From assembly GCF_037975245.1 (NCBI RefSeq), contig NC_092578.1, positions 15,234,321-15,298,320 of the forward strand: a stretch of 64,000 bases of DNA. The letters run 5' to 3'. A model generated the notes under the pieces. The model saw nothing but the letters and a program-made list of their open reading frames with translations, made no database searches and was not told where the DNA came from. The translations under genes were made by a program, and so were the position numbers. Positions 1-64,000 of the stretch are shown here, one piece after another; positions within the stretch are counted from its first letter, which is position 1, and the number at the start of each line of letters is the position of its first letter. The DNA is from Apostichopus japonicus. Lineage: Eukaryota > Echinodermata > Holothuroidea > Aspidochirotida > Stichopodidae.

Positions 1-698
1 TGACCTTCACAATACGTAATGAAAATAGTTACCTCACTATGGATGCCGTCATTGGAATAATGTGTCTCAAAGGTACACTCATTTGGTTCAATAACCTTTA
101 CGTCTATGACGGGATATGCGTTATAAGGAATCGAACACGTTAGTTTATAGTCATTGCGATCATCCAAAACTGAAGTCAGATCTTGAAATTCACAAAGAAG
201 AGGTGCAGACGGCTGATAAATTGTGACAAGACGGTAGGTATGATGAAGGAAATGTACATTGTCATACAAGCCATAATGATCTATCAGAGTCACACGATAC
301 GTTCCTGCGTCTTCTGGCTGAAGGCCTAGGATTCCAAAAGCGAAATCATAAAAGTACATTGGATTCTCTCCATGTGAGTATTCCACTTGAAAAATATAAC
401 GGTTCACTGCATGAGCTTTGTCAGACCAAAATATTTCACTGTACGACAAAATAGGCCTACTATGAGATGAGTCTTCATTTTGGAATGTGCCGGTGTAGTT
501 AAATTGTAATTTCATTATGTATATTTTGTATGTATAAGAGAAAGAAAGATTCGGAAATGAGAAGTCACAGCCCACAACCGCATAACAGTCTGTAGTTCTG
601 ACAGATGGTTCATGTTGACAATGAATTTCACAATCACTTCCCTCCGAAAATGACGATAAAAAGAGGAAGAACGATAACAACAAAAGTACAATCTCCAT
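1..698 (-). CDS. Ig-superfamily membrane or secreted protein, 5' end (partial)
   Basis: The reading frame is open from ATG at 698 to the window edge (232 residues). Residues 1-20 form a clear signal peptide (MEIVLLLLSF followed by more hydrophobics), so the product enters the secretory pathway. An Ig V-type domain follows: the F-strand motif Asp-x-Gly-x-Tyr is visible as PEDAGTY at residues 128-134. The usual Cys two residues after that Tyr is replaced by Val (TYRV), so the domain would lack the normal disulfide. A second Ig-like domain begins near residue 165 (CEF...LTCS). An N-glycosylation site NYT lies near residue 67. The sequence GAG|GTAACT near position 33 could be a splice donor, in which case the exon is 33-698; the frame is open either way. 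The missing disulfide in domain 1 recalls CD2/SLAM-type receptors, but this is only a comparison. The exact family and any transmembrane segment lie outside the window. Confidence 0.72.
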   Translation of the reverse strand, partial: MEIVLLLLSFFLFLSSFSEGSDCEIHCQHEPSVRTTDCYAVVGCDFSFPNLSFSYTYKIYIMKLQFNYTGTFQNEDSSHSRPILSYSEIFWSDKAHAVNRYIFQVEYSHGENPMYFYDFAFGILGLQPEDAGTYRVTLIDHYGLYDNVHFLHHTYRLVTIYQPSAPLLCEFQDLTSVLDDRNDYKLTCSIPYNAYPVIDVKVIEPNECTFETHYSNDGIHSEVTIFITYCEG

Positions 699-850
699 AT
701 TGACGTATAAAACCTTAATAACGAAAGGTAACACGGTACGTTATTCCGTTCCTTTCTAATTACAGGCCACTTTGCACATACATCCGCTGTCCATCTTGGC
801 TTGGCAAATGCAATGCAAGTATTCTCCAACAAGCTCTCCCAAATCTCGGA

Positions 851-860
851 GCATATATAC
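851..860 (-). promoter_or_regulatory. possible TATA box of the Ig-superfamily gene
   Basis: On the minus strand this reads GTATATATGC, about 155 bases upstream of the ATG at 698. TATA-like strings are common in AT-rich DNA and no other core promoter element is evident, so this is weak. Confidence 0.2.
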
Positions 861-1331
861 TTAGTGCGCTGTGTAGTGCAATATAGTTTTTTTTTTTTAT
901 ATTACCAACTATTTGGTTTTCTTTCAAACCATGGTATTAATCAAGTTTTTCTGAGTGGAATAGACCGATATTGTTAAAATAAGGTTATAGTCCCAAAATA
1001 TGACTAGGATGTGTCAGGCTCATGCAGCCTACAGAGAAATGACATCCTCCGTTAGTGGTTACGACCAATGCAGGATATATAACAGCCACGGTAGTGTATG
1101 AACTGAGATTCTCCTCTCGACAATTATTGTAGAGTAACGCATATCCAGTGTCAATGTCAATATTTCTGTTAATTTAATGCTCCTAATCGTTTGTGAAGGT
1201 ATCCAATGTTAACTATATATTATTCCTTTCACCGCAGTTTCAATTTTATATACAAGCCGAAGTGTATACCTATCTATCCACCTATATAACTGAAGTGAGT
1301 TGGAAAATCCAGAGCAGAGAAAAGACTTCCA
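861..1331. other. non-coding stretch, nothing recognised
   Basis: AT-rich sequence with no convincing reading frame or repeat. It is probably the upstream flank of the Ig-superfamily gene. Confidence 0.4.
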
Positions 1332-1402
1332 GCCCCCACCGGGATTCGAGCCCGGGCCTCCCGCTTTATATGCGGACACCCTAACCACTAGGCTATGGAC
1401 GC
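1332..1402 (-). tRNA. tRNA-like gene, pseudogene or tRNA-derived SINE head (anticodon AUA)
   Basis: The minus strand folds as a cloverleaf. The acceptor arms GCGTCCA and TGGGGGC pair with one mismatch. The A box is TAGCCTAGTGG, the anticodon stem TCCGC/GCGGG encloses loop ATATAAA (anticodon AUA, formally Tyr), and the T arm is CCGGG-CTCGAAT-CCCGG. The B box GGCTCGAATCC is one base off consensus. A TTTT run lies about ten bases past the acceptor stem and could end Pol III transcription. An AUA anticodon is essentially unused for Tyr in animals, and position 54 is C rather than T. A tRNA-derived SINE head or a pseudogene is therefore more likely than a working tRNA. Confidence 0.42.
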
Positions 1403-2420
1403 TGATTGTATGTCCAAAGGAAGGTCGTAATTCCACTGTAGGCGTTTGTCACCTGTATCGAACAATACTAGTTCTGTTGTGGTGACACACCCTAGAGAAC
1501 AAGCATGATGCTAACCAACTCGAAATCATTTGTGATTCCGAAAGCCGGATCTCAAAGGAGATAGGCCTACTTTGAACAGACTTTTGTTTATGAAATGGAG
1601 GTAAACGACAAAGGCAAATGAATATCACATCATTTGAAATTGTAGTTAGTTGCAAGAACGAATCGAAATGGAAAGTGATTAATCAAGAATGAAATCCCTG
1701 TAAATGACTTTTTTGTTTGTTTTTTATTACAAGTATATACGTAGACAGGCGACAAGGGTAATTGGTTTTCTTTTAATATCATTATTTTTGTAACATTCAT
1801 TGATAGACCACAGCATGACTTTTGGTTTCGAAACGCTGAGTGTGTGTCTGTTTGTGTAGGCTATGTATGTATGAATGTGTGTAGAGGGAAGAGTGTATTC
1901 AAGAATGCAAAGCGGCGCAAAATGGATTATCTGATTGTCGGGAATAATACTCGAGTTTTTAAGTGTTTATTCATTTAACAGGAACATTGTTACACAAAGA
2001 CATGTAAAAGAACCAGAATGCAAAATGCCTTGAGGACTCGAAGAAGTTTAGAAATTAACTTTTCTAATAGAATATTGAACAGCAGTGAAACTACGGTAAA
2101 CGTCAGTTGCAAACAGGGGCGTGGCTAGTCTTCTGCTTTTAGCATTTGGGGGGGGGGGCTATGTTCTACAGAACAAGGAAAAGGTTTTTTTTTGTAACAT
2201 TGGGGCATGTCAAGCCAGCAGCTGACCACTGGCCGATTGAACTCCAATCTTGACCGTCGTCACCTGAATAAAAAGGTCCTGGATAGTCGGGAATCCGCTC
2301 TCAACACCAGTCCCCTTGCATCGAGACTGTGACTTTGTAATAATCGTCAGGTATCTATCACGATTCCCCTAGAAGGGAACATGAGGCAGAGAAGCGATGG
2401 TCAGCAAACGTAGTAGTCAG
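1403..2420. other. intergenic; one isolated hAT-like terminus
   Basis: No gene is seen. At 2114 the sequence CAGGGGCGTGGCTAG followed by a G run resembles the 5' terminus of a hAT-type DNA transposon, but no matching opposite end was found nearby. It is probably a truncated remnant. Confidence 0.35.
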
Positions 2421-2529
2421 GGAGCCTGTCACATATGATTTCACCCCATTTAGCCCAGAAGGTTTGACCCCTTAAAGTTACTTAGACCATCTAGGTCATT
2501 CACAAAAAAATTGTCAGCTCAACCCAAGT

Positions 2530-3524
2530 CATGGGCGGCGATCATGGGGGGGACGGGGGGGACATGTCCCCCCCCCAATGTTTTAGGTGGGGGGATATAG
2601 TATCTAATATCCCCCCCAATATTTGGTGGCATACTTTTTTTTTAGCATATTTTTTGTATTTTTTTCATGATATCGCTAGAAATTTCAAAATAGAAAATGC
2701 TTAGATGCAACTTACAAGGCCTGGGAAGTGCCATTTCCTGCGATCTGGGAAGCATTTTCGGGCAAAATTTTCTTTTGCGCTTCGCGCCTGTCTAACCGTG
2801 TCACAATTTGTTACTTTATATGACCGAAAGCTAGACGGACCGCATCCGTAATGAAAGGGGGCCGAAGGATGGAATACGCCCCCTCGAGCATATTTTTTTT
2901 TATGATATCGAAGTTTTATAGTAGCCGTTATAAGAGGTTTTAATATTTTTACACCAATAAATTAACTGTGCCTGAGTTTTCGAAAATTCGTTGACCAACA
3001 TTCTTTACCATACTTCCCTCTACTCGTGCAATATTAACCGGTCTGTTAGGGGTTGAAGGGGGTTTTTCTATATTGGTTGTCCATAGATGAAATTTTGTGC
3101 AACATTATGGGTATGTTTTTGAGTGAATTTATTATTCAAATTCTGAACAAGTAATGGGCTTCAAACCTTGAAAAGTGGGGCTGACGGGTATTGTGGGGCG
3201 TTACGTAGAATATCTTACAAAAGCAATGATCCACAGGGGATGCGATGAGGTCGAACATGATGTATGACTGCTGACAATCTTGAAAAAGGTTATGAATGAA
3301 AAAAACTATTGGGAAAAGCTTGGTTCTCAGGCAAAAGTGTACATCTGGTTGGTCATTTTCAAGCCCGAGAAGTGCCATTTCCGGTGATCTGGGGGCTATC
3401 AAAACCAGAAATTTTCTTGTACGCTGCGCGCCAACCAATGGTGGCGCTCCGCTTAGATAGTAATTTGCCTGCGCACAAGCAAATGTCCCCCCCCCCCAAT
3501 ATTTGAAACAAATCGCCGCCCCTG
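2530..3524. mobile_element. hAT-like non-autonomous transposon nested in the foldback left arm
   Basis: Terminal inverted repeats are CATGGGCGGCGATC at 2530 and, read from the right end inward, CAGGGGCGGCGATT. The element is flanked by a perfect 8-bp duplication ACCCAAGT (2522-2529 and 3525-3532), the target length typical of hAT transposons. Removing the element and one duplication copy restores a sequence that matches the uninterrupted right arm of the foldback element near 7740-7800. No transposase frame is seen. Internal sequence near 3000-3470 is an inverted relative of 8750-9290, and the part near 2690-2810 is an inverted relative of 9990-10085. Poly-G and poly-C runs lie just inside both termini. 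Confidence 0.85.
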
Positions 3525-3580
3525 ACCCAAGTGGTTGGGTTTGGACCCCAGACCCCCTGCAAAAGACCCCCCGGACGGGT

Positions 3581-4490
3581 TAATTTCACTCCATCTAGCC
3601 CATGGACCAAACTTTGTCAGAAGGAAGTAGTATGGCTGTACATTACAAAAAAGGCAAAACTGACAAAATTCCTGGTCGGGATTAAGGGGTTGTCAGACCC
3701 CCCACTAAGTCACACCCAGTCGGGTTGATTTCACCCATTTAGCCCATGGACCAAACTTTGTCAAAAGGAAGTAGTATGGATGTACATTACAAAAAGTGTA
3801 AAACTGACAAAATTCCCAGTCGGGAAGGTGTTGTCAGACCCCCACAAAGGTCACCCTCACCCAACCCCCAAACGGCGGGTTGATTTCACCCCATCTAGCC
3901 CAAAGACCAAATTTTGTCAAAAGAAGGTAGTATGTCTGTACATTAAAAAAAAGGAAAATCTTACAAAACTGCTGGTCGGGAAGGCGTTGTCAGACTCCCA
4001 CAAAGATTACCCTGACCCACCCCCCAAAAGGCGGGTTGATTTCACCCCATCGAGCCCATGGACCAAACTTTGTCAAAAGGAAGTAGTATGGATGTACATT
4101 ACAAAAAGTGTAAAACTGACAAATTTCCCTGTCGGGAAGGTGTTGTTAGACCCCCCACAAAGGTCACCCTCACCCAACCCCCCAACCCCAAAGGCGGGTT
4201 GATTTCACCCCATCTAGCCCATGGACCAAACTTTGTCAAAAGGAAGAAGTACGGTATGAATGTTCATTACTAAAAGTGTAAAACTGACAAAATTCCCAGT
4301 CGGGAAGGTGTTGTCAGACCCCCACAAAGGTCACCCTCACCCACCCCCAAAAGACGGGTTGATTTCGCCCCATCTAGCCCATAGTTCAAATTTTGTCAAA
4401 AGAAGGTAGTATGTCTGTACATTAATAAAAAGGAAAATCTGACAAAATTGCTGGTCGGGAAGGGGTTGTCAGACCCATACAAAAAGCCCC
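3581..4490 (+). repeat. tandem units of the foldback left arm (six copies)
   Basis: Units begin with a TGATTTCACCCCAT-type sequence near 3581, 3725, 3880, 4037, 4200 and 4360, giving periods of 144-163 bp. Apparent reading frames here repeat the same peptide and are by-products of the tandem structure. Confidence 0.85.
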
Positions 4491-5588
4491 TACCCAGTGT
4501 CTTTTACCCATGAACTGAGATGATAAAAATATAAACATAATTATTTACAAAAATAAATAATTAATGATCATATTGATGAGAGGAGATATTCTATGTAATA
4601 TAAAAGAGCCTTTAATGTCCATTATGGTTTGCCTTTCTAAATTGCTTCATCTTTTTGGGTGACAAGGGGTCCAAAGTTGCTAGGCAAGGAAGTGACTGTA
4701 ACATAATTTGATTTTTTTTTTTTTGCTATAGCATCTAAGTAAAAAATATGGGTAGGCATCCCTGGCTTATAAACAAACTGATGTAGATGAGAATCTTGTG
4801 GGAGGAGTTTCTCCTGCCTTTTGCTGGAAATGTTTTAATTTATAAGACAAGACAAAGACCCTCTTTGTCTTATGTCTGTACTACAACCTCCACATCCTGT
4901 TATGTGACCATAGTTGGTCCTCCACTTTCACCAAATTTCTCTATTCCCACATTCTCTTATGGTTCTGTTCTTGTGAAGTGAAGGTTGTATATGATTAAGT
5001 CAGATTTAAGCAGTTAAATGTAAGGGCATATCCCCAAAATATTGTGAGTTATACCTAAAGGCAGCAGATTGTATTTGTTTCCCCCTCCCATTCATTTATA
5101 TATAATACTCATAATTCCTTCGCAAAATTCATGTTAAATTTTGATAGTAATTTTCTTTTTTTGGGGGGGGGGGCAGAAAATTGTTTGTTGTATTCATGTA
5201 AAACATAAGACCTGCTTTAATTAATGGCCTGCAACCCAGTTATCTGCTTAGTCCCATAATATATGGTGTTACAGCAGAAGTGGAACAAAAAAATATTGGG
5301 GACCCTTTAGCATATTAGATATCGTTAGGAACATTCTTCTAATTTCTGAAGCCTTTTCAAATAGTTATAGATATGCCAGGTATATAATTGGTTAATCAAA
5401 GAAGTTATTTGGGGGAGGCTTGGCCACTCAATTATATTATTGAAGCTGCCCCCCCCCCTCTCCTGCTTCAGCTGCTTTTGTGTTATGAATGCATACTTTC
5501 CTTGTGCAATTGTTTTCATTTTTGGTGTTTCCTTAAATATATCTATATATATATATCTATATATATATCTATATATATATATATATAG

Positions 5589-5623
<35 letters not shown>

Positions 5624-6961
5624 CTACGGGTTAGATTTCTAGTAGCTCACATTGCAACCAATAATTAAGTACTCATATTGTAACTTTTTAAACCTACAAT
5701 TGGTAACATGCCAGTTTAAAAATTATTTGGTTAAAATCAAGGAATATTTACAAAATCTGGAAGTTTAATTTGATTCACATCATGGGTGAAAAGGCAGTAT
5801 TTTCCTCTTCAAATAACAGTATTGGTAATTATGTGTCTTGTGTTAATTTCCAATGAGGTACCTATGGTGAATGCCAGTTTAATTAGTTACTTACTCTGTG
5901 AACATTTTGTTAAACGTTTTCCATTTCTGTTGAAATATTTAAAAAGAATCTTGCAGATTATCTGCAATTTGCCAAGAAATTCAAAAATACATCGCTGATT
6001 TGATCCTTAGACTTTAATACCATTTTGATTGTTTTAATCTTAACATAAAATCCACTTGACATAATGAAATGTAACGGCTACTTTGAGTTATTTTGAACAT
6101 TTATTTTTATATCTAATAATTTTCACATTTTGAACCCAAATTTGGCAAAACTATCTTGCTCGGGGCTTCATAACGGCGGTTTATTTGTCGAAAATCCTGT
6201 AACTGGTAAGCTTTACCTTAGCAATTTGTTTTCAAATCACACTACTTAGAATACTTGCAGAAGAGGTGGATCGATAAGATGGACACAACAGAATTATGCA
6301 AGTGACGTGATGGTGAACAATGACAGAGACGTACTGTATCATAGGAACTAATCAAAAAGACAATATAGACTTTTAAGAATAACCATTTGTATTTTAAAAC
6401 CTTTAAATCGCATTGTGCCCAATAACAGAAGGGCCTTAAAACTGAGTGAGGCCACATTCGCCATGTTTGTTCAAATGCAATGTTTGGTGGGGTTCTAGCT
6501 GTAACTATTTCCTCTTTTGTGGATGGTTTTCCTAAATTAAACTTACCCGTTCTTGTTATTATAGTTTTCCATGACTGTTTGTCATATTGATGACACAAGT
6601 GTGGTAATTGCCAGTCCAAACATTCATGTTGAACAAGCAAATTTATTTTACCAACATGAACTGGGGCTGGTGCTGTTGAAAAGCATGTTGTTATTTTCTA
6701 CATTTTTCATGCAAAGGTATCTGCTTTACAAGTGTAAAAACTTTCCATATTTAACATTTGTTCCTGGTTCCACATGTATGTATTTCATGCTTTTACAGTA
6801 TACGTTACACAAATACAAAAGTGGCCCATGTGACAATAATGGGCACATCTTTGCTTTCAGACCATTTGGTAAGTTTTTCCATGTTTTATAGTACAATGTC
6901 TTGCATACTTTTTTAAACAAAATTCTGGTCTATGATCAGATTGCGTGAATTGAATTGGCTG
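4491..6961. other. spacer between the foldback arms
   Basis: AT-rich single-copy sequence with a (TA)n microsatellite at about 5536-5622. It contains a candidate exon on the minus strand (described separately) but no transposase that I can recognise. Confidence 0.5.
6547..6672 (-). CDS. candidate orphan exon inside the foldback spacer
   Basis: On the minus strand a frame from 6672 to 6547 reads like real protein (PAPVHVGKINLLVQHECLDW and onward, ending SWKTIITRTG). It is bounded by a possible acceptor (TTTTCAACAG) and a strong donor (CGG|GTAAGT). It would add 2 + 123 + 1 bases, an ordinary phase pattern. I do not recognise the family and cannot confidently assign neighbouring exons. A frame continues past the donor to 6242, but its lower part looks like random read-through. 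It may be an exon captured by the element or chance. Confidence 0.27.
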
Positions 6962-7740
6962 GGTGGGGGAACCTTGTGGGGGTCTGGCAACCCATTCCCG
7001 ACCAGCAATTTTGTCAGATTTTCCTTTATTTTAATGTACAGACATACTACTTCCTTTCGACAAAGTTTAGTCTGTGGGCTAGATGGGGTGAAATTTACCC
7101 GCCTTTTGGGGGGTGGGTGAGGGTGACCTTTGTGGGAGTCTGACAACACCTTCCCGACCAGCAATTTTGTCAGTTTTACACTTTTAGTAATGAACATCCA
7201 TACTACTTCTTTTTGACAAAGTTTGGTCCATGGGCTAGATGGGGTGAAATCAACCCGCCTTTTGGGGGGGGGTGGGTGAGGGTGACCTTTGTGGGGGTCT
7301 GACAACACCTTCCCGACTGGGAATTTTGTCAGTTTTACACTTTTTGTAATGTACATCCATACTACTTCCTTTTGACAAAGTTTGGTCCATGGGCTAGATG
7401 GTGTGAAATCAACCCGCCTTTTGGGGGTGGGTAAAGGTAAACTTTGTGGGGGTCTGACAACGCCTTCCCGACCAACAAGTTTGTCAGTTTTTCCATTTTT
7501 GTAGCATACCGCCATGCTACTTCCTTTTGCTAAAGTTTGGTCCATGGGCTAGATGGGGTGAAATCAACCCGACTGGGTGTGACTTAGTGGGGGGTCTGAC
7601 AACCCCTTCCCGACCAGGAATTTTGTCAGTTTTGCCTTTTTTGTAATGTACAGCCATACTACTTCCTTCTGACAAAGTTTGGTCCATGGGCTAGATAGGG
7701 TGAAATTGACCCGTTCGGGGGGTCTTTTGCAGGGGGTCTG
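6962..7740 (-). repeat. tandem units of the foldback right arm (five copies)
   Basis: Inverted counterpart of 3581-4490. GGGGTGAAA-type landmarks occur near 7085, 7241, 7400, 7555 and 7697. The array has one unit fewer than the left arm, suggesting unit loss or gain after the arms formed. Confidence 0.82.
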
Positions 7741-7866
7741 GGGTCCAAACCCGACCACTGGGGTTGAGCTGACAATTTTTTTGTGAATGACCTAGATGGT
7801 CTAAGTAACTTTAAGGGGTCAAACCGTCTGGGCTAAATGGGGTGAAATCATATGTGACAGGCTCTT

Positions 7867-8511
7867 GGCCTATATAGGATAGCAGAGTGAGGTCGCTTTC
7901 TATTTCGACAAATGCATAACAGCATGTAATCAATGGTTTGGTATCCTTTTCACAATATTTTGGTGGCAAGACTGCATGGTCGAATCGTTAGGGATAGAGA
8001 AACACAAAGAAGGTTTTGACCATTTTAAGATGCATGTAAGGGGACATTTTCCCTTTTCCTTGTTATGTTTATACTAAATGGTATACTTCCTATATTTTTT
8101 ATCTTATTTGGTTAAAACTGTTTAAAAGGAATAAACATTTTTATCGAGCGACTTGAAAATCTATAACGTAATATCTCACATAAACAGGATTAATACATAC
8201 AGAATAAATAATGATAGAGAAAAACGATTTTATGATTTATGATTTTTAATTTTATTTAATTTTCACATGTTTTACAATTTCAGACTTTCTATAGCTCGTC
8301 AGTTCGTGAAATTTACTGCATTTTTAGCACTTAGCATAGAATACTTTCAGCGTGTATCATTTTCTTCAACTTTAAGAATTTTCATTATCATTGCATAGGG
8401 AATATCAACATTTTTCTTGGTTAATCTCCGCTTTGATGTCGCCCCTTTCCATCAAAGCTCCATCCCGCCCCGCCCCACCCCTCCCCCGCCCCAAGTCTGA
8501 TATTTGTTTCT
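7867..8511. other. 3' flank of the coiled-coil gene
   Basis: AT-rich sequence between the foldback element and the stop codon at 8512-8514. The lower part probably includes the 3' untranslated region of the coiled-coil gene. No reading frame is convincing. Confidence 0.45.
8251..8256 (-). promoter_or_regulatory. candidate polyadenylation signal AATAAA
   Basis: The minus strand reads AATAAA about 255 bases past the stop codon of the coiled-coil gene, a normal 3'-UTR distance. AT-rich context makes chance occurrence possible. Confidence 0.4.
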
Positions 8512-11500
8512 TTAAGTACTTTCATAAGCCATGATCTCCTCCTGTAGATCTCTGTTATCTTTCTCGATTTCATCCATTTGCTTCCGCATCCTCTCCATCT
8601 TCTTCGTTTTCTCTTTAACCTTCATCCTGTAAATGGAAGATAATAAACCGACTATATTGGAGCAAAAAAACAAAAACAAAAAACAAAAAAATATATATAT
8701 ATATATATCAGGCGCGTATCCAGGATTTTCTAACCCGGGGGGCGCGAATTACTATCTAAGCGGAGCGCCACCATCGGTTGGCGCGGAGCGTACAAGAAAA
8801 TTTCTGGTTTTGATACCCCCCAGATCACCGGAAATGGCACTTCTCGGGCTTGAAAATGAGCAACCAGATGTACACTTTTGCCTGAGAACCAAGTATTTCC
8901 CAAAAGTTTTTTCCATCCATAACCTTTTTGAAGATTGTCACCAGTCACACATCATGTTCGACCTGATTGCATGTCCTATGGATGATTGCTTTTGTAGGTT
9001 ATTCTACGTCACGGCCCACAATATCCGAAAGCCCCACTTTTCAAGGTTTTAAGCCTATTACTTGTTGAGAATTTGAAAATTCACTTTTCTCGTGAATAAA
9101 ATCACTTCAAAACATACCCATAATGTTGCACAAAATTCAATCTATAGACAACCAATATAGAAAAACCTCCTTGAACCCCTAACAGACAGGTCAAAATTGA
9201 ACGAGTAGAGGAAAGTATGATGAAGAATGTTGGTGAGGAAATTTTCGAAAATTCAGACAGAGTTAATTTCTTGGTGTAGAAATATTAAAACCTCTTATAA
9301 TGGCTTTTACAAAACTTGGTTGAAGGAACAGAAAATAGCAGATATTTCCGATATCAGGTATATCGAAACCGAACACTTCACTCATAGGCGTAGGTCCCGT
9401 AGGAGGCGGGGGCTGCAGCCCCCCCCCTCCCCCCAATTGTTTTCCCATTTTTTTCGGGCACCTACTGAAAGAAAAATAAATAGCAATGAATAGCTTAAAA
9501 TTATCTCCTTGGTAATTTAAATAAAGTTGTAAGCTTGGCCGACATTACTACTGTAAAAGAGAGTTTTGACATAAATGGATCTGTATGGTTTTTCTCCATC
9601 TACATAAGACATTTGGTTGTTTACATTAGCATCCGGCGGTATACTGTGCAACTTTCACGGACCGTGCGGTACACGATGCCATACAATGTAATGACCGATC
9701 TTGCCTATATGATATTGGCATCGACATGTTGAATGCGCGCGAAGCGCGCGAAAGATTTTGACTTTTTTTTTCGGGCAAGTCATTACAGCCCCCAAATCCA
9801 ATCTGGCTCCTACGCCTTTGACTACACACATTGACAGTTTTTGAGGCTGTTCATCGTGGAACATGCATTTCAATGCTCATTGATATGATGTTATATTTGC
9901 TCTTTGCTTTACAAATTCGAACAGGCGTGTAGCGAGTAATTGCCAAGGGAGGGCGAAGCCTGTAGGCAAACTATGAGTTGGCGCGAAGCGCACAAGAAAA
10001 ATTTTGGCCGAAAATGCCTCCCAGATCGCTGGAAATGACACTTCCCAGGCCTTGTAAGTTGCATCTAAGCATTGTCTATTTTGAAATTACTAGCCATGTC
10101 ATAAAGAAAATTAGCTCGGGGGGCGGTCTCCCCCTTCCCGAAATGCGTTATGTTTCCCGACGACGCGGTCGAGTTCAAGTACATTAGTGAGAGAGGAAAA
10201 ATGGAAACGTCAAAAATGGAGTTGTCGGGGTAAGGGGTAGGGTGAGGCGCACACCCCCTCCGTAATCCTTGATCTGTCACTGGCTACCCTGTGTATATAA
10301 TAGGGATCTTTCTCTTCCCGAGGTCTTGGCTATCTTCTACTCCCTCCTTTTCTCCTTTTTCTCTCTTTTTTCTTTTTCTTTTCCCTTCTTTCCTCTCCTC
10401 CTTTTCTTTTTTCCCCTCCTTTTCCCTTTTTTCTTCTCTTTTCTTTCTCTCCTCTTTCCTTACCCGGGGGGCGCGCGCCCCCAACGTCCCCCCTGGATAC
10501 GCACCTGTATATATATTAATCAGTTTTGTACACAGACACAGACACCCATAATAATATATATACTCTGTCATTCTTAGTTGAACGGGACGCACATAAGCCC
10601 AGGTTATCGCCAGATATATATATTTCTAGATTGCTTGGACGTGGTTTTTGATGTAACCTGCGTACAAGCTTTTCAAAGATGGTAACATTGAAATATAAGT
10701 CTACTCTTACGGGTATTCTGGATTCACGGAGTCCTCAGAGGAAAACACACACATACACAAATCGATAGGGTTTTATATTACCAGTTAGTTTAACCCAAAA
10801 TTAATCAGTTAACCGGTTTGCAAGAAAGAAAATTTAATGGGTCACCAAACATTCCCTTCCTCTAACTACAAGATTTTTACAAAATATTTTGTATAACGTC
10901 AAACCTGTTACGTAAATTTCATGAATACTTACTCTGCTTTGTCTAGCTCACTGAGCAGAGCTGTGACGTCACTCTCACGATCCGCCAAATCACGGCTAAT
11001 CCTTTTGAATTCTTCCTCCCTCTCCGTGACGATCGCCTGTAACCTTTCCATTTCCTGCTCGTTCCACATATTTTTCTTTTTCATTTGTATGAAATTCATT
11101 TTTGCATGAGTCTTAACACGCTCCGCTTCTTTTAGCTGCATAGCTCTATGCATCGCGTGAACATCGTTTTTCCTCATCGATGAAGCTTGATGAATCCATT
11201 GCTGCAATTCTCTCTCCAACTTATCCTTACTTCTAACAAGTTCACTATTTTCTTTCTTGAGCTGTATCAAATCATTGTTAGTTTTGTATAAGTCTTTCTT
11301 CAACCAACGAATCAACGATCTCATCTCCTCCTGCTCCTTGGTCTTCTCATTCAGTTCTCCTTTCAGTTGCGTCACTCTGACGTCACGATCAGCTTGTACG
11401 TCATTATCTGAAAAAAGACCCTTGTCTCGCTTCAATGTTAACAACCCATCAGTCTTCACATGCATCCTGTGTTTCATTTTATCGTATTGTTGCCTAAGAT

Positions 11501-14500
11501 CTGCATGTTTGTCCTGTAGATTTAAGAACCTCTTTTGCAATTGTTTGTTATTCTGACGTAAGTGATCTGCTTTATATTCTGAATCTTTCTGAAGATCAAT
11601 GTTAGTCTTTTCCAGACGTTTTATTTGTTCCACATGTGCAATCAACTCATCTGTATTCTCCTTGTTTTGTTGTACAAGTTCCCGTCCTACTGCAGGATGC
11701 GTGAACTGATTCTTGTGAATCAGATATTGATCAAGTTCACATATCAGGAAAGATAGCTGTGAATGTGAACCCTTGTCTATGTCAGGCATTTCTTCTTTGT
11801 GTTTCATGAAAGACCCTCTGTGTTCCCCTGCTCTTTCAGATTGCATTTCTTCTTGGTCTTGTTGCAAGCCGGTACTGCTACATTTCTGGAGGAGATCAAT
11901 CAGCTTCTTCTTTGCTTCTTCATTTTCCTCGTTATATTGTTTGCTGTTCCTGGCAAGAACGTCGTAGTTACATCTTGTCTGGCTAAGTTCCTCTTCGTAC
12001 TTAGACTCATAACTAACTTTTTCTTGTTGAAAGGTTGCTGTTAATTCTTCAATGGCAGCGTTACTGCAGCAGGTCTCAAGGAATAAACGTACTTGAAGCA
12101 GTTCGTGTTCTTCTGTTAAATTCTTCATCTCATTCAATTGTATTTGTAGTTCGTCTGCTTTCAGTTTGAATTCATTCTCTCTCGGTACAACCTTCTTCAG
12201 AACCTCGATCTGGTTGAGAGATTCTTGCATTTTCTGTTCATAACATTTCAGTTCGTTTTCTTTCTCTTCAACATTTTGGTGATAATACTCTGCCATTCTG
12301 TCCATCTGCTGTTGCAATTGAGACTTCTCTTTATCAAGCTGTTCCTCCAGCTGATTAATCTCACCCATGTATTGCGTTGTTTTCATCTCACATATCATCT
12401 CCATCTCCTTACTGTGTTCCATCACATCTGTGTAAGACTGATTCAATTCTTCCAACTTCTTCTGCAGTTCGTTCTTTGCTCTGATTACTTTCTTTGTCAT
12501 AATCTTTCCGTCTCCGATCTTCATCTCGTATTCTCTTTCAAGGCCCTTCACTTCATCTTGATGAAACAGTCTTTGTTCTTGTAATTTATCTTCTAGTGCT
12601 TTCATCCCGGACTGGAGACTTTCAATTAAGTCATCTTTGGCAACAATCTGTGAATCCATTCGTCCTTTCATGCAAGTCATCTCCTCTTCGTGAATCTCTC
12701 TAATGACTTTTGCCTCTTCACTATGAATCTTTCTTTCTGAAATAAACTTTTCTTCCATGGTCTTTACATCCGATTCGAGGTACTGTATGTTAGCTTCATG
12801 CTCGGCATTAACAGTAGTTAAGTTCTCTTTAACCTTCTCCACACTTTTCTCTAAAACCTTCATAGTCTTCTTTAGACTCCGGTTATTGTTTCGCAATGAT
12901 AAAAGTTCTTTCTTAGAGTTGCTAAGTTCGGCAGTGATTTTATAAACATCACCATTTTTCTTGTCTAAAGTCGCGGTCATGTTTTCCACCTTTTTCTTGT
13001 ACCTCTCACAATCTCTCTCCTTTATGAGAAGCATTTCTCCCCATTGCTTGCGTAGGGTTTCCTCTTGCTCACAAAAGAACTGCCTCTGTGATCTCAGTTT
13101 TTCCTCCAGAATCTTAACCCTGGATTTAAGGAAAGACTTTTCAGCTTGTAGTTTATCTTTAAATCTCAAAGAAGTCTGCAGATCGTACTCGGTCTTATCA
13201 GCAGTAATCTGGAGTGACGTCATCTCGATCTTGAGCTGCTGGTTGTCTTCCAGTAATGACGTCATTTTGGTGTTAGCGTTGTTGAGCTCCGAGGTGACGA
13301 TATCTAAGGTTTGACTATTTTCTCGTAATAAGTGAGTCATGTTCCTCTCCTTCTTCTTGTGTCGTTCACACTCCTGCTCCTTAGCAGCAAGTCTGTCATT
13401 CCACCTCGAGTTGGTCTCTTTGAGCTGATTCTCCAACTCTCGGCACTGTGCGGTCTTTGACCCGAGGTCATCCTTCATTACTCGACGCGCGGCAGAATTG
13501 GATTTTATCTCTTTGCCGAAACTGGTCACAGCTTTCTTAAGGATCGTCTGATCCCGTTGCTTGATTTTCAGCTGACCTGCCATATCGTGATGGATCTTCA
13601 CCACTTGACGGCTTTCTTCGCTAAGCCGATTTAGGACGCGTATGACGTCATCCCGCTCTCGGTGATGGCTGACCGATCGCTTTTTGAATATTCCACGCTG
13701 AGCCTTTTCAAACTTTAGAAGTTTCTTGTCTACGAGGTCGGCGATGGTTTGGTTGCAGAGAGCGACTGTTGCACGCAGTTCTTCGGTAGGTGAGCTGATT
13801 AATATGAAAAGAATAGAAGCAACTTGATAAGAGTAATTTCCTTATACGGTTGTGTCGCCATGAACTTCTTCATCAAGCACTGTTGTAAACTTAGCATTAT
13901 TGATATCCTATCAGACTGAACTGATCAAATATCTTTTTGAAATTTATACAAGAATTACGATACATCATAACTGAAAAAATAATTAAATATGACAGGAATG
14001 AATAAATAACGCTTAAAGGCTGGAAGGTAGAGGAGACCAATTCTTTCTCCTTAATTTAAAGATATCCCATCTCACCTTTGTTGACTCTCTTGCAGTTGTT
14101 GTTCCTGGTCGGTTGGTTGGTCCTCCAAGGTGGTGGTGGTTGAAGGAAGTGGAATGGAGTGGTTGTTGTTGTTAGAAGGCACAGAAGGGAGACCGGAAGA
14201 TCCCTCCATTAACACCCCGTCCACGAAAACTAGGTCATCTAGGTAGACGATGACCTATAAAAGAAGAAGAAAGAATTTACTGCTTTGAAATTATTTGAAC
14301 AAAGAATATAGTAATGATATGTTTGTTTATATATATATATATATATATATTTCAAGTTAGTACCAATGACCCAAATTTTATGATTACACATTAGTTCAAG
14401 ACTCATTTTGAGAACTTGTCATATTGCTGAGATATAAACATTTTACATGTTATTCCATTTTATTTTGATGACAACATTGCCCAATACCATGTTATATCAT

Positions 14501-16181
14501 TGCTGAACCACAAATCAATTTGTTTAATAATAAAGTAAAGACCTCGTCACAACTGCAATTCTCGTTTTTATTTTCCGGAATCATTTTTAATGCACTATAA
14601 CAGTATACACATCAATCTCTGTATAGAAAGCTATGAAACTCTTAATCCAGCAAGAATTGGACTCGTTGTGAATTATATTTGTAGGCTGCACGGGAACGAA
14701 TAAACAGCCAATCGGGAGCTAGATTAACCATTCGGTGAGGTGAGAGAACAAACTTTACTGCAGCAAGCAGATGACCATCTACATCCCAAAATCCCCCACC
14801 TCCCCCCCCCCCCCTTTCAAATAATGTCATAATAATTATGGTAACAATTTTTTATGCATCTGCACGGTAACCGTATGCATTGTGACAGGGATGGTATAAA
14901 ATCATCAAATGATCTGTTCAAAACATTTAATTTATTGACCCTATCCAGTGACTCATCAAGGGAAACATATTTACGCATTCTTGCTTGATCGTATATCCCT
15001 GGCTACTCCGTGTATAATTCTTTGCATGATTCACTGATCTGTTTGCTATACATAGATTAAATTATAGACTAAGTAATACTTTAATCTATGCTTTTCTATC
15101 GTAATAACGCCCTTAATTAGCTAGTATGCAAATTGTCTTAATACGTACTGTTGAATACAGTAACTATATGGGGATCTTACCACATTGAGAACACAAAACA
15201 TGAATACTTTTTGCGACTCTTTTGTAAAAGTATAACTGTCAAAATCGCAACAACGACAAAACGTAGTCGATTTGAAGTTTTTTTGGCGTTCCAAGGCTAT
15301 GAAATTATTAGATGTAAGAAGGTCGAACCTGTCTACAAAATCGACCAATCAACTCATAAATAAAGATTGACTTAACGAGTATTAATAATTTGGCTCATAT
15401 GAAGTCACGCCGATTTTCAGATATATTCTACTATATACTACACCCCGTAAACTCCTCGGAACGGACGTCTGAAAATGTCATGCCCCCACCCCACCCACCC
15501 CCGTCGACAAGTAAATCCGTAACGAAAGGGTAGATTTTATATGAAAAATCTTATCACTACAAGTTGCAGTAAACTAAGAACCTCTAACTCTTTAAATGGG
15601 GGCAACAATTTGGCTTTTCCTTCTCACACAACGAAGGATTGTTACGCGCCAGAAAGCCTGGAAACCCTGGATGGTCTCGGTGACGTAGTCTACTTTACAA
15701 ACATAGAAACCCCCCTTTATAATAATCTGAACCTTTTAAAAAAAATATGCCTATAAGATACCACAAAAGGCTAATTACTATGTTCAGTATATGGCAGTTT
15801 TGCAAAGCGGAAAGTCCATCTTAAGTTCAGAACTGTTTTGTCCGAAAGTTATCGAGTTGGGCTATTGTAGCCGAATGTACTCACTCCATTGTAGTAATAT
15901 GCCGAGCTATTTACCTTCGATTACCATGCTAATGATATTCTCTCTATGCTCCCTTGTTACTTCCTTGTTGCTAGATGCCGGTCCAAGACTAAGCTCAGAA
16001 ACATATAGGAGAAATAGTACAAGTATCATACACTGACCTTATCATTGTCCATAGGTTGGACTTCAAAATCACCAAACTTGATGCGGAGCGAGTCATCGCT
16101 CAACGCATCACAGCCGGGAAATCCCCATGCGACGATGTTATTCGCAGGTTCGCTTGGTTTTTTCTGAATAAATTCAGACAT
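8512..16181 (-). CDS. large coiled-coil protein, 1099 residues, four coding exons
   Basis: Coding exons are 16181-16038 (ATG at 16181), 14254-14076, 13794-10933 and 8626-8512 (TAA at 8514-8512). All junctions are GT-AG and phases agree: AAG|GTCAGT, AAG|GTGAGA and AGA|GTAAGT donors; TTATAG, AATCAG and TTACAG acceptors. The total is 3300 bases. Residues 1-65 look globular (MSEFIQKKPSEPANNIVAWG..., then VIVYLDDLVFVDG). A low-complexity Asn/Thr/Gln stretch follows at about 70-105. From about residue 110 to the end the protein is almost continuous heptad coiled coil, rich in Glu, Lys, Gln and Leu. No catalytic motif, signal peptide or membrane segment is seen. A structural, centrosomal or ciliary role is typical of such proteins but is inference; I do not recognise the family. 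Introns hold hAT-like elements and a (TA)n tract at 14327. Confidence 0.8.
9386..9822. mobile_element. nested MITE of the AGGCGTAGG family
   Basis: The left end is ATAGGCGTAGGTCCC; the right end read inward is AAAGGCGTAGGAGCC, each followed by a run of G with GGCTG. The palindromic segment around 9735-9755 (GCGCGCGAAGCGCGCG) also occurs in the related element at 27601-28119. No clean target duplication is seen. Confidence 0.5.
10326..10470. repeat. polypyrimidine tract
   Basis: About 140 bases are almost entirely C and T on the plus strand. It gives spurious Phe/Ser-rich frames on one strand and Lys/Glu-rich frames on the other. It could adopt triplex structure; no coding value. Confidence 0.75.
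10933..13794 (-). CDS. giant coiled-coil exon of the 1099-residue protein
   Basis: One uninterrupted exon of 2862 bp encodes most of the rod. It starts by completing a Ser codon (AG|C) and ends two bases into a Glu codon (GA|G). The frame runs on to a TAA at 10929-10931, but the sequence there is AGA|GTAAGTATT, a near-perfect donor. Splicing to 8626 gives ELDKAE-MKVKEKTKKMERM, which keeps the coiled coil going, so the in-frame stop is read as intronic. Confidence 0.78.
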
Positions 16182-17173
16182 AATCGCTTTGAATGCTCCG
16201 AAAAGTAAAAGTATAGCAAGTACGCAAACTTTAAGAATCGATGTGTTGACATCTAATGTTTGATAACGGTAACTTGGTATCACACTATATATCCTCCATG
16301 GGGCGCTTTCAGTGACGCAACAGAGACGCAACTTACCTCACGCAGAAACTGGCGTATTAACTGATCTAATGCGTGATATAATAAATGCAACGAAACCTTT
16401 GACGAACACATAACATTATCATTGGTAGTTGGCATGCGGTATGGCCAAAGGGGTTGCGCGAAGGCGCTATCTATATGATATATGAACGTAGCGTATAATT
16501 GCACATAAAATGCAATGACATGTGAACGCCACATGTCAAAGAAAACGCACATAACGACATACTTTTAAGTGCGCGCATCTGCGTCACACACGAACACACA
16601 TGGTTGTAAACGGCAGAGATAGGATCTGACGTCACGAATTAATAGATTAAGATGAGATGGCAGCAAATAGTTAACTGTCTGTTGCTTGAGGGAGGGGGTG
16701 GATACCATCTCAGTCTTCATCCTAGGTACGAATACAGGTCCATATGACGTCATCAAACCGTTTACTTCGCACTTAACTGTACATTTTCGGTGATAACACA
16801 TGTAAAACAAACGGTTTTACAGTAAACGGTGTATGTAGACCTGGTAAATTCATAAAACTGTAAATGTTTACGTGCTGTACAGGGAACCCCTCCCCCACAT
16901 AGGGTGAGCTATAAAAATGACGAAAGTTGTCACCTTAATGGAATTGCATATCTTTCTTTCATATATTGAAGGCTTACTTATACGTTTTACATTTTTTAAG
17001 AATGATCTGCCATCATAAGACACGATCTTATGACACCATCATATACATGATAAGTTGAAAAAAAGCAAAATAGCCTACTTATTGTAAGAGCCCACGAGGC
17101 GAAGATGTAACTCATGCAGGAATGTAATTGTCGGATGGCTTCCAACCTCCATTTGGTCACCCCACCCCCTTGC
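16182..17173. other. upstream region of the coiled-coil gene
   Basis: It probably contains the 5' UTR and promoter of the minus-strand coiled-coil gene. A strong donor motif GAG|GTAAGT on the minus strand would end a non-coding first exon at 16337, with a possible acceptor near 16200 (TTTTACTTTTCGGAG). No TATA box is convincing. The frames at 16280-16810 look non-coding. Confidence 0.35.
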
Positions 17174-17394
17174 CATCACGTCTGTCTGATCCATTAGATA
17201 ACCCCACGCCTGTCTCATCTCTTATATACCATCACGTCTGTCTGATCCCTTAGATACCATCACGTTTGTCTGATCCTTAGATACCATCACGTCTGTCTGA
17301 TCCCTTAGATACCATCGCGTCTGTCTAATCCCTTAGATATCATCACGTCTGTGTCATCCCTTAGATACCGTCACGTCTGTCTGATACAGTTATT
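17174..17394. repeat. 28-bp minisatellite
   Basis: Seven or so imperfect copies of ACCATCACGTCTGTCTGATC followed by CCTTAGAT. The units are diverged (CGCGTCTG, GTGTCATC and other variants). The first copies near 17174-17230 are the most degraded. Confidence 0.8.
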
Positions 17395-17833
17395 CCGTGA
17401 GACATGTTTTGACCATATATGAAATCACAATGCGTACGGATGGAAGTGTTGTAAGTAGTATTATAAGTAAACATTGCGAACATCGGTGCCGGGGGTTTGA
17501 CGCAGATAACCTTCAGAATAGAACGTTGTTACTTTTCGAATACTATATCAGTATACCATATTACAAACGATATTCACAATTCACTGCAATGCATTGCTGC
17601 TACAGTGGTAATGAGGCTTTCATTTAGTCTGTGATCAGCGATCGCTAATCCATATTTACGAATTGCGCCATCTAAATTAAGTCTCGTACGCCATCTACTA
17701 GTTTTTGAAGACCAACGGACGGAGGCAACTTCAGACAGCAGGCCCGTAATGTTTGCTTTTATTAGTTTGTCACCCCTGGGATTGATTAATATTGTAAGTG
17801 AATATAGCAAGTCCAGGGACCAGATGGGGTTAA

Positions 17834-18636
17834 AGCAGCATTTTGCGTTGGGTCGCTTTTTTCCACCTTTTTAACATGTGCATCGATTTTTTTACATGTA
17901 TCAATCATAAAACAGCAAACTAAGATACCATCCAAGTTTCACCCTGCCAAGAGCGTTAATTAGCGAGTAATTAACGATTTATATCGATAACGAGTAAAAG
18001 TGTCCTCGACAAAGTTTTCAGATCTCCAAATCCACTAGATTGAATTCCACCAATCAGTGAATAGTATGTTTATTCATGAGCATTTTGCGTTTGGTCGCCG
18101 TTTTCTACTTTTTTGACATGTCCATCGATTTTTTTACATACATCAAATCACAAAACAGCAAATTAAGATATTAGCCAAGTTTTTCCCTGCCAAAAACGTT
18201 AATTGGCGAGTATTCCACATACAAATTAAATCGCATTCAGTTCCCAAACCCACTAGTTTGAATTCATCCAATCTGAGATGCAGGTTTAGTTATGAGCCGT
18301 TGCTAAAAATAGATTCAAGACTTTGCGTTGGGAGTTGTTATGCAACTCCCTGGTACAACTGCCATATAGACTGTACACAAATCAAGCGTGGTGTTATATT
18401 ACGTATCTGTCAATGACGTTCGTAGTGTTTAAATATTCATATTATGGGCGAGGTTTATTGGGTTCCCAACGGAAAATATCTTGGAGGACAACAAAGTTGA
18501 AAGTTGCAATTTTTTCGACTTTCATGCCACCATTTGAAGTAAAATATAAATAGATAAGCTAGTTATGTATGTCGTTATGGCATAGTGGAGTCAGTGAGGT
18601 TAAGAAATATCATAGTCGAGGACGCAAAATGCTGCT
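17834..18636. mobile_element. TTAA-flanked MITE with an internal duplication
   Basis: Perfect 15-bp terminal inverted repeats AGCAGCATTTTGCGT are flanked by TTAA on both sides (17830-17833 and 18637-18640). The TTAA target points to piggyBac, though the terminus lacks the usual CCC start, and a 3-bp TAA target (PIF/Harbinger) cannot be excluded. The interior holds two related direct copies of about 240 bp (from about 17840 and about 18083). Both contain CATCGATTTTTTTACAT and CCCTGCCAA..CGTTAATT. No transposase is present. Confidence 0.75.
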
Positions 18637-18640
18637 TTAA

Positions 18641-21600
18641 AGCATGGCCTATACATAAGGCAACCATGTCACAGGAGCCCCATCCATCCAAAAATTGCAA
18701 AAAGGCTGTATGAAAAGACTATCTTGACTCAGGGCATTTTGTAGCGTACTAACCGAGGGAGGGGAGAGGGGGGTGGTGACAATGCTTCAACCTACTATGT
18801 ATTGCTTTGAATGAACCACAAGAATCACAAATTTTAATGATGCTTGGTCATTTCCTATTTATTTTAGTTTATATCCTATCGTTGCTGCTGTCTGGTTAAC
18901 TGTGGAAAATTTGGAAACCTTTTACCCCAACCATAGAAATTGAGTTAATCTTCTAAATGGGTCAAAACTTTCTACTTATTCATGTATCTTTCCATGTTTA
19001 TTGACATAGAAGTCATCAGAAAGAAGGGGATATTTATCCCTTTATAATTCGCTCCACGTGTGTTTGTGCTTGAAGTTTCCAGGGCAACAATCCCCTCCAG
19101 GTCTCGGAGATACGTTCCCAAGAAACTGCAGTGTATGGCCTCTTAGTAACATGACATGTACGTGAAAATCTTTACAAGGGAATTGCTGCTTCTTCCAGCT
19201 TTCCTCCCATGAACCCATCAGTTTTGCCTCTTATATCATTGTGTTATAAATGTTATTACTTGATTCTCTTTCCCTTTCACACCTTTGCATACACACTCCA
19301 GCTATTACATTTAATTCCAGTGGCTTTGGTTTATTTCTTCTAATGAAGGGGGGGGGGGGAGGGAGGGAGTTCAGGTTTATAAGTATTTTCAATCTGTAAT
19401 AAAGTGACATGATCATATCTGTCCACTATTTAAAATGATTGCCTCTCCACCTGATATGATTATCTCAAGTTCACAGGTCCTTCATCAAAATAACTTTCTT
19501 AACAGTTAAAATTAACAAAAAAAGACAAATTGCGTCTGCTTTTCGACATTTACAAAACTTGATTCTCATATATTTTACTTTGATTATAAAAGTGTTGATT
19601 AATTACTTTGAAATTTGTATAAAAAATGCTTGTAGCAAATAATCATCTCTCCCTGTACATGACAATCTACACACTTACACCAACAACAAACGTATGAACA
19701 AACTGTTACTTAAATACAAAAGATATTAATGATCAAAGTTTACTTAATATTTCTTTATCAAACAATCAATTTTCAGTCTAATTGTTCCTTTAGAAAGATA
19801 TACACAATTATTTCATCTAAAACTTATGAATTACACCTTTCCTTTGCTCTTTATAAGAAAAACAAAACACATAAAATGCATATTTTTTATTTACTTTTTT
19901 TTTTCTTCTTTCATATTTTTAAAGTGATACCGAGAAGTAATTTAGAAATGATATGAAACTGAGATTTTTCAGTCAACTAATGTACACCCAGCTTGATTAC
20001 TTGATACAAATAGCGAGAAAATACCACAGAAGTTACTATTGAGCTACAAGTATATATGTAACTGCAGCTGTAATAAGAACGAAGTTTCTTTAAAAATGAA
20101 AGGATGACTTTAGGCAGCATTTTAGTCTTGGTATGTCATAGTCCAAGAAAATTGATAGACATGTTTTCATAGTTTTCAAGATATTCATCTTTCAAGTTAT
20201 GCTAATTTTCTGAAATGCTCCTTTAAGGCTAATTTGATGATTATGTCGGTCCTTCAGTGCAGGCCTACATGTTATTGTTTATCCATTGTTTTAAACATTG
20301 GATCACAACATATTCTTCTAACTTCATAATAACAGCAGAGCACCATTGGATGACATTCTTCTATACCATTGATAAATTTGTGTCATATACTTCACATTGT
20401 GACCTCATTTATAACAGGCCATAAAAGTCAATTTCCTATTGAGTTTATGTTGCATCCTAGGAACTGACCATTGTCTGTCGGTTATAGGGTGTGAAGACTC
20501 ACGCACAAAGAAACATCTCATGCCGGTAATCTGACCTAGTTTCGAATGAGGTGTAACAGAAGTGTTAGACACCACTATCGATCCCAGAAAGTACACACTC
20601 AGCTTGCTACCGTCTGTAATTAGACACTAGTGTACAGTCAATATATACAGCTACAGTCAATACCCACAACACAGTGTGCATAGCAGCGATGGAAAACTTC
20701 ACTTGCAAGCAACAGAGAGTTAACTTTTTCAGAGCGCGGTACGCGGTTTGGGGGGAGTCTTCAATGCCTTTAAACTCAGTAATGATGGAACAACTTTCAT
20801 TTATGAGTCTAAAGTGTTTAAAGGGTCATTTATCAAAACATAAAAGTGGTAGTAAAGTATAATAGCAGATATTTTAATGGTCTACAACATATCTAATTTG
20901 TGCTTAAAAGTCATCCTTTCAAGGGACATACTATAATCATCTATTTTAGCTCTGCAAATAGACTATTACTTTCTTTCACTTATTGCTTTCATCTAGATCA
21001 TCAGCAAGACACAGAAATAACTTGAAGCAGTCAAAAGGTTATCAGCTGTGTAGATTATTATAAGGTTTGGTCATTTCATGTAAAGACAATCAAGTCAAGC
21101 AAAACTTTATAGGGTCAAAGGACAGACAGCAACATACAGTTTTTGTACAAAAAGTTAATTTTTAGTGACCATGGTGCTTTAAATTCCGTAAAAGATTTGT
21201 TTTTAAATACTAATACACGTAATGTAATCTTTAACATCTACGAGTGACCAGCTATGCCAGACACATTTAAATCTTTGATGGCCCTTAGGGCTTTTAGGGA
21301 TATTATCCATCAACAACAAGGTAACAATGTACATAGAAGAAGGAAAGAAATGGAAAATTAGACATTCACCATATCCTGAAAGACTAACACACAGACATAT
21401 ATGATTAACGCTACAATGGTAGGCATGAGGTGTGCGTTCAAGTTGAAAGCAGCTAAGCATGGTTTAAATACTGGACGGTTTTCAAAACCCTCGGTCAATA
21501 TGTCTTATCATCGTTTAGGATACAATGTTGATCAGGATACAAATTTAAGATATTACAGTTGATTTACTGTTGATGAAACCGTACAAACGTTAGCTTCTAA

Positions 21601-21891
21601 AACATGTTACAAAAGTATAAAGAACTTGCACAACTTATGTCACTATTGATCATACAAATGTTTGCCAAAAAGTGCATAGAAATGACAAATGCATGAGGCA
21701 CTAATCCCCTGAATAAACTTACCATATAATCATGAGACAATAACAGCCCCTGTTGTTGCATACGGTCAACCCGCCCCCCCCCTTCTCCATGGCCCTCCAA
21801 AAGATTGCCATCAATGTACTACTCAGCCTCTTCTATACCCTGTCATATCACAAGTTACAAGAATGCCACAATTCCTGTCTGCATACATTTT
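18641..21891. other. 3' flank of boule, no gene recognised
   Basis: AT-rich sequence downstream of the boule stop codon. The proximal part is probably 3' UTR. Short frames here show no recognisable domain. AAAGGATGACTTTAGGCA near 20100 matches a motif also present near 26240 and 50380, suggesting a dispersed repeat. Confidence 0.4.
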
Positions 21892-22200
21892 TTAAACTCT
21901 TAAAACACTGCCATCCTCAAAAATGGTTGTGGTTGTTGGTACAACAGCACCAGGGACTGATGGATCGTCCAACGCCGTACGGAGTGTTTTAGCCGCCCTC
22001 TCTCGTCTTGGCATCTTTATTGGGCGCTTACCTGCAAACTTGGTCGCTGCTTTAGGCATGAAAGTGTGGTAGGCGTTAGGATCCTGTAGGGTAGTTGCAT
22101 AGGTTATGTCTGCTGGATAGCCTGTGGCTGTTGGGTAACCTGCGGCTGTGCGGGCTATGACAGTCTGAGGAACTTGATGCTCTGACGGTATGGCAGCTGT
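21892..22200 (-). CDS. BOLL: boule terminal exon with an alternative internal donor
   Basis: The exon reads TAAIPSEHQVPQTVIARTAA onward and ends EDGSVLRV-stop at 21892. After the codon for Phe-Ala at about 22034 lies GCAG|GTAAGC, a good splice donor (exon would end at 22032). Read-through adds 47 residues that look coding (GKRPIKMPRRERAAK...), so the unspliced end is preferred. An alternative spliced C-terminus is possible. Confidence 0.7.
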   Translation of the reverse strand, partial: TAAIPSEHQVPQTVIARTAAGYPTATGYPADITYATTLQDPNAYHTFMPKAATKFAGKRPIKMPRRERAAKTLRTALDDPSVPGAVVPTTTTIFEDGSVLRV

Positions 22201-25200
22201 CTAAGAAAAAAGGCACAATGACCTAGGAACTGTTTACAGGATGCTAGGCAGGGTTCACTGACATATACAAGCAATGATATGGAGATGTAATACAACATCA
22301 ACAAAGAACAGTTACATCTTCAAGCTGCATGTCATCAATTTACATCAATTGACATGGAAATTTCAACAATCTTACTGAGCATTTATACTCATAATAGTAT
22401 CAGAAACAAATAAGGCCCATGCATCTATCCAGATTGTAAAAGGAAATGAACAGCAAGTAGAAGGTAATTAATATCTCTGTATTTGAAATTTTGGCAAAAA
22501 TGCATTTCATACTGGTAGTAATCATATGGAAACAGCAAATTGGAAAGTTACAAACATTATGACATTTTCTTCAAATGAACTTGACAAGTTTATGGACTTT
22601 GTTAGTTGGATTTCTCTACCTGCACTATACCTGAATCAAAACAATTTATTAGCTGCTTCAGTGATGTATCACACAAATAACATAGGTCTTGTTAAGATGT
22701 ATGTGTTCAAGCACAAACACCTTCGCAGTGCCTCATGGTTTGAGTTGGCCAACTTTCTTCACTGCACATAAAACATTGATATATTAAATATTGGGATGTA
22801 TTAAATATTGAGCGGCACAATTTTGACTTCAATTCAGTACTTTTTAGCTATTTTCACTAGTTAGCGTTTCTTGTTAATGAAAAGGGTATCCCACCTCTGG
22901 ATGTGATGTCTCCATGACTGGTACCTCTGTTTGGACATCTTGGGGGTGGTGATATGGGTGACCAGCAGCCTGGTGTGCTTGGTGGTGGGTGGGAGCAGTA
23001 TAGATGAGCTCTGATCCACCAGCAGCAGTGGGATAAATCAGACCAGCATTGGACACTGCGCCAGCCTAGGAAGGAAAAGAAGCAATGAGAACGGTTATTA
23101 CAATAAATAATACATTAAAAATGTATTAACATTATAAGAATTGGAATAAAATTACAACTGCATGAAGCAATATGCAGTGAACACACAGAGAGGCAGTGAC
23201 ATGTGCAAGGAGGAGGGGGGGGGATGAAACATTCAGCCGGGGAAGTTTTCCTACATCCAGATCACTCCTCCTGGTGTGCAACTCCTTTTCAACCTCATGA
23301 AAAGAATTCATCAGTATCTATCAGCTCAGCCTTGCATTTAAACCCAATTGTAAGCCTAAATATGCCTCCAGTGCACCATTTGACATATAAGCTTTTTATT
23401 TTTTCTAGGAGAGGACACCCCCTAGTAACCACTTTCATGGGAATTGGCTTTGACAACCTAGCACCACATTCCTTCCTTTTATAAAATCCTTGATTTGTCT
23501 CCCATAAAGGTTCATGCTCCTACATAAATCAGAAGGGTGATTTAAAATTTGAACCCCCCTACAACCCCCCCCCTCCTCCCCTCCACTGTTGGAATCCTGT
23601 GCATGCCACTAGAGAGTAGGTGTAATGTCATGTTGGTAGCCATCATCATTAATGTACTTCATTCAAATCATACACCTATACTATACTTTCAATACATGTA
23701 TACTAAGATGATTCAATCTTATAAGTACATGATCACCTACCTGAGCAGGATGAATAAATCTAACTTGACCAGCATGGGCAGCAGCTTGCCATTGATGAGG
23801 ATTTGCCTATAAACAAAATTAATTTGCAGAAAAATCATACATTTTATTGGAGCTAGCTCAGATGTGTTTCATGCATGGATATTCACATATATGATTATGT
23901 GATCCTTCTTTTATAACTATTTATGAAAAGACAATTTTAATTTTAGTCAATGCTTTTGAATAGCACAGCTCACAGTATAACAAGACCACTGCTAGAGTCC
24001 AAATTCGCTGCCTTTGAAGTCCAAGTAAACCACATCTTTGTCTTACAAATACAAAACTATTTAAATAATGAGCGAGAGCTGTCAACAAACTTACAGTAAT
24101 AGATGGTGGGTAGGCCAACTGCTGTGCTTGAGCTGTTACAAACTGTGGCATTGAGGTTGGTGGCAGCATAACAGGAAGTGTGAGTGGTGCATATGCTCCC
24201 TAGAAAGAGAATTGTATTTTAAATGCATCTCCTTGTGTTTATTGGGGGGGGGGGGGGGGGGTAATCTAGTCCAAATCACTGAGTATTACTCTATGTAACA
24301 TTGAATTTGATCAAATTAAGATATGGACAGTTGTACACTAGTAGTAATTAGGTTGCTATAATGAGTTATTTAGGCAGTATGAATGATTCCATTTTGTCAC
24401 ATACATAAACAATTGTTGCTGCTATATTGTCACATTTTAAAAGCACAATTGATGAATTTTCAACACATCTTACATTTCATTACTACGTAAGTGGATTGTT
24501 ACAAAACGGTGTAACAGTTACCTACTTTGTATTCTGTAGTATTATAAAATTACCAAAAATATAGATATAATGTTATCTATCCAAGTGATGTAGGGAAACA
24601 CTTCCATAAAGTAAAAGGTATAGAGGTTTGACATAACAAATTCTAAAGGTAAAGACTTTTCGAAAGAAGACTTCCCGATACTGAAATTGCTCTTCATTAA
24701 TAGAAAGACAAGTCTACAAATGTCTGACTGCCACTACAACGAAAAATGTTAGTGAGACAAAACCACAATTGATTTTCTTAGTTCTAGCATAGATCTAAAT
24801 AGAGAATTTGAAAAATCTTACGATTAAATTACTCCTAAGTGACATACATATCATGTTACAAATACTTTCATACTTTCTTTTATATGTTCACGAAGAATGT
24901 TATTTTTTGGCTTCATGGAAGTAAATGTACCCTGCTATGAGGATAGTTGAGAAGGTTAATTTAAACACCAAAAATGAGCATTTCTAGAATCAGGCCCATA
25001 CATTTGAGGGATTAAGTCTCATTATGTCTTATGTTTAATTAGTCTTTATGCCTCCACCTTCTTCTTTCAATGATGTTAGCAAATTACCATTGTGCTGCAG
25101 TGAAACAAGTGCTTAAGAATTGTCCTAAAGAATATGTCTGTCCCATAACATGGCATGATGGTGTATGTTATCAGAAATTTACTACATTTAAGTTAATGAT

Positions 25201-28200
25201 GCACTTCATGTAACTGGAAATTAAATACCTGTTGAGCATGTGGATGGTGTGCAATTGTTGCAGCAGCTGTTGCATGTCCAGCAGGGCCAGGGACCAGCTG
25301 AAGAGGATCCCCCGGATTGAAGTAAGCTACTCCATTATGGTATGTATAACTGTATGTACCTGCAGGTGACTGGAGGATCATCCCATTTGGTAAATAGGTT
25401 GTTTCTATTCAGAACAAGAAATAAAATGAACAAAATTAGTGTCTTCAAGTACTTCCAAGAGGGCTGAAAACTAACAACTTTTCTTTATCCCTTTTTTTTC
25501 TCCAGGTAATGAAAAACCTGGTTTTCTCTCCAAAGTACTAGGCCTTACCGAGATTTATGTGGTTACAACCAGTTGGCTGGTCCTAATTGTGGAGTTATTA
25601 ACCCATTCAGTCCAATATAGAACATTTTAATATAATTTCTTTCTTTTTCATTTTACTAACATAAATTTTTTATCCATGATGTGATTTCTGTGGACGTAAG
25701 TAAAAAATTGTTTACAAGTACTGTGGTCTTTCCTTTAACAGTCTAGTATGGAACCACAACATTGTAGTAGACATCCAGCTTAACATTTTGAAAATGGAGA
25801 GACCCTTATTAGACTTTCTAACACATTTGTGGGAATCAGTACCAACTTTTACTAACAATGATACTGTGTGAACTTTAGTATTACTTTTATCAGATGAAGA
25901 ACACCTACACCATGGAGCTTGTCATATATTTTGCTAAGCTGCTCTAGGGGGCCACTATGACAACGGCCACTACTTTTAACCACATTGTCCTTCACAAGTG
26001 GGCCACTATAACAGCAGACACTATGTGCCATTTCTTCCTTCAAGTCCCCAATTTCTCTCCTATGGAAATAGCTGGATATATCTACCAGTAGGACATTTCA
26101 AATCTAAGGTTACCAACTTGCCACCAATTAAATGTAGTTCATTTCTCCAAATTTATGTGTGAAATTTATGTGTTAATAAATAATAATGTATGGTACGAGT
26201 TGTAAACAGGACCTTTTAGTGACAAAAGTTATATTAAAAGATGACTTTAGGCACAACATTAACATGATATATATTAGACTAAAATGCACTGCTACCATTC
26301 CAGGTTGTATTTCTAAACCACTTTTCTGGGACATGACCCTTACAGTTATGAGGCTCACCAATTAAAGTAGCAGGATTTTTCAGTCTAGCACAATGAAGAT
26401 CAGGCCAGTTCCTCAGATGCAACACCAAACATAATACTTTAATGTCTCCAAATAATATAATACAACATAATAAAATATGACATTATATAATATTTGCCAC
26501 GCAAAAGTGAAGTAGTATGTCTTCCAAGGATGCTAGTTGAAAACCTGCATCTGAGGAACTGACCTCACCATCAATTGGGCCTCAAAGGAGCATTCCAGAC
26601 AATTTAGCGTATATATCTTGAAAAACTGAATAGCTCTACAGAAACATCGGATCACCCACATGGTTGCGTTTTGTTGGACTAAGACAAGGCCAACATCTAT
26701 CCTTTAGAAAGTTAAAGTTCTACCCCAAACACATGGTGTCGACATAGATATCATTAATCTAACAAGTGAAACTCAATGTAGCCTACATGTGTCGTAATTC
26801 CCACCAAACATTATAAATAGCGACACAAAATTAAATTAAGGTTAAACTCACCTTGTTCTTTGGGATATCTTGTTGGCTATGAGAAGAGAATAAATATTTG
26901 GCAAATTAGTTACAATTTAAGAATATTAATAGGATAGTTTGTGGTGAATTCTGCTTGAGGAAGAGGAACCAGGGTCCCTATAAACCTACATGTACTGTTT
27001 TTGAGATGAATTTTGATGGTTATAATTGTCAGTTTAAAACATACGTGAACTGAACCAAACCAGTGTGATGTCATTGTTGCACACTGGTATTCACAAGACA
27101 ATGTTTTTTTTTCCACTTAAATAGTTGGATAGAGTTCAATCCTTTACCCTAGGCTTAACCAGATGTCGACTACTCAAAATGCCAACCTCTGTGGTATAGT
27201 AACGTGATGCATCCCAAAGTAGAAAAGTCAGAGCCAAATATCGATGAGAGATGAAAATCAGTCTTGTCAATGTTCGTGTTATCACCCTCTGTTTGTTCCA
27301 CATTCACTTTTGTTACAAAATTTACCAACTAAAATTACTTCAAAGTCAAAAATAAGTTACCAATGGACGATCCTTTTCAAGTATGATTATGCATTTCGAG
27401 CATACATGGAAATGAATGTGTATAAAAAGAGAACAAGCATTAAAATTTTGAGTGCGTCTATACTTTTGGAGTGATTTCCTGTATAAAGTTTAAATGCAAT
27501 CCTTAATGTATTGCTGTTAAGACCGCACAGGCCTTAAACTTTGAGGTTCTTAATATTGTCATAAAATGTCAAAAATTCATATAAGGCCTTTACACATGTG
27601 CATAGGCGTAGGAGCCTAATTTGATTTGGGGGGGCTGTAACGACTTGCCCGAAAAATGTAACCGAAATTTTTCGCGCACTCTGCGCGCTCAACATCTTAA
27701 TGTGCATATCATATAGGCATTGATCGGTTATTTCATCACATGCCAATAGCCGATGAATGCCTATATGGTATGCACACTAAGATGTTGAACGCGCGCGTAG
27801 CGCGCGAAAAATTTTGGTTATATTTTTTGTGTTATTACCCTTCTATATTGGTTAGAATTATTGGTGCCCGAAAATTCTCAGCATAGTGCCTGAATTTTCA
27901 CAAAAAAAATTGAAAAACACATTGCAAATTATTCTGCTCTCAGTAGGTGCCCGAAAAATTCTCAGCATATTGCCAGAATTTTCACAAAAAAAATTGAAAA
28001 ACACACTGCAGATTTTTCTTCTTTCAGTAGGTGCCCGAAAAATTCTCAGCATATTGCCAAAATTTTCACAAAAAATTTTGGTTGGGGGGGCTGCAGCTCC
28101 CCCGCCTCCTACGCCTATGCACATGTGCAAAGTAATACACTTCAACACGGGTCTAAATGCACTGTAATCTAAAGCTGAAAAGCTCTTAATACTAGAGTCT

Positions 28201-31200
28201 GACATATTTTGGGAAAACTATAGATATTTTAACAGATTTGGGCACTTGCATCACTTAGGAATTAGGCTCTACTTTTACACCTGCTGTATCAGTCACAAAT
28301 AGTCATACTTTGCACAACAAGAAATCTACATGGCAAGCTTTATGTGCAGAATATTTCTGGCATTTCCTTAACATTCTGTAATTTCCAATAACAAAGGCCA
28401 CGATGTTTCTACATTACTCATGTAGTATTCTACATTAGTGTCTCTTATTCTACTTCAGAGATTTCTCTTATGAGAAAACTGGGAAGTTGAGGGAACCAAC
28501 CTCATATATTATATATATATACACACGTAGATATTTGTTGTGACTTTCCAATTCCAACATTATAGCAAGATACTGTAATGCCTTAAATTTTACCTCTCTT
28601 CTGTCATTGACATAGAAAATGTATTCCTCCTATATATATGCTAGCAAGGTCTTGTGCTTAACCCTAAACTTAACATGAACCTTGCAACTGATGAACCTGA
28701 TAACCATTAAGTAAACAAAATGACATCACAGCTAGTCTATCCTGGTGAGAAGGGAAGGGACACACACTTCCAGACTATTTCAAAGTTTCAAATTATTCTT
28801 AATGATAGCTTGATTATAATTTTAAGAGTGAAATATTGACTCCTTCCAACCATTATGGGTATGAAGTTAAATCAACCATTGCTGGGTGCCACATCATCTG
28901 CAGAAACTTACCTGTTTACGTATAGCCTGACCTATATTTAATTTCTTGTCCTTGAATATCAGACTATTAGGCTGTGAAGAGAAGAATATGAGGTAATTTA
29001 CAAGCGAAAATACACACAATTGGCAATTATTGAGGGGGAAGGCCAATGTGACAGCATTTTATTAACTACCCCTTATGATCCCCTCAGACATTTTCGACAG
29101 GTGCTCACTTCTCTACTATGTGTGTTTATGTTATGTGGAAAAACAGCTCACAAAATGACAGCCAAATTGGATGAAACAGAATCAACAAACCTACAAGCAA
29201 GACAAATGTCCTGTAAGAACAATGCATGCAAATGAGGTATATAAACAATGCAAAACTTAAATCATGCAGTTGCTTCATGTCACAGACTCCCTTGCAGTTG
29301 ATTTGCAAATAGTTTCCCATCCATTTGGAGGCAACCCTTATTTAAATTAAAGCATGTTAAAGAATGTAGATATAACTGCATCAGTAAGAAAAACCTGCAT
29401 AACTTTATACCTACGATGTTTAATACAGTATCTGTAGGCCTAGTTTGTCTGTCACACAAAGAAATGCTTGTTTGTCCCCACTGATATGTCTCTTTGTCCC
29501 CCCAAAATGTCTGTCTTTTTATCCCCAGAAATGTCTCTGTATATATTTCCCCAGAAATGTCCATCTGTTTGTCCTTAAGGATGCATTTTCTCCAGTCAAT
29601 ATTAAGCCTACATAAAAGGTTTAAAGGTCATCAGTGTTGCTCCAAATATGCTAAAATATCAAATAATGGTCACTTATGCTCATCTTGAAACACCAGTCAC
29701 TCAAACCCTAAATTGATACAACTCTCGTCCTTAACACGAGGTCATCAATATTGGCTCCAAAATTCAGCACGCATAACTTTCCTACAAGTTTTTCACAGTA
29801 CTTTCCTATATAGGCATTGATCCCTCAAATTATTAGTAAAATGCTTGTTGAACTTGTGCAAAGGTAACCACTATCTGACTTTCTAGCATATTTGGGGTAA
29901 TTTACTGATGACCTTTGACCTGATGACCTGTAAGTACTTTTTAGCAGCTTGGGGCCAATACTAATGACCATTAATTCTACTTCTATAAGGTCATTCAGAT
30001 CAAGGACATTATGTGTCACCTTTTCCCTTTCATCTCAACTAAGATTGTTTCAAAGTTACTTCACAATAAATTCAACTGGAGGCCAATGTGTGATATTAAT
30101 AGCAAGAATGTGCTCTAGCATGGAAGCATCTATAAGTCATGAAACAACTTACTGTGACAACACTCTTGGTAATTGAAATAGAAGTTAAGAAATTACTCGA
30201 CCCACTATCTGCTGCTAAATTTATTTCATGACATGCCCTTAATCAAAGGTTGCAGTAGGAAGTCACTTGATAGTTCAAGAAAGGTTTGTGCACTGATCTA
30301 TTTTGCCCAACTATATCTCATTAGAAAAATCTTTGCTTTGCATAGAGGTTTTCAATTTGAGTATTAATTTTGTCAAGTTGCAACGCATGTCACTATTCTA
30401 ATAGGAGAATAGTTATCCCAGCTTCCGACAATTAACTTTGGATCCTGTGCCATCTAGTCTTCCGAAGTGGTTCATTAATAGGGCAGCATACCTAAAAGAG
30501 GCTACTTATGTGATGGCTTGGGTAAAGAGCACAAAAAGAAAAAAGGTACCTCTCCTTAATTACTAAGGCAAGAATGCCAAATTATTAATGCCCAAAATTA
30601 ATCTTGATGGGCTTGCAGCTGTTTTGAGTAAGAATTCTGAGCATGGCAGAATATAGTCATGACTTTGGTCTCTGAATGCTCAAGGGGGGAAATTTTAAAC
30701 CTGTGACCTCCGAGATGAATGATAGATAAAGGTATCTCTTTAACTATTAATTGGCAGGAGGAATGTTGCTACTTTCTTTGAAGGAAGGGAAAGTAAACCC
30801 AGCAATCGTCTTTAGATTATGTGAGAGCCTGAACTGATATGCTTGTGATGAACAACTCCCTTAAATATCACGAAGGGAACATTTCACTCTGATCAGAAGA
30901 AATCCTGGTTCAAAGACTGCCATGTTGCTCATACATGTGTGATGTTTAATATAGTACCGATAAGAGCTCCAAACATTTCCTTGTCCCTCCACTCCTACCT
31001 TCCCTTGTAAAGGGGTTAAGTGGGTACAGTGTTGTCATTGTCTCAAACCTATGCCAGTATTAGGTATAGTTAAGGACGTTCGGTATCTCTACCACACGAT
31101 ATGATCCTTCCAATATATTTATAACAAAATTCTTTAAAAATTACTGTATGGCTGTATGTGATTCCAAGATGTTATATGTAGACTTGCATATGTTTGAAGG

Positions 31201-34200
31201 AACATTAAAACGGTGACAGAAATCCTTAAAATGGAATAAGATTTATGATAGTTGGTTTGTTCACCACAAGTATCTCAATTATGTAGACCAATTATGATGA
31301 TTTGGGGTTGGCTTCTCTTTTAAATAGTATCTAGAACAAATTATTGAACATTGACAAAGGCCGAGACGAAGCATCAAATCTAAAGGTTACAAATGTAATT
31401 TCAATACCAACTGAACGGGGTTATTTCTTTGAGACAATTCCTGATTTTATTATATTTTGCTTCCTCATCAAGCAAAGCCAGTGTTGGGATTTGCCACAAT
31501 TATATTTAAAATTCCTTGTAATGTTTTGCGACATTTGTGTATGCATACATCAATAATCACCACATTTTTAGAGTTTGGCGAAACAGTAATACTATCAATG
31601 GTTTTAAAGAGTGTAGGCCCAGTTTCTCTGGCATTTAGAGCCATTGTAGAGTGAAACTGAGGTAGTGAAAAACCTACCTGTTCTTTCAGGATCCTAAGAG
31701 CTTCCTCTTGAGTCTCAAAAGTAATGAAACCATAGCTGTTATTAAAAACAACAAACTGAAACATTTGAAGACAAAAGTTTGAAATCCAAGAAGACACACC
31801 AATAAATAAGGAACTTTATCAACTGATGAATTATAAGTGAAATCATGCTTAAAATATTCCATCATGCAATGCAAAAACTATGAATCACTATAAACATCTT
31901 TTCAAAAGGTTGAAATATTAAAGAATAATAACAATAATGATAACAAAATAACAATAATCAAGCATCAAGATTTAAGAACATCTTTGGGGGAAGTTCTCAA
32001 AAGAAATTTATAAACCTGTTATGTGGAACATGACATTCAACCTCAATACAATAATGCAATAAACTTTCTTTGCATATGCTGTAACAGAAAGTTGAAATTT
32101 GTAACAAAAAGCATTGAGATGGGGATAGTTGCTATAGATAGTATCATGCAAGGACTACAATGAGCACCTTGTTAATCAGGGGATATCTTAAAATTCTTTT
32201 CAAAATATTCAGTTTATCATAATTAACATACAATATGTATTATCCCATCTAATCTTTAGTTACCATGTCAACAGTAGGACACTGAGGGGACTGCAGCATA
32301 CTGTAGCTAGGCTACATAGGAAACCATCTTTTGTGCTCTGCAGTTATGTACAATAGACACTGCATGTCTGCTGAAATAATATCTGTTGTTTGATACTGTT
32401 TCAGCCTTGGCTGCAGCATACTGTACACCCCATATAATTCTCTCTCCATGTTCTCTTGGTTCACATGTCTTAACAAACCTCAAAACATACTGATAGAATG
32501 TACAGAGGAGTTAAACTATTCAAATCTAGCCTATCACATTGAGTATAGAAAATCTACAAGTATTATCAGTATTTGGGTGTATAACATAGTAAACAATCCC
32601 TACTAATGTACCATGCAAATGAGGTCCTAAGAGTCAAAACCTTAAGAGTTTGAAGTCAGTGCCTCCTTTAGTATAACTGTTCCATGACCTAATTACAGCA
32701 ACATGTCTACACATTTATGAGACTGGAATAGCATTTAGAACAACTAGATAAGTGTTTTGCTATAAATAAACTGCAGTATGTTGGTGCGTAACATGGAGTG
32801 TGACATTAACTGGTTAAAATGTAATATCTGGAGAGAGCTCGACAAATTAATTGAAAACAAGAAGGTTCCTTTGGTCAAGTATCTACACAATGACTACTTT
32901 AGCTATGCTGCAGTTTTACCAAACATACTGGTATAACATAAACAACACTGCAATTAAAATGAGGGTTCATGAGTTAACTAACATTTTTGTTCCCCAGACA
33001 GAAATTGTTTTCACTTATTTCAACATTTACATATTTAGGATACTTGAAATGAAAATGTTATAGGCTCATAGTACTGAATACCATAGTATAGTTTCCAAAA
33101 TCTCAAGAAGTCCCTCTCTATATTTATCACATCAGCTTTGTAGTATGCCAAAACATGTATATACCTGGTGTCTTTCTTTTCAAACAGTAAGTAAGGAGTC
33201 ACTGACATTGTGTGGTTCACGCTTATGAAAGTTTTGAAGAAACGAACTGAAAAGTTCAAAACAATGAAATTACCATATACACCTTTGACTCAATAAGGCT
33301 GTGTGGTAACAACAGAAAAGTGGAAGTGTTTAAAGAAGAGAAATCACAACCTTTACAATGTCCTCTGTATCCACTAAGCCAAACGCAGCTACAGCTGGTA
33401 CTGTAGAATGCAGTTCCACAGGACAAACTTCCACCAAAAACAGTATTTTAAATAAGTAGAGCTTCAAATGGTACTATTGTAGGGCCTCAATTGCAGAATG
33501 TTCATGCAAGAAGACGCTTTTGCCTTATTTCTCTTGCAGTAATTTTTCATGTGATTTAAGTTGCAGATCACGTTTGGTATATTGTTCTAGTGGGTAGGGA
33601 AATCAACCGGGTCCAGGAGATAGCAGGACCATACTAAAGATAGGGATGGCCACATGTGACAATTAGGTCATATGTCCCAGCCAATACTTTGTACATTAAC
33701 TTAAAGGTCATCAGTACTGGCCCCAAACTTTTAGCCTGCTAGATTTGTGCAACATTGTTCAAAACTACTTTCCTGGAGGTTCTGGCCCTTTTGGATTATC
33801 GCCAGATTATTTGGTGGTAAATTAGACAATATCTCCATGACTGCAAAAATACTGCAAAAATTTTTTTGATTTTAAATTGCTGTCGAGCATGGGTGATCTT
33901 TATTTGTCATTGTAACATGTTTGGGGACAATACAATGATGACCTTTAAAGAAAGTGTAACAGCAACTACAGCAAGTAAACTAGAGCCAAAAACTCTCAAC
34001 CTTGTCTGTAGTGAGCAATAAATTAAAATCAGTTTACAAACCCTTTGGAAACTCCAGCTCTATCCGATATTATTTTGACTTCTTTAACATGTCCAAATGC
34101 CGAGAAAAAGGCCTTCAATTCAAGATCACTTGTCTAACAGTGAAAAGATGAGAGTAAACAAAAAAGCAATATAAAATATGATTAAATTTGCCATACATGA

Positions 34201-37200
34201 GTTCAAACAAATTCATTCTCTTTTACTGTTTCACATAATGATCATAACACTGATTCTATTGACAAACAAACCTTTTAAATTTATTTGTATGTACATTGGA
34301 GTTGGAAAGAAATGGACCTTTTTTTAAAGACAGGTACAGTATATGTAGTAGTGTACCCTACTTTGATATTACCTAATGTGCAGTAATTAAATTAACTCTG
34401 ATCATCAGATGAGTCCAGCCTTCCTGATGTCTGCTAGATAATGGAGTACATACTTAGAGGGTTCAACGGTCTCAAAACCCAGACGATTGATGGGACTACA
34501 GTCCTCAAGGTTGAAAAACTGCAGGAGGGAGGTATGGTAATTCAGATTGGTATGCACATGAGGACATGATTATAAATTAGAATACTAACATTCCTCTACC
34601 CTTTATACCAACAACGAGATGAGCCGCTGGCATTGGGCAACTGTGGGGCCCAGGTGATTGATCAGTCTACTCATTCCAGGGTTCAGAAATAAATACTCAT
34701 GGTGTCAATATATAAATCACACATGATTCCAGGATCAGTTCAATGTCAGTAGCCCAGAATAGTAGGGATGGCTGAGTCACTCGGCATTATGTTTGTTTGG
34801 TTGATGTCATCTCTATAAGATGTACTGTGTTATATATGTACACATTCATAGGATATATTGCAATACTATAATCAGCAGCAGCCATGAGAGAGCACAGCCA
34901 ATGGTGAAATAATACACAATTATTTTATCGAATTTGCAATTCACATTGGGCTGGGGCCAGGAGAATATGACATGAAGTTATATGTAATAGGCTTATATCT
35001 TTGGTATAGCTTCACATGTTCTATGATAACCTTTATGGTGTGTGCTTTATAACCTCTGGGAAACAATTTAGTCTGTAGAAGTATGGTAGGCCTGTAGTAG
35101 CAAGAATTGCAGCTGGCAGTATATGATCTCTTACAAGTAGTTAATATACAGCAGCCTAAATAACAATTTATATACCTATATTGACTTTATACCATTAAAA
35201 TATGGTTACCTTATACTCTCTCTCTCTCTCTTATCCAAGGTCACTTTTTCTAACTGGTTTTATTGAATATCACTACAGCCGGTCACCTAGTACTACTCTC
35301 TCCATGGCACACTTACTTTAATATTAATTAAAGGTTACAGATGATCCTGCTTGATTTGTCAGGACTTATCTTAACCTTGAAGTTGACAGCTATGCAAATG
35401 AAAATGTCTGATGTCAGCTGTAACCTTCAAGGACTTGCCAGCCTTAATCTCAGGAGTCTTACTAAATGCCAAAACACCAGTCAACAGATGTGGGACAATT
35501 AAATTAGACCCTGAACAATGTTTTGTAATCATTTCAACTGTTGGTAAAACTGGTTACTATATAGCCTGTTCTGCAGCTGCATGATTCTGGTTCATAATAT
35601 GTACTCCATCATATGATGCAATGTGATCACAAATACAACTGCTCTGCAACTCAGTTTTTAAACTTCCATTTTTATGAACAAATCAATAATTAGATCTGTA
35701 CTGTCAATCAAAAATAAAATGATTTAAATCATCTTCAAAATATACAGGTTTAAATCCTTTAAGGCTATAGTCCAAAGGCATCATAATTATGCACTTTCTG
35801 TCCAATGCTAATGAAAAAGATTCTGAATGGTCAGGGAAGTTTATTGGTACTGCATAGCAAAAATGAATGTACTGCTACAGAAATACAAAGGTAAACAAAT
35901 ATTGTACACAGAACCATAGCATCCCTCCCCCCTCCCCCCTGCATTTCATGAGGACAAAATTCATAAACATCAAACGCCTCCAAAAAGTTTCCATGATAGT
36001 GATATTTAATGTAACATTTTAAGTCATTTACCTGGGAAAAGTCCAGAAAGGTCTGTATTCTGGGGAATATAATATTGTGTACAAGTGTACACAACACATA
36101 TTGCTGAAGAGTGCACCAGTCTGACAAAGATGCAATAAAATGTTGAACCTGAAACATTTTACTGTGCAATAAACTGATAAGTCAGTAATTCATGAGAGGA
36201 ATTGTAACTCACATTGAAGGCTATACCACCCACAAATATCCGATTTGGGATAACTGTCCCATATCTTGGCGCATTGTGTCCACTGGGAATAGGAGAATTG
36301 GGTGCAGTCGACCCTGCCCTGCTACCTTCTGTTACCTGAAAAAGAAGGAATAACCATCCAAAATCAAGGTAGCCAAGTAACCACATCCCTATCCTTGCCT
36401 CTATCAGAAGTTGCTGGATTTCAATTAAAAGAATATCCCTGTTCCAAGTACAAGCTTGGTTATATGTTTCTCAAGAATTTATCAAAGTCAAAAGTCAAAA
36501 AAAAAAGTCAAAGTCAAAAAGCATCGTCCTGGCTGTGAGGAAAAAAACGAAACAGATAAATGAGAGAACACCCATTGTTGTGTTTACTATTATAATTTGA
36601 TTTTAATTTGGATTACTGAAATGCATTTGCAAGCAACTGCTGCTTTTGCTAACATAAATTTACAAGCTTTCGAATGCTCAGTGCTTTGTAATTTTGAACT
36701 GGAAACAAAGAGTCTTGGAGTATTGTTGCTTTAGATAACAATTTACTGTTCCTTCATGCAAAGAATGAAATGCTTTGTGTTCATTATTCGGTCAAAACTA
36801 AACTTTTGTTGACAATTAAATGTGGTTCTATTCATCAAATGACTACTGTGGATCCTCCTGTATATAGGCCTACCACAAAAGCAAAAACGTTATTAATCTA
36901 GCCTAGCCTAATATGATTTATGACAAACATAACATGAGGTTAAAATCATCACAAAATCTGGTGCTTATGAAACAATTCTGATCTTTTTTCTCATAATGTC
37001 ATATGAAATTTTTAAACCCAGTTTTCATTAAATGACTATTGTGTAGTCTTTGCATGTACATTTAACAGAGCCTACTCATAATTTTATACAAAGCATGGAA
37101 TCAAATAAGAAAATTTAAAAATATATTACCAAAGCATACGATCTGATTTCGCCTCACCAAAATAAATTTACTTTCATTACAACAAAAAGGATCACCAACC

Positions 37201-40200
37201 CTGTAGACATATCAATTATCATGATAATTTCTATGAAAGTTGACTAAATGGTTGAGAAAATCAAAATCTCAACAGGTTTTTAAAAAGGTGCATAAACCTA
37301 TAGTAGGCCATGGGCCATGGCCAATTTAAATGCACTTTTGTTCACATGGTAAGTGGGGAAAGTTAATTTCTCTGAAATAGTTAGTATAAATATGTACTGA
37401 ATCAAGATTGACTTGTTCTTTTTGGTTCTACTGGCACAAACAGTCAGAATTTAAGAAAAACTAACAAAAGATATTACCCACTGCTCTTAAAAGAGCTTAT
37501 CTAATTGGTCAGTATTTTCAGGTCAAACCTTAATTGACCAATCACAGCTGTTGATCTGTGGTCTGGTTACACCATGGTTACACTAACTGCACAAACATGG
37601 CTGCTCCCACACTCAAATGTTGTATGCATGTGTGTGCACAGACAAAAACGAATATTTCATCCTTTTCTGACAGCTCTTTTGCCAAATTCAAGGATTGTGT
37701 TTTAAGGTGGATTGTGTAACCAGGTATTTATGGTGCATTAGCTAGAGATGTCACTTCAAAATACTGTATAGAGAGCTCAAAATCTTTAGCTGATTTTCAA
37801 GATCATGAGCATGGTGAGTCGTGCATTGGCTATCATTGTGAGTGCTAACAGAGATTCACAGATGAATAAACTCAACAAGACTGAAGAAAGGCTTGCTAAA
37901 AATCCGCTTAAAGATGGTAAGCAAACATTTAAATAATATTATGAGTATGAATCCATTTTCCAACTGAAATTAGAAATGTCAATCTGACATTTTGTGGAAT
38001 GTGGTTGTGCTTTTATTTAAGTTTTTACATTCGTTCTTGACGGTTTGTTATTGTATTGTAACCTAGTCCTGCTGTCATTTTGTTGTGCAAAATGCATCAA
38101 CCTGATGTAATCGTGAATTTATTTGGGTAAGGGTTAGATATGTACAAACAACAGGGATACATTTACAATCAAAATCTCTATTTAGTGTGTGTTAAGTTAC
38201 ATTTGGCATGTGTTCAACAAATAGAAGTAAAGTTACATTTGGCATGTGTTCAACAAATAGAAGTACCTGTCATGGGGGGGGGGGGGTTGGTATTTAACTT
38301 TTAGACTTTCTTCAGTAGTTGCTCCATGATTTTATAAAATGAGACGAGGGCCCCAAACCCATGCCCAATTTTCCATTTGCGCTTAGTTGATTTTTTTTTT
38401 ATAGGGGTGGACTGGAGATCAATATTTCATTATTGCTCCGTGAGTTTTATAAAATAAGACGAGGGCCCCAAACCCACGCCCAATTTTTCATTTGTACAAA
38501 TACTTGGTTGATTTTTTTATATGGGTGGAGGTCGATATTTCATTATTGCTCAATGATTTGATAAAATAAGACAAGGGCCCCAAACCCACGCCCAATTTTT
38601 CATTTGTACAAATACTTGGTTGATTTTTTTATATGGGTGGAGGTCGATATTTCATTATTGCTCAATGATTTGATAAAATAAGACAAGGGCCCCAAATCTG
38701 TGCCCAATTTTTCATTTGTAAAAAAAATTATTCATTATAACAAGTTTAGATAAACTGGGCTAGGTTTGTCAATTCAAGTTGTAAAACGGTGTAGGTTAAT
38801 GAATTCAGAGCAAATTTTTTAAACTTTTTTTTTTAAAGTTGTATTTGATATGTATCTTTCTCTTGTTTGAATGTTACAGATGATTCCACTGATGATGACA
38901 ATGACGATGTTGAACCTGTCTGTAAGAAGCGAACACTAAGATCAAATGTAGCTGGACCATCTTCTTCAGGCAGACCACACATACTTCCAGTGTCGTGCAT
39001 CATTTGTCACGCTGATCACTGGATATGGGGCAAGGTGACCTGTAAGAGACGAAGAGAGCCCCTGACTCGTTACGAGACAATAGATGCTGGGAAACTCAGA
39101 AAGGCTGCTGAGCTGACATGTAACGAATCCCTTCTTTTGCAAATGCGTGGCAGAGACCTTGTTGAAGTTCCGAGGCAAGATACCCTCCGAGTTGTTTTCG
39201 CAACGCAACCAGATTTCTCACTCGGAAGTGGCCAAAAGAAACAACAGATATTCTATATGCAGAGGCTTATGCAAAGTTTTGCCACAATGTCATTGATGAA
39301 CAGATTCTTAAACAACAGGGTGCGATCAGGATGACAAAACTCACAGCCCAGTTCATCAAAACGGTTAAAGAAGTTCAAGGGATTGATGCCTCAAGTTACA
39401 GATCCTACAACTTAAAAAAGCGTCTCCAAGGCTCCTATCCACAACTTCATTTTTTGCGACCAACGCGACGCTATGAAAGTGAAGTTGTAATTTCCAGAAC
39501 TGTAGAAGCTCAGGATCTAGCAGTAAACCTGGTTAATCTACAATATGATACAAAGTCAAGTAACGAGTTAGACATTTCAAGTGGTAGTGAATCTGATTTG
39601 CAGCATGAACAAAGAGGTTCACGTAGAAGTCAAGGCATTTCATTGAGTGACATGTACTTTACAGCTAGACAGCTTAGAATTGCTGTCCAAGAGGTACATG
39701 TGGACACAGCATGACATCAGACATCAATTGGACTTTGGAGTAATATTTAAAAATCTAGCATTTTTATAATGTGAACTCAAAAATTGTGATTGTTAGATGT
39801 GTAAATACATGCAGGAATGTGTGAACTAAATATAGTGCATCATTAGTTACATGTTCAAATAATGTGTAAGGAAATAGAGGGATCTGTAGGACAAACATGA
39901 AGAAAACAAAAGAGTTGGGGCTATGCCTTTAGTTTGAAAAAAAAAAATCAAATTGTACTCTGTTGTAACTTTCAGTATCAGTTGGAAAAGGTGTAGGACT
40001 ATAATGTGATTCGAAATGGTCCCATGAAGTAATATCTCACGTTATTGTTTATTCAATTTGATGCAAATTTCCACACAAATTGTTGTTTTATTTCATGTTA
40101 GTTTAATCGTGGCTGACACCAGTCTCCAGAACACCATTTCAGTATGGAATCTAATATACAATAATCAAGGACATAGTCAGTGCACCACACCCTATTGAAT

Positions 40201-41703
40201 ATTGATTATGCGATCACTCAAACACCCCCCCCCCACCCGCAAAAAACAAACAAACAAACAAACAAAACGAGGCTCGATTTTTGTGGATGGGTCCTGTGTG
40301 TACAGTCGTTTAACTTGTTGTTGACGAGTAAGTGCCACCCATTCACCATGGGTATTCATAAGAGTACAACTTACTGATACTATCTACAGAAAGTTTCATG
40401 TGCAATGTTATGATCAACAAACAGTTTTAATGCATATTACAAATGAGATTTAAAGTTTTTTTGTGAAGGTAGTTAGGTGAAGCGCTGCTTGTAACAAAAC
40501 ATTGTACATGTAGTAGTCTGTTGTGAACTTTGGTGTTCTAAACATGTTGAAAAGATTTGCAGTTGATAAATAAAAGAAGAACATATAGATCTGAGTTTGT
40601 CACTTTTTTAGGGCTGTTTAGACATACTTTGTTAAAAAAGTCTATCGGAATCTCCAGTTTGATTATAATGAATATGAAATAGTGTGCTTTATTCACCAAG
40701 AATGACCCCATCCTCAATCATGTTATAATGTATACATGCTGGCCTACTCCTTGCTCTCATTTGTTATTACTGGATCATTTATTGCCTAGAAATAGTGTAT
40801 TTCAACAATTTAACAATGAACAAACTGGCCTATCCCCACCACAAATAAACACCAAGTACAGTTGAAAAATATTATTCCAATAGTTATATGCCTATCCAAA
40901 CTTTTAGAAATGTTGTGCCATACATATTCTTTACAATTATAAAGGTTTCCACATTAAAATGTGAATTTTTTGGGGGTTTACAGTTTCTTTCTGGAGACAG
41001 AATAATTATTTTTGAAAAAGTGAGGGCGCTGTTTTTCTTATGTATTTCTTTATGTTGGAAAATGTGACATTTAATCCGTGAATTACATATTAATGTGCCA
41101 CTTTTGAGCAAAAGAACAACTTGATTCTTTATTAAGGACATATTATCTATAACTCAGACTATATTTCATGTAATACCACTCCGGACGTAACAAGAATCAT
41201 TTTCTGGAAGGATTTCAGAGCCACGGCCCATGGCCTATAGTCTACTGTACTGGTTTTGTACACAGCTTACCAAGAAAGTTGGAATGCAGATTTACTGGAA
41301 GTTGAACTGCCTTTTAGTTTTAGGCTACAAGTAGCTTTCAGTGTTGTGAATTAGTTAGGTCCTAGCCTAGTAGGACATTGGCCTTCGACTGGGTTGAAAT
41401 AGCATACACATGTCATAAATCTGTTGTTTCAAATTCATAAATATTACTTATTAATATTTCGCCCCTTGGAAGTTGTAGCCAGGGCTTAACTTATTATAGA
41501 TATGCTTGACTTTAACTAGGCGCCTGCGGCCTAGTTATGATTGGCCTATTCATTCGTCATGTAACGATTAACAACCTAGCCTAGGGCTAATTAAAGCAAA
41601 AGGAATGGGATAAAGGGTCTAACTTATAATATCTTACTAGTTAGGAACTTCGAAACAGTAAGGTTTAACTCACCGATGTCGTCTGATTTTGAATGTCAGT
41701 CAT
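21892..41703 (-). CDS. BOLL: Boule, DAZ-family RNA-binding protein (complete, 11 coding exons)
   Basis: Coding exons: 41703-41674, 36335-36213, 34133-34042, 31735-31678, 28971-28912, 26876-26852, 25404-25229, 24199-24095, 23806-23741, 23065-22895 and 22200-21892. They total 1215 bases, 404 residues plus stop; every junction is GT-AG with matching phase. The protein starts MTDIQNQTTS. A single RRM follows: APRYGTVIPNRIFVGGI holds RNP2 and SKGYGFITFETQEEA holds RNP1, both diagnostic of boule/DAZL. LNIGQAIRKQ closes the RRM. A Gln/Ala/Tyr/Pro/His-rich region with a DAZ-like segment (TYSYTYHNGVAYF) and a basic C-terminus follow. Known family members bind 3' UTRs of germline mRNAs and control meiosis, mainly in males. 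Introns are large (the first is 5.3 kb) and hold transposons and an opposite-strand gene. Confidence 0.93.
27601..28119. mobile_element. hAT-like MITE in boule intron 5
   Basis: The ends are CATAGGCGTAGGAG and its inverted copy at 28106-28119. They are flanked by an 8-bp duplication CACATGTG (27593-27600 and 28120-28127), itself palindromic. An internal hairpin (27668-27735 against 27745-27825) has GC-rich palindromes GCGCGCGTAGCGCGCG. It is followed by about two and a half tandem copies of an 82-bp unit starting TGCCCGAAAA (27868-28078). Short frames across the tandem units are artefacts. Confidence 0.82.
29463..29575. repeat. imperfect short tandem repeat (TTTGTCCCC ... ATGTCT)
   Basis: About four diverged copies of a roughly 30-base unit with TTTGTCCCC and AATGTCTCT motifs, within a boule intron. 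Confidence 0.5.
32280..32435 (+). repeat. dispersed repeat, copy 1
   Basis: The sequence from GGGGACTGCAGCATACTGTA through GTGCTCTGCAGT, GACACTGCATGTCTGC to TTCAGCCTTGGCTGCAG resembles 57546-57690 closely. It is in a boule intron. No termini or duplication are defined. Confidence 0.5.
34042..34133 (-). CDS. BOLL: boule exon 3 (middle of the RRM)
   Basis: Encodes TSDLELKAFFSAFGHVKEVK and ends in RAGVSKG, linking RNP2 in exon 2 to RNP1 in exon 4. The donor AAAGG|GTTTGT is weak, but the next exon (CTATGGTTTC at 31735) restores GGC-TAT-GGT in frame, which fixes the boundary. Confidence 0.93.
37805..39714 (+). pseudogene. two-exon gene with a frameshift, inside boule intron 1 on the opposite strand
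   Basis: Exon 1 runs 37805-37916 (MSMVSRALAIIVSANRDSQM..., donor GATG|GTAAGC). Exon 2 starts at 38880 after TGTTACAG and is joined in frame (KD|DDSTDDDNDD). The frame runs through an acidic stretch, a basic segment and a Cys-x2-Cys pair (SCIICHADHW) to about GRDLVEV near 39165. From there the coding sense moves to the next frame: EARYPPSCFRNATRFLTRKW leads straight into MTKLTAQFIKTVKEVQGIDA and on to a stop at 39712-39714. The two halves read as one protein broken by a one-base shift between 39165 and 39172. It resembles a type of uncharacterised animal protein I recall as having a CxxC motif and an RYHxxCYxxYT motif; that is memory, not a search. A pseudogene or transposon-derived gene is likely. 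Confidence 0.6.
38319..38720. repeat. tandem repeat of about 113 bp, three to four copies
   Basis: Units contain ATAAAATAAGAC-AGGGCCCCAAAC and TTTTTCATTTGTACAAATAC, followed by TTGATTTTTTTATATGGGTG. The array lies in the intron of the nested plus-strand gene. Confidence 0.75.
40569..40574 (+). promoter_or_regulatory. candidate polyadenylation signal of the nested plus-strand gene
   Basis: AATAAA occurs about 855 bases after the stop at 39714. This is the first good plus-strand signal noticed, but the long 3' UTR it implies is uncertain. Confidence 0.25.
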
Positions 41704-43935
41704 GATGATGTAATTCGCCAAGGTTATGTCGAACTAGGCTACCCTAAAAGATCCCGATGATTTACAATACTAAGAAATGAAATCAAAAGGTGAACTCGGC
41801 AATGTAGTATTCCAACGGAATCATCAATGGGAGACAAAGTAGGTTAACTTCTAGGCTAGTATATTGGTAATGATGACTGCCCGACTCATAAAAGGTGGAA
41901 CTGTTAATATGTTATGGATGCCGTTATCCTACTTGAAACTGAAGTAGGCCTACTGTTAATCGATCAAACGCACATATATGTGATTGAAAGTGGATCCAGG
42001 GATGCAATTTAGCACTGAGGTGCTGGTACTGGTAGTAAAGAATTGATGAATGAGTCCAAAATAATACAGGTTATCATGAAAACATCTAACTTTGAATAGT
42101 TGGCTAGCAGGTCAGCAGAAAAAACGCGGGAATACATTTGATGAACTAAGCTTCCGATCCAAATATAACGTGTTAAACTAGTTTGTTGGTGCCGATTGGC
42201 TTGGATCTTCAAGCACGCGGCATTGAAAAACTCAGCAGACGATCATCCCGGCACATACCATTCATTCCAGGTGTAGATGTTCAATGATGGAATAATGAAC
42301 TTAGGCGGCAATTGGCATTCGGAAAGTCAGGAATTTCAATTCATTAAAATCCGATTGTAGCCGCATTCCATGAAATACTAGGCCTGATTACAGGAAAAAA
42401 TCTTTCAGATAAAAATCTTGTAATCCTCAGATCCGTCATCAAGGGTCGTTGCTGCTCATATTAAAGAAATGTATAACATACGGTGATTTTTTCCCTACGA
42501 AATTAAAGCCTGTGTAAAGTGGAAATACTTAGGAATGGGTGTGATAGATATCTTGCAGACAGGTGTGAGGGTGGGAACGGGAGGGGAGCGGAGTCTGATT
42601 CCTGAATTAAAAAGAGCTCCAAAGTAAAAGAAAACTAATAATCACAGTCCAACAGATAACGTCCTTTTGTTTCAAGGTCAGACTGAGATCGGAAACTGTT
42701 GTAGCAGGGTGATTAAGGTAAACAAGTTAAATTGGAGAAGCCGTCACTTGCAGAGACATGAAATACTTCTCACATTTCGTTTGTCATATTTTGTTTCAAG
42801 ATGCTAATGCAAGCAATACTCACCTTTTTCATGTGCACCTTTTCAATCAAGGACACAGAAGGTCTACCGTACACGCCATGGCCGGCTCCGACCCCTCCCT
42901 CCTTTCTTCACACCCGGTCTCCTGGTAGAATGAATTTATTCAAGAATAATGCAAAATTTAACCGGACAACCTTATTCTTTCTGGACCAACTTCCTGATTC
43001 CATTTCCATTGTCTCTTTACAGTTTATGTCCATTTTTTAGTATTCTCATTTCTTACCACATTTGTTTCATTTACGAGGGAAAAGGTGCGGTGGAACGGTC
43101 CAGCTTTACATAAACCAAGTTTTCGAGGACACTATGATGGTTCTCGACAACTTACATAAACTATTGTAACTTCTGTTAGCATTTACCAGTGGTCACATGA
43201 TAATCTGCTATCCAAAACGACCTTAGTTCATCTACGTTGGATCTTCAAATGTATTCCTGTATATGTAGTAACTGTTATAGACATCCCGTTTTTCATCTCC
43301 ACATCCACATTCAAAAGACATGCAACGACATCACAAAGAAATTTGAATTTAGCTGACCCCAATGGAAGTTCATCAAGCACCCAGGGTAGTTAATACCCAT
43401 ATAATATACGGTACTTCTGCCTAATCAGATTACAATGCGTTCATTACAAAACATCATTGAGTCAAGCCTAAGTACAACTGAACTCTTACTGTTGTACATC
43501 TTCCCCCATCAGTACAATGGACGCAACTGACGTATTAATTAGCATAAAAGATAGACACGCAGTCTACGAATGTGGCGTGTGCAGGTAACTTTAAACTGTT
43601 AGTTCAATATAAAAGTAAAAAACACGTTTACACGTGTACATGTCAGCTATTTTTGACAAACAAAATGTTTATTTTGGCATGTAACCATAGTAATGATTTG
43701 TCCGCTTACATCCGTGTGTTCAATCTTGCGCCAAAGTTTTTGATTGGCTTATTTTCGAACTTCAAGAAGATGCATTACAAAACTAAGTAAAGTAGTTGTA
43801 AAAAGAAGTAAAATTTATCCATATTCCAGTTATATGGTAGACCGGTATGGTTGTAACGTTTCAAAATAAGACAAGAAGGTAATCCACTGAGTTGCATATC
43901 TCAACTCCAGCAAAACTACACTAAAAGTTTATGGG
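41704..43935. other. boule 5' flank and intergenic DNA
   Basis: The part next to 41703 should hold the 5' UTR and promoter of boule on the minus strand. No TATA box or upstream exon is convincing. The frame at 42801-43040 begins like a signal peptide but has no recognisable continuation and is not called. Confidence 0.4.
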
Positions 43936-43957
43936 GTTATAGCCAAAAAGTAGCTAA

Positions 43958-44300
43958 ATTTGACCTTTGGTTCCGGGGATCTGCGAGACACAAGCTCCGA
44001 CCATGGGGCATTTTCCCTAAAACGTTTGAAGAAAATCGGCACAGTAACAGCCGTTAGGAGGAGTTTTTTAAATAAATGTGGGCATACAAATATTCATTTG
44101 ACCATTGACCTCGGTTCACATGGCAACCACATATTTTGGTAATACTTGACCTTCCCATTATAACTGTTACGGTTCCATGTCAATTCAATGTTCCCCCTTG
44201 GGTTTAAAAAAGTACCTTTGACCTCTGACCTTTGGTTCCGAGGGCCTGCAAGACACAAAGATTCACCCTAGGATACCTTGTGAAGAAAATCGGCCAGCCG
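43958..44300 (+). repeat. two related direct copies, about 260 bp apart
   Basis: TTGACCTTTGGTTCCG followed by GCGAGACACAA and GAAGAAAATCGGC (43958-44040) recurs at 44223-44300 in diverged form. No coding frame spans them. Confidence 0.5.
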
Positions 44301-44395
44301 TTTTTGGAGCTTTTTTTAGTGATACTCAGGTATAGCTAGCAGACGGTTTTGTTCAGTTCTGTCTTAGTTATGCAACTCCGTGGATTGGTTACAGG

Positions 44396-45002
44396 CCACG
44401 AGAACGAAGGTCCGCGAGACCGAATTTAAAGAAGGTCGCCGCGACACCGAAGGTCTTCGAGACCGAGATCCACGACTCGAGACCGAAGGTCCGCGAGACC
44501 AAAACTATTACTAGGTCCCGCGAGACGGAAATTATTACTAGGCCTATCATAGTGGTAAGACAAATATTACTACCCGTAATATTACGTTGATAAAGCGCGT
44601 CATTAAAAAGAATTTACAGCCATTTATTTTCATAGTGGATACCAGTGACTTATACGCAAGGGGCTGGAACGGCTAGCATTGCTACTACGCCCCAACAGTG
44701 GCATAACCAGAGGGGGTTGCAGGGGGCGAAAGCCCCCGCTCTCAAAAGTCTCGCCCCCCCCCCCCCCTTGCTGCTGTAAATGATATATGAGAATACAAAT
44801 TAACTGAATAATTAGATATAGCGATACCCTATTTTAAACAATATTGCCCCCCTTGTCAATCTCTCCGCTCTGAACCCCTCTAACGAAAAAGTCTAGTTAC
44901 GCCTATCGATGGACCATGCATAGACCATCAGTCTCGCGGACCTTATGTTCGCGGAAATTCGGTCTCGCGGACTTTCGGTCTCGCGGACCTTCGGTCTCGT
45001 GG
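44396..45002. mobile_element. inverted-repeat element with subterminal 16-bp repeats
   Basis: The left end is CCACGAGAACGAAGGTCCGC; the right end read inward is CCACGAGACCGAAGGTCCGC. Both ends then carry several copies of the 16-mer GGTCCGCGAGACCGAA, clearest on the left from 44396 to 44530 and on the right from 44940 to 45002. No target duplication is evident and no protein is encoded. A remnant of another inverted-repeat element lies inside. Confidence 0.6.
44696..44908. mobile_element. decayed hAT-like MITE nested in the 44396-45002 element
   Basis: The left end CAGTGGCATAACCAGA and the right end read inward GATAGGCGTAACTAGA are imperfect inverted repeats. Poly-C and GGGGG runs lie inside. 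No 8-bp duplication remains. Confidence 0.45.
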
Positions 45003-45529
45003 AATTCCCCCCATGGGGTTTCCCTCTTGTGGAGTAAAATTGCCTAGGATTCCATAACATCATGGTTAGCCTTTCAATACTCCATACGTTTTATTTAAAT
45101 CAAAGAAGTATAACGAAAGTCATTTTTTTTTAAGTCTTTCATTGTATTATTAAACATCCTTTACATGTTTTGTAACGAAAGAAATTGTCGCAAATGTACA
45201 CCGACATTACACATTATTAGATGACCGCGGCAGACCAAACCCACTGTTTCTCCGAATTATAGATGGTGTCTGCCCCAAACGCAATAGAGCCTCCAAATGT
45301 TTTGATACAAGTAACGGGGTAGATAAGTATAGTCCAACAACACCGCGACTTTCCCATCATGACAACGGGAACGGCGAAGGCAGTAATTCAAAGGGTCTGA
45401 TGAGCTGACTATAAGTAAGGCAGGGGTCTGTTAGATATATCCGGTGCAGTGCGGTTAGTATAGGCCACTATGAATTGTATATGCGCACACATGAAACATT
45501 CTATACTTACTGAATATTGTATGATTAGC

Positions 45530-46309
45530 CATGGGCGGCGATCCGTACTTGCGAGTGGGGGGATATGACCTTGTTGACTATCTAAGCGTAGCGCCACCAT
45601 GAGTTGGTAGCGTACAAGAAAATTTGGGGATTTATAAACCCTCTAGATGGCCGGAAACGGCACTTCCCAAGGTTTCCAAGCGGCATATACCCCACTTTAA
45701 AATAGGGATATCATGTCCGAAATATCTCATAATCAGGATCCAAAATAGTTTTTTTTTTTTATTTCGGGTGTTAATTTGGGAAAATTGCCCGTCAATCTTG
45801 TTTCAGGCGCTACGTTAGAATGTTCGAGAGCTCTTTTATATTATTCGATGAAGAAAATGGCCTCATGCAGGCTATTGTAGGCCTATACACATGCAATACA
45901 CAATTACACATAGTTACATTCCTAGGTACCGATTGCTAGGGCATCCAGGTGAAACGTGTATTAAGCATTACCCTGGTAACATGAGATTCTCAGCTGTTCG
46001 AGGGAACATGTATTGTACGTGTGTAGGCCTACTATAGGGCCTATATGAATACTATGAGGGTGCATATATGTTCTATATCAATACCGTGATAAAGATAAAG
46101 ACGGTTTATTTGAAAAGATCGCACTGCGTTAATGGTAGGCGAGAAATGAAGCTAAAAAAGAGCCGTACATTCACGATGATGCATAAATGTAGGCATGAAA
46201 ATATTCTTATCCCTGGCATTTGGTGGGGGGGGATATGGTGTATTACATCCCCTCCACCCATTTTCATGGGGGGATATATCCCCCTTCCCCCCCAGGATCG
46301 CCGCCCATG
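45530..46309. mobile_element. hAT-like MITE, same family as 2530-3524
   Basis: Perfect terminal inverted repeats CATGGGCGGCGATC are flanked by a perfect 8-bp duplication TGATTAGC (45522-45529 and 46310-46317). The interior shares the segment with GCGCCACCATGAGTTGG and GCACTTCCCAAGG with the elements at 2530 and 8710. G and C runs lie inside both ends. No transposase frame is present. Confidence 0.88.
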
Positions 46310-46943
46310 TGATTAGCACTCACTTGCAAAATTAATAATAAATGTTAATTTGTTCAAATCCGTAGCTATGTACATGCCATATAATGGTGAGGGGTCAAGG
46401 GGCTATATGGCCCGGCACCCATGGTCAACGAGGGGCCACAGAACGTATGATATAGGCCTACCAAATAATCAAGGCCTGTTCTGAGTTTCATAATATACAA
46501 GAAAAACATGAAAATTTCATTTAAAGAAAGAGATCGATAATAATTGTCCCCGATGCCAGAACCGTGCCTCTCGAGGCCCTTGTGTGCATATGTTAGAGTA
46601 GCAGCTCCCTGGTTAAATAGACCAATGCATGGTGACCATGAACAATGGAATATTGGCTTCAGAAATACAGTATCAGAAGACTGTCGAAGAGTCACACAGA
46701 GGGTTCCTGAATTTGTGTGCCCGACCATAAATATCTGAAGATACTCGGAACGCTTTGCTAGCCTACAAAGACAAATTCGTGAAGAATGTTAGTATAGAGA
46801 TCTTTAAGAAAAATCAGCAAATAAGCTAATACGTAAAAAACGATCGCCCAGTTCGTCCCATTAACCAGCGGTCTGCAAACTTTTACGCCCACGACCAAGT
46901 ATCGTCCATAACGACTGAACCATGAACCCCACCAGAACACCTC

Positions 46944-47184
46944 CTCACGGAAGTCACCCTCCTCCCGGAAGTCACACTCCTCCCGGGAGTCACCCTCCTC
47001 CCGGAAGTCACCCTCCTCCCGGAAGTCACACTCCTCCCGGAAGTCACCCTCCTCCCGGAAGTCACACTCCTCCCGGAAGTCACCCTCCTCCCGGAAGTCA
47101 CACTCCTCCCGGGAGTCACCCTCCTCCCGGAAGTCACACTCCTCCCGGAAGTCACCCTCCTCCCGGAAGTCACCCTCCTCATAA
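46944..47184. repeat. 18-bp GC-rich minisatellite (about 13 copies)
   Basis: The unit is GGAAGTCACCCTCCTCCC, with CACACTCC and GGGAGTC variants alternating. Because 18 is a multiple of three, long open frames result on both strands: Gly-Ser-His-(Pro/Thr)-Pro-Pro on plus and Arg-(Arg/Ser)-Val-Thr-Ser-Gly on minus. No gene context supports translation. Confidence 0.88.
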
Positions 47185-47218
47185 ACAATGCCCAGAATGC
47201 ATAAAGCTTACTATATGA

Positions 47219-49540
47219 AGTTGATGTTAAAAAAAAAATCATAAAAAAATCTTAGTTGATCTCCGTCGGCAAACTCCACTTCTGAGTTGTGCCACCGTCG
47301 CCCTAAAGTGTATGCTCTTTTTATGTGTCATGCTTGATGTATTCTTTTATATTAATACATTTGATTTCAATTTGTCTAATCTTTCGGCATTTGATCTTAA
47401 AAACAAATTAAACATTCGTTACTGCATGTATTTCTTTGTTTAAAAGTCTTTTGGGTGAGGAGAAAGGGCCTGAAGAGGGGTGGGGGGGGGGGATTTGAAT
47501 GTGTTGATTTTGCAACAGACCGTTATAATTTTCTTACGGTTCATTAAGTGTAGTGAACGGTACCTTCTATATTTTTTTTCACCTTCCACACAGATTAAGG
47601 TCATGACAAGGGTAACGGTTATACAATTTTCGATATCGAAATATTCGTTGTTTGATTTATCCTGATGTAGGCCATATAAATGTCTTGAAAGGTGAATGGA
47701 TAGGGAAGTTGGAGGAGTGTGGTAAACTCTGTCGATGTATGGTTTGAATTTTACTCACTCTGATTCTTGTTAAGTCTTTATCTTCTCTGTTAATTAATTA
47801 ACACTTTAAGCACTATTGCCGTAAAAAACATGTAATACCATGAAAGGAAAAGTCTACACAAAAATGATGAAACAGTAAACACTTTCTTTTAATTGATTCT
47901 CAAATTTTCAGACAAATTCCTGCAAGTAAGTTTTAACCAAAATATTCACATCTTTGTATCTTATTTTTATATGCATATATATTTATATGAATATATATAT
48001 CTGTACAATGTAGAAATACATAAAATAATTTTGGTCTCTAAAAGTAATCATCTTTTCAATAGGAATTGTTAAATAATTGGATGGAATCTTCTTTTCTCTT
48101 GCATATGGCTGTAAATGGACGGCAGTAAATATTAATCTTTTGCAAGGTGAAGTTTTTTCAAGGGAAAAAAAAGTGACAAATATTATCAAAATTATGGAAA
48201 TGTCCATTTGGAAGTGCTTCTAGTAGACATATTTTCAGCAATATTAAAATGTAAACATACTAACAAGGTAAATACAAATTTAAATTACTATAAACAAAGA
48301 AATATCTATAAAATACTATTTTTTTGCAGGTATGAGAGTTTGTATGGGGAGGAAAAGAGCGGTGGTGAAGGCGAGACGAGTTAGTTGGGGGGTGGAAGGG
48401 GAGGGGGGTTGTATAACACTGGGAGAAGTTAGCTAGCAAGGAACTTTATTCTGGTATCACACATCAACATGCAAAATCAGACAATTGATCCATAAATGCA
48501 ATATAATATAATATATAGGTATATAGCAATATTGTGCACAGAAGCTTAACTTTTTCAGCAGTTTATGAAAACAAAATTCATAAACCTTTAGAGTGCTCCA
48601 AAATTTATCAACGCTACAATTATCCCATAGCTTTGAACGAGGTGACATGTAAATAGGACAACAAATTTTAGAAAATTACTTTTAAAATTACTAGGTTGGC
48701 ACTTATACTCCACTTTATAAATGCGACTAATTTTATCAGCAAATCACTAGAATAATACTTCATAACATTAGATGAAGTCTGTATTTTGTCCCTCCTCCCA
48801 CCCTCAACCCCCCACCCCCGACTAATTTTTCCTCACAGGATTCCATCCCCTCTTTTGTCCCCTTTATATCCCCCATTCACTAACTTCCGAAATGCCTCTA
48901 ATCTTGCACCAAAGGTAAAAATAAACTCTTTTGCTCAATCTCAATATGTTTTGATTACATATTCAACAATCAGTACATTCTTGGAATAACAATGCGTGTC
49001 ACTTGGCGATCATCTCTCATATCCCAAAATAAACCAATCATTAGATAAATGACTGGGTACCTATTCAACAAAATAACTATAGCTATAAATACATATATAT
49101 ATACAGATATATATATATATATGCATCATTTGAAAAATTCAAAATATCTATATTTAGCATTTGGCCTTTGCCACCTTTACAAATGACACACTCAACATAT
49201 ATGTGTAACATCTCTTCTGCTAATGTGTCTGTCACATTCATATAGCACAATTTCTCTCTACACTGTATTAAACACACACACATCAAATCTTCACAGCCAG
49301 TGCTAAACTGTACAATATTTACAAAAGACTCTTAAGGAGTCTTGGTTGGACATAAAACTTCATCCGTCAAAAATTAATAAATAAATCAACTCGAAAGACG
49401 CGTGGATATCTCGTGATATATATAACCTCATCTCGATTAAAGTTTCTTGCAGGTATCGATACACTTACACAAAATGAATATTCATTTAAAAATACCACGA
49501 CATACGAAGAGTTAAAATAGTGGGAACGGTTTTCGCATAT
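47219..49540. other. intergenic and 3' flank of the dynein-like gene
   Basis: AT-rich with short (TA)n tracts at 47970-48000 and 49087-49122. The part just below 49541 should be the 3' UTR of the minus-strand dynein-like gene. No other gene is seen. Confidence 0.4.
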
Positions 49541-49912
49541 CTACGTTTCACTCAGAGTCACGTAGACTTGTTTTTGGTCCCATATCTTCGGCTGCAACGT
49601 GCACGGTACGGATAGATACATAAACGGCTCCACTCTCTTGTATCTTAATTCCTTACATTCGTAGACGGGGCAGTCGTAGGTCGTGTCCGATTTTATCAGA
49701 GTACCCGACATAGGTCTGAAATGCTTATGAACTGGTTTAACCCACATCAACGGCAGTTTAACCCGAAGGGACCCTGCGTCGGGGGCACCATCTCTCGAGT
49801 GCGGTACCATGGTGACACGGTGGTGATCCCAAGATGCATTGTGAAGATAAAATCCAGAGACGTACACTCCCGCCTCTGGTGGTTGAGATGGAGGATCTTT
49901 GAAGGGCATTGT
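49541..49912 (-). CDS. dynein-like last exon
   Basis: Starts after CTGTTTCTAG and encodes the dynein C-terminal beta-barrel text: GVYVSGFYLHNASWD, LPLMWVKPV, YDCPVYECKELRY, ending VYVTLSET. Its order and spacing match the canonical GLFLEGARWD, PxxxxxP and CPVYKTxxR motifs. The stop is at 49543-49541. Confidence 0.88.
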   Translation of the reverse strand, partial: TMPFKDPPSQPPEAGVYVSGFYLHNASWDHHRVTMVPHSRDGAPDAGSLRVKLPLMWVKPVHKHFRPMSGTLIKSDTTYDCPVYECKELRYKRVEPFMYLSVPCTLQPKIWDQKQVYVTLSET

Positions 49913-52900
49913 CTAGAAACAGGAGAAAATACACATCAATCAATTGTCTTAAAGATTATTCTTCAATTGAGTTATTTATTTATTATGTAGCAAACCATGA
50001 AATAAAATTAGAATAAGTGTCCTATAACAATGAATACCTGTGTGGTCCTCTGGAACATGACTATGAATTATAAAGTCAGTATTTATATTTGTAAATCCTG
50101 ACCAAAGAATCACTGATACCTATTCTATCAGTCAAGATTATCTCAGTTATTAACTGTTTGAACAGATTAATACCAAAAACTTAGTATCCCCAAAAAAATT
50201 AATGCGAAATTTACTTCCTTCATTTACAAACTTCAAGTCCAGGCATAATTTTCTGTTTCTGATGTGATTATCAGTGGGGTGAAATAGCAATTAATTTGAA
50301 CAAAAAATATAACAAACCAAAAAAAAAGTAGCATTGTGTTCCTTTAATGTTCAAATGAGGTGCTATGGGTAGATTTAAAGGTTGACTTTAGACACAAGGT
50401 TAATTTTCATATTTTTGGAGAACATTAAGAAAAGAAAAAAACACTGCTATTAGTCTAGGTTATGTTTCTATATTGCTTTTTAATTTTTGAGAAATGACCC
50501 TTTTAAAATCTGGAGTTCATCATTAGAGCGGCTGGTATACTTAGTCTAACTTAATAGGAAAATATAACAATTTTACAGCTTCAAAATAACACGTTTATGA
50601 TGTACGACAAATTCTTCAAAAACAAATGTTGTTGAATGTCATCCCAAAGGTCATTCATATGAAATTTATATAGGAAATTTAGAAGAACATGTTTTGATTG
50701 AGTTATTAGAGTTTATAAAACAATGGATTAACATTAGCATCTAGACATGCCACTATGGAGCTGAAAGCCTCAACAATTTGACTTTAAAGGAGCATTCTGG
50801 TGGTTAAGCATATTTGTAAGGTGAAGATCTTGAAAATGATAAAAACTACAGGAAAAAAACATAACACTCAAAGTCTGTATTCACCCCCTTTAACTATGAT
50901 ACATCAATACTAAAATTCTTCCTAAATTCATCTTTTACAATAATTTCATTTTCTAAGATTTAATGCATTTGGAATTTTTGTCTCCCTCTTCCATTTACCT
51001 GAACTTCCATGGTTACATCTTGCACCTCCATATATTCTCTCCTGGCCTGCTCCATCAACAGAGCTTTCAAAAACCTCTTTGGTCGCAAAAACGCCGCAAT
51101 CTCGTAACAGACGACAGCTTTTTCATTCTTCCGGTAACTCCGAAGTAACTCCATCTTTTGGATCGACTCTTCTACCAACTGTTCCGCTCTTAGGCCATCC
51201 CTCGCCCCGGGGTATCCCCACCCCTGGGGATAACTGTCGCGAGAAATGGCCTGAAAAACGGTCTCCAATTTCGAGTTCAGATAGATTTGACCGTCGAGAG
51301 CCTTGCCTAGCAGTTCTAAGTCTGACATGATTAATTTGAGTTTCTCGGAGAGAAGTTGAATTTCCGAGTTGACAAAGCTGTCGACGTGACTGAGATTGTC
51401 GGTGTAGGGTTGATCCGAGGGATCATCGACTTCACAGAGCTTAGCGTACATGGATGAGATTTTACTCCTCTCGGAGTCGAATTCCCTAGGAGACTCGAGA
51501 TGCGGTTCGAGCTCGAGGTGGATCAGACTGGTTAACAGGAATCTGAAGGAGACAAAAAATAATATAAAATTAAATTAAAATATAAGTAGAGTTTAATTAA
51601 AAATTAATACTTAGGTAATGGACTAATATGAAATCAACATTTTCATGGTATTGCAACAAAATTTGTGATTTCATTATCAGGTGGATCACTTACTATGGAT
51701 GTACAATAGCATTTGTAATTTTTAGACTTGAATTTCACACCAAACTTGCAATATATTTAATAAACATAAACCTAAAACATCCTGCCATTGTAAGACTGTA
51801 TGTAGATAAGTAATGTCGTGGAATTCTTCTCTGTACATCTTTATGCTTTGTTCTGTCGTAATTATTGATTCCCCCGAGATAGCTTTCCAGCTTTTGTACA
51901 TTAGTTTTCACATTTTAGAAATTTATCAAGTTATTATTATTATTATTAATCTATAGGTATTGTCTTTATTGTTGTTATGGTTATGATTATTGTTCTTATT
52001 CTTATTCAAACCCATTTTCAAAATATGCTAAACTGACCCCAAAAGTGGTCACCAAAAGTCAAATTTGTCGACTTCTTTTAATGCCAAATATAGGCGCAAT
52101 AACTATAAATGGCATTCAAGAATATTTAAATCGCGATTTAAAAATGAACAATAAATGATAAAAAAGGGAAAAACCCCAAAGATGAAGTCCACAATACCTG
52201 CTCTGCCGTCTCTCGATGATGGCAGGAGCAATCTTCGTCAATCCAAGATGTAAAGGATCAATGTTTTCCTTCATCGAATCAAACATCAGCTGGAAGGCTG
52301 CTCTCTGATTCGCTGGTTTAGTAGTCGACCTCGTCGTGCTTTGAGACGGGTAGAGTAAAGACCCCAGCAAGCTACCTACACCCATGGAGGAGGGCAATTG
52401 CTAAAATGAAAGGAAAAAACATTTTGTTTCGGCATTTATTGCCTTATTGGTTCTATATATTTAATATTTAGGTTTTACATTTGTAAAGCGCTTTGAGCAG
52501 CTTTGCTGATTATGCGCTATACAAATATTACTTATTATTATTAATATTATTATTTAGTCAAAGAATAGCATTACCGGCTAAGCTGAATATGAGCTCTCAC
52601 TAGATGGAAATTTCTGAAACCATGGACCTATACATAGAAATGACACAGGATGTAGGAGAACCCAACGGTTAGATCTAAGGCCAAAATTAGTCACAAGAAA
52701 AAGCATCCCCTCCACCCCAGTGGTGGACCTACAATAATTGGCACCCGAGGCGGATCCTTACTCTGTCACCCCATCCAGGGCATATCCAACCTGGGGGAGG
52801 GGTCTAAGGGGAGGGGGGTGTCTGATAAATTGTGAGGTGGCTTAAATGCAAACTGGTGCTATCTTTAGCAAAGCTTTGAACTGAATTCACCATGATTTGT

Positions 52901-55900
52901 TTTAACTTTTACTCCACTACTTAAAATGAAACTTCTGTTTTGGTCAGGTTGATCACCTTATATGGGATCTAAGCAAGGAGCAGCATTAGAAACATTTATC
53001 AAAAATTGGTTGTAATGCTGTCCCAACAAAGGGATCATAGAACTGAATTTAGCTATTACAATACCTGGACATCTCTCCATGGGATTAGCACGCTCTCGGC
53101 CAAAGATTTAATCGTCTCTAAGTCTTCGGGGTTGCTGGCACGGCCGCCATAAATGTGAGTTCCCACCATCTCGACGAAACTTGAGAAGTCTCTTAAAGGT
53201 ATGGTACTGCTCGAGGTGACCAGGTAATCTAGAGCTGAGTACAAATCCTTTTCATCCCTAAAATATTAAAAATTAAAAAGTATGAAGGTACACTTAAAAA
53301 GTTTCTTGAACAAAGCATCGGTTGAATTTTGTAAGATCAAGAAAACTTTGAAATTTTATGATAACAAATTTATTAGGTTTTCTCAACAATATTCTCACTT
53401 TTTATTCAAGAAACTGCAAACTAAAGGTTATGAAAAAAATGTCAGTAATGGGATCATAAATTGAGCAGTTCTGCTGAGAATAATTTCTGAGGTTTGCGAA
53501 CATTAAAATGAATCAAAGGTTGACTTGTGTTGGAGGGACTCCTAAAAATGGCAATGTAAACGTACTGAACATTATTTACTGCAAAGTCTAAACATAGTCC
53601 ACACTCATCTTAAGAAATTAATTGTAACAAATATCACTTTTAATTAACTATTAACTACTTAACTATTAACTAGTTTGCATGACTGAGGACTCAATCACAA
53701 GGGTAATGTTTTCTGCAACAAATTTTAATAATTTCACAGCAACTTTAAATGAATCCACATAAAGTATAAGCGATAGTGTGATAAGTCTCGCCCTATTATG
53801 TCACCAAAAAAAATGCTTGTGGTTTGATCTATCCTTAAATAAATTCTTTTATACTCTTTTAAAGAATGTTATTTAATGAAATGAAGGCCAAGCTGAATAT
53901 TGTAATTCTACCCTACAGGGAACAGTGACATTTCTAAAAGTAGACTTAATGCAGATTAAAAGAAAACAATAACAACAATGTACTCACAAACAAATCTTTC
54001 AAGAAATGTCACATTTACTGTCACAAGAAATGTCACATTTACTGCAAAAATTTGGTAAATCTCAATAACTTTACAGTAAGGTATTCCATTAATACGTTAA
54101 CAGTGTAAAGACTAGATTCATGATATGTGTACTTTTTTTTGGTTTTCTTTGCAATTCTGAAAAGACTCACCAATAGTAATCTGTTTTAAATCCAAGTCCT
54201 GGATAATGAAGCCGTTGAGAGAGAATGGTGTGGAAGAAGGCCAGGCTGAATGTCATCTCATGAAGGAACTAGAGGAATAATAAATCAATTGAATAGGTGA
54301 AAAAATGTAAAATATTTTCAAGAATATTACATAGTATTGTAGCATAGAAATAAAATATTTATAGAATAGAATATTATACAATAGAATGGAAAGAAATAGA
54401 TTACACATTATAGAGTAGAATTTGTAATGGTATTATAGAATGTTATAGACTAAAATATTACACAATAGCATGGAAAACAATAGATAAGATTAATGAAGAA
54501 TAGAATGTTATATAATAGAATGGAAAACAGATAAGAATAATAAAGAATACAATATTATACAATATAATGGAAAACAGATAAGAATAATAAAGAATAGAAT
54601 ATTATACAATAGAATGGAAAACAGATAAGAATAATAAAGAATAGAATATTATACAATAGAATGGAAAACAGATAAGAATAATAAAGAAGAGAATATTATA
54701 CAATAGAATGGAAAACAGATAAGAATAATAAAGAAGAGAATATTATACAATAGAATGGAAAACAGATAAGAATAATAAAGAATAGAATATTATACAATAG
54801 AATGGAAAACAGATAAGAATAATAAAGAATAGAATATTATCCAATAGAATGGAAAACAGATAAGAATAATAAAGAAGAGAATATTATACAATAGAATGGA
54901 AAACAGATAAGAATAATAAAGAATAGAATATTATCCAATAGAATGGAAAACAGATAAGAATAATAAAGAATAGAATATTATACAATAGAATGGAAAACAG
55001 ATAAGAATAATAAAGAATAGAATATTATACAATAGAATGGAAAACAGATAAGAATAATAAAGAAGAGAATATTATACAATAGAATGGAAAACAGATAAGA
55101 ATAATAAAGAATAGAATATTATACAATAGAATGGAAAACAGATAAGAATAATAAAGAATAGAATATTATCCAATAGAATGGAAAACAGATAAGAATAATA
55201 AAGAAGAGAATATTATACAATAGAATGGAAAACAGATAAGAATAATAAAGAATAGAATATTATAGAATACAATGGAAGACAAAAGTTTAGAAAAATAAAG
55301 AATAGAATATTATAGAATAGAATTGATGAGGGTAGGTTGGAGAATTCTAGAATATTCTAGATTATGATAATATAGAAAAGCATTTACTAAAAACACTAAC
55401 CTTAAATTACATTAAATAATCTAACACAAAGGAAGGTCCTTAAATACTCTCAATGGTTAAACCTTGAAAACAGTTCCGATTCAAGCAATGTGTTTAAACA
55501 GGATTTAAGGATGAGATTCCAACATTGTAGCTGTTTTTCTGCCTTATTTGTGAGACAGAACACAACAATCAATCTCGATTTTGAGATGTTGGAGGTCCAA
55601 CAATAATTAACAGTCGAACAACCCCTTACTGCTATGACTTGAGTCAAAATGTCTTGAATTTGTCATTAACTTTGCAAACATTTAACTACCATTGGAATAC
55701 CAAAGGTACTCCTGTTTGCTATTTGTCATTGCTATGTATACATTTCTAGGCTTCATTCCTGCTGTAGATTCAAAACTCAATCTTGACTTGCACTGCAACA
55801 GACAAAAGCCAGTAATATTCATGTTGCAGTCAACCATCATATTTGTTTAAATATTATTTTATCATTATATCTTTGCAAAGTCATTTGGATTTTGGTTTCC

Positions 55901-58900
55901 TCTCTGTTCCAGTTTGGTCTCTACTCTGTTATTTAAGGGCAAAATAAAAGATGACCTTTCTTAAGTATGACATACCTTAGTGTTGCTAGCTGGAATTCTA
56001 ACTTGTTCTGACTCTAGCCGTGAGTTGGCTAGATTGAAGTAAAACTGAAGAGTAGACTTGAAGCTGTCTGAGAAAGAGCAAGACCTCTTCACACTGTGTT
56101 GCAGGATCAAACCTAATGAGAGAAATAATAGTTGAGAAAAGGAATAAAAACAGAGAATACACGAAAAAGAAGAAAAAACCCCATAGAAATTCAGACAAAT
56201 AACTCATAAAAGGAACAGATATTTTTGGTACATTCAAGGGAAGAATATGTATATATTTTTGGCGATGGGGGGGGGGAGTGGGACATGTGACCTATAATAA
56301 TACATATGTAAACAATTTTAAGGTCTATTGGATCCACTCCTTGTAAAATTATCTGACTAGATATGAGCCATTGATTCCTTGCTTCTATAATATCGATGTG
56401 GAAAACGTATAGTTATGGAAATTAATTCAAAACTGTTTAACATCAGAATATCAGTGACTCCTGCCATGCCCGACTTGTTAAAACACTGGTTTACGATATT
56501 CCAAGAGCTGATTGAGTTTCATAAAGCGACACGCATCTCCCAGTTTTTCAAGCGCATGTTACAAAATAGTCATTTCAATCAAATGGAAAAATGAGCAATA
56601 AATTGGAAAAAAATTATTACAATTTAGATATTTGGAATCCCATTTTAACCATGAAGTTCTTTGTCTCTTTTTCATTATTTATAATTTCCCAGTCAGTTGT
56701 CTTTTGTTCTTATGTACTTACATAATTATATATGAACGGTCAAATTTGTCTTGAAATCCCTGCCCATTCTTTCTGGTGTTGCATCAAATGAAACCAGGGT
56801 ATTATGATCCCTGGTTAATACTGTATGGTATGCAAGGTACTGTGGCTTCCGACTGGCGCCCCTAGGAAAGGAAATGCCTATATAGGGATCGCCACCAACT
56901 AAGCCCTGGATAGCTCAGTTGGAAGAGCCCTTGGCTTGTAACCCCAGAGGTCACTGGTTTGAATCCCCCTCCTACCCATTACTTTCTCTGCTCTTTTCCA
57001 TTGCTTAGCATTGTCCCAGTCAGTTTTCTGTTGTTTGTTTACTTATGAGTTAGAGTTGTGTGTAAAAAAGGTCTATAACTTACCAGGGAGGTTATTGGCA
57101 TTATCGGCATCCACAACCATGAAGAGGCGGAAGTTATCGTGGATGGGTGGTCTGGAGATGAAATGACCCTCCCTGCTGTTTCCAGGACTACCGCCATCGG
57201 AATTATCTTCTTCACTAGATGTTTCCAACAGGAGCTGTAGATAAAATCATAAAAAAATATAAATATTAAATTTTGAAAGTAGACCAAAGCTGACCAGTCG
57301 TTAATCTGACAAATTTGCTATTATTCAGAAGCAGCTATTTGGGTACTACGTAATTAAGCATGTAACTATTTATAAAATTAAGTCTGTAGCTTTTATCAAT
57401 GACTCTGCTGAACAAACCTCTCAACTTGGGTATACACACCAGTGGCTCTATCATCAATTACAAACCTTGTTCAAACACCCAGTGGCTTGGTGCAGTGATT
57501 AGCATAAAAACCTGGTTCAGGCACCAAGTCAAAAGTGGGAAGCTGAGGGGGCTGCAGCATAGTGCAGCCAAGCTGCAGAGGACATAATCCTTTCTGCTCT
57601 GCAGTTCGCACTATGGGCACTGCTAAGTCTGCCACGATAATTTCTATTGTTTTATAATTATTCAGCCTAGCTGCAGGGGATTTTGCAGCTGATGCAGCTT
57701 GTCTTTCACACAGCAGTGATTATTTACAGAACCTGCTATAGAAACCAGTGGCTCCTTTCAAGGGCTATCATGAAATTTGTTTTAAGATACACAGGTGCCT
57801 CCACCCAATGGTTATTATGAAAGTTTAGTTTTGCACACAAGTGTTTATTTGCAGAACTTATTGAAGAAATGATTGGCTCCATCAAAATGGTTAATTATGA
57901 AACTTGCTAAATCATGGCTCCATCCACAATTATCACAGACCCAGAATTTACTAAGAATGATCATTTCTTTATATATTTTTTGGGGTATAATTTGAATAAT
58001 ACTTCACCTTCAACTCATTCATGAAATGCTCGTCCCATTTTTCCACAGCTTGACAATTTTCCAGCAACAGCCAATGTCCTCTCGACTGACAGAGTTTCAA
58101 TAGCCTCGTTGCTTCCTTCAACTGCTCTGTGGTTCCAAGGGTCACCTTGTGGAAGTTCTTCTCCAGACCAGAATGGATGGATAATTTCTCAATCTCCTCT
58201 GTTGGGTTCACCGTGAAGTTACCTTCATTTCGAGAGAAAAACAAAAAGCAGACATTTATTTCTTTTCTCTGAATACATCTACTGATAAATCGCCATATAA
58301 AATAATAGAATAACGGTAAGATTTCCTTATCTGTGACTATTTCAAAGAGCAGGTCCACAGCTCTGGAATAGTCTTCCTTTACATTTCAAAAACAATTCCA
58401 GGATTTGTCAACTTTTCAGAAGTGACTCAAGTAATTTTTATATGTAAATGATTATCCCAGCTTGTAAACTCATGTTTTGATAACTTTTATGTTTCTTTCA
58501 CTGTGTACCTTGCTTCTACATTGCTTTCTGAGCAGTCTCCAACTGGATATTCATAGTTCATAAATTTCATAAATTTCATAAAATTCATAAATTTCATAAA
58601 ATTCATAAAATTCATAAAAATTATAAAATTCATAAAAAGGGAGAAATAATTATCACCCATGGACTGTTTAATAAGATACCTTCTATGCCAGATAATGAAT
58701 GGTCCTGTTCTGTGTAGTTGAATCCAGGCAGAAGACAGAGAAGTGGCTTCCTTGGGCCTAAAATTGGCAACATGTTACCCAGGGAGAGATGGCCAGGGTT
58801 ACTAACAGATGACCCCAGTTGATAAATGGTAACGTCGTGACAGATACTGGCAACCTGGGAAACATAATCATGAGAAAATCAAGTTGAATCTGACACAAAC

Positions 58901-61900
58901 ACACAACAAATGTACAATTGTGTTACATTGCCTCCACAGTAAGTAGTGTATACGTATATGTATATATATATATATATATATACATACATATATATATATA
59001 TATACATATATATTTCACTATTTCACTCCCATCCTTCTCTTCCCTGACCCAGCTGACATTAAACTTACTTTTAAATGCCCATCAACAGAGGGATCAAGAG
59101 CCACATCAGGACTGGGGTTAATTTTGTTACCTCCAACTCTTTGAACTCTTCATTTTTCCTTAAGATTATTTATGAACATGAGAATACACTATTCTTTATA
59201 TCATATTTCCTGGGTACCCTAAACTGGCCCCTGCCTCAGGTCTGTATCCCCCTGCCCCCCCCCTCTATCAGGCCTGCCGATTGACCAAAGGAACCTTAAC
59301 AAGAATCATTAAAGGAAACTGACAGCGGGTGAAGCCAACATTTACTTTAATGTTTTTTTCTAAATAACCTCAAATAAGTCATTCATCAAGCCTTCCAAAA
59401 AACACATTGGAGTAATGTTATTTATACTAACAATACAGTTGCCTTTTATGCAAATTTTGTGCAAAAATGTCAAATAATTGGCACATGTGTTATCTGTGGT
59501 AGTTTGGTAATTTCAAAGATTGTTTTAACCTTTTTTCATAACCTCAAAGTAGTTCATAACCCAGAAATAACCAACAGGCAACATTAATTTTATTTAAGAC
59601 TGTCTCACTTCCATTAAAGAATGATGATGACACTAGTTATTTCTCGCTCGTTCTCAAAGCTGAGAAAGGAACCTTTGAAGGCATCCAGCCATCCAGTCAT
59701 TGTTAAAATATTTAATAAAAATGTTAACCCTGTGACAAGCACCTTATCAGGTTGAACTATCCTCCATAGAATAGCCTTCTGAAAGACAGATAGATTGGCC
59801 AGTAGGTTACCAGGGACAGGTGCCAACAATACTGGTTGGTGCTAGAAATTCAAACAAATGAAAAACAAAAGCAGATGTCAACAGATGTAAACAAATGAAA
59901 ACAGATATATAAAAACAAAACAAAACCCTCAAATTCTCCAGTAATACAATCTAAGAGCAATTATTTGTATTAGTTATACAATCTAAGAGCAATTATTTGT
60001 ATTAGTTATACAATCTAAGAGCAGTTATTTGTATCTCATTACAAACTTACAGACCCCTGGCCTACCTCCAACCAGACAGATTTTTATTGTCCATGTTTTT
60101 TTAATTTTCACCTTTTATTACTTTTCGTAACTATTGCATTATTCCACCCTAAGTACTATGATGTATATTTCTTCTTCAAATATATGCGTAATCAGAAGTT
60201 TATTAGCAAATTCAAGTAAAAACATAATATATATTCAGTCCAGAGCCTTATATGCAAATAAGCCAGCACTCAAGTGCATCCTCTAAGATATTGTTGTTGA
60301 TATATCCTTGGAAGAGTAAAAGAAAAAAAACTTTCTCAAGAGAATTACACTATTAATATGACAAACTAGGAAAAAAGTCTGGCTCTAGAGAAGATCTGGC
60401 TATAGGAATGACACAGCAGGCCAACTAACTTTCATACACACGAAAATAAAGATTATTTATTTGTATGACGGGAGATACTACCCTGAAACTACTAACCAGC
60501 AGATCAAACACAACAACAACTGCTAGATACAAAAAGTGTCTTGTCTTTACAGATCATTTTCATCATGTTAATGTTAGCAAATGAATCTTTGAGCTTCAAA
60601 TTTATATTGTACCTAGCAACATACTCTCATAAAAGCATAATACTTTAAAGGCATAGACTCAAACAAGCATAAAATGACTGCTCAGTCAGGAAACGAAAGG
60701 TTACGAAAAGATAAGTCTGTATTTTATTCTCACCTCAAAGTATTCCCTCCATTGCTTACTATACTGAACCAAACACTTTGTGAGACCATTGAAGGTTGGA
60801 TGAATGGATTCTAAACTGAAACATTCTGACCAGACCTGTACACAGTAGAGACAAAAAGAAGAGCAATTACTTAAAAAAAAAACTGCTTTAATAATTCGAA
60901 CAATCCTTTTGAGAAACTTTCACTAACACCTATTCCTCCGAATCAATTTGAACTGCTTCAATGGTAAAGGGAAAAAAACCTTTTAAAGAATAAGAATGAT
61001 TTTAATTTCAAAACTGTGAGGGTTAAAATCAATCAGGTGTCAAAGAGGAAGAGGAATGGGAGGAGAGGCAGTTTTATTTGAAAATATATCAAAATAAAAC
61101 TTTCCAAATTTCATGGATATGGAAAATATACCTCTTGTTTTCTCCCCTGTAATATAGGATATTACTGAATCCTATAGTAATACGCTATAGGATTCATATC
61201 ACTGAAGTCTACAACGTCACCAGATTATACACACTGTTTGACCAAAAATATCCTCTCTGAATTCCTGTTTTTTTCTTATACCCATTTTTTATATCTACAG
61301 CATTACCAAGAAATATATTCAGTGGGGGAGGGGGGTGGTGGGGGGAGTAAGGGTCACCATTATTTAGTATTCATAATTATATGTAATGTTTAACAACAGA
61401 ACTAAATATACTCTGTCTGACAGTGAACACAAATTTTAACACATAGACATTACCCTATCCCCATCCCATTTAAGATATCTCCTGTACCCTCCCAATCTGA
61501 ATAACAACATCTTCCTTTACCCCATTCCTCCCCCCCCCATTTATTTTTTTATTTTCTGTCTCCTCTGCCTTTCTACCCACCAATGAATTAACCGTCACAA
61601 TCCTTCTCTTCAGATGTACTATAGTTACCTTCTCATCCAGCCAATCGGGTTTCTGTTCTTCGATGACTTCCTTCGTCTCCTCCGTTCCTCCCACGAACAT
61701 CCTCCACTCCTCCTCGGTCAGTTCCCCTCCGTCTCTCATCTTCTCCGTCGCGAACATGAACACAAACAGACCGCTGTGAAGAGGGAAGCACCACTGCTGC
61801 ATCCACCGGTGGACGTGCCTCGTCAAATTATTCGTCAGTTCCACGGCCCGGGCCCTCGGAGCCGCGATGTTCGTCGGGTCCTTCTCCCGCGACCGGACGC

Positions 61901-64000
61901 CATCCCGGAACCATTCCTGGAAGCACCTCTGGGGCACGTAGTATGCCGGATGGAGTCTGTGGAGTTTCTGGATGGTGCGGTACAGGAGGGTGCCGTGACG
62001 GGCCACTTGTAGGAAGGGGTTCCGTCTCTCTAGTAGCTGGTTCTGTAGGGTGATGCTCTCTTGGAGAGTGACCTCCGTAGACAGGACCACCTGCTGATAG
62101 TGTATCAAGGAATCCAGCATGGATTCCTCGTCCAGTACGCCATGAGGGAGCTGCAGCGTCTTCTCCAAGATCTCCTCCTGTCATAAATAAGTGAAGATTG
62201 TCTCATGAAATCAGGGCTTATGAAATTCACAGAAAATTTCGGAATCAAATTTTCTTGTTTTAGCATGACAAAACATGGTTTGGATACTTAGAAGATCAGA
62301 TGGGTATAAGAGGGAGAAATATTCCTTGCCCCCCTCCCCCCACACATCCCTAATCCTTTAATTTCGAAGTAGAGTCTGTTGACTTATGAGTTCACAAACT
62401 CAACCCCAATCTCTCTCCCCCCCACCCCACCAATCCCCCATTGTGTCCTGGCCTATTAAGGCCAACGTGCTTTCGACGGCTCCACAATATTGTTACCTCT
62501 AAGTATTTTCACTGACAACAATTCTGCCCAGGAATATTTAACCATTTAATAGACTTCTTATCTGTTCTTTGCAACAATAGCAAAATTCACAGCAAACTTT
62601 CTTACAGATTTTGATGTAAATTTCACACATTAACATAAATTCATCTTGCCAAACTTGAAACAATATTAAATTATGACAAAATTGTGATGTCAAAACTGAC
62701 ATCACCTATTGTAATGAAATTACATTGTTTTTATTTGCTTATGGTCATAAAATGAATTATTTACACACAAATTTTATCCAAAATTTTAAACAAAATAGGT
62801 CTCTGTTCTCTTTTGTATCTTTCTTGTTTTAGACTTTACATTTCTATTGTATTTTTATGGCATTTTCATTGATTTTCCTTCAAGTATCTGACATTATACA
62901 TATTTTTTTTTCTTCACCTCAGCTTGAGCGATGGTCATTCTTTGGTCTCTGACGTCCTCTCTTATTGAACGAAGTTGGTTCTTGAATTCTGGTCTCTCTG
63001 CAGATAACACGTCATTCATTAAGATATCCTGAAGTCCTTTCTGGTCAACGGCCATATTGATGAGGAGGGTATCTCGGACAGGTAGAGGCTTCAAACCAGC
63101 TCCTACAGATTTCAGAGGATTATGAGGGGGGGGGGGGGGGAGGGGGAAGGGAGAACCAAGACAAGTTTTTAATATTTGGTATATTATAAAGAAATGGAAT
63201 CTTCAAAAATGCAACCCAATTTTTTTAACATCCATTTCATTCAGGCAAAGTTTATAGAACAAGCTAACATAATTGTTGATTGCTGGCATAAAATATATTG
63301 ATAAATTGATATGCAAATTATTGTTGACAAGTTAGAAAGGCAATTGACATGCCAAACTAATGCTGCATTATTAAAAAAAACAATGGCTCTCTGTATTGCA
63401 CAAAGTCACCCATTGTTGAAATAAGTTCCATCAGAATGCATATTTTTGTGACTGTACTTGACAACCAAAGCTGTGGCAGCACGTAAGCGTGATCATATGT
63501 GATCACAGGTAAATCAAACACGTGAGCACGCATGGAAAACCTGTTTCTTGGGAACCAATTCCACCCAGCGACTCACATGTTTGGTGTACATGAAACAAGT
63601 GAAATGTGTTTTGAAAATGCCAAATGTAAAATATGTGACAAAGTGAGAAAATGTGTTTCTACATGTGGCATGCAAATTCATAAACCTTCAAAACAATACA
63701 TTTGCACATTTTTTATTTATTTTTTAATTGATTGATTATTATGATAGCAGAAGTCGTAGCATTTGCACAGAATAATGCATTGACCATCTGACTGGACAAT
63801 AATCTCAAGTTGAAACGTTACTGAAACGGAAGTGACCCATACACCGGAAATGACATCGGAACTAACCTTGCATACCCAACGGTACCGAGGAACAGAGCAG
63901 GAGCTTAAATTTGGGGTTGTACGCATACTCGTTGTTGCCGATGGCGATCTTCCTGACTCCGTCCGTTCCCACGGTAACGTTCCTGCCGAGGACCTCTCTG
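49541..64000 (-). CDS. dynein heavy chain-like protein, C-terminal part (DNHD1-like), 14 exons
   Basis: Exons: 64000-63867 (partial), 63102-62918, 62177-61629, 60835-60734, 59841-59743, 58854-58680, 58222-58008, 57234-57084, 56112-55976, 54268-54171, 53257-53065, 52400-52198, 51543-50999, 49912-49541 (TAG). Phases agree throughout except for one extra base in 51543-50999. About 1051 residues correspond to the region from the end of the stalk/AAA5 through AAA6 and the C-terminal domain. Landmarks are YNPKFKLLLCSSVPLG, LNDVLSAERPEF-type text (MNDVLSAERPEFKNQ), PLLCLLPG in place of the usual IFxLSPG, GHWLLLENCQAVEKW (canonical WVxLQNCHLxxSW), NFRLFMVVDADNANNLPG, IYGGRASNPED (canonical YGGRVTDDWD) and PPEAGVYVSGFYLHNASWD. 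Divergence at these normally invariant sites points to the DNHD1 type rather than an axonemal motor. The 5' part lies beyond the window. Confidence 0.85.
50999..51543 (-). CDS. dynein-like exon 13 with an apparent one-base frameshift
   Basis: From the acceptor at 51543 the frame expected from exon 12 reads FLLTSLIHLELEPHLESPRE and then meets a stop near 51455. From about 51480 down to 50999 the next frame reads DSERSKISSMYAKLCEVDDP and on through VDSFVNSEIQLLSEKLKLIM and DLELLGKALDG. These match the canonical dynein FLxxEIxRLxxVI and LxxLxxAIxG segments. Dropping one A from the AAA at 51480-51482 joins the two. The exon length (545) is also one more than the flanking phases require (544). Confidence 0.75.
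52472..52556 (+). repeat. SINE or LINE 3' tail
   Basis: TGTAAAGCGCTTTGAG followed by GCGCTATACAAATATT and a (TTA)n tail. The AAAGCGCTTTGAG...GCGCTATA pattern is a common 3' end of animal SINEs and their partner LINEs. No body is defined upstream. It lies in a dynein-like intron. Confidence 0.6.
54374..55290. repeat. 47-bp minisatellite in a dynein-like intron
   Basis: Sixteen near-identical units spaced exactly 47 bp apart from 54522 to 55227, each with TGGAAAACAGATAAGAATAA, plus diverged copies on both sides. Units fall into at least three variants (AATAGAATATTATAC, AAGAGAATATTATAC and AATAGAATATTATCC), which recur in mixed order. Confidence 0.92.
56904..56976 (+). repeat. tRNA-Thr-like sequence (UGU), SINE head or pseudogene
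   Basis: The A box TAGCTCAGTTGG, D stem GCTC/GAGC and anticodon loop CTTGTAA (anticodon UGU) are tRNA-like. The B box GGTTTGAATCC has one change. The T stem and acceptor stem do not pair, so it is not a functional tRNA. It lies in a dynein-like intron. Confidence 0.6.
57546..57700 (+). repeat. dispersed repeat, copy 2
   Basis: GGGGGCTGCAGCATAGTGCA through TCTGCTCTGCAGTT, GGGCACTGCTAAGTCTGC and TTCAGCCTAGCTGCAG corresponds to 32280-32435 in the same orientation, at another gene's intron. Confidence 0.5.
58556..58640. repeat. simple repeat (TTCATAAAA)n
   Basis: About nine short copies of TTCATAAAA or TTCATAAAT in tandem, immediately downstream of dynein-like exon 6 (minus-strand sense). Confidence 0.75.
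58956..59012. repeat. (TA)n microsatellite
   Basis: Mostly TATATA with ATACATA interruptions, in a dynein-like intron. Confidence 0.85.
59945..60033. repeat. 37-bp tandem repeat, about 2.5 copies
   Basis: Copies of ACAATCTAAGAGCAATTATT then TGTATTAGTTAT. The first two are almost identical and the third starts to diverge. Confidence 0.8.
61629..62177 (-). CDS. dynein-like exon 3 (longest, 549 bp)
   Basis: Begins EEILEKTLQLPHGVLDEESM, continuing the canonical dynein segment after VLSAERPE, and holds VARHGTLLYRTIQKLHRLHP (canonical RGxxLYFxxxDLxxIxPMYQ). It ends at DWLDEK|GTAACT. It is GC-rich relative to its surroundings, which supports coding. A plus-strand frame opposite (61614-62012) is its shadow. 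Confidence 0.85.

Follow-up and report, generated by a model that had tools for sequence, protein, structure and literature searches.

Elements of the hAT type are described as being 2.5–5 kb long, with short terminal inverted repeats of 10–25 bp and an 8-bp target-site duplication (PMC3942097). The same source reports 24 short BuT2-related sequences of 532–927 bp in Drosophila willistoni. Here we describe a 995-bp insert found in a 64-kb stretch of the Apostichopus japonicus genome, the whole of which was analysed and is referred to as the window. The insert is like the BuT2-related elements in having short inverted ends, an 8-bp duplication, no coding capacity found and a length of less than 1 kb, and its likeness to a relative (here the element at 45530–46309) similarly lies mainly in the outer parts. 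It is unlike them in that a segment at 8744–10111, differing in its outer sequence, matches its interior at 87–91%.

The insert lies within a larger inverted repeat, the organization of which recalls that of foldback elements. Tetris of Drosophila virilis has long inverted arms with tandem units and a middle region without a recognised protein, as does the host repeat here, but differs from it in carrying TIR-220 repeats rather than units of ~156 bp, and in having 8–10-bp duplications where none is seen here (PMC4079207). Galileo is also a foldback element with tandem repeats in its inverted arms. The TU foldback elements of sea urchins share the inverted arms with tandem repeats, and are probably set apart from the host repeat by the length of the repeat.

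The insert and its empty site

The locus is very probably the product of a cut-and-paste insertion, in which a short non-autonomous hAT-like DNA transposon entered an inverted repeat that was already in place, in the outer part of its left arm. Two observations are decisive for insertion, namely an empty site in the opposite arm and a second copy of the element at 45530–46309; the coordinates of all of these features are listed in Table 1.

Table 1. Features of the insert, its host repeat and its relatives within the window.
Feature	Position	Strand	Remarks
hAT-like non-autonomous element	2530..3524	+	995 bp; ends CATGGGCGGCGAT and (reverse complement) CAGGGGCGGCGAT
Target-site duplication ACCCAAGT, left copy	2522..2529		
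Target-site duplication ACCCAAGT, right copy	3525..3532		
Host inverted repeat, left arm including insert (inner end approximate)	2422..4490	+	six tandem units from 3574 on
Middle region between host arms (borders approximate)	4491..6961		no Pfam family in tested pieces
Host inverted repeat, right arm (inner end approximate)	6962..7864	-	five tandem units; no insert trace above chance
Empty site, 120 bp, with the 8-bp site in single copy (ACCCCAGT)	7697..7816	-	114/120 match to joined flanks
Relative of the insert's interior, outer sequence different	8744..10111	-	87% over 574, 91% over 132 aligned columns
Further element sharing the insert's ends, exact 8-bp duplication TGATTAGC	45530..46309	-	ends 12/12 to each other

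The terminal inverted repeats of the insert agree at 11 of their first 12 bases, and an exact 8-bp ACCCAAGT flanks it on either side, in keeping with an earlier sequence-only reading that had proposed a hAT-like insertion with inverted ends and an 8-bp duplication. That reading had the element extend from 2530 to 3532; the start is correct, and the end is moved to 3524, since 3525–3532 is the right copy of the duplication.

The chance occurrence of such a combination was gauged by scanning the window for exact 8-bp repeats separated by 200–1500 bp that enclose inverted ends matching at 9 or more of 12 positions, leaving out 8-mers and ends with fewer than three kinds of base. Of the 14 rows returned, three have 11 or 12 of 12 matching bases (2530–3524, 45530–46309 and 27601–28119), nine come from one repetitive stretch at 54.4–55.3 kb, and the two others have 9/12. 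Thirty first-order Markov resamplings of the window gave 29 rows in total, with 11/12 or better in one of the 30 and 12/12 in none; as one resampled window in 30 reaches 11/12, ends and duplication alone are suggestive and inconclusive for the 995-bp insert. Across both strands of the window, the exact core GGGCGGCGAT is present four times, once at each end of 2530–3524 and of 45530–46309. The repetitive stretch (54371–55313) is contained in a low-GC region with an excess of G and A; GC is 0.265 over 54001–56000.

The right arm preserves the site in its insert-free form. When 2421–2529 plus 3533–4490 is aligned with the reverse complement of 6962–7866, as the sequence-only reading had suggested, the junction is crossed without a gap, as predicted; gaps occur farther inward, and 806 of the 900 aligned bases are identical overall. 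The single mismatch within the 8-bp site (ACCCAAGT versus ACCCCAGT) is an A/C difference, which we considered as a date for the insert and dropped, since it could equally well reflect a subsequent substitution on the right-arm side. With a junction probe of 60 + 60 bp, the right arm gives 114/120, compared with 85 and 75 for the probe's own halves and 57/120 for the next site in the window.

The extent of the insertion was examined by scoring every single deletion of 900–1099 bp with its left cut at 2480–2579, over 240 bases, against the right arm. A length of 1003 bp (995 + 8) is the unique best, yielding a gap-free 233/240 and leaving one 8-bp copy, with the runner-up length at 160/240, and the proposal that the opposite arm retains the empty site is thus upheld. 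Nine equivalent joins tie at 233/240, every one of them inside the 8-bp duplication. By itself the empty site thus places the termini with a tolerance of eight bases, and it is the inverted ends that single out 2530–3524. The termini are therefore defined without an outside reference, as had been claimed, in that the empty site narrows the choice, the inverted ends make it, and 45530–46309 concurs. We also looked for the contrary outcome, in which the right arm would carry remnants of the insert or no single junction would emerge; neither was seen, the search of 3533–7900 for insert remnants giving five matches with a best E of 0.15, which is chance level, and the deletion scan giving the single 1003-bp optimum.

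Structure of the host repeat and relative timing of the insertion

The host has long inverted arms holding internal tandem repeats, as foldback elements do, with units of about 156 bp whose start-to-start spacing is 145–163 bp in the left arm and 142–159 bp in the right arm. The flanking duplication, which is 8–10 bp in Tetris, was not found: exact repeats flanking the entire inverted repeat were sought while each boundary was allowed to move by up to 12 bases, and the longest encountered were two of 4 bp. This is not above chance, as 425 of 483 random position pairs have a flanking repeat of at least 4 bp (500 pairs were drawn, and those too near the end of the window were dropped). The sequence-only reading had called the host a foldback, and its arm anatomy agrees with this; its status as a transposon does not follow, with no duplication above chance and no protein family in the tested pieces, and we use 'foldback transposon' provisionally, as a descriptive name.

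Open frames run through the arm repeats at 3729–4202 (157 aa) and 6913–7548 (211 aa). They were considered as a gene and rejected as probably not being one, the tested pieces having no Pfam match. Unit spacing in multiples of three can let a stop-free unit hold a frame open, which is a partial explanation, as six of nine spacings are divisible by three when taken from the repeat search and three of nine when taken from motif spacing.

Similarity between the arms is uneven. Their outer 257 aligned bases have seven differences, and the outermost units, L1 and R1, differ at 4 of 142 positions, whereas the innermost, L6 and R5, differ at 29 of 154 (Fisher p about 9e-6). Moreover, L2 is far closer to R3 (5/155 differ) than to R2 (24/154). 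The unequal number of the ~156-bp units and their pattern of similarity suggest that units have probably been gained, lost or exchanged between the arms, and with outer arms so alike and innermost units so divergent, a single, simple history does not account for both arms.

These observations bear on the order of events, which the sequence-only reading had regarded as fixed, with the foldback first and the hAT-like element later. From the empty site it follows that the insertion postdates the last copy that the two outer arms had in common, and this part of the claim stands; as a strict proof it does not, given the uneven divergence of the arms. Since the repeat could have been assembled from separate copies, or its outer arms homogenized by later gene conversion, we infer how the insertion stands in time to the repeat's first assembly, and consider it likely that the whole inverted repeat was already present at insertion. 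Exchange between arms presupposes that both are there and would favour the foldback-first order; assembly from separate copies would not.

Such an assembly is unlikely. The insert would have pre-existed in one of two single-arm copies, and a filled and an empty copy would later have been joined head to head, which would agree with an inverted repeat that has no target-site duplication above chance, with six units in one arm and five in the other, and with the 29 differences between the innermost units. The outer arms, however, differ at just 7 of 257 bases, and independent copies would have to match this well there and much less inside.

Assignment of the insert and its relatives

Stop-to-stop frames of at least 50 aa around 2300–10300 number 60, and 16 of these were run against Pfam, including all nine that overlap the insert. 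Nothing was found at E up to 1 for any of the nine frames, nor at the same threshold for seven further pieces from the host arms and middle; a left-arm piece and a piece of the middle region, run in addition, likewise had no match at E up to 0.01. Its 995 bp, set against the 2.5–5 kb described for hAT elements, points to a non-autonomous element, and the insert is best read as a hAT-like one moved in trans. The end type, CAKGGGCGGCG, resembles what we take to be hAT ends, and the term hAT-like refers here solely to this end type and to the duplication length. Both features are seen twice, with exact 8-bp duplications at the insert (ACCCAAGT) and at 45530–46309 (TGATTAGC), and with short inverted ends matching at 11/12 and 12/12, respectively.

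Duplications of 8 bp can also be produced by other superfamilies, and the insert could belong to one of these, which we regard as decidedly unlikely. No transposase is tied to the insert, Pfam having returned nothing for its nine frames, and the three loci that combine an exact 8-bp duplication with good ends have target sites that deviate from the consensus assumed for hAT elements; against this, the CAKGGGCGGCG ends are presumably of hAT type. The duplication length and the short ends are likewise those given for hAT elements in the source noted above (PMC3942097).

Two elements only, of 995 and 780 bp, have insert-type ends within the 64 kb. The likeness of the shorter one, at 45530–46309, to the insert is chiefly in the outer parts, with 75% identity over 89 and 79% over 94 aligned columns. 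Another hAT-like element, at 27601–28119, is flanked by an exact 8-bp duplication, CACATGTG, and has different ends (CATAGGCGTAGG, 12/12); repeated stretches in both direct and inverted orientation occur inside it.

The interior of the insert has its own relationships. It contains two direct copies of a ~70-base stretch (2719–2788 and 3363–3432, ~75% alike), and this stretch likewise occurs twice in the relative at 8744–10111. The pieces of this relative that match the insert's interior are at 8744–9317 and 9980–10111. Between them is a related element at 9383–9820, with ends CATAGGCGTAGG / CAAAGGCGTAGG and a candidate decayed 8-bp duplication (ACTTCACT / ACTACACA, 6/8), and from this position it is probably nested in the relative. 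The whole interior-sharing segment may span 8709–10291, and its outer sequence, which starts CAGGCGCGTATCCAGGATT at 8709, adjoins an AT microsatellite; it possibly represents a different set of ends on an interior common with the insert.

Other features of the window include a tRNA-Tyr with anticodon ata at 1330–1403 on the minus strand, predicted by ARAGORN, which may represent a tRNA gene or else a repeat derived from a tRNA. Pieces of a dynein heavy chain (two matches to Pfam Dynein_C and one to Dynein_heavy) are spread over 49544–58358, also on the minus strand, and are probably exons of one gene.

Proposed course of the insertion and its significance

In the cut-and-paste insertion that we favour, a transposase supplied from another locus would have recognised and bound the CAKGGGCGGCGAT ends, and the cuts in the target would have been staggered by 8 bp; gap filling by the host's repair machinery would then generate the ACCCAAGT observed on both sides. 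The right arm would never have been filled, and would have kept the pre-insertion site in the insert-free form seen there. That both arms were once filled, with the right arm losing its insert through excision or through repair copied from an empty sequence, is extremely improbable: sequence exchange is possible between inverted arms and the uneven arm similarity would fit it, but in the right arm the 8-bp site is single, the junction carries no added bases and insert remnants do not rise above chance, and hAT excision usually leaves a footprint.

The type of event is ordinary, as a case of nested DNA transposons in a eukaryote, and nested insertions whose empty sites can be recognised are commonplace. 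The locus provides exact end definitions for one hAT-like family of the Apostichopus japonicus genome together with a clean within-locus empty site, and these are useful for annotation and relative dating, with no general view altered. The uneven similarity of the arms is the less routine point, and could aid the study of gene conversion in inverted repeats. It is very improbable that the host repeat represents an unnamed foldback-type family that moves without a target-site duplication and exchanges its ~156-bp units between arms; were this so, the hAT-like insert, present in one arm, would be a marker for the reach of inter-arm exchange.
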